54,655 bases of DNA from Candidatus Methanoperedens sp. (GTDB taxonomy: Archaea > Halobacteriota > Methanosarcinia > Methanosarcinales > Methanoperedenaceae), in contig JAUSDC010000078.1 in assembly GCA_030650845.1 (NCBI GenBank), positions 1 through 54,655 on the forward strand, in the 5' to 3' direction. The translations under genes were made by a program, and so were the position numbers. The notes beneath the pieces are model-generated. The model saw only the letters and a program-made list of their open reading frames with translations. It was not told the DNA's origin and made no database searches. The stretch's first letter is position 1, and each line of letters starts with the position of its first letter. Shown one piece after another: positions 1 to 54,655 of this stretch.

Positions 1-1
1 T

Positions 2-1975
2 GCAGGTACAGAGAAGATGAAAGCTATCGCCTCTGCCATTCAGGAAGGCGCAATGGCATACCTTAACAGGCAGTATAAGACCGTAGCAATGATCGCAGCC
101 TTACTTGCGATCCTTATCGGGGTTGCGATCAATATTGAGACTGCAATAGGATTCATCCTCGGCGCAGTAATGTCAGCCGCAGCCGGGTATCTGGGCATGA
201 ACATCTCCGTTCGAAGCAACGTGCGCTGCGCCAATGCAGCCAAAGAAGGGATGGCAAAAGCGCTTGATGTGGCGTTCAAGGGAGGCGCTGTCACCGGGAT
301 CTCTGTTGCAAGTCTTGCCCTCCTGGGAGTAAGCGGATTATTTATCGCATTTGGCGGGGATATCAAAGCTGTTGATAAAGTTGTAGGGTTCGGGTTTGGC
401 GCTTCGCTTATAAGTCTATTCGCAAGAATAGGCGGCGGCATATTTACAAAAGCAGCAGATGTAGGAACAGACCTTGTGGGAAAAGTTGAAGCAGGAATTC
501 CTGAAGACGATCCGCGAAATCCAGGCGTGATCGCTGACAACGTTGGAGACAACGTGGGCGACTGTGCAGGTATGGCTGCAGATCTTTTTGAGACATACGC
601 CGTGACAGCGCTGGGCGCGATGCTCATTGGTGTGACTGTATTGAACGAATTCCCTAATGCTATCATATATCCCCTGACACTTGGCGCAGCAGCGATCATT
701 GCATCCATCATAGGGATATTCTTTGTTAAGTTAGGGAAGTCGGGCAATATCATGGGAGCTATGTATAACGGAGCGATCGTTGCAGGTATAATATCATTGA
801 TATTGTTCTATGTGATCACACAGGAGCTGATGAAAGGCGATATCCGCCTGTTTATCAGCGCACTTATTGGTCTTGGTGTTACTGCAGCAATGATACTGAT
901 CACAGAATATTACACATCAACAACACATAAACCTGTGAAAGACATAGCTAATGCCTCGGTGACAGGTCCGGGGACAAATGTAATTACTGGTCTTGCCGTG
1001 GGTCTTCAGAGCACAGCGCTGCCTGTAATAGTAATATGTGCAGGCATCCTTTCCTCATATTTAATAATGGGAGGTGCCACCAACCCCGCGCTTGGATTGT
1101 ATGGTATTGCAATAGCAGCAGCAGCCATGCTCTCGGTCACGGGAATCATAATCGCAATTGACGCTTATGGGCCAATAACAGATAACGCCGGCGGCATCGC
1201 TGAAATGGCAGAACTGCCAAAGGAAGTCAGGGATATAACAGACCCGCTTGACGCTGTGGGAAATACCACAAAGGCGATCACGAAAGGATATGCCATAGGT
1301 TCTGCTGCTCTTGGTGCCCTTGCGCTTTATGCTGCTTACAGCAGTAAGGTAAGCGAACTTCTCGGCGAAGGAAAGACACTTGAGCTTAACCTGTCAGATC
1401 CACTTGTGCTTGTGGGTTTACTCATTGGCGGCATGATACCATTCCTTTTCACGAGCTTCCTGATGGGAGCCGTGGGGCGTGCTGCGACCACTATAGTAAC
1501 AGAAATAAGGAGGCAGTTCAGGGAGATCAAAGGGATCATGGAAGGAACCGGAAAACCGGATTACGGGCGCTGCGTGGATATAGTCACAATTGCAGCACAG
1601 AAGGAAATGATAATACCCGGGCTTCTTGCAGTGCTATCGCCTCTTGTTGTGGGCTTCATCTTCGGCCCCGTTGCGCTGGGAGGTTTGCTCATAGGCGTTA
1701 TTATATCAGGGCTTATGCTTGCGATCATGATGACAACTGGCGGTGCAGCATGGGATAATGCCAAGAAATATATCGAATCGGGGAACCTTGGCGGGAAGAG
1801 ATTGCCGGATGGAAGCAAGAACCCGACGCATGCAGCGGCTGTTGTTGGCGATACTGTGGGCGACCCGACAAAAGATACAGCAGGACCTGCTATAAATCCG
1901 CTGATAAAAGTGATGAATATCGTGGCGATATTGTTCGCAGGGTTGATAGTGAAATACTATATCCTTAAGCCCTAA
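2..1975 (+). CDS. hppA: Membrane-bound proton-translocating pyrophosphatase, 5' end outside window
   Basis: Couples hydrolysis of pyrophosphate to ion pumping across the cytoplasmic membrane. The reading frame is open to the window edge (residues AGTEK before the first ATG at 17), so the N-terminal membrane helix is missing here. Family signatures are present: the [19 protein letters not shown] segment with its acidic substrate-binding residues, the [18 protein letters not shown] motif, and a second acidic block near the C-terminus ([18 protein letters not shown]). The motif [10 protein letters not shown] carries Lys (codon at 1271-1273) where K+-dependent enzymes have Ala, which points to the K+-independent, H+-pumping class. 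About 15 hydrophobic segments are visible. Followed at once by a hairpin terminator. Confidence 0.95.
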
Positions 1976-2003
1976 AAAACAAACCGCGCTGCGGTTTGTT
2001 TTT
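1975..2003. terminator. Perfect hairpin between convergent genes
   Basis: A 13-bp perfect inverted repeat (arms 1975-1987 and 1991-2003) with a 3-nt loop; the core is AAACCGC/GCGGTTT. The arms begin with A-runs and end with T-runs, so the structure works as a terminator on either strand. It sits directly after the pyrophosphatase stop and faces the 3' end of the minus-strand operon. Confidence 0.75.
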
Positions 2004-2036
2004 ATGACGGTATTCTGAATACAGTCTAAGGATTTC

Positions 2037-2666
2037 CTAACTTATTTTTTTTGCTTTTATTATGAACTCATCCGCGAATAGATTCTTCCACAAAAGAGCC
2101 AACCTGTACCAGAGGAAGTTCAACCTCCTTTTCCAGAAATAAATACTTGGTGTGACATCAAGCGATATGATTTTATAACCAGCATCAACAGCGAGTTTAT
2201 TTGAAGAATTCAGATTATAAAAATGCAGATGTGTCCTGTCAAAAACGCCGCTTTGGGCATATTCGAATTTTCCGAAAAAGATGGTCAGCCTGGAATGCCA
2301 GTTCACGATATTGGGTACTGAAAAAATCAAAAATCCATCATCTGACAGGTATTTCTTGATGTCTTTCAATACTTTCAATGGCTCTACCATGTGTTCCAGG
2401 ACATTTCCCATAATGATATAATCAAAAAATCCTTCGCTGTAAGGAAGTTGTGTTTTTTCTATATCGATATTATGGATCTCCACGCATTTGCCTTTTGCAA
2501 TACATGCCATAGATGTGTCCTTTTCAACGCAGTAAACCCGGCATTTCTTCTTTATCGAAAGCATATTTGAAAGTCTACCGTCAGCACATCCGATCTCAAG
2601 AACCGTAGAACCCTCGGCTATCTGTTCATAAATCTTGAGGCGTGAGGTACAGGTATCGATATACAT
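2037..2666 (-). CDS. Class I SAM-dependent methyltransferase
   Basis: 209 residues with the Rossmann motif I VLEIGCADG near residue 23, an acidic motif II (CVEKD), and the motif IV/post-IV region (FDYIIMGNVLEHM) typical of type 11/MetW-UbiG-like methyltransferases. The substrate cannot be told from sequence. It is the last gene of a tightly packed minus-strand operon (3 nt after the upstream flavin-type protein), so its substrate may be linked to the split-barrel proteins encoded with it. Confidence 0.8.
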   Translation of the reverse strand: MYIDTCTSRLKIYEQIAEGSTVLEIGCADGRLSNMLSIKKKCRVYCVEKDTSMACIAKGKCVEIHNIDIEKTQLPYSEGFFDYIIMGNVLEHMVEPLKVLKDIKKYLSDDGFLIFSVPNIVNWHSRLTIFFGKFEYAQSGVFDRTHLHFYNLNSSNKLAVDAGYKIISLDVTPSIYFWKRRLNFLWYRLALLWKNLFADEFIIKAKKIS

Positions 2667-2669
2667 CGT

Positions 2670-3137
2670 CTATCCAAGCTTAATTGACTTAAAATGAGGG
2701 CCTTTCCAGTATACCATTTTTCCGATCTTTATCTGAACGATCACATCGTTCTCACCCATCGATCTATTCTCTATCACAGCCTGGTACTTTCCTTTGAATT
2801 CCATATAGATGTCCCTGTAGAGTCCCAAAGTCTCCTCTGAAAGGAAATAGATGGGTCCTTTTTCTGTTATCTGGGCAGTACCCTGCGCCAATATACCTTC
2901 GTTGTTGAACGGGTTTTTCGTATCCCTGATATCCACCGTAATGCTGACCTTCGGGTTCTCAAGTATATTCTTGACTTTTTTTGATCTATCGTTGGTAATA
3001 AAAAATATTTTTTGCAACGGCTCTTCGTACACAAAGAAAACAGGCGTAATATGCGGCTGATCGTCACGATCGCTCGTGCACACGTATCCGAAGTAGTTCC
3101 CATAAAGGATATTGAGCATTTCATCTGGTATCTTCAT
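2670..3137 (-). CDS. Pyridoxamine-5'-phosphate oxidase-like split-barrel protein
   Basis: 155 residues with the PNPOx-like FMN-binding split-barrel pattern: N-terminal YVCTSDRDDQPHITPVFFVYE, then a strand ending KIFFITNDRSKKVKNI, VSITVDI and a C-terminal IGKMVYWKGPHF. Such proteins bind FMN, F420 or heme; the cofactor here is not decidable. The C-terminal half of the upstream neighbour (3140-4366) has the same order of motifs, so the two are paralogous domains. The gene starts 2 nt after the stop of that neighbour. Confidence 0.8.
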   Translation of the reverse strand: MKIPDEMLNILYGNYFGYVCTSDRDDQPHITPVFFVYEEPLQKIFFITNDRSKKVKNILENPKVSITVDIRDTKNPFNNEGILAQGTAQITEKGPIYFLSEETLGLYRDIYMEFKGKYQAVIENRSMGENDVIVQIKIGKMVYWKGPHFKSIKLG

Positions 3138-3139
3138 GG

Positions 3140-4366
3140 TTACACCGGCACACTGATCTGCTTAGCTCCTCTCCAGTATATTATTTTGACAGGTTTTATT
3201 TCCACAAGGATCCTTGAGATAATTGGTGTTAGCTGCCATGCTTTTGGCAGTTCTGAGGTGGCATATTTTTGTGTATATTCTGGATATTTCTTAAGAAACA
3301 GAGAACGTGCGCCAAGCATCTGGAAAAAGCGTAATGGGAGATCCCGGAGCCCATATATTTTTACCTCGCCTGTGAAAAGTACAGCTTTATTCTGATATAT
3401 GTTGCTCATGTCCCGGGTGTCTATCAGGAATGCAACTTTCCTGTTCTTGCTCAACATTTTTAACTTCTTTGACTCTTTGGAAGTATTAAAAAAAATCCTC
3501 TGTCCATCGAATATATAGACAACAGGAGTAACATGCGTTTCTCCATGAAAGGCACTTCCTACATATGCGAAACTGGACTCCATGACAAGGTTGTATATGT
3601 CAGGCGGCAGCCAGGGTACCTTTGAGACGATATATGCTGAAGTCATCGATGTGATGATAATAAAGACAAAAAATACAAGTATTACAGCAACAAGGAAACT
3701 GTCATGCTGGATAATGGGTATCAAAAGAAGTGAGATCATTCCGAAAAAGACATTGTTTATGTCAAGTTTTTGAAGGTAATTAAGTTCTGTATATGGCGTA
3801 TGTTCAAGTTCGCTTCTTTTTTCTGCAAGTTTTTTCAGCTTGATAGACCTCCAGAGTGCAAGTATGGATGTCCATATTCCGAGCCCCATCCTGTAGCAGA
3901 TATCCCAGATGAGAAGACTTACGAACAAAAGCAGAATGATATTTGGGTCCTTTCCAAGCCAGTACTCTATCAAATCCGACCCGAAATTAAAAAGATATAT
4001 CATGAACGTGATGAAAATTGCCAGGCCTGGTACTGCTTCGTAATGGTTCCTGTGAAAGAGAATACCCCGGTATCTCTCTAATAGTTCATTTTCATCTTTG
4101 CTGAGTGGCGCCCTGAATTTGCGCAGTGTTGGGCCCAGCTGGAGTATCAGAAGGCTCCAGGAGACAGCTACCAGTATCCCAAGGGAACCATAGATCAGCG
4201 AAACGGATTTCAGGTTGAATATGAAACCAAGAATTAGTCCAATAACAAGAAGCAACAGCAGTTGGAGCAGAATGCTGTACCGGTAAGGGAGAAGTGAGAA
4301 GGGGGGGATGCTGCCCACGATTATTTCATATATCCATTTCATCTCCTTTTTTTCATCGCTGGACAT
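3140..4366 (-). CDS. Membrane protein fused to a C-terminal PNPOx-like split-barrel domain
   Basis: 408 residues. Residues 1 to about 240 hold around six hydrophobic segments in two sets (roughly 25-80 and 110-245). The rest is a split-barrel domain: FAYVGSAFHGETHVTPVVYI, RIFFNTSKESKKLKML, VAFLIDTRD, and a closing VKIIYWRGAKQI that matches the end of the next gene (MVYWKGPHF). The barrel would lie on the cytoplasmic side if the start is cytoplasmic. First gene of the operon 4366 to 2037. I do not recognise a named family for the membrane part; the cofactor and substrate are unknown. Confidence 0.75.
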   Translation of the reverse strand: MSSDEKKEMKWIYEIIVGSIPPFSLLPYRYSILLQLLLLLVIGLILGFIFNLKSVSLIYGSLGILVAVSWSLLILQLGPTLRKFRAPLSKDENELLERYRGILFHRNHYEAVPGLAIFITFMIYLFNFGSDLIEYWLGKDPNIILLLFVSLLIWDICYRMGLGIWTSILALWRSIKLKKLAEKRSELEHTPYTELNYLQKLDINNVFFGMISLLLIPIIQHDSFLVAVILVFFVFIIITSMTSAYIVSKVPWLPPDIYNLVMESSFAYVGSAFHGETHVTPVVYIFDGQRIFFNTSKESKKLKMLSKNRKVAFLIDTRDMSNIYQNKAVLFTGEVKIYGLRDLPLRFFQMLGARSLFLKKYPEYTQKYATSELPKAWQLTPIISRILVEIKPVKIIYWRGAKQISVPV

Positions 4367-4545
4367 TTGATGATTTTTATGGTTAGCATTGATAATAAAT
4401 CTCTCCTATAGGGAAAGGTTTAAATTATAATAGGTTGTTCAAGGGGCGCACGTCCATGAGGTTTTAACACAACTTGCAATTTATTAATTATCATTTAGTA
4501 TTCCATATTGGCCGATTATCCATTAGTTTAAAAAATAGAATGTTT

Positions 4546-4634
4546 GGGCTCGTAGCTCAGTCAGGCAGAGCACCGGGCTTTTATTCGAAAGAAAAGATAC
4601 CCGATGGTCGAGGGTTCAAATCCCTCCGAGCCCG
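4546..4634 (+). tRNA. tRNA-Lys (UUU), interrupted by a 15-nt intron
   Basis: Acceptor GGGCTCG (4546-4552) pairs with CGAGCCC (4627-4633). The D-arm is GCTC/GAGC, and the T-arm is GAGGG-TTCAAAT-CCCTC. The anticodon stem is CCGGG (4573-4577) with CCCGA (4600-4604), having one C-A mismatch at the outer pair. The span between the stem halves is 22 nt. Removing 15 nt after position 37 leaves the loop CTTTTAA with anticodon TTT at 4580-4582, the standard archaeal lysine loop. The gene ends 21 nt before rpoH and may be co-transcribed. Confidence 0.88.
4584..4598 (+). other. Candidate 15-nt tRNA intron at position 37/38
   Basis: The anticodon segment CTTTT (4578-4582) pairs with AAAAG (4592-4596). 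This helix is flanked by 3-nt bulges ATT (4583-4585) and ATA (4597-4599), with a GAAA loop inside. That is a bulge-helix-bulge shape as cut by archaeal tRNA endonuclease. Exact cut sites could shift by a base. Confidence 0.7.
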
Positions 4635-4655
4635 TTTTGTTCTGGAGGAAAGTGC

Positions 4656-4913
4656 ATGAAGGAGAAAGAAAATAAAGGTAGAGATTTCAATCCATTAGGT
4701 CATAAAATGGTCCCGAAACACGAGATCATAGATGAAACTGAATTAAAAAAAACATTATCAGTATATAATATCGAAAAAGAACAGATGCCTAAGATCCGTG
4801 TTACAGACCCTGCTGCAGTGCAAATACAGGCAAAAGTGGGAGATGTTATCTGCATCACACGGGATAGCCAGACAGCAAGTAAAGCCATTTTTTATCGGTT
4901 AGTTATCGCATAA
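4656..4913 (+). CDS. rpoH: RNA polymerase subunit H (Rpo5)
   Basis: 85 residues matching the C-terminal-type Rpb5 domain that archaea use alone: MVPKHEIIDETELKKTL, then MPKIRVTDPAAVQIQAKVGDVICITRDS and a final FYRLVIA. The ATG has GGAGG about 8 nt upstream. It opens the RNA polymerase operon, in the order usual for euryarchaea (H, B'', B', A', A'', L30e, NusA, S12, S7). Confidence 0.95.
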   Translation: MKEKENKGRDFNPLGHKMVPKHEIIDETELKKTLSVYNIEKEQMPKIRVTDPAAVQIQAKVGDVICITRDSQTASKAIFYRLVIA

Positions 4914-4937
4914 ATTATCTGGGAACTATGAGGAAAT

Positions 4938-6539
4938 ATGTTAGATAGAAGAGTGTTATCAAAAGCTTATTTTACAAGTGATAAAATAGTGAGACATCAT
5001 GTGGATTCCTTCAATGATTTCTTGGAATACGGTCTTCAAAAAGTCATCGATGAACAGAGGATCATTGAAACAGATATAGAAGGGACACACGTCCGTCTCG
5101 GAAAGATCCATGTAGGTCATCCAGTGGTCAGAGAAGCAGATGGCGCAGTGGATAAACTCTATCCCACAGAAGCGCGCCTTCGAAACATCACATATTCTGC
5201 TCCTCTTTCTCTAGGAATGACGATCGTAAGCCCGGAAGGCGAAAAAGAGGAAAAGGAAGCTAATATCGGGTCTATGCCGATGATGATCTGGTCAAAAAGA
5301 TGTAATCTTGTAGGGCTTACTGAAAAGGATATGGTGGAACTTGGAGAAGATCCCCAGGATCCTGGAGGATATTTCATAATCAATGGCACTGAACGAGTAA
5401 TTACCACGCTTGAAGATCTTGCTCCGAACAAGATACTTGTCGAAAAGGAAGAAAGATACGGGGAAAATATAGAAGTTGCAAAAGTTTTCTCACAGAGGCG
5501 GGGCTACCGCGCACTTGTTGTTGTTGAAAGGAACAGAAAATCCATTCTTGAAGTTTCATTCCCATCCATATCAGGCAGGATCAATTTTGTTACGCTCATC
5601 AGGGCGCTTGGCATTGAAACAGATCAGGACATCGTGAACGCAGTATCGAACGATCCTGAAATAGTCAAATTCATGCTCGAGAACCTCGAAGAGGCAGAAG
5701 TTGCTGACAAAGAAAAAGCCATGGAGAAAATAGGAACTCGCGTCGCTTCAGGTCAGGCAAGGGATTACCAGATAAAGAGGGCAAATTACGTTATTGACAG
5801 ATACCTGCTTCCGCACCTTGGCAACGATGAAGCGCACAGATTACTTAAAGCGCAATTCCTAGGACGAATGGCGCAGGCATGCTTTGAACTTGCGCTTGGC
5901 AAAAGGGACAGCGATGATAAAGACCATTATGCTAATAAAAGACTGAAACTAGCGGGTGACCTGATGGAAGACCTTTTCAGGGTCTCATTCAACAGGCTCA
6001 CACGTGATATCAAATACCAGCTTGAAAGAGCCAGCATGAGGAACAGGGACCTCAACGTTGCCACGGTCGTTCGTTCTGATGTACTCACAGAACGTCTTGT
6101 GCATCCTCTTGCAACAGGAAACTGGGTAGGAGGAAGGACCGGTGTTTCTCAGCTTCTTGATCGTACAGATTATATTGCATCGCTCTCACATCTTAGAAGA
6201 GTTATCTCACCGCTGTCACGTTCTCAACCTCATTTCGAGGCGCGTGACCTGCACCCCACTCAGTGGGGAAGGGTGTGTCCATCAGAAACGCCAGAAGGAC
6301 CAAATTGTGGTCTTGTGAAGAATTTTGCACAGTTAGTCGAAATATCCACAAGCGCAGGTGAAGATAAAAATTTCAAGGTCATGCTGTTTGAAATGGGCAT
6401 AGTCCCGATAATACCTCATCTTACTGAAATGGAAGAAGTCCCTACTACTTATGCTACTGAATTAGAAGCGCAAGAGGAAGAAGATGTAGCTAAGGTTGAG
6501 CAACCTGAGGAAGAACCGGAGGCTGATTTCAGTGAATAA
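4938..6539 (+). CDS. rpoB2: RNA polymerase subunit B'' (Rpo2N)
   Basis: 533 residues, the N-terminal half of the beta-like subunit, split from B' as in methanogens and haloarchaea. Visible are the early motif [15 protein letters not shown], the [13 protein letters not shown] segment and the closing [15 protein letters not shown] block near residue 450. A strongly acidic tail follows ([20 protein letters not shown]). The stop overlaps the start of rpoB1 by 8 nt, so the two chains are probably translationally coupled. Confidence 0.97.
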
Positions 6540-8346
6540 GACAAGGATTTTCTTAAATGGTGAACTTCTGGGAACACATGATGATCCCAGAGATTTTGTT
6601 AGTGAATTCAGGAAAAAACGCCAGCACGGCGAGATCAAGAGACAGGTCAACATTACGTTCGTTGAAGATACGAATGAGATCTATATTAACTCAGACCCGG
6701 GAAGAGCAAGACGTCCTGCCATAATCGTTAAGAACGGCGCCCCTCTTGTAACTAAAGAACATATCGAGAAACTGAAGAAAGGTGAGATCGATTTTGACGA
6801 TCTCGTCAATGAAGGTCTTGTAGAGATCCTTGATGCTGAAGAGGAAGAGAACGCTCTTATTGCAATAGATGAAAAAGATATTACCCAGAAACATACGCAT
6901 CTTGAGATCAACCCTGCGCTGATACTGGGCATATGCACAGGCATGGTGCCTTTTCCAGAACACAATGCATCTCCCAGAAATACCATGGGTGCAGGCATGA
7001 TAAAGCAGTGTCTGGGCATGTCAACTCCAAATATGAAACTTCGCCCTGATACAAGGGCGCATGTTCTACACTACCCGCAGAAGGCCATGGTGAGCACACA
7101 GACAGCCGAAGCCATAGGTTTTGATAAGAGACCTGCAGGACAGAACTTCGTGATCGCAGTTTTGTCATATGAAGGCTATAATATTGAAGATGCCCTTGTT
7201 ATCAACAGAGGTTCTATAGAGCGGGGTCTTGGAAGGAGTCATTTCTTCAGGACCAACGAAGGCGAGGAACGCAAGTATCCTGGAGGGCAGGAAGACAAAT
7301 TCGAAATACCTGATGCAGAAGTAAGAGGTGCTCGAGGTGCTGAGGTATACAAACAACTGGACAGCGATGGACTTGTAAATCCAGAAATACCAGTTGGACC
7401 AAACGATGTGCTGATAGGAAAAACAAGTCCCCCCAGGTTCCTTGAAGAACCAACTGAACTGGGTATAAGTCCTCTTCAGAGGCGAGAGAGCTCAGTAACG
7501 ATGCGCTCGAACGAGAAAGGGACGGTAGATACAGTTATTCTTACAGAATCCGAGAACGGCTCAAGACTTGCAAAAGTCAGGACGCGAGACCAGAGAGTGC
7601 CGGAAATTGGTGATAAATTCGCATCAAGGCACGGACAAAAAGGCGTTATCGGTCTGATAGTACCTCAAGAAGATATGCCATTTGCAGAGAACGGAATAGT
7701 TCCTGACCTGATAGTTAATCCTCACGCCATCCCTTCAAGAATGACCGTAGGACACGTCCTTGAAATGATCGGCGGTAAGGTTGGATCTCTAGAAGGGCGT
7801 CAGATAGATGGGACCCCTTTTTCAGGAGCATCTGAAAAAGAACTCAGGGATGCACTGAAGATCTTTGGATATTCCCATACTGCAAAAGAAGTGCTTTACG
7901 ATGGAATAACCGGGAACATGATCCAGGCAGATATTTTCATGGGCGTTATCTTATATCAGAAATTATATCACATGGTCTCCTCAAAGATGCATGCAAGGTC
8001 ACGCGGTCCAGTACAGGTTTTGACAAGACAGCCAACCGAAGGAAGGGCAAGAGAAGGCGGTCTCAGGTTCGGAGAAATGGAACGTGATGTGCTGATAGGA
8101 CATGGTGCGGCCATGGCATTGAAGGAACGTCTGCTGGATGAATCTGACAGGGTCATTGAATATGTATGTACACATTGTGGAATGATAGCCACCCTGGATA
8201 AGAGAAAGAACTTAACTGTATGCCATAACTGCAATGCGGAGATAGATATACATCCTGCAGAAATGAGCTACGCATTCAAGTTACTGCTTGATGAGATCAT
8301 ATCACTCGGAGTTGCGCCGCGGCTTGTGCTTGAAGATGCGGTGTAG
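6532..8346 (+). CDS. rpoB1: RNA polymerase subunit B' (Rpo2C)
   Basis: Carries the C-terminal half of the beta-like subunit: [12 protein letters not shown] near residue 363, the [20 protein letters not shown] block, and a C-terminal zinc site (CTHCG near 545, CHNC near 563). The frame is open back to 6496, but family proteins begin with an NKxRxFL-type sequence. The GTG at 6532 ([11 protein letters not shown]) has GGAGG about 10 nt upstream and fits best. It overlaps the end of rpoB2. Confidence 0.95.
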
Positions 8347-8355
8347 GAGGAAATC

Positions 8356-11280
8356 ATGGCAATAGGAACCCCAAAAAGAATTAAAGAAATAAAATTTGGA
8401 CTGATTTCCCCAAAGGAATTCAGGAAGATGAGCGTCACTCGTGTCATTACAGCAGATACATATGACGATGACGGTTTTCCGATCGAGATGGGTTTGATGG
8501 ACACAAAGTTGGGCGTCATCGACCCGGGTCTGCGGTGCAAGACCTGCGGAGGCAGGGCTGGTGAATGTCCGGGTCATTTCGGGCATATTGAGCTCGTTGC
8601 TCCCGTAATTCATGTTGGATTTGCAAAACTTATTCGTAAGATACTGAGGGCTACCTGCAGGAAATGCGGAGCTCTGCTTTTATCTCCTGACCAGAAAACG
8701 AAATATCTTGAACAGATAAAAACACTTCGGAATATGGGGCAATCAGCAGAGGATATCGTAAATGAGGTATTCAAGGAAGCACGAAAGTCAGGGACATGCC
8801 AGTACTGCGGTGAAGAACAGCCAGAAGTCAAATTCGAGAAACCCACAACCTACATTGAAATAATTGAAGAAAATAAATTATTGTTCAACTGGAATGAAAT
8901 TCCAGGAAAAGAAAGTAAAAAATTCATCGAATTTCTGATCACAAATTATGAGGTTGACTGGTTGAAAAATCCGGAAATTGAAATGTCCAGTGATGGTTTA
9001 ACAATTAAGGTATCAACCGGTAAAAAATCCCTTTCTCTGATAATGAATGATGGAAAAACCGATGCAACACTGAAGATCAACAGCGAAAAGGCTGATTCAT
9101 TCCTCGTAAAGCTGGAAAATGAGAAAATAAATCTTTACAAAGAGGGTCATACAGAGGATCATAAGTTGATGCCAACAGATATCAGATCCCGTCTTGAAAA
9201 AATGACAGATGAGGATGTTGAAGTCATAGGAATGGACCCTAAAAATGCGCGCCCTGAATGGATCATCCTTACAGTACTTCCAGTACCTCCTGTTACGATG
9301 CGGCCGTCTATCACCCTGGAATCAGGTCAAAGAAGTGAGGACGACCTTACCCACAAACTCGTGGACATTATCCGTATTAACCAGAGGTTCCAGGAAAACA
9401 GGGAAGCAGGAGCACCACAGCTTATTATCGAAGACCTGTGGGAACTATTGCAGTACCATGTGACGACATTTATTGATAACGCTGTATCTGGCGTGCCACC
9501 GGCTAGACACAGATCTGGAAGACCATTAAAGACGTTATCGCAGCGTTTAAAGGGTAAGGAAGGACGGTTCAGAGGAAGTTTGTCAGGAAAACGTGTCAAC
9601 TTTTCAGCAAGAACTGTCATCTCGCCTGACCCGAACCTGAGAATATTCGAGGTGGGTGTACCCCTTGAAATAGCTAAAGAACTTACAAGCACAATGTTCG
9701 TTACACCAAGGAATCATGAAGAGGCAAAAGAATATGTAAGAAGGGGTCCAGAAAATCATCCTGGCGCTAATTATATAGTCAGAGCCGACGGACGCCGCGT
9801 GAAGATCACGGATAAGAACTGTGGTGAACTTGCTGACCTTGTTGAACTTGGATGGAAAGTTGAGAGACAGATAAAAGACGCAGATATAGTTCTTTTCAAC
9901 AGACAACCTTCGCTTCACAGAATGAGCATAATGGCTCACGAAATAAAAGTGCTGCCCAACAAGACTTTCAGGTTAAATCCTGCTGTATGTCCCCCATATA
10001 ATGCAGACTTTGACGGCGACGAGATGAACATGCACATACCGCAGAACGAGGAAGCACTGGCTGAAGCAAAGATCCTTATGCACGTGCAGGAAAATATCCT
10101 GTCCCCAAGGTTCGGAGGGCCTATTATAGGAGGCATTCACGACCACATCACAGGGCTCTTTTTGCTCACGAACAGCAAAGATAAGATATCTAAGAATGAT
10201 GCTCTGGAACTCCTCGGGAAATCCGAAATACGTGAACTGTACCCTCCAGCAGGAGAAGTAAAAAAACAGCCTTACTGGACTGGAAAACAGATATTTAGCC
10301 ATATTCTTCCGAAAGGTCTCGATCTTAAGTTCAAGTCAGAAATATGTCTGCAATGCGATACCTGCAAGCTTGAGGAGTGCGAAAACGATTCATATGTGGT
10401 CATCAAAGATGGGATACTTGAAATGGGAACCATCGATGAAAGGGCCATAGGAGCTTTTAAGAGTGTTATTCTTGATAAACTCATGAAGGAATTCAATCCT
10501 GTAATTGCATGCAAATTCATCGATGATGCTACAAAGCTTGCCATAAGAGCTATCATGCGCGGCGGATTCAGTTTCGGTATAGACGATGAATTCATTCCTA
10601 TTGATGCACAGACACAGATCAACGATGTGCTTGATCAGGCCAGGGACAAAGTAGAAAAACTGATCTCAGCCTACGAGGCTGGAGAACTCGAACAACTCCC
10701 TGGACGAACACTTGCAGAGACACTTGAAATGGAGATCATGAAAGAGTTGAGTAAAGCCAGAGACTCTACAGGTGACATAGCAGGGCATCATCTTGGAATG
10801 GATAATTCTGCAGTGATAATGGCAAAGTCCGGAGCAAGAGGTTCGATGCTGAACCTTACCCAGATGGCTGCATGCGTTGGCCAGCAGGCAGTGCGAGGCG
10901 AACGTATCAAGAGAGGCTATGCTGGCAGGACGCTTTCACATTTTGAACGCAACGATCTTGGTGCAGATGCTCATGGATTCGTAAGGGCCAGCTACAAGAG
11001 CGGTCTATCTCCCACGGAGTATTTCTTCCACGCTATCGGAGGACGCGAAGGTCTTGTGGATACTGCGGTCAGAACTTCCCAATCAGGTTACCTCCAGAGG
11101 CGGCTGGTAAATGCCCTTCAGGACCTTGAAGTGCAGTTCGATGGGACTGTCAGGGATACCAGAAAGATGATAATACAATTCAAATACGGCGAGGACGGCA
11201 TTAATCCGATGAACAGCGATTTCAGTAAACCCGAAGCAGTCAGACGTATTATTGATTCAGTTAAAGGGGTGAAAGAATGA
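8356..11280 (+). CDS. rpoA1: RNA polymerase subunit A' (Rpo1N) with an extra segment
   Basis: 974 residues. It has the clamp zinc site [17 protein letters not shown] from residue 61, a second zinc site built from CRKCG (101) and CQYCG (about 148), and the catalytic metal motif [12 protein letters not shown] near 550. The chain is longer than the roughly 870-910 residues I know for archaeal A'. The excess lies between FEKPTTY (160) and [13 protein letters not shown] (271), where most homologues pass in about 10-20 residues. The insert has no motif I recognise and keeps the reading frame. Ends in an ATGA overlap with rpoA2. Confidence 0.96.
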
Positions 11281-12431
11281 GCGTTGATCAGAAAACTATC
11301 GACAAAACTGTTGAAGATCTTTTGCTTCCACAGAGGGTTAAAGATAATCTGCTGCGCGAGCTTAAACCCGTTAAGTTCACACAAAAACAGTTCGATGAGA
11401 TCATCAAGCGTACTATGGCAATGTATGAATCTTCAAAAATAGAAGCAGGTGAAGCTGCAGGCGTGGTTTCAGCCCAGTCGATCGGGGAACCTGGCACTCA
11501 GATGACAATGCGAACATTCCACTACGCTGGTGTAGCAGAGATCAACGTTACACTGGGTCTGCCCAGGTTGATAGAGATAGTGGATGCCAGGAAAAACCCA
11601 AGTACTCCGATGATGACCATTTTCCTTGAAAAGGATTATGCTTTTGACAGGGATAAGGCTCGCGAACTTGCATGGAAGATCGAAGCTACCTATATTGGGG
11701 TTCTCGGCAGCATGTCCACGGACATCACGGAAATGAAAGTAGTTGTTGAGCTTAATAAAAAAGCCCTTACTCAGCGCAATATGACCGCAAAAGAGGTCTC
11801 TGAGAGGATAAACGAGGAACTCGATACATCATCATATATCACCGGGGACTCGTTGATAATGAAACCAGAGGAGCCCTCTTACAGGCAGCTCCTGCAGCTT
11901 GTTAAAAGCGTGCATTCTGTGATATTAAAGGGCATTAAGGGAATAAAAAGGGTCGTCATCAGGAAAGAAGAGAGCGGAGAATATGTCCTGTATACCGAAG
12001 GTTCCACTCTCAAGGAAGTGCTTGCGATAGACGGTGTAGATCCTACCAGGACAAGGACCAACAATGTTAATGAGATTTACGAAGTAATGGGGATAGAAGC
12101 AGCAAGGGCAGCCTTGATCCATGAAGCTACGGAGACATTAAAGGAGCAGGGTCTTAACGTTGATGTGCGTCACATTATGCTTGTATCAGATATTATGACA
12201 GTTGATGGTGAGGTAAAGCCCATAGGCAGACACGGCATATCTGGCGAAAAAGCAAGTGTTCTTGCCCGCGCAGCATTTGAAGTTACTGTCAGCCACCTGC
12301 TGGATTCAGGTATTGCCGGAGATGTAGATGAACTTCGTGGAGTAACAGAAAATGTAATAGTTGGTCAACCCATCAGGCTGGGTACAGGAAATGTTAAATT
12401 GATCGCAAAAAAACCAGTTAAAGGAGTATGA
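11277..12431 (+). CDS. rpoA2: RNA polymerase subunit A'' (Rpo1C)
   Basis: 384 residues, the C-terminal part of the beta'-like subunit. The trigger-loop region [14 protein letters not shown] is near residue 70, preceded by [16 protein letters not shown], and the terminal part contains [21 protein letters not shown]. The start overlaps the rpoA1 stop by 4 nt. Confidence 0.97.
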
Positions 12432-12433
12432 TT

Positions 12434-12727
12434 ATGGAAACTGATATCAGCAAAGTATTAAGAAGCGCCCTGTCCACAGGTAAAGTTGTCATTGGAATAA
12501 AACAGACACGGGATGCTATAAAGAATGGAAAAGCTCAGGTCGTTGTGGTTTCATCAACCTGTTCGGAAAAGGATCTTTCAGAATTCAAGGGAACAGCTAT
12601 GATAAAATATGCAGGGTCAGGAGTTGACCTTGGTGTCGCTTGCGGCAAACCATTCTCGATTTCAGCGCTTGCAGTGCTTGAACCCGGAGATTCCGAGATC
12701 CTGTCTTTCGGGAGCATGAATGAGTGA
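12434..12727 (+). CDS. rpl30e: Ribosomal protein L30e
   Basis: Small RNA-binding protein of the L7Ae/L30e fold with the usual SALSTGKVVIGIKQTRDAIK opening and the AMIKYAGSGVDLGVACGKPF core. An ATG at 12428 is also in frame, but AAGGAG ends 1 nt before it and 7 nt before the ATG at 12434, so the second is preferred. It overlaps nusA by 8 nt. Confidence 0.93.
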   Translation: METDISKVLRSALSTGKVVIGIKQTRDAIKNGKAQVVVVSSTCSEKDLSEFKGTAMIKYAGSGVDLGVACGKPFSISALAVLEPGDSEILSFGSMNE

Positions 12728-13151
12728 AGTGAAGCTCAGTTCTGAAGGAATAAGATATATAGCATTATTTGAGAGCATGACCGGAGCAAGTGCACGGGAT
12801 TGCTTTGAAGATTCTGAGAACAACAGACTGATATTCGTGGTAAAGAGCGGGGATATGGGACTTGCTATCGGAAAAGGCGGGGAACATATCAATCGCGTAA
12901 AGAAAACGATAGGTAAGCATGTTGAGATAATTGAGCATTCTGATGACGCTGCAGAGTTCGTTAAGAATGCTTTTCATCCGGTCTCTATAAAGAACGTAAA
13001 CCTTGTGGTCAAGGACGACAAGCGCATAGCTTATGTAGAAGTAAATAGTAAAGAGAAAGGTCTTGCCATAGGGAGAGACGGAAAAAATATTGAAAAAATA
13101 AAAAAACTCTCTGCCAGACACCATAATATAGATGATGTAATTATTCAGTAA
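12720..13151 (+). CDS. nusA: NusA-like KH-domain transcription factor
   Basis: 143 residues, the short archaeal NusA with two KH modules: [20 protein letters not shown] near residue 42 and [20 protein letters not shown] near 115. Bacterial S1 and AR domains are absent, as is normal in archaea. It lies between rpl30e and rps12, its conserved place. Confidence 0.94.
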
Positions 13152-13167
13152 CTTTGGAGGAAAAAAC

Positions 13168-13596
13168 TTGGGAAAAGGAATGTACGCCGCTCGAAAACTC
13201 AAGAGCGAACATAAGAAATTCAGATGGAGCGATATCAATTATAGCCGAAGGGCACTTAACCTTGATGTGAAGGCTGACCCGCTTGCAGGTGCACCACGTG
13301 CCCGTGGTATTGCACTAGAAAAGGTTGGTATCGAAGCTAAGCAGCCCAATTCAGGCATCAGGAAATGTATCAGATTGCAGCTTATCAAGAATGGAAAACA
13401 GGTAACCGCATTCTGTCCACTGGACGGCGCCATCAACTTCATAGATGAACATGATGAAGTTCTCGTGGAGGGAATAGGCGGAAGGATGGGCGGTGCCATG
13501 GGTGATATTCCAGGCGTGCGCTGGAAGGTCGTTGCAGTTAATAATGTGGACTTGAGGCAGATGGTGCTTGGAAAGAAGGAAAAACCGGTGAGATGA
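13168..13596 (+). CDS. rps12: Ribosomal protein S12, TTG start
   Basis: 142 residues with the archaeal/eukaryotic S12 (S23) signature [20 protein letters not shown] and the [14 protein letters not shown] end. The start is TTG at 13168 with GGAGG 8 nt upstream; family proteins begin MGKGxxAARKL, which fits this TTG. The next ATG (13180) would delete the conserved N-terminus. Confidence 0.94.
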
Positions 13597-13597
13597 T

Positions 13598-14158
13598 ATG
13601 CACAAATTATATGGTAAATGGGATTTTTCTGAAGTTGAGATCAAAGACCCCAGTATAAGGAACTACGTCAATCTTGCTCCTATATTTCTCCCGCACAGCG
13701 GTGGAAAGAACTCCAAAAAGCAGTTCGCCAAATCCACATTGAACATCGTTGAGAGACTTGTCAACAAGATGATGAGGGAAGAGCATAACACAGGGCAGAA
13801 GATAACGGTTAACAAGACCGTTAAGAATGCTTTCGACATAATCAACAAAAAAACCGGACAGAACCCGGTCCAGGTGCTGGTAAATGCGATCGCGAACGCA
13901 GGTCCCAGAGAAGAAACTGTTAGACTGCAGTATGGCGGCATAGCAGTCCCCAAGTCTGTAGATACAGCCCCGCAGCGCCGTGTGGATTTTGCACTGAGAC
14001 TTATAGCTCAGGGTGCGCAGCAGGCAGCATTCGGTAAAAAGAAATCACTTGTGGATGCCCTTGCAGAAGAGATAATAGCAGCGGCGAACTACGATGTAAA
14101 AGGGTTTGCCATGGGCAAGAAAGATAATATCGAGCGTGTTGCGAAAGCAGCGAGATAA
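13598..14158 (+). CDS. rps7: Ribosomal protein S7
   Basis: 186 residues of the archaeal S7 type: [20 protein letters not shown], the [20 protein letters not shown] block and a basic end [11 protein letters not shown]. It starts 1 nt after rps12. In many euryarchaea EF-2 follows here; in this window the operon stops at a terminator instead. Confidence 0.95.
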
Positions 14159-14176
14159 TACTTTTTAGATAGGTTC

Positions 14177-14220
14177 GATGTTGGGTGTTTTTCTCAACAT
14201 CAATTTTTTAATTTTTTTTT
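14177..14220 (+). terminator. Hairpin plus T-run after rps7
   Basis: Inverted repeat GATGTTG (14177-14183) and CAACATC (14195-14201), followed by AA and long T-runs to 14220. Located 18 nt after the S7 stop, it is the likely end of the RNA polymerase operon transcript. Confidence 0.7.
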
Positions 14221-14311
14221 CAAGCTATTTTAATCTGCTGAAAGTTCCAAAGAGGATCGTCCCACGATGTGCGATCAACAACTGCCAAGAAAGCCAGTGG
14301 TATAGCTTGAA

Positions 14312-14417
14312 TCAAGGCTTCCATCTTTTCAAAAAATCGACCCTGTCGAAATCCTTATCATTGGAAGCAATATGCTTTTACAAAAACCTCGGTTCCGTTG
14401 AATTCCGCAAGGTTCAT
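14312..14417 (-). pseudogene. vapC (PIN-domain toxin) remnant with internal deletion
   Basis: Starts with an ATGA overlap to the antitoxin gene. Thirteen codons read MNLAEFNGTEVFV, the expected opening of a PIN toxin just before its first catalytic Asp. The frame then shifts by one and the text continues as IASNDKDFDRVDFLKRW followed by KP and a stop, the normal C-terminus of this toxin family (the SNDxDF block). About 100 central residues with the remaining acidic active site are gone, so no active nuclease can be made. Confidence 0.75.
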
Positions 14418-14614
14418 TCTATCCACTGAGATATCTCATCACTTAATAGCTCGTCAATTTCTTCCTCAGGTATATCCATTTCAACATGGAAGAATCCTTT
14501 CTCTTTTTTCTTCGGGATAGTTATCAATCTATCGCCAACGAGCTTTATATCTTTATGCTTAATGAAAGCTGCAACATCCAGTTCGCTTATTGCCATTTTC
14601 TCACTATTACTCAT
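14414..14614 (-). CDS. VapB-like antitoxin, partner toxin deleted
   Basis: Short acidic-ended protein (LDVAAFIKHKDIKLVGDRL, then TIPKKKEKGFFHVEMDIPEEEIDELL). The frame is open up to 14683; starts at 14614 (MSNSEKMAIS) and 14596 are more likely because a TTTATAA box lies at about 14616-14622. The gene is intact while the toxin overlapping its stop is gutted. Family assignment rests mainly on the neighbour. Confidence 0.6.
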   Translation of the reverse strand: MSNSEKMAISELDVAAFIKHKDIKLVGDRLITIPKKKEKGFFHVEMDIPEEEIDELLSDEISQWIE

Positions 14615-14683
14615 TATAAATGGCATTATACATAGATTTTTTTGAGCCAAGATGTTGCCTTCCAGAACACGTTCTCCTGCCAC

Positions 14684-14879
14684 GCCAGCACTTTGCAGAC
14701 TCTATGCACTTTGCGGTGAAACCTATTGAATCTTGCTCGGCGAAACAGATAAAAACAGACTGAAGTTTGCGATATATGCAACCGATGATTTCATGTTAAA
14801 CCCCGCCAGCGGCGGCGCCTCACCGGGTCTGGGGTCGCAACCCCAGCGCCGTTATAGATAATGTTGGTGGCCGAAGCCA
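14684..14879. other. Intergenic stretch with GC-rich hairpins
   Basis: No gene seen. A perfect 7-bp stem with tetraloop lies at 14829-14846 (CTGGGGT-CGCA-ACCCCAG). A GC-rich run of CGCC/GGCG repeats lies just before it. Both sit 3' of the minus-strand gene ending at 14880 and could form the transcript end of the TfuA operon. Confidence 0.4.
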
Positions 14880-15197
14880 TCATTCATCTATCTCAAACAA
14901 ATAATCAAAATATTTCCATGCTTTACAGCAAGCGCAATCTTTCTCATAATCCGGGCATCGAGTTCCCCAATTCTTGATCATGTACTCCTTAACTCTCTCT
15001 TTGAAATAACCGCTGCAATATTCGCACTCCCAGTATTCACCGTCTTTATCAGTTATATTCTTAATGAGATCTTTAGAAAAGAAATACTGGATCGGTATGA
15101 CATTATTTTCCAAAAGTTTAACATCAAATTTATTGCCGCAAACAATACATACCCGGTCTTTAAGTACTGAGCTTTCACTTACTTCTTTCTTTTTCAT
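14880..15197 (-). CDS. Cysteine-rich, probably zinc-binding protein encoded with tfuA
   Basis: 105 residues with CxxC pairs at CIVCGNKF (about residue 18), CEYC (about 59) and a C-terminal CPDYEKDCACC cluster, plus a hydrophilic lysine-rich start. No named family recognised. It overlaps the tfuA stop in an ATGA junction, so it is translated with tfuA and is a candidate extra factor of the thioamidation locus. Confidence 0.7.
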   Translation of the reverse strand: MKKKEVSESSVLKDRVCIVCGNKFDVKLLENNVIPIQYFFSKDLIKNITDKDGEYWECEYCSGYFKERVKEYMIKNWGTRCPDYEKDCACCKAWKYFDYLFEIDE

Positions 15198-15835
15198 AAA
15201 CCCTTTATCATCTTAAGTACAAGCACAGCATCATTTCTTTTTACATCCACTTCATGCTCCAATAATAGTTCAAGCATTTTTCCCTGCTCCGTATCAATGA
15301 TGATACCTTTTTTCATGCACTCACTCACGATATTCCTGTAATTCCTGTCAGGATAGAATAATTTCCTGGCTATATTAAGGATGGAATCAGCTATCTCATG
15401 CTCAAGAAGCCCACTCTCTACCACGGATCCAAGCGTCGCCCTTATGTTAACAAGTGGAACCGACATCGCTTCCATCGTATCCGGATCATAAGTGACCGCA
15501 ACCTCGTCATCAGACTCAAGAACACCGCTCCTGTACATCTCGTATATCTTTCCCACGCCGATCATTCCATATGAATCAAGTTCAGACGCCCGAAGCGCCC
15601 CCATACTGGCTCCACCGACGACAGTAATGCCGTTCTTTATCGCTTCTATTATCTCGCGGTGAGCCACAGCCGCGCTATCAAAAAATACCCCATCTATAAT
15701 TCCGATGATCTCAGGCGGGTTCCTCATTATCCTGGTTATATCATTCCGCTTTACCGGAGCGCGGTAATCTGCATCGAGGATCTTTTTTGCATCAAGATGA
15801 CTTATGCTCGTGCCGGTATATACTACGACTCTCAT
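15194..15835 (-). CDS. tfuA: TfuA-like protein, partner of YcaO in thioamide formation
   Basis: 213 residues with the TfuA core VVGGASMGALRASELDSYGM near residue 72, followed by IYEMYRSGVLESDDEVAV. In methanogens TfuA works with YcaO to convert a glycine of McrA to thioglycine, probably by delivering sulfur. Here it lies 235 nt after ycaO on the same strand; the gap holds repeated DNA. The organism therefore probably has a thioglycine-bearing McrA. Confidence 0.88.
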   Translation of the reverse strand: MRVVVYTGTSISHLDAKKILDADYRAPVKRNDITRIMRNPPEIIGIIDGVFFDSAAVAHREIIEAIKNGITVVGGASMGALRASELDSYGMIGVGKIYEMYRSGVLESDDEVAVTYDPDTMEAMSVPLVNIRATLGSVVESGLLEHEIADSILNIARKLFYPDRNYRNIVSECMKKGIIIDTEQGKMLELLLEHEVDVKRNDAVLVLKMIKGL

Positions 15836-15914
15836 AAAGCTATGCCTCGTTTTATGAGTGATAAGATTTCCTTATCATGATTTTGGTTTGATAAAACTTC
15901 AAGCAAAGAAAATT

Positions 15915-15942
15915 TACCACAGAGGACACAGAGAGCACAGAG
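15915..15942. repeat. CACAGAG tandem motif
   Basis: Three imperfect units (CACAGAG, then ACACAGAG, then GCACAGAG) within 28 nt between ycaO and tfuA. Similar CACAGAG-rich runs are common intergenic repeats in many prokaryotic genomes; no function is implied. It adjoins the ACGAACT palindrome. Confidence 0.5.
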
Positions 15943-15980
15943 ATTTACTGCTTTTCTCTGTGCCCTGGTATGAAAAAAAT

Positions 15981-16053
15981 AGCAACGAACACAACGAACT
16001 CGATACGAACTCACGCCACCAGAGTTCGTTTTAGTTCGTACCAGTTCGTTGTT
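15981..16053. repeat. ACGAACT palindromic repeat, copy 1
   Basis: Left arm has ACGAAC(A/T) at 15985, 15994 and 16005; right arm has AGTTCGT at 16023, 16033 and 16043; the ends read near-AACAACGAAC and AGTTCGTTGTT. The arms are imperfect complements around a loop of about 10 nt. Lies between ycaO and tfuA. Same family as copies at 22885 and 36894. Confidence 0.85.
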
Positions 16054-16070
16054 TTTTTCAAAGATTTTCA

Positions 16071-17306
16071 TTAATTTACTCGCTTCTTCCTTTTCCTGAT
16101 CCGCTCTCCCTTTCTCTCTCTGTCAAGCGTATATTGCTCAAACATCGGGATAATAGCCCTGATCACAGGGACGTTCACACCCCTTGACAGATCAACGATA
16201 ATGGCACCATCAGCTATTCCATCAATTCTTTCAAGAACTGTGCTGATATTGGCTGCAGGTGTATCGCTTGAGCTGTCCATGATCTCATCCATTGTAACTG
16301 TATCAATGTCCTCATACCAGTACCTGTTCAGTTTTTTCATGTGGTCGTAGCCAAAAGTTCGCACTACCTGTTCCCTGTCAGTATCCTCTCGAGCGCCGTG
16401 TATCTGTACAACCCGGCTCTGTGCAGCCTCTGTAAGAGCCCGTGTTACTGCTATCTTAGGCGACAGGTGCGAGCCCGCCCCCATTACAAGAAGCGCAGGA
16501 TCTTTAAGAACAGTATCATCAAGCGCAACAACAACTGTGGGAATATCAATATCAGATCCAAGCAGCCAGACTTTAACTTTGATCCCTGCTTCTTCAATCT
16601 TCTTTTTCAATGAATAGTTGATCCCATCGCTCTGGGATAGCACGATCTCCCTGCCAGGATCATGGGTATATTCCGCAATGCTGAGAGCATCTCTTTCAAT
16701 CACTTCCAGCAATCCGTGCAGCACTGCCTCTTCGATCGTGTTCCCTGAAGCAAGACCATTGGTATTGCTGCGGAATAGCTTAACTCCAGTCCCGGGATCA
16801 TATGGATGAAAAACAGCGTTTGCGGGGACAAATACTTCAATATCGTTCATGATGTCATGCCCCATCATCCATTCGATCTTTGAGAACTCTGCAAATGGCT
16901 GGGGCAAAAGAAGAGCCTCAGGAAAAAGAGCCGGATAGTCCTCACTTAAAGACTCGTAGGAATTAACGACCCGTTGCGTTTCTGGCTGGACTCCGGGAAG
17001 GTTGATGCTGACCTCTGGCTGCTCAGCAAGACATCGTTCAAAGCTTTCCATGATGGCTGATATCCTGGCGTTTGTTTCATTTACGCCTTTTCCTGAATAT
17101 ATTGAAATAGCACCGGCTGCTGCGCTTGGTCTTATTGCTGAGAATACAGGAATACCCACGCGGTCAAGGTCTGTGATGTTGGCGATACGGGTCACACCGA
17201 TCTTAGATAGCAGCTTTGTCGTCCTCTCAAGTGTGGCTTCGGGGGATAGCACCCGCTGCGTACCTTCAAGATACCTGATATCAGGGTCTAGCTCTATTTT
17301 GCTCAT
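16071..17306 (-). CDS. ycaO: YcaO-domain cyclodehydratase/thioamidase, McrA-glycine type
   Basis: 411 residues. ATP-binding YcaO motifs are visible: SAIMESFERCLAEQ near residue 86 (SxExxER type) and HGLLEVIERDALS near 190, plus a C-terminal half with IVDLSRGVNVPVIRAIIP. The end is basic (RKRKKRVN) rather than the proline-rich tail of azoline-forming enzymes. With tfuA downstream this is the arrangement known for thioglycine formation in methyl-coenzyme M reductase. YcaO activates the amide backbone with ATP. Confidence 0.9.
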   Translation of the reverse strand: MSKIELDPDIRYLEGTQRVLSPEATLERTTKLLSKIGVTRIANITDLDRVGIPVFSAIRPSAAAGAISIYSGKGVNETNARISAIMESFERCLAEQPEVSINLPGVQPETQRVVNSYESLSEDYPALFPEALLLPQPFAEFSKIEWMMGHDIMNDIEVFVPANAVFHPYDPGTGVKLFRSNTNGLASGNTIEEAVLHGLLEVIERDALSIAEYTHDPGREIVLSQSDGINYSLKKKIEEAGIKVKVWLLGSDIDIPTVVVALDDTVLKDPALLVMGAGSHLSPKIAVTRALTEAAQSRVVQIHGAREDTDREQVVRTFGYDHMKKLNRYWYEDIDTVTMDEIMDSSSDTPAANISTVLERIDGIADGAIIVDLSRGVNVPVIRAIIPMFEQYTLDRERKGERIRKRKKRVN

Positions 17307-17348
17307 TTTTGCATTCTTATTGATTCAATGCTTTTAATCTTTATGTAC

Positions 17349-17756
17349 TCAGCGCCCCAATTTCAACGCTGTTTTCAGGTTAATTGGCTTGATAAAATTC
17401 TGAGAATCGAAATGTCCATCTTCTGTTAAAACATGCTTGATGTTTTCCGTTATACCTGTTGCAGCTATCAGAGCATCACCAAGAGGCAGCTTCTGGTTCA
17501 TGTGAAGTTCACCTGCACGTATTGCAATTCCATGACTCACTTCAACAATGATCAATTTTGTAGAAAACAATTCTTTTATTTTTTGCCTGTAAAGGTCTTT
17601 ACCGAGATGTGAAATCAATTCTGAAAGCGTAACCGCAGAAATCACCCCTGTAATCTTTTGATCCTGAATTTTCTCCGCGAGCTTAAAATAATCCCCCTTT
17701 TCTTGTTCGGTTAGAAGTTCATAAATAGGCATTGTATCGATAAGAAGTTTGAACAT
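17349..17756 (-). CDS. vapC: PIN-domain toxin (VapC family)
   Basis: Probable start at the ATG giving MFKLLIDTMPIYELL; the frame is open to 17786. PIN acidic residues are visible: D in LLIDT, E in LSELISHL, D in LPLGDALIAATG and D in LTEDGHFD. The usual Asn of IDTN is Met here. Such proteins are metal-dependent RNases. Encoded directly after its AbrB-type antitoxin. Confidence 0.85.
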   Translation of the reverse strand: MFKLLIDTMPIYELLTEQEKGDYFKLAEKIQDQKITGVISAVTLSELISHLGKDLYRQKIKELFSTKLIIVEVSHGIAIRAGELHMNQKLPLGDALIAATGITENIKHVLTEDGHFDSQNFIKPINLKTALKLGR

Positions 17757-17763
17757 CTGAGTT

Positions 17764-17991
17764 TTATCTCCAATTATCTCTATCATCTCTTATTTTCTTT
17801 CTCACTTCTTCCTTGCTAAATAAAGGTTTTACCGATCCGACAAGGGTTGTAATATCCACAGTCTTTGGGATCAATTTTATTTCCATATTATCAACATCCA
17901 CTGCCAGTTTCTCTCCCGTTTTAAGCCCGAACATTTTTCTAATACTGAGGGGGATTACGATCTGCCCCTTTGAACTCATTGTTACTTCCAT
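17764..17991 (-). CDS. vapB: AbrB/SpoVT-type antitoxin (VapB)
   Basis: 75 residues opening with MEVTMSSKGQIVIPLSIRKMFGLKTGEKL, a swapped-hairpin AbrB DNA-binding domain, and a charged C-terminal tail (EEVRKKIRDDRDNW) of the sort that masks a PIN toxin. A perfect 12-nt palindrome lies 1-13 nt upstream of the start, fitting autorepression. Confidence 0.9.
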   Translation of the reverse strand: MEVTMSSKGQIVIPLSIRKMFGLKTGEKLAVDVDNMEIKLIPKTVDITTLVGSVKPLFSKEEVRKKIRDDRDNWR

Positions 17992-17992
17992 A

Positions 17993-18004
17993 CTTACGGG
18001 TAAG
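17993..18004. promoter_or_regulatory. Palindrome at the vapBC start, candidate operator
   Basis: CTTAC-GG-GTAAG, perfect arms, immediately before the vapB ATG and about where transcription should begin, given the AGATATATAATC TATA-like box at about 18015-18026 on the minus strand. AbrB-type antitoxins commonly bind such sites in their own promoter. Confidence 0.45.
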
Positions 18005-18081
18005 ACTACAAAGATTATATATCTTGCGATGACGTATATTATCCCGAAGTTAATATTTAAACGAAGGGAAAATAGACAATT

Positions 18082-19059
18082 ATGACAGAGGATTCAAGAA
18101 TATCTGAACTTGCAAAGTTAGCTAGAACCTCAGTTAAAGTGATCGGTCTTGGCGGCGCAGGCTGCAACATGGTATCATGGATAGCACAAAACGGAACTGA
18201 TGGGATAAAGACCATTGCTGCAGACGCCGACGCAGTACACCTGCTCACAGCAAAGAGCGATGTGAGGATACTGATGGGTGAGAAAGCTTACATGGGACGA
18301 GGATGCGGAGGTTATCCAGAACGCGGCTCAGAGGCAGCCAGGGAGAGCATCAATGAAATAAAGAAGGAACTTGAAGGTTCTAACCTTGTCTTCATAATAG
18401 CAGGCCTTGGCGGCGGTTCAGGTAGCGGATCTGCCCCGATCGTTGCAGAGGCTGTTCGTGAGACTGGAGCCCTGACGATCGGATGCGTAACTATTCCATT
18501 TGGTTCAGAGATAGTGAGGCGGAAAAAAGCGATATCTGGTATAAAGGCGCTCAGTAACAAATGCGATTCATTGGTCGTTATCGATAACTCAAAACTAAGA
18601 ACGGTCGCAGGTGAGATGCCTCTTAAAGAAGGTTTTGCTGTTGTAAACGCTCTTGTGGGGTCTTTTATTAAGAACATGACCGAGACGATAATCCATCCAA
18701 GTCTTGTGAACATTGTTTACTCAGACATGCGATCGATAATGGAAAGGGGCGGGATATCTGCGATCGGCATAGGTGAAGCAGATGGTGAGAAACGCATTGA
18801 AAAAGCGGTAGAACAGGCTCTTTCCACGCCGCTTATTGAGGTTTCGGATATTTCATCAGCATACGGAATGCTTATCCACATAATGGGCGGGGAAGATATG
18901 ACCCTAGGTGAAGTCACACAGGCTGCAGAATTGATGCTCAAGATAGCTCCGAACACCGGGCGCATCATATGGGGAGCAAAGGTGGATGAAAAGATGGCAG
19001 GACGTGTTAAGGTAACTGCGGTGCTCACGGGTGTTTCGAAACCTGAAAATATGAAGTGA
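18082..19059 (+). CDS. Divergent FtsZ-family GTPase
   Basis: 325 residues. N-terminal VKVIGLGGAGCNMVSWI and the tubulin signature as GLGGGSGSGSAP, where classical FtsZ has GGGTGTG. The T7 synergy loop reads LVNIVYSDMRSIM: the first of the two Asp residues used for GTP hydrolysis in FtsZ (N-x-D-x-x-D) is Val here, the second is kept. The C-terminal tail that tethers FtsZ to membrane partners is absent. A box AATATTTAAACG lies at about 18050-18061, so the mRNA is probably leaderless. Likely an accessory FtsZ paralogue rather than the main division protein. Confidence 0.85.
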   Translation: MTEDSRISELAKLARTSVKVIGLGGAGCNMVSWIAQNGTDGIKTIAADADAVHLLTAKSDVRILMGEKAYMGRGCGGYPERGSEAARESINEIKKELEGSNLVFIIAGLGGGSGSGSAPIVAEAVRETGALTIGCVTIPFGSEIVRRKKAISGIKALSNKCDSLVVIDNSKLRTVAGEMPLKEGFAVVNALVGSFIKNMTETIIHPSLVNIVYSDMRSIMERGGISAIGIGEADGEKRIEKAVEQALSTPLIEVSDISSAYGMLIHIMGGEDMTLGEVTQAAELMLKIAPNTGRIIWGAKVDEKMAGRVKVTAVLTGVSKPENMK

Positions 19060-19119
19060 TGGGGGACTGAATCGATTTATAAACCCATTAGATAAAATCA
19101 ATCACTGCTGACTGATCAT

Positions 19120-19448
19120 ATGGTTTTTGCCCCGAAATACAGGGGCAAGATACTGACTGGAGATGTCGCAATGATATGCGAGGGCATTATTTGTAAGACC
19201 TGTAAAGAACTGGGCATTGAGATAATCGAGATAGCAGTAAATCCAGACCACGTCCACATTTTCTTCAAATACCTTCCGAAATATTCGTTAAGTTTTATTG
19301 GTGTGGTGAGCATATGTGGGCGCCTAGCTGCTTCCATGGAAGCGTTGGGAATGGCTGGGATGTTGTAAGCAGGTATATTGATACTCAGGATGTACATCAT
19401 GCTAAGAACGCTAGCTACAGGCCTCGTACATTTGTAAGGGGTTTGTGA
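19120..19448 (+). pseudogene. IS200/IS605-type TnpA (Y1 transposase) remnant
   Basis: Begins LTDHMVFAPKYRGKILTGDVA and includes the HUH motif NPDHVHIFF. After KYSLSFIG the frame shifts and the homologous text resumes as HMWAPSCFHGSVGNGWDVV and SRYIDTQ, ending at 19446-19448. The linker of about 25 residues around the usual KGRTSR region is deleted. It is therefore inactive. No TnpB is nearby. Confidence 0.85.
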
Positions 19449-19664
19449 CTGAAGACGATAGAAAACTCATGTTCCTGAAGGCGATAGGAAGCAAAAACGA
19501 CTTTTTCGTGCAGTTTCACAGGCGCCAGTTAATAGGAATATTTGTTGGATTTATTCACCCACATTGCATAAAGGTAAGTTTATACGGATAAATATCATTA
19601 GAACACCTTGAAAGAGTTGGAAATATGCAAAATCAATTTGGGTAAATATAAAATACAGATTACG

Positions 19665-19859
19665 ATGAAAATACGTGAAATCATAAAATTGCTTAAAACA
19701 GATGGCTGGTATATCGTGGCAATAAAAGGCAGCCATCAACAATATAAGCACCCAACCAAACTAGGCAGAGTAACAATCGCAGGTCATCCAGGTGATGATT
19801 TGTCGGAAGGAACATTAAACAGTATATTGAAGCAAGCTAAATTGAAGAAGGTGAAGTGA
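19665..19859 (+). CDS. hicA: HicA-type mRNA interferase toxin
   Basis: 64 residues from the ATG at 19665 (MKIREIIKLLKTDGWYIVAI); the frame is open to 19608 but this start matches the family. Catalytic His sits in KGSHQQYKHP, followed by VTIAGHPGDDLSEGTLNSIL. This double-stranded-RNA-binding-like fold cleaves mRNA. Located just before hicB. Confidence 0.9.
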   Translation: MKIREIIKLLKTDGWYIVAIKGSHQQYKHPTKLGRVTIAGHPGDDLSEGTLNSILKQAKLKKVK

Positions 19860-19861
19860 AA

Positions 19862-20101
19862 ATGTATCGTTTTCTTGTTGTGATCGAAAAGGCAAATAAA
19901 AACTATTCGGCATATTCGCCGGATTTACCGGGATGTGTGGCAACAGGTGCCACCCGCGAAGATGCTGAAAAGAATATATATGAAGCTATTGAAATGCATA
20001 TAAATGGATTACTGGAGGATAATTTATCCATTCCAGAATCAAAGTCTTTTGCAGAGTATGTAGCTGTTGCGGAAAAACCAATTGTGGGGCAAACGGCTTA
20101 A
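19862..20101 (+). CDS. hicB: HicB-type antitoxin
   Basis: 79 residues from ATG 19862 (a GTG at 19856 is also in frame). The HicB fold is shown by YSAYSPDLPGCVATGATREDAEKNI and a C-terminal IPESKSFAEYVAVAE. No ribbon-helix-helix or HTH tail is evident, so DNA binding would have to come from elsewhere. Follows hicA by 2 nt. Confidence 0.9.
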   Translation: MYRFLVVIEKANKNYSAYSPDLPGCVATGATREDAEKNIYEAIEMHINGLLEDNLSIPESKSFAEYVAVAEKPIVGQTA

Positions 20102-20200
20102 TGATAATCTGCTTCTCCAAAACATTGTTTCCTCTTTTGAATTTTTGCGCCTGGATTAAAACACAAAAATAGTTAAAACAGCTAATTAGAAAGGAGGAAC

Positions 20201-20251
20201 ATGCTACTGAATATACTTAATCGAAAGAAGAAACTCAACAAAAAGAGGTGA
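20201..20251 (+). CDS. Possible 16-residue lysine-rich small protein or leader peptide
   Basis: ATG with an AAAGGAGG 4 nt upstream, encoding MLLNILNRKKKLNKKR. Its stop lies 4 nt before the next gene, and the ribosome site of that gene (GAGGTG) is inside its last codons. This looks like translational coupling or a leader peptide. Amino-acid sequence alone cannot prove it. Confidence 0.4.
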   Translation: MLLNILNRKKKLNKKR

Positions 20252-20255
20252 AAAT

Positions 20256-20483
20256 ATGAAAAAGAAAGATGAATTCCAGGATGTTTATGAAGATGTTGTA
20301 ATTGAGAACTATGGCATCCCTGTAGTTATTACAGATGTCCTTGTCAGGAAGCACAAAATCACGGGCAGAAATATATACATAAACCATCCTGATTCAATAC
20401 ACAAAATAGAGAAGGGACTAAAAGCAGCGCTTGCTCTAATTACTCCGATAGGAACGAAAAAAGCTATTGTGGAGTTCGAGTGA
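20256..20483 (+). CDS. Small conserved-looking protein, function unknown
   Basis: 75 residues with a strong GAGGTG ribosome site 6 nt upstream. The sequence is half beta-like (IPVVITDVLVRKHKITGRNIYI) and half helical (IHKIEKGLKAALALI). No family recognised. It sits between hicAB and the FwdC-like gene and directly after the short ORF at 20201. Confidence 0.6.
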   Translation: MKKKDEFQDVYEDVVIENYGIPVVITDVLVRKHKITGRNIYINHPDSIHKIEKGLKAALALITPIGTKKAIVEFE

Positions 20484-20530
20484 TTTCAGAATTTAGGCGC
20501 CTGAAATAAATACTAAGAACTAAGAGCACA

Positions 20531-21496
20531 ATGTTCCTTACCCTGAAAGAGCGCGTGGACAGCCTCTGTGATTATACCTATACTTTCACATTGAAGAACA
20601 GCAGACTCCACCCTGACAGCGTCATACCATACCAGGAGGATACAAATTATACCTTCAAAGACCTTGTGGATGAATTAAGAAGCGGGGGAGAAGTAAGGAT
20701 CGTCGCAAGTGCAGGAAAACGACTTGCCAACAGCATGGGCACTGACCTGAGGCAATTCGGAGGTTCTGGAAACATTGAAAAAGCTGGCAGAATCTATATC
20801 GACGGTGATGTGGCATCTGAGATGGGAATGGGCATGGTCGCAGGGATCATATATGTAAAAGGGAACATTGAAGAACCTCTTGGGAATATTGTCGAAGTCG
20901 TCTCAGATCAGGAAGGTTATCGAAAATTCAGGTCAATAACTGAAATTCTCTGCAACGGGGTGGGAAAAGATAAACTCATCAAAAATAATTATAACGAGCA
21001 GAAAAAGCATCTAACTCTCAATGACTGCAAACTTCGCGGGACAATAGGTGCGCGCTGTTATTGTGATGCGCTTGTTTCGGTTGAAGGAGGTACCTACAAC
21101 GGCACAGGGCTTTTGATGCGAAAAGGGGTTGTTCATGTAATGGGCGATGCAGGTATGAATTCAGGAGCGCATCTTGATGGGGGTATTGTGGTCGTGGATG
21201 GAATGGCAGGTGAGTTTGCGGGCGCATATATGAAAAAAGGGACACTGATATTGAATGATACAAAGGGATTTGCAGGAGCCAACCTTAAGGACGGGGTAAT
21301 TTATGCTCATAGGAAGATTAGAACTGCGCCTCCTGTTGAGGAGCTTTCTATGTCTCAGGAGGATGCAAAGGTAATGATCAAGCATCTTGGCATCAGGCAT
21401 GTGGAGGCTATGAGCTATCATAAGTACGGGATTGCGAGGGAGCGGCTGGTGAAGATGAGGGATGGGAGCGTGGTGGTGAGGAAAGTGGGGGAATGA
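20531..21496 (+). CDS. FwdC/GltB-type GXGXG beta-helix protein
   Basis: 321 residues. The second half has repeated glycine motifs of a right-handed beta-helix: GTIGARCYCDA, GTYNGTGLLMRKG, GDAGMNSGAHLDGG, GEFAGAYMKKG, GFAGANLKDG. This matches subunit C of formylmethanofuran dehydrogenase and the GltB alpha domain. Unlike true FwdC it is not in an fwd cluster and has a long unique C-terminus (from residue 270). In FwdABC the subunit is structural; what this free copy binds is unknown. Confidence 0.75.
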   Translation: MFLTLKERVDSLCDYTYTFTLKNSRLHPDSVIPYQEDTNYTFKDLVDELRSGGEVRIVASAGKRLANSMGTDLRQFGGSGNIEKAGRIYIDGDVASEMGMGMVAGIIYVKGNIEEPLGNIVEVVSDQEGYRKFRSITEILCNGVGKDKLIKNNYNEQKKHLTLNDCKLRGTIGARCYCDALVSVEGGTYNGTGLLMRKGVVHVMGDAGMNSGAHLDGGIVVVDGMAGEFAGAYMKKGTLILNDTKGFAGANLKDGVIYAHRKIRTAPPVEELSMSQEDAKVMIKHLGIRHVEAMSYHKYGIARERLVKMRDGSVVVRKVGE

Positions 21497-21563
21497 GTAT
21501 ATATTTTAGAAAGACTGGTTAAATCTAATATTATATCCCACAGTAATATTGATATACTTTTAA

Positions 21564-21576
21564 TTACTCCTAGTAA
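21564..21576. promoter_or_regulatory. Palindrome upstream of the XRE-CBS gene, candidate operator
   Basis: TTACT-CCT-AGTAA with perfect 5-bp arms, 6 nt before the ATG. A related AGTAATATT lies 21 nt upstream (about 21542-21550). The position fits autorepression by the HTH protein encoded next. Confidence 0.45.
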
Positions 21577-21582
21577 TATATT

Positions 21583-22140
21583 ATGTCCCTTCCAACACCA
21601 GAAGATTTCAAAAAACTGCGTCTGGAATTGGGTCTTACCCAGCACGACATAGCTACCCGTGCAGGCGTAAGCCAGCCCCTGATAGCGCGTATTGAGTCAG
21701 GGGATGTTGATCCAAGACTGTCCACATTACATAAAATATTTAACGCTTTTGATGCTGCGCGCAAAGAAAAGGTGCTTGTCAGGGATGTTATGCATTCCCC
21801 CATCATTCATACTACTTCAGATAGTTCGATAGAGGATGCTGTTCGCATACTCGAGGAACATGGATTTTCCCAGATGCCTGTAATAGATAAAGGAGTCCCT
21901 GTTGGCAGCATATCAACTGACCAGATAGTGTCATCCATGACAGACCAGGATATCAAGAAAGTCTCGCATCTTCTGGTACGCAATATTATGGGTGAGTCCT
22001 TCCCCACGGTCTCTATCACCTCTGATGCAAATACGGTCTCAAGGATACTGGAAAAGAATCCTGCGGTTCTTGTGCTTGAAAAAGGGGTAGTGGTGGGCAT
22101 GGTGACAAAACACGATATTATGAAGATGTTAAGAGGATAA
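21583..22140 (+). CDS. XRE-type HTH regulator with two CBS domains
   Basis: 185 residues. The helix-turn-helix spans about residues 8-60 (LGLTQHDIATRAGVSQPLIARIE), followed by CBS 1 (VRDVMHSPIIHTT to SISTDQI) and CBS 2 (VRNIMGESFPTVSI to MVTKHDIMKML). CBS pairs bind adenosyl ligands, so this is probably a repressor that reads energy or SAM status; the ligand is not known. This architecture is common in methanogenic archaea. Confidence 0.92.
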   Translation: MSLPTPEDFKKLRLELGLTQHDIATRAGVSQPLIARIESGDVDPRLSTLHKIFNAFDAARKEKVLVRDVMHSPIIHTTSDSSIEDAVRILEEHGFSQMPVIDKGVPVGSISTDQIVSSMTDQDIKKVSHLLVRNIMGESFPTVSITSDANTVSRILEKNPAVLVLEKGVVVGMVTKHDIMKMLRG

Positions 22141-22228
22141 CAGCTTTGCACCCAAAATACAGTTTTTGAGTTATGAAAAAAGGCATAAAAGTTGTATTTG
22201 TAGGAATTGTGATTATAACTGGTGGAAT

Positions 22229-22606
22229 ATGAACACAAAGAGTTTTCTGTTTAGGTTAATAGGATTATACAGCCTTATTCTGGGAGTATTATTTGTTATT
22301 GGGCAAATTGAGCACTATATAGAACTGCGTGTTCTTATGGAACAAGGGGCAATAATAGTAGAAGAACCGCTGCATATAGAACAAATAGTCCTACTATTAC
22401 TTGCTAATGGTTCGATTTTATGGCTGGTCATTGGGGGATTATTATCATTTAAGAAACATTCAAAAGTTATAGCAATCTCTCTATTAATTACTCAGATAAT
22501 TTTAGAATTTTTGACGGGCTTTACTATTGGAATGTTCTTTTTGTCTGGAAGTATTGTACTTGCCATTTCCTTAATCGGTTACGATTTTATTAATTCGGGG
22601 GAATAG
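22229..22606 (+). CDS. Small four-helix membrane protein, function unknown
   Basis: 125 residues from the ATG at 22229 (MNTKSFLFRLIG, with GGTGG 5 nt upstream). Four hydrophobic segments are visible: ILGVLFVIG, IVLLLLANGSILWLVIGG, VIAISLLITQIILEF and MFFLSGSIVLAISLI. No family recognised. Confidence 0.6.
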   Translation: MNTKSFLFRLIGLYSLILGVLFVIGQIEHYIELRVLMEQGAIIVEEPLHIEQIVLLLLANGSILWLVIGGLLSFKKHSKVIAISLLITQIILEFLTGFTIGMFFLSGSIVLAISLIGYDFINSGE

Positions 22607-22677
22607 AATATTTCATTACTTTTGCTTTTGAATGGGAGGATAACCCTAAATACTTAATAATCAATATATAATTGTTC

Positions 22678-22875
22678 CGGACCTACGAAGTCTGGGGCAA
22701 ATCGTGTTGATAGGTCCTTGCGGGAGAACGGCAACGCCAATATCTATGACCGTACAGACAACCCCAACGCGGTACACGCGATATCGCCTGATACTAGGGT
22801 TACGGCAACGGACTGCGGCATGAGCCATCGGATGAAGTTCCGGGTTAGTGTCAGGCTACAGCAACTCAATTTTTT
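22678..22875 (+). ncRNA. Candidate structured non-coding RNA
   Basis: A GC-rich stretch inside AT-rich flanks with no convincing gene. A TATA-like box CTAAATACTTAA (22646-22657) lies about 26 nt before the proposed start. The stem GGACCTA/TAGGTCC is perfect with a 25-nt loop. Further stems are GGC-AAC-GCC, CGGA-N6-TCCG and GGC-ATGA-GCC, and ACGGCAACG occurs twice. It ends in a T-run at 22870-22875. It lacks the landmark motifs of SRP RNA, RNase P RNA and C/D-box RNAs. A decayed gene is the alternative. Confidence 0.4.
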
Positions 22876-22884
22876 GTAGATAAA

Positions 22885-22957
22885 AACAACGAACTTAACG
22901 AACTGAAACGAACTCCAGTAGCGTGAGTTCGTTTCGAGTTCGTACCCGTTCGTTGTT
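22885..22957. repeat. ACGAACT palindromic repeat, copy 2
   Basis: ACGAACT at 22889, 22898 and 22908; AGTTCGT at 22926 and 22937, and a one-base variant at 22947. The ends are AACAACGAAC and GTTCGTTGTT. It lies just after the candidate ncRNA and 19 nt before the 3' end of the minus-strand gene at 22976, so it could also act as a bidirectional transcript end. Confidence 0.85.
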
Positions 22958-22975
22958 AATTTTTAAACGCACCAC

Positions 22976-23197
22976 CTATCTTTTTATGAGCCTTTCCCTT
23001 ATCAAATAAACACATATCGCAAGCACCGCAACACCGTACAGCGCCTGGAATATGTTCTGATATTTATAATTAAACCAGGTCTGGATCAACATTTCAATTG
23101 ATGTGTATATCTTGAATATTGCCAGTAATGCGAACAGCATTGCTATCAGGAACGTCCCGGTGTAAAAATAATCCTCTAATTTTTCTCGGCTTATCAT
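22976..23197 (-). CDS. Small two-helix membrane protein
   Basis: 73 residues with two membrane segments (FLIAMLFALLAIFKIY and ALYGVAVLAICVYLI) and a short basic end. The start overlaps the stop of the PGF-CTERM gene (TAATG), so the two are co-translated and the product probably works with that surface protein. Confidence 0.7.
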   Translation of the reverse strand: MISREKLEDYFYTGTFLIAMLFALLAIFKIYTSIEMLIQTWFNYKYQNIFQALYGVAVLAICVYLIRERLIKR

Positions 23198-24192
23198 TAT
23201 GATCTCCTCCTTGATGCTATTACTAATATCAGCGCGGCAAATGCGAATATAAACTCAAATCCGGGCTCCTGTTTCATTGGGGGAGCATATCCCATAGCAT
23301 CTGCAGTCATCGTTACTCCAGGAACAGGGGGGGCGCCGCCTTCGCGCATGAACTTGGAAACTTCTATGGTCATCTTCTTCTCCTGACTCTCTTTCGGGAC
23401 TGTTTTTGTTGGAGCAAGCATCAAGGCTTTCTCCCATGTATTTACCAGAACATCCCCTTTCCAGAGTTCCACCACCATCATATAATTATAACCCTCAGGC
23501 ACATCAAGCTGGACGCTTTTGACTGAGGTAGCTTCACCTGCGATGACTCCAGTCTCAGATGATTTTTTATCAGCAAGAAGGTTTGATTCAGCCTGGCGGG
23601 CCTTAACTATCATATTCATATTCTCGGAAGGCGCTGCCCATTTATTCTCAAGATATACATCAGACGTTATTGAGGCTTTTCCACCTGATGCTCCAACCAC
23701 GATAAAATCAATATTGTTGACCTCAACACCGCTCTTTTTTGCAGCTGGTGTGAGGGCATTCAACCCTTTTATTCCTACTGACCCGCTTTCCCTGATGCTC
23801 CCGTTGTCATATAGCAGTATCCTGAGGTCGTAGTTCCCATCTCGTTGAACTTTTAATTTCGCCCAGGCTGTTACAGTTTTATCACTGTCGCTCGCAGGTA
23901 TGGGAGTTGAAACTTCAGCCTCATGAAGACCTGTGTTGCTATTTATCGCACGTATTAGCATTATGGGGTTTTTCGCTTCGCCCTCACCATGATAAATATA
24001 TGCAGTTACGTTAACCTCTATTAGATCGCTTGTTACCTCAACAGGTTTTACATCGATCTCACGTATGGAAAAGGATGCTGGTGGTTTGTATTCTTTTTCA
24101 TTTATAAGGGCGTCGCTATTCATCAGTACAATGGCAATTGATACCACAAATATTACACCCAGAAGTGCTATAATAACTTTTTCAGCTTTCAT
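23197..24192 (-). CDS. Exported PGF-CTERM surface protein
   Basis: 331 residues. N-terminal signal anchor VIIALLGVIFVVSIAIVLM; C-terminal tripartite sorting signal PGFEFIFAFAALILVIASRR (PGF, hydrophobic helix, Arg cluster) of the kind cut by archaeosortase and lipid-linked to the membrane. The body is beta-rich and probably holds two related beta-sandwich modules (around 40-130 and 150-265). Probably an S-layer-associated protein; ligand unknown. Confidence 0.8.
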   Translation of the reverse strand: MKAEKVIIALLGVIFVVSIAIVLMNSDALINEKEYKPPASFSIREIDVKPVEVTSDLIEVNVTAYIYHGEGEAKNPIMLIRAINSNTGLHEAEVSTPIPASDSDKTVTAWAKLKVQRDGNYDLRILLYDNGSIRESGSVGIKGLNALTPAAKKSGVEVNNIDFIVVGASGGKASITSDVYLENKWAAPSENMNMIVKARQAESNLLADKKSSETGVIAGEATSVKSVQLDVPEGYNYMMVVELWKGDVLVNTWEKALMLAPTKTVPKESQEKKMTIEVSKFMREGGAPPVPGVTMTADAMGYAPPMKQEPGFEFIFAFAALILVIASRRRS

Positions 24193-24253
24193 AATCCCTG
24201 TCAGGTATTCGCTTCAAGGGTTTATATAGGTTTACATCCGAAAAAACACTTCG

Positions 24254-25552
24254 TTATCTTTGCTTTTCCTTCTTTGAATTATGCATCCCGTTGGCGCTGT
24301 GCTCTTCGATAATGGACTCAAGCATGAAATACTTCTCAACGAATTTCTTGAGCTCCTCATCAGATATCGCAGATATACGCTTCTCCTCATTATACAATTT
24401 CTGGATATCAGCCTGTATTGCCTTCACCCGGGGATCGTTCTTATCGACCGTCGTGTTCACATGCATCAGATCATTTAAAGACTCCTCCACCTTGAACCTT
24501 ATCACTTCAATTCCGGAAGAATCCCCTATCATCAACTGCCTTTTTCCCCCAACTATTTCAGGGGGATAGGGTTCGTAAGTGAATGGATTTTTTATGATAC
24601 CTGCAGTGTGAATGCCGCTCTCGTGGGCAAAGATGTTCTTACCAACTACGGATTTGTTGCGCGGCACCCTTATTCCGATCTCCCTTTCCATGAACTCAGC
24701 AAATTCAGTAATTGATCTGAGGTCGTATTTCTGGAATCCTTCCACACGCTGTATCAGGAACAGGGCGACTTTCTCAAGTTCGGCATTTCCTGCCCGTTCA
24801 CCTATTCCCAGGAATGTGAGACTTGACCAGTTCGCACCGTACCAGTATCCTGCAATAGAACATGCCACCGACATCCCGAAATCATCATGGATATGAGTTT
24901 CAATGTTCTTTGTCCCGATCTCGCGCAATCTCCTGACAATATAAGGAATGCCATATGGCTCATCAGCCTCAGGGAAAGGCAAGCCAAAGCCCACTGTATC
25001 GCACAGGCGTATTATGCAGTCAGGATCGATCTCAAGAAGTTTTTCAATAAGCGGGAATACAAAACCTTCGTTATCTGCACGGGTCATATCTTCGATATGC
25101 GCCCTTGTCTTGAGACCATGATCAACTGCATACTGCAGCGCATCTGTATATTTCTTCTGTGCCTCTTCGCGGCTAGCCAGTCCCATCTTGTCTATAACAT
25201 GAGAATCAGAAACAGACATCAGGATACCGGTTTCCTTGATCCCGTCCATGCTCAGTACAAAATCAATGTCCTTTGGATTGGCGCGCGCCCATCCTGTAAC
25301 TTCGGGAAATTCATAACCCCTGTCAAGCATTTCTTTTACGGCTTCCCTGTCCCGTTCATTATAGACGAAGGTCTCAAGCTTCTCGATCCCGATCTTATGA
25401 AGATATTCATATATCTGGGTCTTGTGCTTTTTCTTCATCACTATGCCTGCCATCTGGGAGCCGTCTCGGATAGTGCTGTCACTTATGAATACATCCTGCC
25501 CAAGCGGTAGTTTTATCCTGGGCAGGTCTTCGTATGATCTATAGACTTTCAT
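24254..25552 (-). CDS. Homocitrate/isopropylmalate synthase-family (DRE-TIM) enzyme
   Basis: 432 residues. The metal and substrate motif DSTIRDGSQ opens the TIM barrel (residue about 25), with HIHDDFGMSVA (HxH metal ligands) and the glycine-rich GIGERAGNAELE, then FAHESGIHTAGI. These are hallmarks of acetyl-CoA-dependent 2-oxoacid condensing enzymes (AksA, NifV, LeuA, CimA). The C-terminal LeuA regulatory domain is absent. Which oxoacid is used cannot be told; an AksA-like role in coenzyme B synthesis is possible but unproven. Confidence 0.82.
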   Translation of the reverse strand: MKVYRSYEDLPRIKLPLGQDVFISDSTIRDGSQMAGIVMKKKHKTQIYEYLHKIGIEKLETFVYNERDREAVKEMLDRGYEFPEVTGWARANPKDIDFVLSMDGIKETGILMSVSDSHVIDKMGLASREEAQKKYTDALQYAVDHGLKTRAHIEDMTRADNEGFVFPLIEKLLEIDPDCIIRLCDTVGFGLPFPEADEPYGIPYIVRRLREIGTKNIETHIHDDFGMSVACSIAGYWYGANWSSLTFLGIGERAGNAELEKVALFLIQRVEGFQKYDLRSITEFAEFMEREIGIRVPRNKSVVGKNIFAHESGIHTAGIIKNPFTYEPYPPEIVGGKRQLMIGDSSGIEVIRFKVEESLNDLMHVNTTVDKNDPRVKAIQADIQKLYNEEKRISAISDEELKKFVEKYFMLESIIEEHSANGMHNSKKEKQR

Positions 25553-25641
25553 TGGGGGTCAGATTGTTATTAGAATTTATATTCCTTGTGGTTTTGGTGG
25601 TACAGGAATCCTTAAGGCAATTCATATCATAAAAATAGATA

Positions 25642-26523
25642 ATGATCTTACTTACAGGTGCAACAGGTTTTATAGGCGGCCTTGTTCTTGATGCTCTGTC
25701 TGCCAAAAATGTGCAGATTAGATGCCTTGTGAGAAAACCTGTAAGGTCAGATAATCCCAATATAAGTTATATGACCGGGGATGTCCTTGATCCTGATTCC
25801 CTCGTGAAATCAACTCAAGGAGTTGATACTGTTTATTATTTCATCCATATGATGGGGGAACAAAAGGAACAGGAGAAATTTGACATACTTGACAGGAAAG
25901 CGATTACCAACATGGTCAGAGCGTGTAAGATAAATGGAGTAAAAAGGATAATCCATCTTACAGGAATGAGCGACCCGCGGGAAAAGCTTTCGCATCATCT
26001 TGCCAGCAGGAAAGAAGTTGAGGAAATAATTAAGTCAAGCGGCATTGATTACACGATATTCAGGGCATCAGTTATAATAGGAAGAGGCGGCGCAGCCTTT
26101 GAGATACTTGATACTGCAGTTAGAAGATTTCCAATAATTCCGGTCTTTAACTGGGCACATACCCGAGTCCAGCCTATTTTTATCGGGGACGTTCTTCGGT
26201 ATCTTGTAGAATGTCTTGATAAAAAAGAGACTGTGAACAAATGTTATGACATCGGCTGTTCTCAAATATTTACTTATGAAGAACTGATGCGAGAATACGC
26301 GAGCGAACTCGGATTAAAAAGGATATTTATCCATGTTCCAGGTTCATGGCACTGGATCTCATCTCTGGTTTTAGGAAAAATGTCATCTGTGGATTCAAAT
26401 GTGATTTACTGGCTTATTGAATCACTGCGGAATAATATGGTCTGCGAGACGAATGACCTTAAGAAGATATTTGGATTTGAGCCAATATCATTCAAAGATA
26501 GCATCAATATGGTTTTATATTAA
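25642..26523 (+). CDS. Atypical SDR / NAD(P)-binding epimerase-like protein
   Basis: 293 residues with the nucleotide motif LTGATGFIGG at the very start, MTGDVLDPDS, and the IHLTGMSDP and DYTIFRASVIIGRGG segments of the atypical NmrA/complex-I-chaperone-like SDR group. The catalytic YxxxK is not in its usual form, so it may be a binding protein or a reductase. An archaeal TATA/ATG arrangement suggests a short leader. Confidence 0.8.
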   Translation: MILLTGATGFIGGLVLDALSAKNVQIRCLVRKPVRSDNPNISYMTGDVLDPDSLVKSTQGVDTVYYFIHMMGEQKEQEKFDILDRKAITNMVRACKINGVKRIIHLTGMSDPREKLSHHLASRKEVEEIIKSSGIDYTIFRASVIIGRGGAAFEILDTAVRRFPIIPVFNWAHTRVQPIFIGDVLRYLVECLDKKETVNKCYDIGCSQIFTYEELMREYASELGLKRIFIHVPGSWHWISSLVLGKMSSVDSNVIYWLIESLRNNMVCETNDLKKIFGFEPISFKDSINMVLY

Positions 26524-26555
26524 CAATGAACTGGTTAAGGTTTTATATATATTAC

Positions 26556-27302
26556 TTATGCTTTTATAGCTCTAACAAGTTCTTCTATCTTCCCTTTGAC
26601 ATCCTTGACCTGTTCAACGATCGTGCCTGTCACGATCATGTCAGCGCCTGCATCCACGCGCTCTTTTGCAGTTTTGCCATCGCGAATGCCGCCCCCTACG
26701 ATCACTTTTGTTCCGTCACCGACTGCTTTTTTGACAGCTGCGACCATTTCAACAGGAACCGGATTGTCTGCGCCTGAACCTGCTTCAAGATAAATATAAT
26801 GCATTCCCAGATATTTTGCTGCAAGAGCATATGCCACAGCAAGCTTCGGTCTGTTCCTTGGTATCAGCCGCGCATCCCCGACCCAGCCTGCAGCCCCGCC
26901 TGGTTCTATCAAAATATATGCCATAGATATGGGTTCAATTCCATGTTTATAAACAAGAGGTGCTCCTATCATCTGACTTGTCGTAATGTAATTGACATCC
27001 CTTGAATTCAGAAGGCTCATGAAAAAAATAGCATCAGCTTTTTCTGTTATCCCTCCGGGATTTGCCGGAAAAAGAATTACTGGAAGAGAACAGGCAGCTT
27101 TTATCGCTTTAACTGTTTCTTCTACAACTACGCCCGTGGCGCCCGTGGAACCGCCTACCATGATCGCATCGGTGCCGCCTATTTCTGCCTCTCTTGCTAT
27201 GTTCCCGGCAACCTCTGGCTCCTGTGTGTCGGGATCAAGAAGGGTCAGATGAACAGCGCCGTCTTTTTTTACTATCTGGTTGAGGCGGTCCTCTATTCCC
27301 AT
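26556..27302 (-). CDS. Geranylgeranylglyceryl phosphate synthase
   Basis: 248 residues of the GGGPS TIM barrel: HLTLLDPDTQEP, MVGGSTGATG, FPANPGGITEKADA, YIYLEAGSGADNPVP and IVGGGIRDGKTA bind glycerol-1-phosphate and the prenyl chain. It makes the first ether bond of archaeal membrane lipids. It follows rpl40e by 9 nt on the same strand. Confidence 0.95.
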   Translation of the reverse strand: MGIEDRLNQIVKKDGAVHLTLLDPDTQEPEVAGNIAREAEIGGTDAIMVGGSTGATGVVVEETVKAIKAACSLPVILFPANPGGITEKADAIFFMSLLNSRDVNYITTSQMIGAPLVYKHGIEPISMAYILIEPGGAAGWVGDARLIPRNRPKLAVAYALAAKYLGMHYIYLEAGSGADNPVPVEMVAAVKKAVGDGTKVIVGGGIRDGKTAKERVDAGADMIVTGTIVEQVKDVKGKIEELVRAIKA

Positions 27303-27311
27303 ATTATGAAA

Positions 27312-27467
27312 TTATGTACCCTTGCCTTTTATTTCTTTAGATTTTGGTCTGAGACCTGTGTATCCGCATTTTCTGCATCGTGTTGCTCGCTGTGAGTTCC
27401 TTGCATTACATTTCATGCAAATCTGCATTAATAAAAGTGCTTTTTCCGCTTCTGGAAATCTTGCCAT
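27312..27467 (-). CDS. rpl40e: Ribosomal protein L40e
   Basis: 51 residues. It has the zinc ribbon [19 protein letters not shown] (two CxxC pairs), a basic tail ([14 protein letters not shown]) and the start [12 protein letters not shown]. The ribosome site GAGGT lies about 9 nt upstream. Coupled with GGGPS downstream. Confidence 0.93.
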
Positions 27468-27519
27468 ATTTAACCTCTGGTGGACTGCTTAAATAATGTC
27501 ATAAGATTTAACTCTTTGC

Positions 27520-27909
27520 TCAGAATTTCTTTTTTCGCTCCTCAACCTGTCTCACTATTTGGGGATAACTGCCAAACACAGATGCAAGATCGATCGTGCA
27601 AACTACATCCACTACCCCGATAGCTGCTATTGCTTCTCCGCTGCTGTCCTTGATAGGAGCGACCACTACAGGTACACCCTTATATGCCCCGTTGTCAGGT
27701 ATTGTATGTATGACGCAGTTCCTGGAAAGCGCGTCTTCAAGCACCGGGCCTGTATAATCTGAATCAACAACTTTCCCTTTCTCAAGTCTGACCCCTTTTT
27801 TGTTCCTGCTTCGCATGGTTACAGGAAGTGAGAAGAGTTCATGCACCATCATAGCAACAGGAAGAATTTCTTTACTTGATGAATCTTCATATAAATTGAT
27901 AATAGCCAT
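27520..27909 (-). CDS. DUF2111-family protein of methanogens
   Basis: 129 residues with LPVTMRSRNKKGVRLEKGKVVDSDYTGPVLEDAL and VPVVVAPIKDSSGEAIAAIGVVDVV, which I recognise as the DUF2111 pattern found in methanogenic archaea. The fold resembles a small ligand-sensing or PAS/GAF-like domain. No catalytic motif; function unknown. Confidence 0.75.
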   Translation of the reverse strand: MAIINLYEDSSSKEILPVAMMVHELFSLPVTMRSRNKKGVRLEKGKVVDSDYTGPVLEDALSRNCVIHTIPDNGAYKGVPVVVAPIKDSSGEAIAAIGVVDVVCTIDLASVFGSYPQIVRQVEERKKKF

Positions 27910-27959
27910 TTAAATCATCCATGAGGATATTGTTGCCACCATTTATTTAACATTTTCCC

Positions 27960-29144
27960 CTATCGATCCCGGTTCGTCAATATCCCCATCAACCTGTGCC
28001 CTTCCACAAGCCCGAAGACCCCTTCCTTTGCTGAGAACTCATCGAACCTGTCCACATAATCCGCTTTTTCGGTAGAAGAATACATTGCGAAAGGAACAGG
28101 ATCCCGTGTATGCGTCTTTATGGAGATCGGTGTTGGATGGTCTGGAAGTACCAGCAACCTGAAATCTCCGTATCCTCCGAGTTCGTTTAGCATCCCCCCC
28201 ACCACTTTTTCATCAAAATCCTCGATGGCTTTTATTTTAGCTTCCAGATTTCCCATATGGCCTGCCTCATCCGGCGCCTCAACATGGACGAACACAAAAT
28301 CCCGCTCTTTTAAGGAATCAAGCGCATAGGCAGCCTTTCCAGAAAAATTGGTATCAAGATAACCTGTGGCTCCTGGAACTTCAATGATATCAAGACCGGC
28401 TGATTTTCCGATCCCTTTAAGCAGGTCAACAGCCGATATTACCGACCCGGTAACTCCGTATAATTCCCTGAAATGTGGCATATTCAGCGCTTTTCCCTGT
28501 CCCCATGGCCAGATAAGGTTCGCTATGTTCTTCCCATCCTTTTTACGTTTCAGATTGATCCTGTGGTCCTGAAGAATGTGTTTTGAAGACTTTATAAGGT
28601 CAATGAGGAACTGAGAATCCTCGCCTTTCGGAAGAACATCTTCCACAGCTTGTCCAATTACATCATGCGGCGGAGTACATATTGCCATTTCGCATTGCTT
28701 CATGACCAGCAGATGCCTGTAACTCACACCTGCATGGAACCTGCAATTGTTAGATAGTTCACTATCCACAGCTTCGATAAGGATGCGCGCTTCCTCACTT
28801 GAGATGTGCCCTGCGCTGTAATCAGCCAGTACCCCATCCTTTTCAGTAATGAGATTGCATCTGAAAGCAATATCATCCTTCATAAGAGGTATTCCTATGC
28901 TTGCAGCCTCAAGAGGTCCACGACCTGAATAATAAATTGCGGGATCATAACCCATAATGGAAAGGTTCGCTACATCACTTCCCGGTGTCAACGTTTCTGG
29001 TACTGTCCTTGCTACTCCGTTCCTGCCGTGTTTTGCAATAAAATCCATGTTCGGAGTATTCGCAGCCTGAAGCGGCGTGAGGTCGCCAAGTTCAGGGAGG
29101 GGATAGTCTGCCATTCCGTCACCGACAAGTACGATGTATTTCAT
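27960..29144 (-). CDS. apgM: Cofactor-independent phosphoglycerate mutase, archaeal type
   Basis: Interconverts 2- and 3-phosphoglycerate. [15 protein letters not shown] carries the first metal ligand, [16 protein letters not shown] the active-site Ser, GRGPLEAAS follows, and [13 protein letters not shown] plus VLPDHPTP supply the remaining alkaline-phosphatase-fold ligands. An in-frame ATG 3 codons earlier exists (29153), but MKYI at 29144 is the normal beginning. Confidence 0.94.
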
Positions 29145-29205
29145 AGCCCACACTAACGAAATGCCAGTACAATAAAATATCGGTCAAATGGCTGGATTAA
29201 TTATA

Positions 29206-29571
29206 TTAAGTATATATTATAAATAAACCCATGAGACCGACAAATATTACCAGAGCGAGTGCGAACACAGATAGGTACAATTTGATCATTGATTGTATCC
29301 CGGTAACGCTTTTCTTTAAATCCAGAAGTTCAGTCGTGAGCGTATTTATGGATTCTTCGACTTCAGGGGAAGTAACGTATTTCGTCTGTTCAACTGCAAC
29401 TGGTTTCTGAATAGAATTTGTAATTATCTGTTTTTTTACAGGTGCTATATATGTTTTCTTTGGCGCAGGCGTTATCGTTGGCCTTATTTTCTCTATCTGC
29501 TTAAAATTGGGGTCTCTTCCTTTGCCTAGCGTGTGAAATATTTGATCTTCAGTTACATCAAGAATTGACAT
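29206..29571 (-). CDS. Tail-anchored protein of unknown function
   Basis: 121 residues. The first 75 are soluble and proline/lysine-rich (RPTITPAPKKTYIAPVKKQ). A probable short coiled coil follows (VEESINTLTTELLDLKKS), then one C-terminal membrane helix (LYLSVFALALVIFVGLMGLFII). No family recognised. Confidence 0.6.
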   Translation of the reverse strand: MSILDVTEDQIFHTLGKGRDPNFKQIEKIRPTITPAPKKTYIAPVKKQIITNSIQKPVAVEQTKYVTSPEVEESINTLTTELLDLKKSVTGIQSMIKLYLSVFALALVIFVGLMGLFIIYT

Positions 29572-29693
29572 AGTTTACCTTCGACTAAGGTAATATAGGT
29601 GCTGTTCTTATATATTTGTTTTCATATCATTTGCATAAAATATACATAAAGGTTAGTTGTATTAGCAACAAATTCAAAATACAGGAGAATCTT

Positions 29694-30839
29694 ATGAACC
29701 TTGAAAATACACTTCTTATGATCCCAGGCCCTGTGCCGGTAGCACCCAGAATACTTCGTGCCATGTCTAAACCAATAATCGGGCACAGAAGCAAAGATTT
29801 TGGCAGCATGTACGGTGAATGCAGGACAATATTACAGGAGCTTTTTGGAACAAAAAATGATATGTACATAATAACCGGCTCTGGAAGCTGTGCCATGGAA
29901 GCTGCCGTATGTAATATCATAGGAAAAAACGATACGCTGGTCACTATCGAGAACGGGAAGTTCGGTGAAAGGTTCAGGGAAATCGGGGAACGCTACGGAA
30001 AGGTCAGGGCGGTCAAATTCGACTGGACAAAAGGCGAGTCAATTGAGCTTGATAAGGTTGAGAGCGCACTTGCAGAAGGCGCAAAAGCCGTAACTCTTGT
30101 GCATAACGATACGTCTGTGGGGATAAAGAACCCCGCAAAAGAGGTAGGAGAGCTTGCAAAAAAATACGGCGCCCTTTTCATAATGGACGGCGTGACAACA
30201 ATTGGAGGGGATGATGTCCAGGTGGACAAATGGGGCGTTGACCTTGCGGTTGTAGGTTCGCAAAAGTGCATTGGCGCTCCTCCGGGATTATCAGCGATAA
30301 GTGTGAGCAAGAAAACATGGGATGCGATCGTAGAGAAACCTCCTTATTATATGGACCTAAAGGCTTACAGGAAATCAGCCAACAAAGAAAGTCCAGAGAC
30401 CCCGTATACACCTGCAGTACCACTTTTCTTTGCGCTACATGAAGCATTGAAAATCGTAAAGGAAGAAGGGCTTGAAACACGCATCAAGCGCCATGCAAAG
30501 TTCGCAGAAGCAATAAGGGCAGCAGCGGATGCAATGAATGTCGAGATGTTCCCTCAATTGAACCAGCATAGCAGATATTCAAACACAGTCACAGCCATGA
30601 AGATGCCCACAGGCATAGACGATAAGAAATTAAGGGGCGGAATAAAGGAACTGGGTATTCAGGTATCAGGCGGTCAGGGACCACTTGAAGGGAAGATATT
30701 CAGGATAGGAAGCATGGGTAACATAAGCAAGCTTGACATATTAAGCACCATTCAGATCCTGGAGATCGTACTTCATAAGAATGATGTAGTTAAGAAAATG
30801 GGACCAGGCGTTGAAGCCGCAAGCAATGTTTTAATGTAA
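29694..30839 (+). CDS. Class V PLP aminotransferase (alanine-glyoxylate/serine-pyruvate type)
   Basis: 381 residues from the ATG at 29694, which has AGGAG 7 nt upstream; the frame is open to 29616. Motifs: [15 protein letters not shown] start, [25 protein letters not shown], and the PLP lysine in [11 protein letters not shown]. In methanogens such enzymes take part in glycine/serine or aspartate interconversion; substrate not fixed. Confidence 0.9.
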
Positions 30840-30981
30840 AAAAATCAGATATTATGAAAATAAAATCGATTTATTATCTTGCTTATGTTTAAATATTTTT
30901 GCCTGGTTCGAACTGCTTCTTTTCAATATCGGGAAATATATTCCTGTAAGCAAGAGCAAACCATGGGCTGAGGAAGCAGTC

Positions 30982-31584
30982 ATGAAAGACGAAAAAGAAA
31001 CTGTTTCAAAGAACGTAATTCGATTGAAGGAAGAGATACTGAAATGTCAGCTTTTCGATTCCGATATAAATGACAAATGTCCAAACTGCAGTGGTAAAGT
31101 GCCTCTGGGCCTTGTGGGCGGCCCAACTGTAACAGCAGGCGTCATAAGTGCATTGAACCGCTCTATCCAGACAGAAGTGACCTTCATGGAAGGATTGATA
31201 CAGACAGATGCAGCAATCAATCCCGGCAACAGCGGTGGACCATTAATAAACAGCAGAGGTGTGGTGATAGGGATTAACAGTGCCATCATACCTTTTGCCC
31301 AGGGCATTGGTTTCGCTATCCCGATACAGCCCGCAATGTGGGTAGCTGAGCAGCTGATATAACCCGGAAGCGAAGCAGACATATCAGGCATCGAAGTTGC
31401 GGACATCCTTGTCCGCATAGACGATATAGAAATCAATAATGTCAGGGACCTGATCAAAGTCATCAACAACCACAAAGTCGGTGACAAGGTAACTATGGAA
31501 TTTTTCAGGGGGCCGGGTAAAGTGAAGCTCAAGACCGTGCTTCAGAAGGCTCCAACTTCTCAGCCTCCAGTGATGGCAAAGTGA
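30982..31584 (+). pseudogene. HtrA/DegQ-like serine protease, decayed
   Basis: Reading from 30982 gives 39 residues of unclear origin (with CPNCSG), then a trypsin-fold C-terminal half [15 protein letters not shown] and the active-site [15 protein letters not shown] stop codon at 31360-31362 breaks it, after which the same frame runs on through a PDZ domain (ADILVRIDDIEINNVRDLI) to 31584. The half with catalytic His and Asp is missing and the start of the PDZ is cut. Confidence 0.8.
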
Positions 31585-31726
31585 AAAATTTTTTCCTCTT
31601 GACCTGGACGCAAAAGGTATATCGCTTGGCATATGAATTACTAAAATCATGTTATCAAATCAAATTATTATGGTTTTGAGAAGAAGTTGCTAACCAGCAA
31701 ACGGTATTGTAGGTAATCCATAACTA

Positions 31727-31734
31727 TTTATATA
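31727..31734 (+). promoter_or_regulatory. TATA box of the 31769 gene
   Basis: TTTATATA, a textbook archaeal box, 35-42 nt upstream of the start codon. It predicts transcription from about 31757. The ribosome site GGAGG is at about 31757-31761, so the leader would be very short. Confidence 0.6.
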
Positions 31735-31768
31735 GACACTTACAAAATATGATTGTGGAGGTTAATTT

Positions 31769-31987
31769 ATGGAAGAAGAAATAGAAGTTGAATCAGATCA
31801 GATAAAGCAGACACTCAATGACCTGAGCGTCAAAATTGACGAACTATCTAAATCTATTGAGAAGACACTTGGAGAGAAAAAAGAATATGCTGAAGGGAAG
31901 ATAAACGAAAATCCTCTTGCTTATGTGGCAGGAGCGTTCGTCGGCGGGATTATCGTTGGTTCCTTGATGTGTAGGGGAAAAGGCTAG
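31769..31987 (+). CDS. DUF883-like (ElaB/YqjD) small membrane protein
   Basis: 72 residues: an amphipathic coiled-coil stretch (IKQTLNDLSVKIDELSKSI) and a C-terminal glycine-rich membrane helix (PLAYVAGAFVGGIIVGSLM). Bacterial ElaB/YqjD proteins of this shape bind ribosomes and the inner membrane. The similarity is of form, not proof of role. Followed directly by 31987. Confidence 0.7.
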   Translation: MEEEIEVESDQIKQTLNDLSVKIDELSKSIEKTLGEKKEYAEGKINENPLAYVAGAFVGGIIVGSLMCRGKG

Positions 31988-32208
31988 TGCAGCAAAGTAT
32001 AATAGATTTTCTTAGCGGCCTTTCAAAATAGATAATTCAGGGCTTTATCGAAGTGCAGAAGCATGGTGGAATTGGCAATTCCATAGAAGAAGGTATAGAG
32101 AAATTCAGAAAAAAATTAGTCATTATCGGGGTTGCGATCGCCGACACCGGATTTTTCCTGAGCCTCTGGGGAATTGCATCCGCCATTGATGCGATTGGAC
32201 TCTATTAA
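31987..32208 (+). pseudogene. Small membrane protein with an in-frame TAG at codon 15
   Basis: Starts with a GTG overlapping the previous stop (TAGTG). It reads MQQSIIDFLSGLSK, then TAG (32029-32031), then IIQGFIEVQKHGG and a hydrophobic end KLVIIGVAIADTGFFLSLWG. The part after the TAG is coding-like and ends at 32206-32208. A point mutation from a Gln, Lys or Glu codon is the simple reading. An internal GTG (the V of EVQKHGG) could give a shorter product. Confidence 0.55.
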
Positions 32209-32741
32209 AATCCCATTTCAACATTTTTTAGATCTGTTCTTTTTTTCTCAAGGAATTTATACACCGGACCGTGGGTCGAGCCTTTCAAGAGCATATCTAT
32301 GCCTGCACGCGCCACTGCATTTTGTTCAGGATATCCGATGATAGAAATGGTTTTCCCATAAACTGAGAGACGTACATTTGTAATTTCCTCAAAAACTTCC
32401 CTCGTCTTTCCAGCTCTCCCGATAATTCGACCTTTTAACCGTTCCATATCTTTTTCTGTCCTTGCTATGTTTGAAAGGTCGATAGTTTCGAACATAAGGT
32501 TATCATCGTCAAATAGCTTCACGGCTTTTTCCGGGCTGAAACCCCTGGCTATGGCATGGACTACTTCTCTTGCCCGCATTCCCTTGATGGGATCTTTTGC
32601 TTCCATTATTTCCACAGTCCCGCTGCTGCTTTCGATATTTAGATTTGTGGTTGATTTTTCTTCAATAAGCTCTTTTACACTACCTTTTGGACCTACTAGA
32701 ACCGCGACCCTATCGAGAGGGATCTTAATATGTTCACTCAT
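32205..32741 (-). CDS. KH-domain RNA-binding protein (Pno1/Dim2-like)
   Basis: 178 residues with two KH modules: VAVLVGPKGSVKELIEEKS near 14 and GRIIGRAGKTREVFEEIT near 103, closing with GPVYKFLEKKR. The archaeal relative of Pno1/Krr1, a 16S-3'-end maturation factor. It overlaps the RIO1 stop region in an ATGA junction, its conserved position. Confidence 0.92.
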   Translation of the reverse strand: MSEHIKIPLDRVAVLVGPKGSVKELIEEKSTTNLNIESSSGTVEIMEAKDPIKGMRAREVVHAIARGFSPEKAVKLFDDDNLMFETIDLSNIARTEKDMERLKGRIIGRAGKTREVFEEITNVRLSVYGKTISIIGYPEQNAVARAGIDMLLKGSTHGPVYKFLEKKRTDLKNVEMGF

Positions 32742-33523
32742 TTTTCTACCTCCTTGATCATTGACATCATTTCATCTTCGTTTACATTTACATTTAGTTT
32801 TCTAAAAAATCGGGCAATATTATCGACATCCCGCCTTAAGAATGTTTCTGCATTAAAATGGTCGGTTGTTACGGATTGTCCCATATCTATTATCACAGGC
32901 GACATGGTATCTATGTCAACCAGAATATTATATTCCGAAAGGTCAGCATGGATAAGCTTTGCATCGCGATACAAAAGGATCATGTATTCAAGGACCTTTT
33001 TGAAAAAAAGCGGTGCATCTTCCTGCGTTATCTTAGCATCCTTTAATTGCGGCATGGCAACGCCATCTTTCCCGATAAATTCCATTAACAGAATATTCCT
33101 TCTTGTAATATATGGTTCAGGGACTCTTACCCCTGCCTCTTTTGCACGCTGCAAATTCTTGAATTCTTTTTTTGCCCAAGCAAGTATGATATCATGTTTT
33201 GACTGTTTAATGCCTTCAAACCGCGGGTCTCCAATAATATAATCTTTCATTGCATTGAAATTTGCAGTGGACATCATGTATATCTTGACCCCGACCTCTC
33301 CTTTTTCTTTTGAGATCGCATGGAAGATATTTGACTCTTTTCCAGTACTTATGGAACCCCCCATGGCATCGATATATCCTTTACGCGCAAGCTCATAGAG
33401 AGCCTTCAGTGTTGCTGTATCGAATACATCAGAAAACACTTCCCTGCTGCTAGAATCCTTGATACGCATCCTGAATTCATCGATGATCTCGTCCATTCTA
33501 TGGAGCTTCTTGTCACTGACCAT
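32738..33523 (-). CDS. rio1: RIO1-type serine protein kinase/ATPase
   Basis: 261 residues. RIO signature SISTGKESNIFHA in place of a normal glycine loop, the catalytic loop IHADLSEYNILVD and the metal-binding VIIDMGQSV. RIO1 helps the final steps of small ribosomal subunit assembly. It lies in the conserved order aIF1A-RIO1-KH. Confidence 0.95.
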   Translation of the reverse strand: MVSDKKLHRMDEIIDEFRMRIKDSSSREVFSDVFDTATLKALYELARKGYIDAMGGSISTGKESNIFHAISKEKGEVGVKIYMMSTANFNAMKDYIIGDPRFEGIKQSKHDIILAWAKKEFKNLQRAKEAGVRVPEPYITRRNILLMEFIGKDGVAMPQLKDAKITQEDAPLFFKKVLEYMILLYRDAKLIHADLSEYNILVDIDTMSPVIIDMGQSVTTDHFNAETFLRRDVDNIARFFRKLNVNVNEDEMMSMIKEVEK

Positions 33524-33531
33524 ACTTTGTT

Positions 33532-33846
33532 CTAACTCTTTAAAAATCCTTTGCGCTGCAGCCAGTTAACCTGCGGTCCGCTGTATTTCCAGACGATATC
33601 AGCTTTTTCGTTCTGAAAAGACCAGGGTACCACTATAACAATATCTCCTTCCATCATCCAGATGCGCTTTTTTATCTTTCCTGGAATACGAGCAAGCCTC
33701 ACAACACCGTCCATACACCTGACCCTTATCTTATTTGCCCCCAGCAGGGATTCAACAGTAGCAAGCACCTCATTTGCGCTTTTTTGGGGGATCCTGACCC
33801 GTGTGAATTCCTCAGATACTGGACCGGTTTTCTGTTGCTGTTTCAG
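33532..33846 (-). CDS. eif1a: Translation initiation factor aIF1A, no standard start codon
   Basis: OB-fold factor that occupies the ribosomal A site during initiation. The conserved body [30 protein letters not shown] and PQVNWL is intact. Homologues carry about 25 more N-terminal residues; these exist here in frame ([17 protein letters not shown]) but no ATG, GTG or TTG precedes them before a stop. The only candidates are CTG (33844-33846), 5 nt after a GAGGTG ribosome site, or the ATA before it. A GTG at 33768 is in frame but would delete the conserved part. A sequence error is possible. Confidence 0.8.
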
Positions 33847-34069
33847 TATAACACCTCATGTTAATGCTCTTTAATGTTTCCGCTATATGTAAAGGTTACT
33901 GAGGGATAGAGAAAAGCTCAAAATAGTGAAATGCAAAGATGATAGGAATGCTATAAAAGCAGGATGTTATGGTTCAGAAACATTATATCATGATCGAACG
34001 TGTAGAATCTTATCATTATAATGAGCATTATGAGTAACTATATATATTTAAAACGATAAACCATTCATT

Positions 34070-34543
34070 GTGTCACAACACAAAGGCAAGAACGAAGGAG
34101 CAAACTCGGGAAAAATAATCCGGGATATTGAATCCATTATTATAATTTCCCCGAATGCACAAGCATCCGGGTCTATTCCATCCTGGATAGCTCCTGTGAC
34201 CACTGCCATTTATGTTGATAATCCTTCAATAAATTCAACACATCTTTCAATGGGAGTGAGTTTCAGAAATTACTTGCCTGATATCGGCATGAACAGAAAG
34301 ATAGGATCTAATAAAGTCTCAATAATATACCCTCTTATTCGAATACTTGGTCTTATGGCAGTATTGAGTTATATGGTCGTTATTCTTCTTACCTGGATAT
34401 ACGCGAATCATCAGGGATATGTCTATTTTTCTGCAGGTGAACCGATATCGTTTATAAAATATCCGGAATGGGTGCTGGGATTCCTGGGAATAATTGCCAC
34501 TGCCAGCGTACTTCGAAGGGAACTTGATAACTTGATTTGCTAA
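34070..34543 (+). CDS. Small membrane protein, paralogue of the next gene; N-terminal half doubtful
   Basis: The C-terminal 75 residues (LIRILGLMAVLSYMVVILL, then YVYFSAGEPISFIKYPEWV) match the next gene closely: two membrane helices around a conserved FSAGEPxSFIKYPEW loop. A TATA-like box ATATATATTTAAAA lies at about 34037-34050, so the GTG at 34070 would be leaderless. Residues 1-80 do not match the paralogue, and the opposite strand is also open here, so an internal start (ATG at about 34250 or 34292) is possible. Confidence 0.55.
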   Translation: MSQHKGKNEGANSGKIIRDIESIIIISPNAQASGSIPSWIAPVTTAIYVDNPSINSTHLSMGVSFRNYLPDIGMNRKIGSNKVSIIYPLIRILGLMAVLSYMVVILLTWIYANHQGYVYFSAGEPISFIKYPEWVLGFLGIIATASVLRRELDNLIC

Positions 34544-34617
34544 CTTTAGTAGCAACGACCAATATCCTGTTGTGTGGTCAATGTTCGCTTGAAGATGAAA
34601 TTCTTCAGGTGAAATTT

Positions 34618-34845
34618 ATGACAGAAATATTCCGGCTTCTCAAAATCCTTGGGCTGATCTCTGTATTAAGTTATATGATAGTAATTCTATTTACCTGGAT
34701 GTATGCAAATCATATGGGGTATGTGTATTTTTCTGCAGGTGAACCAGTTTCCTTCATAAAATATCCGGAATGGATCCTGGGGATCATCGGGATCTTAGCC
34801 ATTGCCAGTGATCTGCGAAATGAGATGAACGCTAGATTGGTATAA
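34618..34845 (+). CDS. Small two-helix membrane protein, tandem duplicate
   Basis: 75 residues from ATG 34618 (MTEIFRLLKILGLISVL). Same plan as the end of the previous gene: helix, loop with YVYFSAGEPVSFIKYPEW, helix, charged end. No family recognised. It sits just upstream of the F430 genes but has its own spacing (75 nt) from them. Confidence 0.7.
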   Translation: MTEIFRLLKILGLISVLSYMIVILFTWMYANHMGYVYFSAGEPVSFIKYPEWILGIIGILAIASDLRNEMNARLV

Positions 34846-34919
34846 AGAAGGTAAAGTAAGTGCGAAAGTATTATCATAATAAGTGCATATAGGCTAAACC
34901 GCTAACCCGGTGAAAAAAG

Positions 34920-36038
34920 ATGCCTGTCAAACAAAAAGAACCACTTATTATGCACCCCCGCCCAAGTTCGATCGTGGCTGCGCTATACACCTTAAGAGAC
35001 CTTGATACCGATGTTGTGATACTTCACGGACCACCAGGATGCAGCTTCAAACACGCCCGTCTTCTTGAAGAGGACGGGATGAGAGTTGTTACAACATCCC
35101 TTGACGAAACAGGCTTTGTATTCGGAGGGCATGATGCACTTGTTGAAGTGCTCGAGAAAGTGATAAAACGGTTTAACCCTAAACGCATAGGTATAGTAGG
35201 GACTTGTGCAAGTATGATCATTGGAGAAGAACTCCATGAAGCTGTCATGGACGTCCAGCCAGATGTTCCTGTTATCGAAGTTGAGGTACATGCAGGCTAT
35301 CGCGACAATACAAAAGGGGTTATAATCGCCCTTGAATCTGCACTTGCATGCGGCATTATCAGCGAAGTTGAGTTCGAAAGACAAAAATCTCTTCTCAAGG
35401 AAGCCACTATGGTCGAAAAGCGCCACGGAGCCGCAAGTAAGGAGTATCTTGAACCAAGCAGAGGGGATTTGAAATATAAGGTGGCAGAAAGGCTTATTGA
35501 ATTAATAAAACAGGGGAAAAAAGGGATCAACATCCTAAATGCCAAGAAAGAAACAGCGTTCATGTTCGCGGATATCAACCTTGCAGTAGCCCAGGTTGCG
35601 CAAAATTTGGGCAATGGCCCCAATATCATTAATATGGCGAACCTTGATGTCAACCTTGGTCTTCCAAAGAACAGAAGGAACGCCCATGAGGTCAAAGACG
35701 ACCTTGAGAAGGCTGGGATGGAAATCCATCATATCATCGGGGGACTGGATGAGTATCCCATTGCAGGGAATACCGCCAGCCAGATCATCGGGGAAAAATA
35801 TGCTGATTATGATTTTGCAGTAATAACAGGCGTACCTCATGCGCTTCCAATGGACAATTTAAAGAATATGGAATTATTTTCGATCACCAACGGTCCGCGC
35901 CAGGTCGTACCGCTAAAAGAGATGGGGCATAAACATGTCGTGGTCGAGATAGACCTGCACCCCAAGACGCTGGGAGTGAACCACATTGTTGAATCGGAGT
36001 TCGGTGCAACGCTTCGAGAGATGGTGAAAGATGCCTAA
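34920..36038 (+). CDS. cfbD: Ni-sirohydrochlorin a,c-diamide reductive cyclase, subunit CfbD
   Basis: 372 residues, a NifD/BchN-like protein without a NifK partner: [19 protein letters not shown] near residue 32 with a cluster-ligand Cys, [14 protein letters not shown] near 95, and a second domain ending [14 protein letters not shown]. With CfbC it performs the six-electron reduction and ring closure in coenzyme F430 synthesis. It overlaps cfbC by 8 nt. F430 serves only methyl-coenzyme M reductase. Confidence 0.94.
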
Positions 36039-36822
36039 AACGATAGCCATCTATGGGAAAGGCGGGATCGGGAAATCAAGCACCGCGTCGAATGTCGCTG
36101 CAGCATGCGCTGACGAGGGCTACCGCGTTACGATAATCGGATGCGACCCAAAAAGTGACTCATCGATCACCTTGCTGCGGGGGAGGCGTATACCCACCAT
36201 CATGGATCTGATGAGGGAGGGTGAGGACATAAAGGAAGATGATATCGTTTTCACAGGATATAAGGGTGTTAAGTGTGTGGAGATAGGCGGACCTGAGCCT
36301 GGAATAGGCTGCGCAGGAAGGGGGATCATAGTCGCGATCGCGCTTCTGAGGAAAATCTCAACAGCCATCGAGGATACAGACCTTGTCATTTACGACGTGC
36401 CAGGAGATATCGTGTGCGGTGGATTTGTTGCTCCTGTCAAGAAAGGGCTGGTGAAAGAGGCTTATGTGCTTACATCGGGTGAGTACATGCCGCTTTATGC
36501 AGCCAATAACATCTGTAAAGGATTATCGCGCCTCGAGATGACACTTAATGGTGTTATTTGCAACTCGCGCGGTGCGGATAACGAGGAAAAAATAGTGAGT
36601 GAGTTCGCTAAAGAAATAGGGAGCCAGTTGCTTGCCTTTATCCCGAAGGACGTGCTGGTGCAGACATGTGAAAGGGAAGGATATTCTGTTATTGAAAAAG
36701 CCCCGGATTCAGCTATTGCAGGGGTGTACAGGAAACTTGCGAAAGCGATAATGGCAGATAAGGATGCGAAAATCGCTGTGCCTCTTGATGATAAAAGGCT
36801 GAGAGAACTTACGAGAATATAA
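36031..36822 (+). CDS. cfbC: Ni-sirohydrochlorin a,c-diamide reductive cyclase, subunit CfbC
   Basis: 263 residues, a NifH-like ATPase: P-loop [13 protein letters not shown] at residues 6-18, the switch [12 protein letters not shown] and the inter-subunit [4Fe-4S] cysteines in GCAGRGI (about 95) and VCGGF (about 131). It transfers electrons to CfbD with ATP hydrolysis. The pairing with cfbD and then cfbB identifies it as Cfb rather than nitrogenase. Confidence 0.94.
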
Positions 36823-36893
36823 TAAATCAAATAAATAACAAACCGCAGATGAAAGCATATCCAAATTTCCTGGCTGGGAAAAGCCGGACTATA

Positions 36894-36967
36894 AACAACG
36901 AACTCGTACGAACTGATACGAACTCAATTCATTCAGAGTTCGTTCGAGTTCGTATCAGTTCGTTGTT
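36894..36967. repeat. ACGAACT palindromic repeat, copy 3 (most regular)
   Basis: Left arm ACGAACT at 36898, 36908 and 36918; right arm AGTTCGT at 36937, 36947 and 36957: an exact 10-nt period in both arms. Ends AACAACGAACT and AGTTCGTTGTT, loop AATTCATTCA. Lies between cfbC and cfbB, 72 nt after one and 21 nt before the other. Confidence 0.9.
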
Positions 36968-36988
36968 AATATTCAATAATTCGGGGTT

Positions 36989-38416
36989 ATGACCGACATG
37001 CTCGACATTCCCCGCATACTGATCGCAGGCGACCGCTCCTCAGCAGGAAAGACCACTATTTCTATCGGTATAATGTCTGTGCTGCGCGATATGGGGTATA
37101 AAGTGCAGCCGTTCAAAGTCGGGCTTGACTTTATCGATCCGAGCTACCACACAGAGGTAACTGGCAGGTACTCGCGCAATCTTGATGGGTATCTAATGTC
37201 AGAGCAGGCTGTCCGTGAGGTTTATTCACATGGGATTGCTGGGGCTGACATCTCTATTATTGAAGGTGTACGGGGGCTTTATGAAGGTCTTTCTGCTACA
37301 AGCGACATCGGCAGCACGGCACAGATAGCAAAATTGCTTGACTGTCCTGTTATCCTTGTCATCAATGCAAGGAGCATCACGCGAAGCACTGCTGCACTTG
37401 TCTCTGGATATAAGTCGTTTGATCCTGAAGTAAATATAGTCGGAGTAATACTGAATAACATCGGAAGCAGCAGGCATGCCGATAAAGCAAGGGAAGCCAT
37501 AGAGACCTATACTGGCACTCCAGTAATAGGCGAGATACCGAGAAACGACTCCATGAAGATCTCAATGAGGCATCTTGGTCTCATCCCCGCGCTTGAGGGA
37601 AGGCGCAGACTTGCTGATTTTGATGAGAATCTCGTAAAGATAAAGAACATTGTCAGGGAGGGTATCGATATCGACAGGCTTCTAACTCTTTCTCGCATGG
37701 CAAAGCCGCTGACAAAGCCTGAGGAAAATATCTTCAAACCTGCATTTGCTGGAAATAATGTCAGGATCGGAGTGGCGCTTGATGAAGCTTTCAATTTCTA
37801 CTATCGCGACAATCTTGATCTGCTTGAACTTTCAGGCGCAGAGCTTGTATATTTCAGTCCTGTTAATGACAGTGTTATTCCAAAGGTCGATGGATTATAT
37901 ATCGGCGGCGGCTATCCGGAATTATTCGCCCGGGAACTTGAAAATAATGAGAGTATGAGAGAGTCTGTACGCCAGGCTTCTGCGGAAGGATTACCCATAT
38001 ATGCGGAATGCGGCGGGCTCATGTATCTTACGCAGGAGATAAAGACCGATGTTGCAGGGACAGGAAAACATACCATGGCAGAGATGGAAGGTGGGACATT
38101 TCGCATGGCAGGTGCATTACCAGGAAGGACGCTGATGGGTCATAAGCGCGTTGTGAGTTACAATGTAGGAAGTTTTGTTATCGATAATATAATCGGAAAG
38201 GCAGGGGCTTCGTTCATAGGGCATGAGTTCCATCATTCAGAGATAGTGGATATTCCTGATAATGCTGCATTTGCGATAAAACTTGAACGGGGAACAGGCA
38301 TAAAAGGTGAGCTTGATGGCATCCTTGTGGAAAATACAATGGCGGCATATGCGCACCTGCACGCCGCTTCTTATACCGGATTTGCAGGGTCGTTCGTAGA
38401 ATTCTGCAGGAAATAA
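36989..38416 (+). CDS. cfbB: Ni-sirohydrochlorin a,c-diamide synthase CfbB (CbiA family)
   Basis: 475 residues. The N-terminal dethiobiotin-synthase-like ATPase has P-loop AGDRSSAGKTTIS. The C-terminal class I glutamine amidotransferase-like domain has the nucleophile Cys in YAECGGLMYL and the His region GHEFHHSEI. It amidates two acetate side chains. CbiA and CfbB share this plan; the cfbDC context favours CfbB, which may also serve cobamide synthesis. A start at ATG 36998 (MLDIPRIL) is also possible. Confidence 0.92.
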   Translation: MTDMLDIPRILIAGDRSSAGKTTISIGIMSVLRDMGYKVQPFKVGLDFIDPSYHTEVTGRYSRNLDGYLMSEQAVREVYSHGIAGADISIIEGVRGLYEGLSATSDIGSTAQIAKLLDCPVILVINARSITRSTAALVSGYKSFDPEVNIVGVILNNIGSSRHADKAREAIETYTGTPVIGEIPRNDSMKISMRHLGLIPALEGRRRLADFDENLVKIKNIVREGIDIDRLLTLSRMAKPLTKPEENIFKPAFAGNNVRIGVALDEAFNFYYRDNLDLLELSGAELVYFSPVNDSVIPKVDGLYIGGGYPELFARELENNESMRESVRQASAEGLPIYAECGGLMYLTQEIKTDVAGTGKHTMAEMEGGTFRMAGALPGRTLMGHKRVVSYNVGSFVIDNIIGKAGASFIGHEFHHSEIVDIPDNAAFAIKLERGTGIKGELDGILVENTMAAYAHLHAASYTGFAGSFVEFCRK

Positions 38417-38473
38417 ATATCCGCACAGGGATATTGTAAAAATATAAACAATTTAATTTTATTAACAGTAAAA

Positions 38474-38502
38474 TTTATATAATGATTATAGTAATCATTA
38501 TA
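38474..38502 (+). promoter_or_regulatory. TATA box overlapped by a large palindrome (FDH-like operon)
   Basis: TTTATATA at 38474-38481 is a strong archaeal TATA box. Overlapping it, TATAATGATTA (38478-38488), spacer TAG and TAATCATTATA (38492-38502) form a perfect 11-bp-arm palindrome. A protein bound here would block TBP, so repression is likely. Transcription would start near 38505, giving a leader of about 135 nt that contains a TTCTGG/CCAGAA hairpin (about 38557-38594). Confidence 0.6.
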
Positions 38503-38638
38503 CAGGTTCAAAAGAATTTTTTTGAACACAAAACGGGGAAAAACGTTAAGGGATCTTCTGGCAGGGAAGATAAAATAAATACCTTCCAGAATGCTGCAAT
38601 ACGAAATTATAATGATAGGGCTAAAGGTGTAAATATAT

Positions 38639-41371
38639 ATGAATCGAGTGAAAAATAGTTTGAAAACAACACGTCGCAGTTTTTTAAAAGGCGCTGTAAC
38701 TCTTGGCGCTGCTGCTGCGCTGGGAGGGTATGCTGGACTTACAAGAAATTCTCCTTTAAACCTGTTCGAAGCCGCAAGCGCGGCGCCGGCTGGTGAAGAA
38801 AAGCTCATAAAAACCATCTGTCCCCACTGCTCTGTGGGATGCGGGACGCTTGGCAGGGTCGTAGATGGCGTATTCGTGGGTCAGGAAGCATGGGCTGACA
38901 ATCCCCTTAACCTCGGAGGGATGTGCTCAAAAGGGGCATCCATCAGGGATATAGTGGTCTCAGAGAAGCGTCTTAAGTATCCGATGGAAAAAAGTGGCGG
39001 TGTATGGAAGCGCATCACATGGGACGAAGCCATAAACAAGATCGCTGGCAAGATGAATGAGATCCGGGAAAAATACGGACCCGACTCTGTAATGCTCCTT
39101 GGCTCAGCAAAGACCACGCTTCATGAATCATACCTCCAGAGAAAATTCGCAGCTTTCTGGGGCAGCAATAACGTTGACCACCAGGCAAGGATATGCCACT
39201 CCACAACAGTAGGAGGTCTTATCCCAACCTGGGGGCACGGGGCGCAAACTGATAATTATAACGACCTGCGGCATTCCAAATGCCTTTTCTTCATTGGCTC
39301 GAATGCAGCCGAAGCGCATCCTGTAGCAATGCAGCATGCTCTTATTGCAAAAGAAAGAGGCGCAAAGATCGTAGTTGCAGATCCCAGGTTCACAAGGACT
39401 GCATCAAAGGCTGATCTTCACTTACGCCTTCGACCGGGTACTGACATACCTCTTATCCTTGCTATATGCAACGTGATAGTGAACAACAAATGGCATGATA
39501 CAGCATTTATCGAGGCGAGAACTCATGGATTTGATGAGTTCTGGGATGTATGCAAGGACTATACACCTGAACTGGCTGAAGATATAACAGGCGTGCCTGC
39601 AGATAAGATCAAAGAGGTAGCCCGTATTTTCAAAGAAAATGGTCCAATGGCGATCATCTGGTCAATGGGCGGAACTCAGCATTCAGTCGGCAGCCAGAAC
39701 ATACGCAGCTATGCGATATTGCAATTACTGCTCGGATATGTGGGTAAATCAGGCGGCGGCTGCGCTGCGCTGCGCGGTCATGACAATGTTCAGGGAACAA
39801 CAGATATGGGATGCCTGTCGCATTATCTGCCAGGTTATCAGAGTGTCTCCTCAGAACCTGCCTGGAAGATGTGGTGCAACATATGGGGTATCGGTTATGA
39901 CGACATGGTAAAAAGGTTCGCGAGCAAAGACCTCATGCTCAGGAACGGGATGACAGATTCACGCTGGTATGAAGGTGCAATAAGAGACGACATAAACCAG
40001 CCAAACCGCATTAAGATGGTGATCGTCTGGGGGCACAGCCTCAACTCCATAACCCAGATGAAAAAAGAAAAGAAAGCTCTTGAAGAAGTTGAGATGATCG
40101 TGAACATCGACCCGAGAGCCACTATGACATCCTCACTCCCGGAGCGCAATGACGGAATAATAATCCTCCCCGCTGCTACTGTAATGGAAAAGGAAGGAAT
40201 GGTAGTAACAAGCGGCAGGTCAGCGCAGTGGAGGTATAAAGTAATAGACCCGCTCTTTGAGAGCAAATCTGATCTTGAGATATTGAAACTCCTGGCTGAT
40301 AAACTGGGTTTCGGGCAGTACTTCACATATAGCAGCGTGGATGATATCTACACTAAAGAGATATGCAAAGGTGTCCGAAGCATCGGAATGATGGGAAGAA
40401 CGCCAGATAGAATCCGAAAGCACATGGAGAACAGCAGCACTTTTGATCCTGAGAATATTATGGCAAGAGGCGGTCCATGTGATGGCGAATATTACGGACT
40501 GCCCTGGCCTTGCTGGGATGAGAAACACCCAGGCACTCCTCTTCTCTGGGACGACAGCAAACCTGTGAGCAAAGGCGGGCACGATTTCCGCGCCCTGTGG
40601 GGTGATAAGGTGGCTGATAACAAGTACAAGTTGCATGTGGGCGAGAGCATGCTAAAGGCAGAAGGAGGCAAGAAGATGTATTCAAATGCAGCTGGTGTAA
40701 ACTATGCACTTGATACCACAGGCGAAGCAGTGCAGCTTGCTCTTGCTGCTGGAGATCCGCCCACAGGAAGAGGAAGGGCAAGGTTTTGGGCATGGGATCT
40801 CACAGATCCGGTCCCAATTCATAGAGAGCCTATCGAAAGCCCTAGACCAGACCTGATCGCAAAATATCCAACGTATGCGGACAAAGATAAAACATACTAC
40901 CGCGTGCCCTGCGAGTTCAAGACCGCACAGAATCCTGAGCTTGTCAAGAAGTTCCCTATCATCCTCACAACAGGCAGACAGGTGGAGCACATGGGAGGCG
41001 GCGCGCAGACAAGGGGAAGTAAGATCCTTGCTGAGATCCAGCCTGACATGTATGTTGAGATCAATCCTACACTTGCCGGGAATATAGGTGTGAAGGAAGG
41101 CGAGATGGTCTGGGTTGAATCTAACCAGGGAAAAGTTTTGGTCAAGGCAAAGATAACAGAACGCGTCAATGAAAAGACTGTGTTCATGCCATATCACTGG
41201 GCAGGAGTTTTCGAGGGCGCAAGTTATGAGGACAGGTATCCCGAAGGCACAGGCGAATACGTATATGGGGATTCCTGTAACATCGTTACTGCGCCGGGTT
41301 ATGATGAAATAACAGCCATGCAGGAAACAAAAGTTGGTCTCTGTAATGTGTATAAAGCACAGGGAGGATAA
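38639..41371 (+). CDS. Tat-exported formate-dehydrogenase-like molybdopterin oxidoreductase, catalytic subunit
   Basis: 910 residues of the DMSO-reductase superfamily. The Tat signal TTRRSFLKG (RR at 12-13) and hydrophobic stretch send it outside the membrane. A [4Fe-4S] site lies at C61, C64, C68 and C96, with CSKG supplying the relay Lys. The metal ligand is probably C186 followed by His (ARICHSTTVGG), the Cys-His pair typical of formate dehydrogenases (Sec-His in FdnG). The C-terminal dinucleotide-binding domain is complete (TTGRQVEHMGGG). Formate is the likely but unproven substrate. First gene of a long operon. Confidence 0.88.
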   Translation: MNRVKNSLKTTRRSFLKGAVTLGAAAALGGYAGLTRNSPLNLFEAASAAPAGEEKLIKTICPHCSVGCGTLGRVVDGVFVGQEAWADNPLNLGGMCSKGASIRDIVVSEKRLKYPMEKSGGVWKRITWDEAINKIAGKMNEIREKYGPDSVMLLGSAKTTLHESYLQRKFAAFWGSNNVDHQARICHSTTVGGLIPTWGHGAQTDNYNDLRHSKCLFFIGSNAAEAHPVAMQHALIAKERGAKIVVADPRFTRTASKADLHLRLRPGTDIPLILAICNVIVNNKWHDTAFIEARTHGFDEFWDVCKDYTPELAEDITGVPADKIKEVARIFKENGPMAIIWSMGGTQHSVGSQNIRSYAILQLLLGYVGKSGGGCAALRGHDNVQGTTDMGCLSHYLPGYQSVSSEPAWKMWCNIWGIGYDDMVKRFASKDLMLRNGMTDSRWYEGAIRDDINQPNRIKMVIVWGHSLNSITQMKKEKKALEEVEMIVNIDPRATMTSSLPERNDGIIILPAATVMEKEGMVVTSGRSAQWRYKVIDPLFESKSDLEILKLLADKLGFGQYFTYSSVDDIYTKEICKGVRSIGMMGRTPDRIRKHMENSSTFDPENIMARGGPCDGEYYGLPWPCWDEKHPGTPLLWDDSKPVSKGGHDFRALWGDKVADNKYKLHVGESMLKAEGGKKMYSNAAGVNYALDTTGEAVQLALAAGDPPTGRGRARFWAWDLTDPVPIHREPIESPRPDLIAKYPTYADKDKTYYRVPCEFKTAQNPELVKKFPIILTTGRQVEHMGGGAQTRGSKILAEIQPDMYVEINPTLAGNIGVKEGEMVWVESNQGKVLVKAKITERVNEKTVFMPYHWAGVFEGASYEDRYPEGTGEYVYGDSCNIVTAPGYDEITAMQETKVGLCNVYKAQGG

Positions 41372-41374
41372 AAC

Positions 41375-41923
41375 ATGCCAACGAATAAATTTTTGGTTGA
41401 CACTTCAAGATGCATCAGATGCACTGGCTGCGAGGCTGCATGCAAACAATTCAATGAAGTCCCGCAGGGAATACGCAGACTTCGAGTTGTAACGATCAAT
41501 GAAGGAAAACCTGGAGAAACGAACGTTCCGATGCCGTGCATGCACTGCACAAAACCGCCCTGTCTTTCTGCATGTCCAGTGACCGCGATATACAAAAGAG
41601 ACGATGGGGTAGTGCTTGTTAACAAGGACAAGTGCATCGGATGCGGGTACTGTCTTTATGCATGTCCCTTCGGAGCGCCCCAGTTCCCTGATACAGGGCT
41701 GTTCGGCTCAAAAGGCAAGATGGACAAGTGTACCTTCTGCATTGAACCATTCAACCAGAAAGACGAAGATGGGAATTTGATTCAGCGTGAGGCAAAACCC
41801 AGGTGCTCTGTATTCTGCGGGACAAAGGCATTGCTTGCAGGGGACATTGGTGCTATAACGGAAGAATATAAGAAACGCATTGCTGGGAAATTACCATCTG
41901 GAGCAGTACCTGATGTGGCTTAA
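41375..41923 (+). CDS. Four-cluster iron-sulfur subunit (FdnH/HybA type)
   Basis: 182 residues with Cys sets CIRCTGCEAACKQF, CMHCTKPPCLSACP, CIGCGYCLYACP and CTFC plus PRCSVFC, enough for four [4Fe-4S] clusters. No Tat signal of its own, so it would travel with the catalytic subunit. It carries electrons from the pterin subunit to the cytochrome b. It starts 3 nt after that gene. Confidence 0.92.
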   Translation: MPTNKFLVDTSRCIRCTGCEAACKQFNEVPQGIRRLRVVTINEGKPGETNVPMPCMHCTKPPCLSACPVTAIYKRDDGVVLVNKDKCIGCGYCLYACPFGAPQFPDTGLFGSKGKMDKCTFCIEPFNQKDEDGNLIQREAKPRCSVFCGTKALLAGDIGAITEEYKKRIAGKLPSGAVPDVA

Positions 41924-41931
41924 GGTGATTT

Positions 41932-42255
41932 ATGGAAAAAATGAATGAGACTAAAGTCATACAGGCCGCATTAGCAGCAACTTTTATTATATTGGGTGCT
42001 GCTAGTTTTTTTCTGTACATGATCAAGACACCCGGCATAAGCAGGATACCGGTGCAGGAAATATATTCACAGGGCATCGCTCTGAACTTCTATATAAATT
42101 ATATACTGCCCATAGTGATCGTGCTGGCAATACTTTTCATAGCGGGTTTGTCAACATTCGGCCTTTACCACGAATCCTCAAGAGAACAGCTTGGGACAAG
42201 ACCTTTGTTCTTGAGGCTTCTTAATTGTTTCAGATCAAAAAGAACGGAGAAATAG
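41932..42255 (+). CDS. Two-helix membrane protein of the FDH-like operon
   Basis: 107 residues with membrane segments at about 11-30 (ALAATFIILGAASFFLYM) and 57-77 (YILPIVIVLAILFIAGLSTF) and a basic C-terminus. It resembles small anchors seen beside FdnI-like subunits. No His suited to heme; function unknown. Confidence 0.65.
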   Translation: MEKMNETKVIQAALAATFIILGAASFFLYMIKTPGISRIPVQEIYSQGIALNFYINYILPIVIVLAILFIAGLSTFGLYHESSREQLGTRPLFLRLLNCFRSKRTEK

Positions 42256-42257
42256 AT

Positions 42258-42941
42258 ATGGCAGAAATAAGACGTTTCAGCAAAAGCCAGGTTGCCATCC
42301 ATGCTCTTGGCGCATTCAGTATACTTGTCCTTTACATTACAGGGCTTCCTATCACGTTCCCTGACCAGATAGGCTGGATACCGGCTCTTCTGGGTGGATA
42401 TCCTGTGACTATGTTGATACACAGGATAGCTGCTGTGGGTTTCATAATGGCAGGAGTTTACCTGGTTGTATATCACGGGCTGTATGATATTTTTATAGGC
42501 AGGTCGTATTTTACAGATGTCTGGATAAAGACAAAAGACATCAAGGATGCTGTCAATGATGGGAAGCATATACTCAGGTTATCTGCTGATAAACCTCCCA
42601 GGTATGGGAAATACAGCTGGATAGCAAAAGCCGAATTCTGGAGCTTTTTCGGAGAGGCGGCAATATTCCTTGTGACAGGGAGCATATTATGGTTTTCATG
42701 GCAATCCCTGGTATTCATGCCTCCCCAGTACCTTCTTACGGCACGATACATCCATGCCGCATTTGCAGTTGTGAGTGTTTGTGGCATAGCATTCCATTCT
42801 TACATGGTGCATTTTAATCCTGAGAACTTCCGCATTGACAGGTGCATATTCACAGGTTCAATGCCTGAAGAAGAAGTCAAAGAAAAGTATCCCCAGTGGC
42901 ATGAAGATTTACAGAGAGGCGATAATATTGATGCAGAATAA
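42258..42941 (+). CDS. Cytochrome b subunit of the formate dehydrogenase type (FdnI-like)
   Basis: 227 residues from ATG 42258 (ribosome site CGGAGAA). Four membrane helices with His residues placed for two b hemes: HALGAFSILVLY, HRIAAVGFIMAGVYLVVYHG, and HAAFAVVSVCGIAFHSYMVH. It anchors the exported dehydrogenase and passes electrons to the membrane quinone or methanophenazine pool. Confidence 0.88.
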   Translation: MAEIRRFSKSQVAIHALGAFSILVLYITGLPITFPDQIGWIPALLGGYPVTMLIHRIAAVGFIMAGVYLVVYHGLYDIFIGRSYFTDVWIKTKDIKDAVNDGKHILRLSADKPPRYGKYSWIAKAEFWSFFGEAAIFLVTGSILWFSWQSLVFMPPQYLLTARYIHAAFAVVSVCGIAFHSYMVHFNPENFRIDRCIFTGSMPEEEVKEKYPQWHEDLQRGDNIDAE

Positions 42942-43134
42942 AATAAGGTATAGTGGCGCTATAGTAGTGGCAATAATTTACCTGAGCTTCATAGCTGCTG
43001 TATTGAAGATCGAGAATCCTGCAGTTGCGGTATTCGTGATAATTGGAATTAACATAGCGCTGCTCTTTGTCATAGTCAATATTGGAGCATTGCTTTACGG
43101 TATAATCACAAGGAATCGCAGGGAAACCGACTGA
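42931..43134 (+). CDS. Small two-helix membrane protein
   Basis: 67 residues from ATG 42931 (MQNKIRYSGAIVVA), overlapping the end of the cytochrome b gene by 11 nt. Two hydrophobic helices (IVVAIIYLSFIAAVL and VFVIIGINIALLFVIVNIGA). No family recognised. Confidence 0.65.
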   Translation: MQNKIRYSGAIVVAIIYLSFIAAVLKIENPAVAVFVIIGINIALLFVIVNIGALLYGIITRNRRETD

Positions 43135-43157
43135 AAAAAGAAATTTGGGAGTAGATA

Positions 43158-44354
43158 ATGAAGCGAAAAAATGATAAAATACGTTATGCTCCGGCAATTG
43201 CAGACCTTAAAGGATGCGCTTCTGGAAAAAGCGGCTTTAAGGGATGCACTCTCTGTGAGAACGCATGCATGCATGATGCCATAACGCGAAGCGGAGATAA
43301 CATCACATTTGATGAGATATCATGCACAGGATGCGGCGCCTGCGCTTCTGCCTGTCCGCTATCGCTTTTCAGGATGGAAGAGAATATTTATTATAAGATG
43401 GATTCTATTCTTGGGTCATTGGATCATGTGCCAGAAAAAACAGCGCATAAGATACTCATGTTCACTTGCGAACATAACAGACATCTGCTTGATGCCAAAG
43501 GACCAAAGAAGATAAAATACCCGGCAGTGCTTCCTCTATTTGTCCCCGACCTTGCAGGAATCTCAGAAACGCATATCCTCAGGGCTTTTGATCTGGGAGC
43601 AGACGGCGTGATCATATCTGGATGTGATGAATGCACAGGTCAATTCAGCAAAGTGACTTCTGGACTTGCCAGGCAAATACTTGACGAATTCAACCTTGGA
43701 GGTCGCTTAAGCATTATTAAAAATATCAAAAACACAAAAAGTTTGGCTCGTTCGATCGAATCTTTCTGTGAACAAATCACCCCCAGCCCGCTTCGAATGT
43801 TTGAACCTGTGGTATTGAAAAACGTATCAAACCGCCAGATACTGATCGAACTCATATCCTCTCTTGCTGCAAAGACAGGGATCGTTCCCCATACCGTTAT
43901 TGAGAATGCCACCATGCCTTTTGCTGACATATCAATAAGTTCATCCTGTACCGTGTGCGGCGCCTGCACATCAATGTGCACCGCAGGCGCGCTCGGGAGA
44001 GATGAAGGCAGCATATCATACATGTATGGGAACTGCATAGCCTGCGGACTTTGTGAACAGGCATGTCCTGAGAAAGCGCTGACAATGAAACGGGTGCTTG
44101 ACATGAAAAAACTGATCGATAATTCTCAATCCACGATCTTCAGGTCAGAGCAACAGGAGTGCGCTTCATGCAGGAAGCCATACATGACAAGAGCTGCCTT
44201 TGAGAGGATATCATGTTCGTTCATAGAGAACGTGAGGGATGATATTGGACCGAAAGAACAGATAGAGCTAATAAGAAATCAAACTGAATTGCTCACGTAC
44301 TGCGAAAATTGCAGACCTGCAAGAGCGATCATGAGAATGGAGGTATTATCATGA
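43158..44354 (+). CDS. Polyferredoxin with an MvhD/FlpD-like domain
   Basis: 398 residues. The N-terminal ferredoxin pair spans about 20-72 (CTLCENACMHDA, CTGCGACASACP). The middle domain resembles MvhD/FlpD (HILRAFDLGADGVIISGCDEC), but the CxWC and MCTGR cysteines of true MvhD are missing. A second ferredoxin pair spans about 262-310 (CTVCGACTSMCTAG, CIACGLCEQACP). A C-terminal CASC and CENC suggest one more metal site. No signal peptide, so cytoplasmic. It may connect the membrane complex to heterodisulfide reductase or ferredoxin. Confidence 0.8.
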   Translation: MKRKNDKIRYAPAIADLKGCASGKSGFKGCTLCENACMHDAITRSGDNITFDEISCTGCGACASACPLSLFRMEENIYYKMDSILGSLDHVPEKTAHKILMFTCEHNRHLLDAKGPKKIKYPAVLPLFVPDLAGISETHILRAFDLGADGVIISGCDECTGQFSKVTSGLARQILDEFNLGGRLSIIKNIKNTKSLARSIESFCEQITPSPLRMFEPVVLKNVSNRQILIELISSLAAKTGIVPHTVIENATMPFADISISSSCTVCGACTSMCTAGALGRDEGSISYMYGNCIACGLCEQACPEKALTMKRVLDMKKLIDNSQSTIFRSEQQECASCRKPYMTRAAFERISCSFIENVRDDIGPKEQIELIRNQTELLTYCENCRPARAIMRMEVLS

Positions 44355-44962
44355 AGGATGAAATTTTAATGGCGAGAGCGAACTATTATGCATTCCTTTC
44401 AAGGATGTTCGTAGAGGAGCCGCCATTTGAACTTTCAAAGGATATTGCGGATGGAAAACTAATTTTCCCGAAGACTTCATTGTTAAATAAGGATCTTTCC
44501 GAAGGACTTTCCCTATTTGAAAAATTCAGACGATCTAATACTGATGCATCAGATATTCATAAGAAAATGTGCAGGGAATACACCCGACTTTTTATTGGTC
44601 CTGTGCCTGCGATGTTCCCTTATGAATCAAGATACATGGACGGTTCTATAATGGGAAAGTCTTTGATAAAGGTCAAAGAAAATTACAGGAAAGCAGGATT
44701 AAAGATATCGCAAGAATATCACGAACCAGAAGATCATATTGCTGTTGAACTTGGATTCATGGGGAATCTTTGCAAAGAATTGTCAGATGGATCACTCATG
44801 ATGCAGAAAGAATTCCTGAATGATCATCTTCTGAAATGGGCTCCTGTTTTCTGTGATGAATTATTTGAAAAAAGCGGTAATGAAATATACAGGGGCATAG
44901 GAAAAATAACAAAGGGCTTCCTTGTTTCAGAAAAAGATGTCTTGAACGAAAAGGTTAAATAA
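44351..44962 (+). CDS. TorD-family chaperone for the molybdoenzyme
   Basis: 203 residues from ATG 44351 in an ATGA overlap with the preceding gene; the ribosome site is GGAGGT. TorD/DmsD features: all-helical, YYAFLSRMF start, EYTRLFIGPVPAMFPYESRYMDG (with the E-x2-F pocket) and PEDHIAVELGFMGNL. It would hold the Tat substrate encoded at 38639 until its cofactor is inserted. A second TorD lies at 51462. Confidence 0.9.
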   Translation: MKDEILMARANYYAFLSRMFVEEPPFELSKDIADGKLIFPKTSLLNKDLSEGLSLFEKFRRSNTDASDIHKKMCREYTRLFIGPVPAMFPYESRYMDGSIMGKSLIKVKENYRKAGLKISQEYHEPEDHIAVELGFMGNLCKELSDGSLMMQKEFLNDHLLKWAPVFCDELFEKSGNEIYRGIGKITKGFLVSEKDVLNEKVK

Positions 44963-44984
44963 TAAAAAACCAAAGTGATAATTG

Positions 44985-45143
44985 ATGATAGGAACTCAAG
45001 AACTGATATTGATCTTGATTGTGGTGTTGTTTATATTCGGCCCTTCAAAACTCCCTGAACTGGCGCGGTCGCTGGGTAAAGCAGCAGGGGAATTCAAGAG
45101 AGCGCAGGTGGAAACTCTATGGCGTCAATTAGTCTTCTGTTAA
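44985..45143 (+). CDS. tatA: TatA-type translocase component, truncated tail
   Basis: 52 residues: MIGTQELILILIVVLFIFGPSKLPELARSLGKA, the membrane helix, FGP hinge and amphipathic helix of TatA. After EFKRAQVET the sequence becomes LWRQLVFC and stops, unlike the long charged tail of TatA. The break marks the left edge of the rearranged segment. The helical core needed for pore formation is kept, so activity is possible. Confidence 0.85.
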   Translation: MIGTQELILILIVVLFIFGPSKLPELARSLGKAAGEFKRAQVETLWRQLVFC

Positions 45144-45498
45144 AACTTTTGTACAAACGCTCAGCATATCCTGTGAAATTGCCTCTACTGATTCATAAGT
45201 TTAATCAATTTCATCTAAACTTAACCCTGCTACATAGTGTAAAATCATAGTGTAACATGTTACACTATCATCATTCATTAGAAGAATGATGTGGTGGTGT
45301 AAAATTCACATTGCGTAGGCTTATAATCAATGAATCAAGTAAATTTATTTTTGTTGAACGACAGAAACTTTATTGACGCCATTGCCTGAAAGTTTCGTCT
45401 TATCCATAAGCTATTTACGCCTCAAAATCCATTATATTTTTGTGGTTAGTTATTGGTTAGAAGATTAATTATAGCCAGTATATATTCAGGATTTAAAT
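45144..45498. other. Gene-free stretch with palindromes
   Basis: No gene seen. It contains the 22-nt palindrome (45247-45268), an adjacent hairpin (45269-45291), and GTGTAAAAT twice (about 45236 and 45297). It is AT-rich. Confidence 0.5.
45247..45268. promoter_or_regulatory. Perfect 22-nt palindrome, candidate operator
   Basis: ATAGTGTAACA followed by its exact reverse complement with no spacer. A CATAGTGTAA half-like copy lies just upstream (about 45232). The next hairpin has arms CATCATTC (45269-45276) and GAATGATG (45284-45291). It resembles a dimer-binding site, but no recognised regulator gene is adjacent. Confidence 0.5.
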
Positions 45499-45807
45499 AT
45501 GAAACCGATTATCACAGCGGAACTTGAGATCGTCGCTCTGGGCACGGGAAGCACAAGCATGAGCTCTCATATTTCCGATGCTGTAAAAGCTATCGAAAAA
45601 TCGGGTGTTAAATACCAGTTAACTCCGATGGGAACGGTAATAGAGGTATCTTCCATTGATGAAGCTTTCAACGCAATGAGAGCAGCGCACGAAGCTGTTA
45701 TTAAGAAAGGCGTAAAGAGGGTGGTCATGCACATTACAATCGATGACAGAAGGGATGCTCCAAAGGGTATGGATGAGAAAATAGAATCTGTAAAAAGTAA
45801 AATTTAG
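45499..45807 (+). CDS. MTH1187/YqgV-family thiamine-binding-type protein
   Basis: 102 residues with VALGTGSTSMSSHISDAVKAI, KYQLTPMGTVIE and VKRVVMHITIDDRRD, the ferredoxin-like MTH1187 fold, whose members bind thiamine-type ligands. Complete, and the only clearly intact metabolic gene in the scrap region. Confidence 0.88.
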   Translation: MKPIITAELEIVALGTGSTSMSSHISDAVKAIEKSGVKYQLTPMGTVIEVSSIDEAFNAMRAAHEAVIKKGVKRVVMHITIDDRRDAPKGMDEKIESVKSKI

Positions 45808-45894
45808 ACCATCTCTTCAAGCTCCAGCTTCATACCATCATACGCAGCTATAACTTCTACCCCTGTTTCAACTGAGATGTTTTTGCCTGGATTT
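45804..45894 (-). pseudogene. Short C-terminal gene remnant
   Basis: On the minus strand about 29 codons read NISVETGVEVIAAYDGMKLE and end EEMV-stop, closed upstream by an in-frame stop. The coding-like text resembles the end of a larger protein, possibly a metallo-beta-lactamase-fold enzyme. Identity uncertain. Confidence 0.3.
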
Positions 45895-46004
45895 CAGGCG
45901 AGGCTTTGAGCACCTGTAACCTAAAATGCGTCTGTGGCGCATATGGGTATACCCAACTGCGAAAATTGGCGATGAGATCTATATTTTAATAGATACCCGA
46001 GAAA

Positions 46005-46236
46005 GTGAAGCGCATGTTCGTGACAGCATTTGACGTTGCGCCCGATTCGCATGTGAGGATCCAGGCTGTTTTCCAGAAGTACTGCGATGATGCGGTGTCA
46101 AAGACCATTAATTTCCCTAATGACGTGGATATCAAGGAAGTTGAGAAAGCATATATGCACCACGAAGAAGCGATCCAGTTGAATGTTCCTTCTTTGGCAC
46201 TGTTTACCACCAGGGAAGGGATTAAAAAAATACATA
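46005..46236 (+). pseudogene. Fragment of B12-dependent ribonucleotide reductase (NrdJ)
   Basis: MFVTAFDVAPDSHVRIQAVF and KYCDDAVSKTINFPNDVDI are the C-terminal catalytic-barrel region of class II reductase (the SKTINFP motif). The match fades after AYMHHEE. The rest of the large gene is absent. The fragment runs into an SDR fragment in another frame. Confidence 0.75.
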
Positions 46237-46629
46237 TGGGAAACCGGGGTCGAAGAATTTGAGGAAGTAATGCACGTGAATGTCAAAGGCACTTTCCTGT
46301 ATATGAAGAATATTATTCCAGAAATGGAGAAAAGCACAGGCTTGATAATAAACATTTCCTCAGGGGCGGGGAAGGACGGAATTCCGGAGCTGGGTGCATA
46401 CTGCGCATCAAAATTTGCGGTGATAGGACTTACCGAATCTGCTGCACTGGAGGTTAATAATGTCAAAATCGTTGCATTATGCCCTCGCAGTGTGGATACG
46501 GGGATGTTCAAACGGTTGTTCCCTGGTGAAAAGGCAGACCTCAAACCGGAAGAAGTTGCTGAAAAGGTTGCTGATGTCTGCATGCATCCAGGAAAATACC
46601 GTCAGGGGCAATCCATTGAAATTTATTGA
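46237..46629 (+). pseudogene. C-terminal half of a short-chain dehydrogenase
   Basis: Begins within the helix before NVKGTFLYMKNIIP and contains IINISSGAGKDG (catalytic Ser), the YCASK catalytic motif, and the LCPRSVDTGM region. The N-terminal Rossmann glycine motif is missing, replaced by the NrdJ scrap, so NAD(P) binding is lost. Confidence 0.8.
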
Positions 46630-47031
46630 GATCGGAGGTCGGAAGAATGATGGTCATTTTTTTTGGCGTGGAGTGCGGATGCCATCAAGCCCATAGATTA
46701 GGCTCCCCGCTGGAGTTTTGATTATTGTAATCAAGATGAGAATGCTCGTTGGTTTGTATTTCCAATGATTAACTTGATTTTAGTGTTTCAATTCAGGCGC
46801 AAGTTTCAGGATATGTTAGAAGTGCAAATATTGGTTATGGCCACGAAGATGGTTCGGATGGAAAGTGGGACAAAAAAGGGATGATCGGATTCGAACATCA
46901 TTAACCTGCACCGGTGTTTGGCATAATTTGTTGAACTTATACCCCGGCCTAATTATGTCCCACAGCCATGACATAGGAAACAATTATATCCTTCTGGGTC
47001 GAGCTTAAGCCCTCGGAACTGAAAATTTTGA
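46630..47031. other. Gene-free stretch with a further scrap
   Basis: No full gene. About 43 codons ending at 46904 read coding-like (SGYVRSANIGYGHEDGSDGK) but have no start and are closed upstream by a stop; probably a C-terminal scrap of a secreted protein. Nothing else recognised. Confidence 0.4.
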
Positions 47032-47760
47032 ATGAGAAATGTAATGAATAATTATTCAATTGGCATCGAGGATTTTGATGCAATTGGGGGGCTAAAAGAA
47101 GGCTCAAATATCTTGTTAATAGGTCCTCCAATGTGTGGAAAAGAAATCATATTGAATCATTTTATGAATAGCTATACGGCAAATAATGAAACTGCTGTAA
47201 TAATTATAACTACTCATGAACCTGCAACTCAAATTATAGAACGGTTAAAAGAAATCATCCCAGTTCCTTCATTTTCAAATATAGGTATTGTAGATTGTGT
47301 TTCAAAAACGGTTGGCGAACCAGAGGTTGATATAGAAAATATTGAAATAGTTAGTAGCCCGGCAGATTTAACATCCATTGGTGTGAAAATCAGCCAGTTT
47401 TTTGAGGATTTATATTTTAAGAAGAATATCAAAAAACTCCAGCTTCATTTCAATTCTCTTTCTACAATATTGTTGTATTCAAAAGTTCAAACGGTTTTCA
47501 GGTTTCTACATGTTCTTACGGGTCGTATTAAAGCCGCCAAGGGGCTTGGAATCTATGTGATGGATAGTCGAATGCATGACGAGAAGACATATACCACATT
47601 GAAACAACTGTGTGATGGTATTATAGAGGTCAAATCCGAAAACGATACAAATTTCATAAGAATAATAGGTATTTCACCTAAACCTACTCAATGGTTTGAA
47701 TATGAGATAGATGGGGCGAATATGTTAATCAAGAAAAGTATGAAGATAGAATTTAAATAG
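47032..47760 (+). CDS. KaiC/RecA-superfamily ATPase-like protein
   Basis: 242 residues: GIEDFDAIGGLKEGSNILLIG then PPMCGKEIILNHF (Walker A, GPPMCGKE), a strand AVIIITTHEPA, and a late IGISPKPTQWFEYEI. RecA-fold proteins of this kind are common near archaeal signal-transduction genes. Complete in length for a single-domain member. A start at ATG 47044 (MNNYSIGIEDF) is also possible. Confidence 0.7.
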   Translation: MRNVMNNYSIGIEDFDAIGGLKEGSNILLIGPPMCGKEIILNHFMNSYTANNETAVIIITTHEPATQIIERLKEIIPVPSFSNIGIVDCVSKTVGEPEVDIENIEIVSSPADLTSIGVKISQFFEDLYFKKNIKKLQLHFNSLSTILLYSKVQTVFRFLHVLTGRIKAAKGLGIYVMDSRMHDEKTYTTLKQLCDGIIEVKSENDTNFIRIIGISPKPTQWFEYEIDGANMLIKKSMKIEFK

Positions 47761-47888
47761 GGAATAAACAATAAATAGGTTGAATATTCAAGTGAATATT
47801 ATTTCATGGCGTCTATTCAAAATCCATTTCAAGGATTTGAAAACGCTATGGTGGTCGCATCATAATGCTTCGGGAAGGAAATTGCAGG

Positions 47889-48206
47889 ATGGAAACTGGC
47901 ATCTCAAAATTGGATGAATGCCTTGGTGGAGGTATACCCAAAGGTAAAAGTCTTGTTTATTATTTCCTGCCGGGTGTAGAAGCAGAGATCTTCTGGGTTC
48001 AAACAGTTTATAATACTCTCAAAAATAGGGGGACATGTATTTATATTGAATCAAGGTGCAAACCTGACGCTACGAAAAACCAGATCAAAGATCTGGGTTG
48101 GGATATCCAACCATATATTGACAGGTTCATATGTGTGGATGCTTACAGTCCGTTGATCAGTGCTCAATCGAAAGAAAAATTGTATCCCCTTCAAATTAAA
48201 TGGTAA
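47889..48206 (+). pseudogene. KaiC-like ATPase, truncated
   Basis: Starts METGISKLDECLGGGIPKGK and follows the RecA-like fold through GWDIQPYIDRFICVDAYSPL, then loses similarity and stops after about 105 residues. The family usually continues to at least 220. The Walker A equivalent is atypical (FLPGVEAEIF). The break lies near the left side of the IS66 insertion. Confidence 0.65.
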
Positions 48207-48319
48207 ATCAAAAAACACGGAATCTTTGCTAATGCATCATTTTCGGGAGTAATAACAAAGCAGAGTCGTTATGTTTACAGAAAAATAGAAATAATAGAAT
48301 AGTTATTGTAATATCCATC

Positions 48320-49978
48320 ATGAATCCATCTGGAATTACGAATATTTTAGAATCATTAAAAATACAACCAGATGAAATTTCAGATAAAAATGTGGCAGAA
48401 GCATTTCGCCTCCTTCTTCACATCATCGAGGAATTGAATGAGGAAGTTCAAGCATTGAAAGGAGAATTGCAGAAAACTCGAGATGAACTGAACCACTTAA
48501 AAGGAGAACAGGGTAAACCAAAATTTCCAGTCCAGAAACAGAAAAAAGATATCTCCTCCGAAAATGAAAGAAAAACTCCAATTCCACTTGGTGAAAGGAA
48601 ATCAAAGGAGAAACTGAGTAAGATAAAAATCAACGTTACTGAAGATTGCAAAGTCGATCCGAGTATCTTACCAGGAGATGCCGAGTTCAAATACTACGAT
48701 ACTGTAGTGGTTCAGGATATTATCATAACCACGAAAAACACTGCATATCGTAAAGAAGTTTGGTATTCTCCATCACAAAATCGGACATACCGCGGGGAGT
48801 TACCACATGGAATAGAGGGAGAATTTGGCAATGGAGTGAAGTCTTTAATAATCACACTCAAGCATGCTTCAAATGTATCCGAGCCAAAGATACATGAGTT
48901 TCTTGAGAACATTGGAATCTTCATATCTCCAGCCACTATTTCCCGTATTCTCACGAAAAATCTCGAAACGTTCCATCAAGAGAAAGCTGATATTTTCGAG
49001 GCTGGATTGAAATCTACAAGATATCAGCAAATAGATGATACGGGAACTAAAGTTAATGGAGAAAATCAGTATGTACAAATTATCTGCAATCCATTCTATA
49101 CTGCTTATTTTACGATTCCCACAAAAGATCGTATGAGTATTTTGGATATTCTGCAAGGTGGAAAAGCACGAATCTATTTTTTCAATCAAGAAGCTTTTGC
49201 CTTGCTGGAATCTTTTGGATTATCGAATAGGATAATTTCCAAATTACGAGATAGTGTTCTCGATAAAGTATTGGATGAAAATCGAATGGCACAACTTATG
49301 GCTGAAATTTTTCCTAACCCCAATAAAGGCCAAAATCAGCGAACAAGAATTATGGAAGCAGGGGCCATTGCAGCTTATCACAATCGAACTGATTTTCCAG
49401 TAATAAAAGCACTTTTAAGCGATGGAGCTCCACAGTTCAAGAAGCTTACAGAAGAGCAAGCCCTATGCTGGATCCACGATGCGAGAAACTATAAAAAGTT
49501 AGAACCGATAGTTCCGTTGCACAAGAAAGAACTTGAAGATTATCAAAGTCGTTATTGGAATTATTATCGGAAGCTCTTGCAATTCAGAGAAAATCCGACT
49601 CAAGAAAATGCTGAACAATTATCCACCGAGTTTGATGGGTTAGTTTCCACAAAAACCAATTATCAGGCATTGAATGAGCGGATTGAAAAAACCAAGGAAA
49701 ATAAAACAGAACTCCTCCTTACTTTGAAATATCCTGAAATCCCATTGCATAACAATGATGCTGAACTGGGAGCGAGGACACAGGTTCGCAAACGAGATGT
49801 GAGTTTGCACACGATGACGGAAGAAGGTACAAAAGCAAGTGATACCTTTTTGACTATTGTTCAGACTGCAAAAAAGTTAGGGGTTAGTGCTTATGACTAT
49901 ATCAGTGATAGAGTCAGTAAGAATTTTAAGATGCCATCACTTGCGGAATTGATATACTGTAAAATTTTGGCAGTTTAG
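48320..49978 (+). CDS. IS66-family transposase
   Basis: 552 residues. N-terminal coiled coil (about 35-60, EELNEEVQALKGELQK), then the IS66 catalytic domain with acidic residues in QIDDTGTKVNG (about 239), LLSDGAPQF (about 368) and HNNDAELGARTQVRKRDVS (about 482). The frame is intact, so it may be active. IS66 accessory genes tnpA/tnpB are absent, as in many archaeal copies. I could not find terminal inverted repeats by eye. It sits immediately upstream of a headless FeS gene. Confidence 0.88.
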   Translation: MNPSGITNILESLKIQPDEISDKNVAEAFRLLLHIIEELNEEVQALKGELQKTRDELNHLKGEQGKPKFPVQKQKKDISSENERKTPIPLGERKSKEKLSKIKINVTEDCKVDPSILPGDAEFKYYDTVVVQDIIITTKNTAYRKEVWYSPSQNRTYRGELPHGIEGEFGNGVKSLIITLKHASNVSEPKIHEFLENIGIFISPATISRILTKNLETFHQEKADIFEAGLKSTRYQQIDDTGTKVNGENQYVQIICNPFYTAYFTIPTKDRMSILDILQGGKARIYFFNQEAFALLESFGLSNRIISKLRDSVLDKVLDENRMAQLMAEIFPNPNKGQNQRTRIMEAGAIAAYHNRTDFPVIKALLSDGAPQFKKLTEEQALCWIHDARNYKKLEPIVPLHKKELEDYQSRYWNYYRKLLQFRENPTQENAEQLSTEFDGLVSTKTNYQALNERIEKTKENKTELLLTLKYPEIPLHNNDAELGARTQVRKRDVSLHTMTEEGTKASDTFLTIVQTAKKLGVSAYDYISDRVSKNFKMPSLAELIYCKILAV

Positions 49979-50293
49979 TCAGCACCATTCTTTTTGGAGT
50001 GGATACAAACAAAGGATTATCATAATCCTGATGTTCCACACAGAATATCAGGCATAGTGGAAAAATGCACGTTCTGCCGCCACAGGATAGATAAAGCGAT
50101 AGCTGAAGGGAAAAAAATCGGCTCACCCGATGGTGTTGAACCTGCATGTACCCAGGCGTGTCCCGCAAGGACAAGGACTTTCGGTGACCTGGATGATCCT
50201 GACAGCGAGGTCTCAAAGTTGCTTCGCAGCAGAAGGAATTATCAGCTTCGTGCAGACCTGGGTACGGAACCTCAGGTATATTATCTGGATTAG
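49979..50293 (+). pseudogene. Iron-sulfur subunit missing its N-terminal half (PsrB/NrfC type)
   Basis: In frame from the transposase stop: SAPFFLEWIQTKDY, then VEKCTFCRHRID and VEPACTQACPARTRTFGDLD, which are the last cluster sets of a four-cluster subunit. The first half with the other Cys sets is absent, with the transposase gene ending exactly at the junction. The NrfD gene follows 11 nt later, so this was subunit B of a B-C pair. Confidence 0.8.
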
Positions 50294-50304
50294 GAGACAA
50301 AAAC

Positions 50305-51459
50305 ATGGAATACACAAAAATTAATGGGAAATCTACCGGGTCTTACGTTTTGATCGGGATCCTGGCAATAATGGTAGCTGTGGGCTTATACGAATTTATC
50401 CAGGGTATGACCCAGGGCCATGAAAGTTTCGGTACGAGCAATGTTGTTCCCTGGGGCCTGCCTATAACATCGGTAATATTTTTCATAGGGGCAAGTGCGG
50501 GCGCTCTTATGCTCTCATCCCTGACCTATGTTTTCGGAAAAGAAGAATATAAGCCTGTATCAAGAGTATCCATATTCCTTGCAATACTCCTTATAATCGG
50601 AGCCCTGACAACTATATTAGGGGAACTTGGTCGCCCGGATAGGTTCATGAATCTATTCCTATATGGGCCAAGTAACCTGACATCGATGTTCGCGGTAAAT
50701 TCTTTCTTATATACAGGATATATTATTCTATCAATTGTATATCTCTGGACAACATTTAGAGAGGATCTATTGAAAACTACAAAGCTCCTCGGAGCCCTGG
50801 CAGCAACTCTTGCGATATTCGTACACACAGGTACCGGTGCCATATTTGGGTTCATAGTGGCTAAAGAACTCTGGTTCTCGCCGCTTCTCCCAATACTTTT
50901 CATTGTAGCAGCCCTGACATCTGGAGTAGCGTTGCTCATATTGATCCTCACCATTACTTTCAAGTTGATAGGGTACAGGATGGATGAGAAACTTGTAGTA
51001 GGATTGGGGAAATATCTTATGGCTTTCCTGCTCCTTCAGTTGTTCCTTGTGTTCATTGAAAACATCGTACGCACTTATGGAGGAATGGGGGGAGGAGAGA
51101 TGTCAAAATTCCTGTTCTCAGGCCCATACAGTTTCGTGTTCTGGGGGATACAGATAATCTTTGGGACAGTGGTACCAATAATCATCCTCTCTTCAAAGAA
51201 GACTATGATCAAGGTGCAGATAGCTTCCCTGCTAGCAGTTATTGGAGTGTTTGCGGAAAGGTTCAACCTTGTGATACCAGGTCAATCAGTACCTTCTCAG
51301 CAGGTTGTTGGAAGGACTATGATGGGATTATACGGAGAACCTGCAATATATTCAATATCAGGAGCAGAGGTCGCTATTATTCTCGGTGTAGTTGGCGCAA
51401 TAGGAATAGCATATATCATAGGGTTGAGGTTTATTAAACTCCTCCCCTCTCAACCTTAA
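50305..51459 (+). CDS. NrfD/PsrC-type membrane subunit
   Basis: 384 residues with about nine membrane helices, GASAGALMLSSLTYV, the GELGRPDRFMNLF loop, and the HTGTGAIFGF segment. NrfD-type subunits anchor exported molybdoenzymes and exchange electrons with quinones; no heme. Ribosome site TAGGAGAC upstream. The gene is intact although the FeS partner upstream is truncated. Confidence 0.92.
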   Translation: MEYTKINGKSTGSYVLIGILAIMVAVGLYEFIQGMTQGHESFGTSNVVPWGLPITSVIFFIGASAGALMLSSLTYVFGKEEYKPVSRVSIFLAILLIIGALTTILGELGRPDRFMNLFLYGPSNLTSMFAVNSFLYTGYIILSIVYLWTTFREDLLKTTKLLGALAATLAIFVHTGTGAIFGFIVAKELWFSPLLPILFIVAALTSGVALLILILTITFKLIGYRMDEKLVVGLGKYLMAFLLLQLFLVFIENIVRTYGGMGGGEMSKFLFSGPYSFVFWGIQIIFGTVVPIIILSSKKTMIKVQIASLLAVIGVFAERFNLVIPGQSVPSQQVVGRTMMGLYGEPAIYSISGAEVAIILGVVGAIGIAYIIGLRFIKLLPSQP

Positions 51460-51461
51460 TT

Positions 51462-52046
51462 ATGGAGAAAGAATTTTATAACATATTGAGTCTGATCTTT
51501 CATAAACCTGACAGGGAATTCACTTCATATTTGAGGGATGGCTTTATTGAGGATGTAACGTTCCTGGATAAAGCCAATATTAGTGGTTTCTCCACTTTTC
51601 TTAAGAAGAACAGGGAAAAGGATGATGAGAAATTCCATGAAATGATTGCTGTCGAGTACACCAGGCTTTTTACAACTGCAATTCCACAGGTTCCGTGCCC
51701 TCCTTATGAATCAATGTACAGGGAAGATATCATAATGGGACATTCCACATTATCTGTGCTTGATTTTTATAACAAGGCCGGATTGAATGTGATTGAAAAA
51801 TTCCACGATCTTCCCGACCATGTTGCAGTTGAACTGGAATTCCTGTATTATCTCACAGAAAATGGAATCCGAGATCAACATGATTCATTTATGAAGGAAC
51901 ATTTCTCAACATGGGTCCCGAAATTCTGTGAAGATGTAATAAAGAATGACAAAATCGGCTTTTATGGGCATGCTGTCGGCATATTAAAAGATTTTATTAA
52001 TGATGAAAATATGAACAAGAGTAGAGGTGAGATAAATGAATGGTGA
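51462..52046 (+). CDS. Second TorD-family chaperone
   Basis: 194 residues, related to the TorD at 44351: AVEYTRLFTTAIPQVPCPPYESMYREDIIMG and LPDHVAVELEFLYYL. Starts 2 nt after nrfD. It implies a molybdopterin catalytic subunit for this module, which is not in the window at this place. Confidence 0.9.
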   Translation: MEKEFYNILSLIFHKPDREFTSYLRDGFIEDVTFLDKANISGFSTFLKKNREKDDEKFHEMIAVEYTRLFTTAIPQVPCPPYESMYREDIIMGHSTLSVLDFYNKAGLNVIEKFHDLPDHVAVELEFLYYLTENGIRDQHDSFMKEHFSTWVPKFCEDVIKNDKIGFYGHAVGILKDFINDENMNKSRGEINEW

Positions 52047-52605
52047 AAATAAAACATTGCTTGTGCTTGCTGCAGTAGTGATAGGCATAATCCTGGGAAT
52101 ATTCCTTGAGCAAAAGATATCTGGAGAAATAAACGTTGTATCTTCTGATGTCAAGAAACTTGAGATGTCAATAAAAGAAATTGATTCCTCAATAAAAGCA
52201 GTTGATTCATCGGTAAAGGATGTAAAAATATCTTTGGCAGAAAAAGAAAAAGTTTCGTTCATCAGGGACATGCAGGAGATAGGTCGCAGAATGCTCTCCC
52301 TTGATTATGCAGGAAAGTTTGCAAGATGGGATGCTGCAAAAATTGAGATAGACGAATTGGATAAAACGCTGCAAGATGCTGCTATTATGGATTCTCAAAG
52401 AGCTCCCACTATCCAGGATTTCCGAAACACGTATATTCCGAAATTAAGGGATGCAGCTTCTAAGAAGGATGCTAAGGGCTTTGAAAATGTATGGGCTGAA
52501 ACATATAATACCTGCATTAGCTGCCACAAGGGAGCCGGCTCGCCTCCATCAGCTATCGAGACATTAAGGGAAATTAGTTCTGAGGTTGATCAATTGAGCG
52601 GGTGA
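52036..52605 (+). CDS. Membrane-anchored monoheme cytochrome c-like protein
   Basis: 189 residues. N-terminal signal anchor TLLVLAAVVIGIILGIFL, a coiled-coil stretch (VKKLEMSIKEIDSSIKAVDS), a helical domain, and one heme motif CISCH near residue 155 followed by KGAGSPPSAIE. It resembles a four-helix class II (c')-like cytochrome at the C-terminus. Overlaps the TorD gene by 11 nt. A possible electron carrier for the NrfD module. Confidence 0.82.
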   Translation: MNGENKTLLVLAAVVIGIILGIFLEQKISGEINVVSSDVKKLEMSIKEIDSSIKAVDSSVKDVKISLAEKEKVSFIRDMQEIGRRMLSLDYAGKFARWDAAKIEIDELDKTLQDAAIMDSQRAPTIQDFRNTYIPKLRDAASKKDAKGFENVWAETYNTCISCHKGAGSPPSAIETLREISSEVDQLSG

Positions 52606-52626
52606 AAAAAATTTTTAATTTTTATA

Positions 52627-53100
52627 TTATTCAAAACCGCAAAATTTCGTAATTCTAAGAGCAAGGGCAAGTATGTCCTCATTTCCAACATTTTTGTCGA
52701 TAACTGATACAACTTCGCACCCTCGTTTGAATACATCAATATCCTCTTCACTCTCTATGACTATTATTCTTGGTTTGGCGGAAAGTGTGAATCCATCAGC
52801 AAGCACGATATCACAATCTGAGAAGTGGTTTTCAATGATGTTATCAATATCTGGTTCGCCACCTGCTTTTTTTATAACTGCAAATTTTGTCGATGAAAAA
52901 ATAGCAACTATATCAGCTCCTGCTTTTGCATATTTCCATGTATCTTTGCCTTCGATATCGATCTCAAAATCCCCATGTTTATGATATTTCAAGGCACCTA
53001 CTCTTAATCTCTGAGCTTTCAACTCTAAGATCAATTCTTGCATGATCATTAATTTCATGCTTTTGCTTTTTCCTACTATGCAGATTACCGGAGGCTTCAT
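52627..53100 (-). CDS. MobB-like protein with altered P-loop
   Basis: 157 residues with KYHKHGDFEIDIEGKDTWKY, AGADIVAIFSSTKFAVI and CDIVLADGFTLSAKPRI, matching MobB throughout. The nucleotide loop reads VGKSKSMKLMI, where MobB has GxxxSGKTTL: the Gly before Lys and both Thr are changed, so GTP binding is doubtful. Overlaps mobA by 4 nt. Probably a regulator or partner of MobA. Confidence 0.8.
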   Translation of the reverse strand: MKPPVICIVGKSKSMKLMIMQELILELKAQRLRVGALKYHKHGDFEIDIEGKDTWKYAKAGADIVAIFSSTKFAVIKKAGGEPDIDNIIENHFSDCDIVLADGFTLSAKPRIIVIESEEDIDVFKRGCEVVSVIDKNVGNEDILALALRITKFCGFE

Positions 53101-53696
53101 GATTCAACTTTTTCGATATCCTCGCAAGTGTTGATATTCATAAATGTTGTTAAATCTGGGTCTATTTTGCTTAGCTCTTCAAAAGGCATATAATTTACAT
53201 GAAGTCTTGAAATAGGTGCCAGTATAGTAGTTTCACGGTTTTCGAGTGATTTTTTTGTTTCACTCAACATTGCACTGCGATTATAAACAGCATGAAGGGG
53301 TTCAAGAAATCCATCACCATGAAGTGGGATAGCTGCCTCATAATCCTTGCACTTTGAAAAAAGAAAATTTACGACCTTTTCATTAATAAAAGGCATATCG
53401 CACGCTGCAATAAAACAAAACTCATCCTTACAGATAGTAAGCCCTGAAAGTATGCCTGCCAGCGGACCTGTGTTTTCATACATGTCATAAGCATACCGAA
53501 GGTTCGGGAATATCGCTTTCAAAAGTTCACCCTGTGTTTCATTCCGAACGGAAATTATTATTTCATCCACTACTTTTTCCAGCTTTTCAATGACATAAGC
53601 TATCAATGGTTTCCCATTTATATCAATAAGGGCTTTTTCACGGAATCCCAGGCGGCTGCCTCTTCCACCAGCAAGAATGAGAGCTGAACAGGACAT
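53097..53696 (-). CDS. mobA: Molybdenum cofactor guanylyltransferase
   Basis: 199 residues with the nucleotidyltransferase loop LILAGGRGSRLGFREKALID, AACDMPFINEKVV (metal Asp) and PLAGILSGL. It makes the guanine dinucleotide form of the pterin cofactor needed by DMSO-reductase-family enzymes such as the one at 38639. Confidence 0.93.
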   Translation of the reverse strand: MSCSALILAGGRGSRLGFREKALIDINGKPLIAYVIEKLEKVVDEIIISVRNETQGELLKAIFPNLRYAYDMYENTGPLAGILSGLTICKDEFCFIAACDMPFINEKVVNFLFSKCKDYEAAIPLHGDGFLEPLHAVYNRSAMLSETKKSLENRETTILAPISRLHVNYMPFEELSKIDPDLTTFMNINTCEDIEKVES

Positions 53697-53703
53697 ATTT
53701 CAG

Positions 53704-54528
53704 TTAAATATTGTTTGTGTCGTGCACCCAGAATTCACCATTTTGAGTATGCTCCTTTTTCCAGATTGGCACTTGCGCCTTCAAACGTTCGATCGCTTCC
53801 CTTAGAATGGGAAAAAGTTGTTCCCTGTGTGCTGCGGCCACGACAATATACAATATATCCTCTCCTTTCAAAATGATGCCTGTTTTATGATGCATCAGGA
53901 CATCGATAATCCCATCTTTTTGTTTAAGTTCTGAGCATATTTCATTCATCTTTTGTCGGGAAACATCGCTATATTCCTCAAATTCGAGAAACTCTGTACG
54001 AGTCTCCTTTTCGGTTGCCCTGACAATTCCTGTGAAAGTTCCGATGGCTCCACTTTTGTCTATATCTTTGGATATACGGATTTTCGCAAGTAATGAATTC
54101 AAAGTATGATATTCCGGCTGTTCCAGTATAATATTGATTATGTCTTCAATATCAACACTCTCTGGTTTATTCAATCTTTTAAGAATATTAATGGCCTCAA
54201 CATTACCCAGCGCTATTTTAGGCAATTTACTTTCTTTAAAACCTTCAACCACTCCAAAATCCACTCCTGTATCTGCAAGTTCATCCAGGGCTTTTGTAAG
54301 ATTATTTTCACGCGAGAATTTTACAAGTTCACTTTGAGTGACACCAATAACCACATCAGCACCAGCACTTGCATGTTTCCATGTGTCTGTGCCTGGTCTG
54401 TTTATATTATGTTCATGGAGATGTTTTATTGTTCCTACTGAGCCGTAGTTTTTCAATGCACATACCAGTTTTTCCACTAATGTGGTTTTCCCTGTTTTTT
54501 TATACCCTACAACCGAGATTATTTTCAT
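53704..54528 (-). CDS. MobB-MoaE fusion protein
   Basis: 274 residues. The N-terminal MobB has a normal P-loop GYKKTGKTTL (8-17), TDTWKHASAGADVV and VVEGFKESKLPKIA. From about residue 150 it becomes MoaE, the large subunit of molybdopterin synthase: GAIGTFTGIVRATEKE, VLMHHKTGIILKGED and the end VPIWKKEHTQNGEFWV with the catalytic Lys. Such fusions are known in methanogens. It joins two steps of cofactor synthesis. No MoaD is nearby. First gene of the mob operon. Confidence 0.92.
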   Translation of the reverse strand: MKIISVVGYKKTGKTTLVEKLVCALKNYGSVGTIKHLHEHNINRPGTDTWKHASAGADVVIGVTQSELVKFSRENNLTKALDELADTGVDFGVVEGFKESKLPKIALGNVEAINILKRLNKPESVDIEDIINIILEQPEYHTLNSLLAKIRISKDIDKSGAIGTFTGIVRATEKETRTEFLEFEEYSDVSRQKMNEICSELKQKDGIIDVLMHHKTGIILKGEDILYIVVAAAHREQLFPILREAIERLKAQVPIWKKEHTQNGEFWVHDTNNI

Positions 54529-54655
54529 GATAAACGTTGATAAACTCCATTTTTTAATCTTAGGGTCTTAATCTATTATTAATAATTATTTGTTAATCAG
54601 GCTTTGGGACAATATTATTCCGTAGACAATCCCAATGCTGCACAATCATCTTTTG
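54529..54655. other. Upstream region of the mob operon
   Basis: No gene. AT-rich; on the minus strand AGATTAAAAAATGG at about 54550-54563 could serve as a promoter box. GTTTATCAACGTTTATC is a short direct repeat just before the mobB-moaE start. The window ends within this region. Confidence 0.35.

Follow-up and report, generated by a model that had tools for sequence, protein, structure and literature searches.

Dispersed palindromes of phased heptamers in Methanoperedens archaea: putative gene-less derivatives of mobile GxxExxY nuclease units

Palindromes in the window and in its genome

The window, as we call the whole 54,655-nt stretch of DNA analysed, belongs to a Methanoperedens (ANME-2d) type archaeon. 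It harbours three palindromes built of the heptamer ACGAACT and its complement, all located where the first-pass annotation had placed them. Copy 1 (15981..16053, minus strand), which belongs to subfamily A, lies between ycaO (16071-17306, minus strand) and tfuA (15194-15835, minus strand), the genes of McrA-glycine thioamidation. It is followed by a T run and adjoins an unstranded array of another word, CACAGAG (15917..15962; CCACAGAGGACACAGAGAGCACAGAG ... CTCTGTG). Copy 2 (22885..22957, plus strand) is wholly included in a 109-bp insertion (22868..22976, plus strand) defined by comparison with the sister genome G023. Copy 3 (36894..36967, minus strand) occupies the spacer between cfbC and cfbB. 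The gene contexts given by the annotation for copies 1 and 3 are thus right, but the association with MCR genes looks incidental, because palindrome copies occupy many intergenic gaps. The window also contains a remnant of a Y1_Tnp (IS200-type) transposase domain (19102-19293).

The annotation had described three heptamers in each arm. This is exact in both arms only for copy 3, in which the spacing is exactly 10. In copy 1, the outermost left heptamer on the plus strand is ACGAACA, and copy 2 consists of three ACGAACT, an 11-nt loop and then AGTTCGT AGTTCGT CGTTCGT, so that its outermost right heptamer deviates. ACGAACT or AGTTCGT is found 19 times in the window, compared with 3.9 times on average and at most 10 times in 100 dinucleotide-preserving shuffles.

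The genome scan proposed with the annotation revealed a dispersed family. The pattern ACGAACT-N1-5-ACGAACT-N4-34-AGTTCGT has 217 exact matches (91 + 126) in the 3.41-Mb genome that contains the window (G000) and none in its reversed control. For detailed analyses, we used a sample of 569 kb, composed of the window and of 40 stretches selected for arrays and hence biased upward in density, in which a profile search identified 61 copies. As the stretches with these copies cover 129 of the 217 exact matches, the genome holds roughly 100 palindromes. The helical phasing noted in the window extends to the sample: start-to-start spacings are of 9-11 nt in 161 of 168 cases (9 nt in 25, 10 nt in 102 and 11 nt in 34). 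The loop is 11 nt long in 41 of 55 copies. Mean identity reaches 95.5% in heptamer columns and 76.7% in other columns, with a detection profile that favours heptamers. Complementarity of the linkers across the arms is 0.25, compared with 0.40 +/- 0.06 for shuffled linkers (16 pairs only). Since the linkers do not pair, the arrangement looks like one for DNA recognition rather than an RNA stem.

Of the 56 classifiable copies, 53 are intergenic, although 86% of the sample consists of ORFs. Fourteen copies are found in convergent gaps, 29 in tandem ones and 10 in divergent ones, close to the share of each type in intergenic length. Subfamily A copies, including copy 1 of the window, are frequently embedded in arrays of CACAGAG, the word that flanks the genes of another GxxExxY subfamily (see below). 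ACTAACT recurs genome-wide as a one-base variant inside otherwise intact arrays, which suggests tolerance at position 3 of the heptamer. In four genomes, we also found composite palindromes in which mini-hairpins (AAAGCGACACCTCGCTTT, GGTATGCGAAGCATACC, AAACTTTCCTAAAGTTT) are inserted between the heptamers of one arm (L046 1488-1640, L055, L057 and L119).

Distribution and turnover among relatives

The inverted pattern is present in all 34 Methanoperedenaceae genomes, the named matches being in Ca. Methanoperedens records. Elsewhere in the order, three genomes of a sister family harbour it, and it is absent from the remaining 149. A wide scan of public genomes for three direct heptamers revealed no inverted arrays beyond Methanoperedens and its neighbours; the matches collected there are unrelated direct tandem repeats, mostly with a period of 9.

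Among relatives whose genomes are similarly complete, the number of exact matches varies between 1 and 217. Judged by cfbB (93% identical), G023 is the closest to G000; it has a single match against the 217 of G000, and no GxxExxY gene was detected in it. Copies have been gained or lost at orthologous sites. In 1.2 Mb of G023, the two flanks could be located together for 14 of the 61 sampled copies, and the array is absent at all 14 syntenic sites. One of them is the site of copy 2, where G023 runs uninterrupted from CAGCAACTC into TATCTTTTTATGAG (also written CAGCAACTC into TATCTTTTT); no target duplication was seen at this insertion. At another site (E50), G023 has a CACAGAG array without interruption, and G000 has a subfamily A copy within it.

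The array of copy 3 is missing from the cfbC-cfbB spacer in all seven relatives with a readable cfbC immediately ahead of cfbB. In some relatives, the spacer carries arrays of other words just upstream of position 1501 of the respective stretches, namely CGCAAAG in G020 (L227) and CGCAGAT-type arrays in G010 (L231) and G019 (L219), which gives the impression of a site where word-array repeats insert repeatedly.

GxxExxY genes, word arrays and mobile units

A search with half-arrays led to a decayed ORF of M. nitroreducens located between two half-arrays, which corresponds to a GxxExxY protein (TIGR04256). As the gene for this nuclease lies outside the window, the first-pass annotation could not have seen it. 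The GxxExxY proteins of the gene-bearing units belong to a nuclease family of 120-130 residues with the PD-(D/E)XK motif. The protein of the parent unit described below matches PF13366 (PDDEXK_3) with 129 bits for a cut-off of 22, scores above the curated cut-off of TIGR04256 and has kept the active-site residues D68 and E78-x-K80, with E29 and Q92. The best match in the PDB to its AlphaFold2 model (pLDDT 92.8) is Cas4 SSO0001, followed by lambda-type (phage-type) exonucleases. The model fits a predicted DNA nuclease. In the literature searched, the family is merely named in passing, and we found no function or cognate DNA arrays for it; searches for the other array words by their letters yielded nothing relevant.

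The palindromes and GxxExxY genes have their arrays in common. ACGAACT arrays flank the sf6 group on at least one side at all six sf6-type loci read (G000, G001 twice, G010, G027 and G030) and on both sides at five of them. In G000, one sf6 gene is intact (C228:225-602), and a second, 97%-identical one on C43 is cut by the contig end. Other GxxExxY groups each have their own word, CGCAAAG, CACAGAG, CGCAGAT, ACAGGAT or CGCGGAT/CACGGAT. In an unbiased test, we sought the best 7-mer that recurs in steps of 8-12 nt on the two sides of each gene. With a threshold of three or more units per side, matched arrays were found for 42 of 71 GxxExxY genes of archaea and bacteria (one G000 locus being counted twice); the other 29 fell below the threshold. 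The 71 genes include members from Pirellulales, Ignavibacteria and Victivallales genomes. Among the controls, the threshold was reached by none of 300 random windows and none of 10 Y1_Tnp genes, by 1 of 28 cfbB genes and by 3 of 23 four-helix-bundle genes, the latter thus being partly positive. A finished Bacteroides finegoldii plasmid carries a GxxExxY gene flanked by CACAGAG arrays, and the other seven plasmid examples mostly have weaker arrays.

Word similarity tracks protein identity among the 41 distinct genes with strong arrays (Mantel r=0.60, 0 of 5000 permutations as high). Arrays are common to 86% of the pairs with >80% protein identity versus 2% of those at 30-40%. As shared ancestry is uncorrected in the Mantel test, this covariation may reflect either recognition or the joint inheritance of array and gene without contact. 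Across the 34 genomes, array number correlates weakly with the presence of sf6, and the two richest genomes carry several sf6 copies. Five array-rich genomes have no detected sf6 gene (G002, G011, G012, G018 and G029), where it would have been lost or remained unassembled.

Additional observations were made around these genes. In another family of Halobacteriota, GGTTTAG/TTAGCGG arrays accompany some of the four-helix-bundle (TIGR02436) genes (L496, L473, L475, L486 and L471). As some of these unrelated genes have arrays, the latter may not be exclusive to GxxExxY, and other small genes may be cargo of array-bracketed units. On a Sphingomonas parapaucimobilis plasmid (L535 977-1405), a GxxExxY gene preceded by a CGCGAAG-type repeat sits between fabD and fabG in a fatty-acid operon. 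A ACTTTCAC motif, perhaps a promoter or operator element, is conserved ~100-230 bp upstream of GxxExxY genes of two subfamilies (L340, L341, L346, L320, L322 and L347).

The intact G000 sf6 gene is part of an 834-bp unit (C228), the ends of which are inverted repeats of 24 bp (CTATGGTGTCATTGAACCGTTGGA). The palindromes of subfamily B align piecewise to this unit, with the gene absent, and have the same terminal inverted repeats (TIRs); as read from these alignments, they are internally deleted copies of the 834-bp GxxExxY unit. Internal deletion from a coding element, a hallmark of MITEs, was found for this subfamily only. The TIR type, CYATRGCRTCA..., is common to the 834-bp unit, to L498, L502, L506 and L511, and to a 2659-bp transposase-like element (L516 1437-4095, on G000 C190) with CTATGGCATCAATAAACCGTTGGA ends. 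In G000, it bounds both ACGAACT and CGCAGAT units. Further left-end matches stop at contig ends (C95, C224 and C254), as would be expected for a multi-copy unit. The 2659-bp element has no word arrays and encodes a 610-residue ORF distantly similar to annotated transposases, without a Pfam or NCBIfam match; it possibly represents an undescribed insertion-sequence family.

Exact 8-bp target duplications border the 184-bp deleted copy L506 (GATTAGTT) and the CGCAGAT-type unit L512 (TCTGGGAT), both in G000, and the duplication of L511 matches at 7 of 8 positions. We also identified 8-bp duplications at the gene unit of G027 (CGATACTC) and at two units of G001 (ATAAATAG and ATAAACTG), compared with 0 of 380 in shuffled flanks for these three units. 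An automatic search for TIRs with 8-bp duplications at the 61 sampled palindromes gave none, and such a TIR is not detectable in the three window copies. Because TIRs and 8-bp duplications are found on several units and deleted copies, part of the palindrome family appears, on these sequence hallmarks, to behave like MITEs.

Origin of the palindromes and alternative explanations

We propose, with a probability of about 0.68, that the palindromes derive from mobile GxxExxY units, as MITE-like forms that lack the gene, and that their heptamers are putative GxxExxY recognition sites. The gene-bearing form would consist of the nuclease gene between two ACGAACT heptamer arrays, and loss of the gene would leave the two arrays around a short loop, hence a palindrome. 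In each array, about three recognition words would follow one another at intervals of one helical turn, and we infer that the cognate GxxExxY protein binds them on one face of the DNA and cuts there. Spread would have proceeded partly by transposition in trans: units with TIRs would be moved by the transposase-like protein, and the others by another route. The other subfamilies, including the window copies, presumably also arose from gene-bearing units, although none of them carries such a TIR. The amplification in one lineage supports this proposal, because G000 has 217 matches and G023, without a detectable GxxExxY gene, has one. The suggestion in the first-pass annotation of a mobile palindrome thus finds support in the empty sites of G023 and in the derivation of one subfamily from a transposon-like unit, and that of a protein array site is indirectly favoured by the phased heptamers, the non-pairing linkers and the words that track the GxxExxY subfamily.

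Alternatively, the palindromes could be ordinary MITEs and cargo of a DDE-type insertion sequence, with both the arrays and the GxxExxY gene as passengers; the arrays would then be unrecognised by GxxExxY and might bind a transposase, a host protein or nothing. The TIRs and 8-bp target duplications that gene units and their deleted forms carry are in line with this scenario, as is the 2659-bp element, with its matching ends and transposase-like ORF. However, that element is devoid of arrays, and one end type bounds ACGAACT and CGCAGAT units alike in G000. Moreover, the arrays are what varies least between subfamilies that differ in their flanks and have no TIR, and the word found near GxxExxY genes follows the GxxExxY subfamily in many species. 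We consider the passenger scenario unlikely.

The presence of the pattern in every genome of the family, its identical phased heptamers and its intergenic placement despite the high proportion of ORFs might also be explained by host selection for DNA-organising or regulatory sites, involved in chromosome architecture, partition or global regulation. This is very improbable given the range of copy numbers among relatives of similar completeness and the 14 of 14 positions unconserved in the sister species; host architecture sites were rejected for this lack of positional conservation, seen in the G023 synteny and in the cfbC-cfbB spacer of relatives. Classical REP elements, spread by a REP-associated tyrosine transposase (RAYT, Y1_Tnp), are dispersed intergenic palindromes of similar size, and Y1_Tnp domains occur in 31 of the 34 family genomes. 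Many of these matches are fragments, though, and neither ACGAACT arrays nor matched arrays of any word were found at the 10 Y1_Tnp loci; with no Y1 gene bracketed by the repeat, RAYT was rejected as the partner, and we give this origin slightly less credence still. Least probable of all, in our view, is an RNA hairpin with a role in the termination, stability or processing of transcripts; the annotation had also envisaged an element for RNA stability or processing. The long inverted repeat and the T run after copy 1 would be consistent with it, but the linkers are less complementary than shuffled ones, enrichment at 3' ends is not clear beyond intergenic length, and an Rfam search of the window yielded one tRNA only, with no family at the palindromes.

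The proposed derivation from GxxExxY units invites comparison with known systems. Like MITEs, the palindromes are short, gene-less and dispersed, and subfamily B shares with MITEs its TIRs, 8-bp duplications at some copies and internal deletion of a longer unit. In contrast to MITEs, most palindromes, the three of the window included, lack a detectable TIR and a detectable target duplication, and their constant part is the internal word array. With REP/BIME elements and RAYTs, they share a high copy number, intergenic location and a presumed cognate gene bracketed by the same repeat, but this gene codes for a PD-(D/E)XK nuclease rather than a Y1 tyrosine transposase, and the palindrome is made of phased heptamers. 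Homing endonuclease genes reside in their own recognition sites, and the nuclease gene here splits its presumed recognition array; the gene-less arrays would be the empty form, with the difference that this form is itself dispersed. The STRR heptamer repeats of cyanobacteria are likewise dispersed short repeats of 7-nt words, but they are contiguous and direct and are not known to have an inverted plan at 10-nt steps.

In a broader reading, which we regard as an even bet, GxxExxY proteins would be word-array nucleases, a widespread class in which each subfamily recognises its own phased word of 7-8 nt (ACGAACT, CACAGAG, CGCAGAT, CGCAAAG, ACAGGAT, CACGGAT and others). Scattered intergenic arrays in environmental archaea and bacteria would then be recognition sites or their relics, and changes of subfamily would entail changes of word, as in a readable code. 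The family is widely distributed and its function is undescribed in the literature searched, and the pairing of subfamilies with words provides a testable hypothesis of binding that would explain a large class of hitherto unexplained intergenic repeats. If it is true, a type of mobile unit composed of a nuclease and its array would join transposons, REP systems and homing genes, and many natural pairs of protein and word would become available for decoding recognition.
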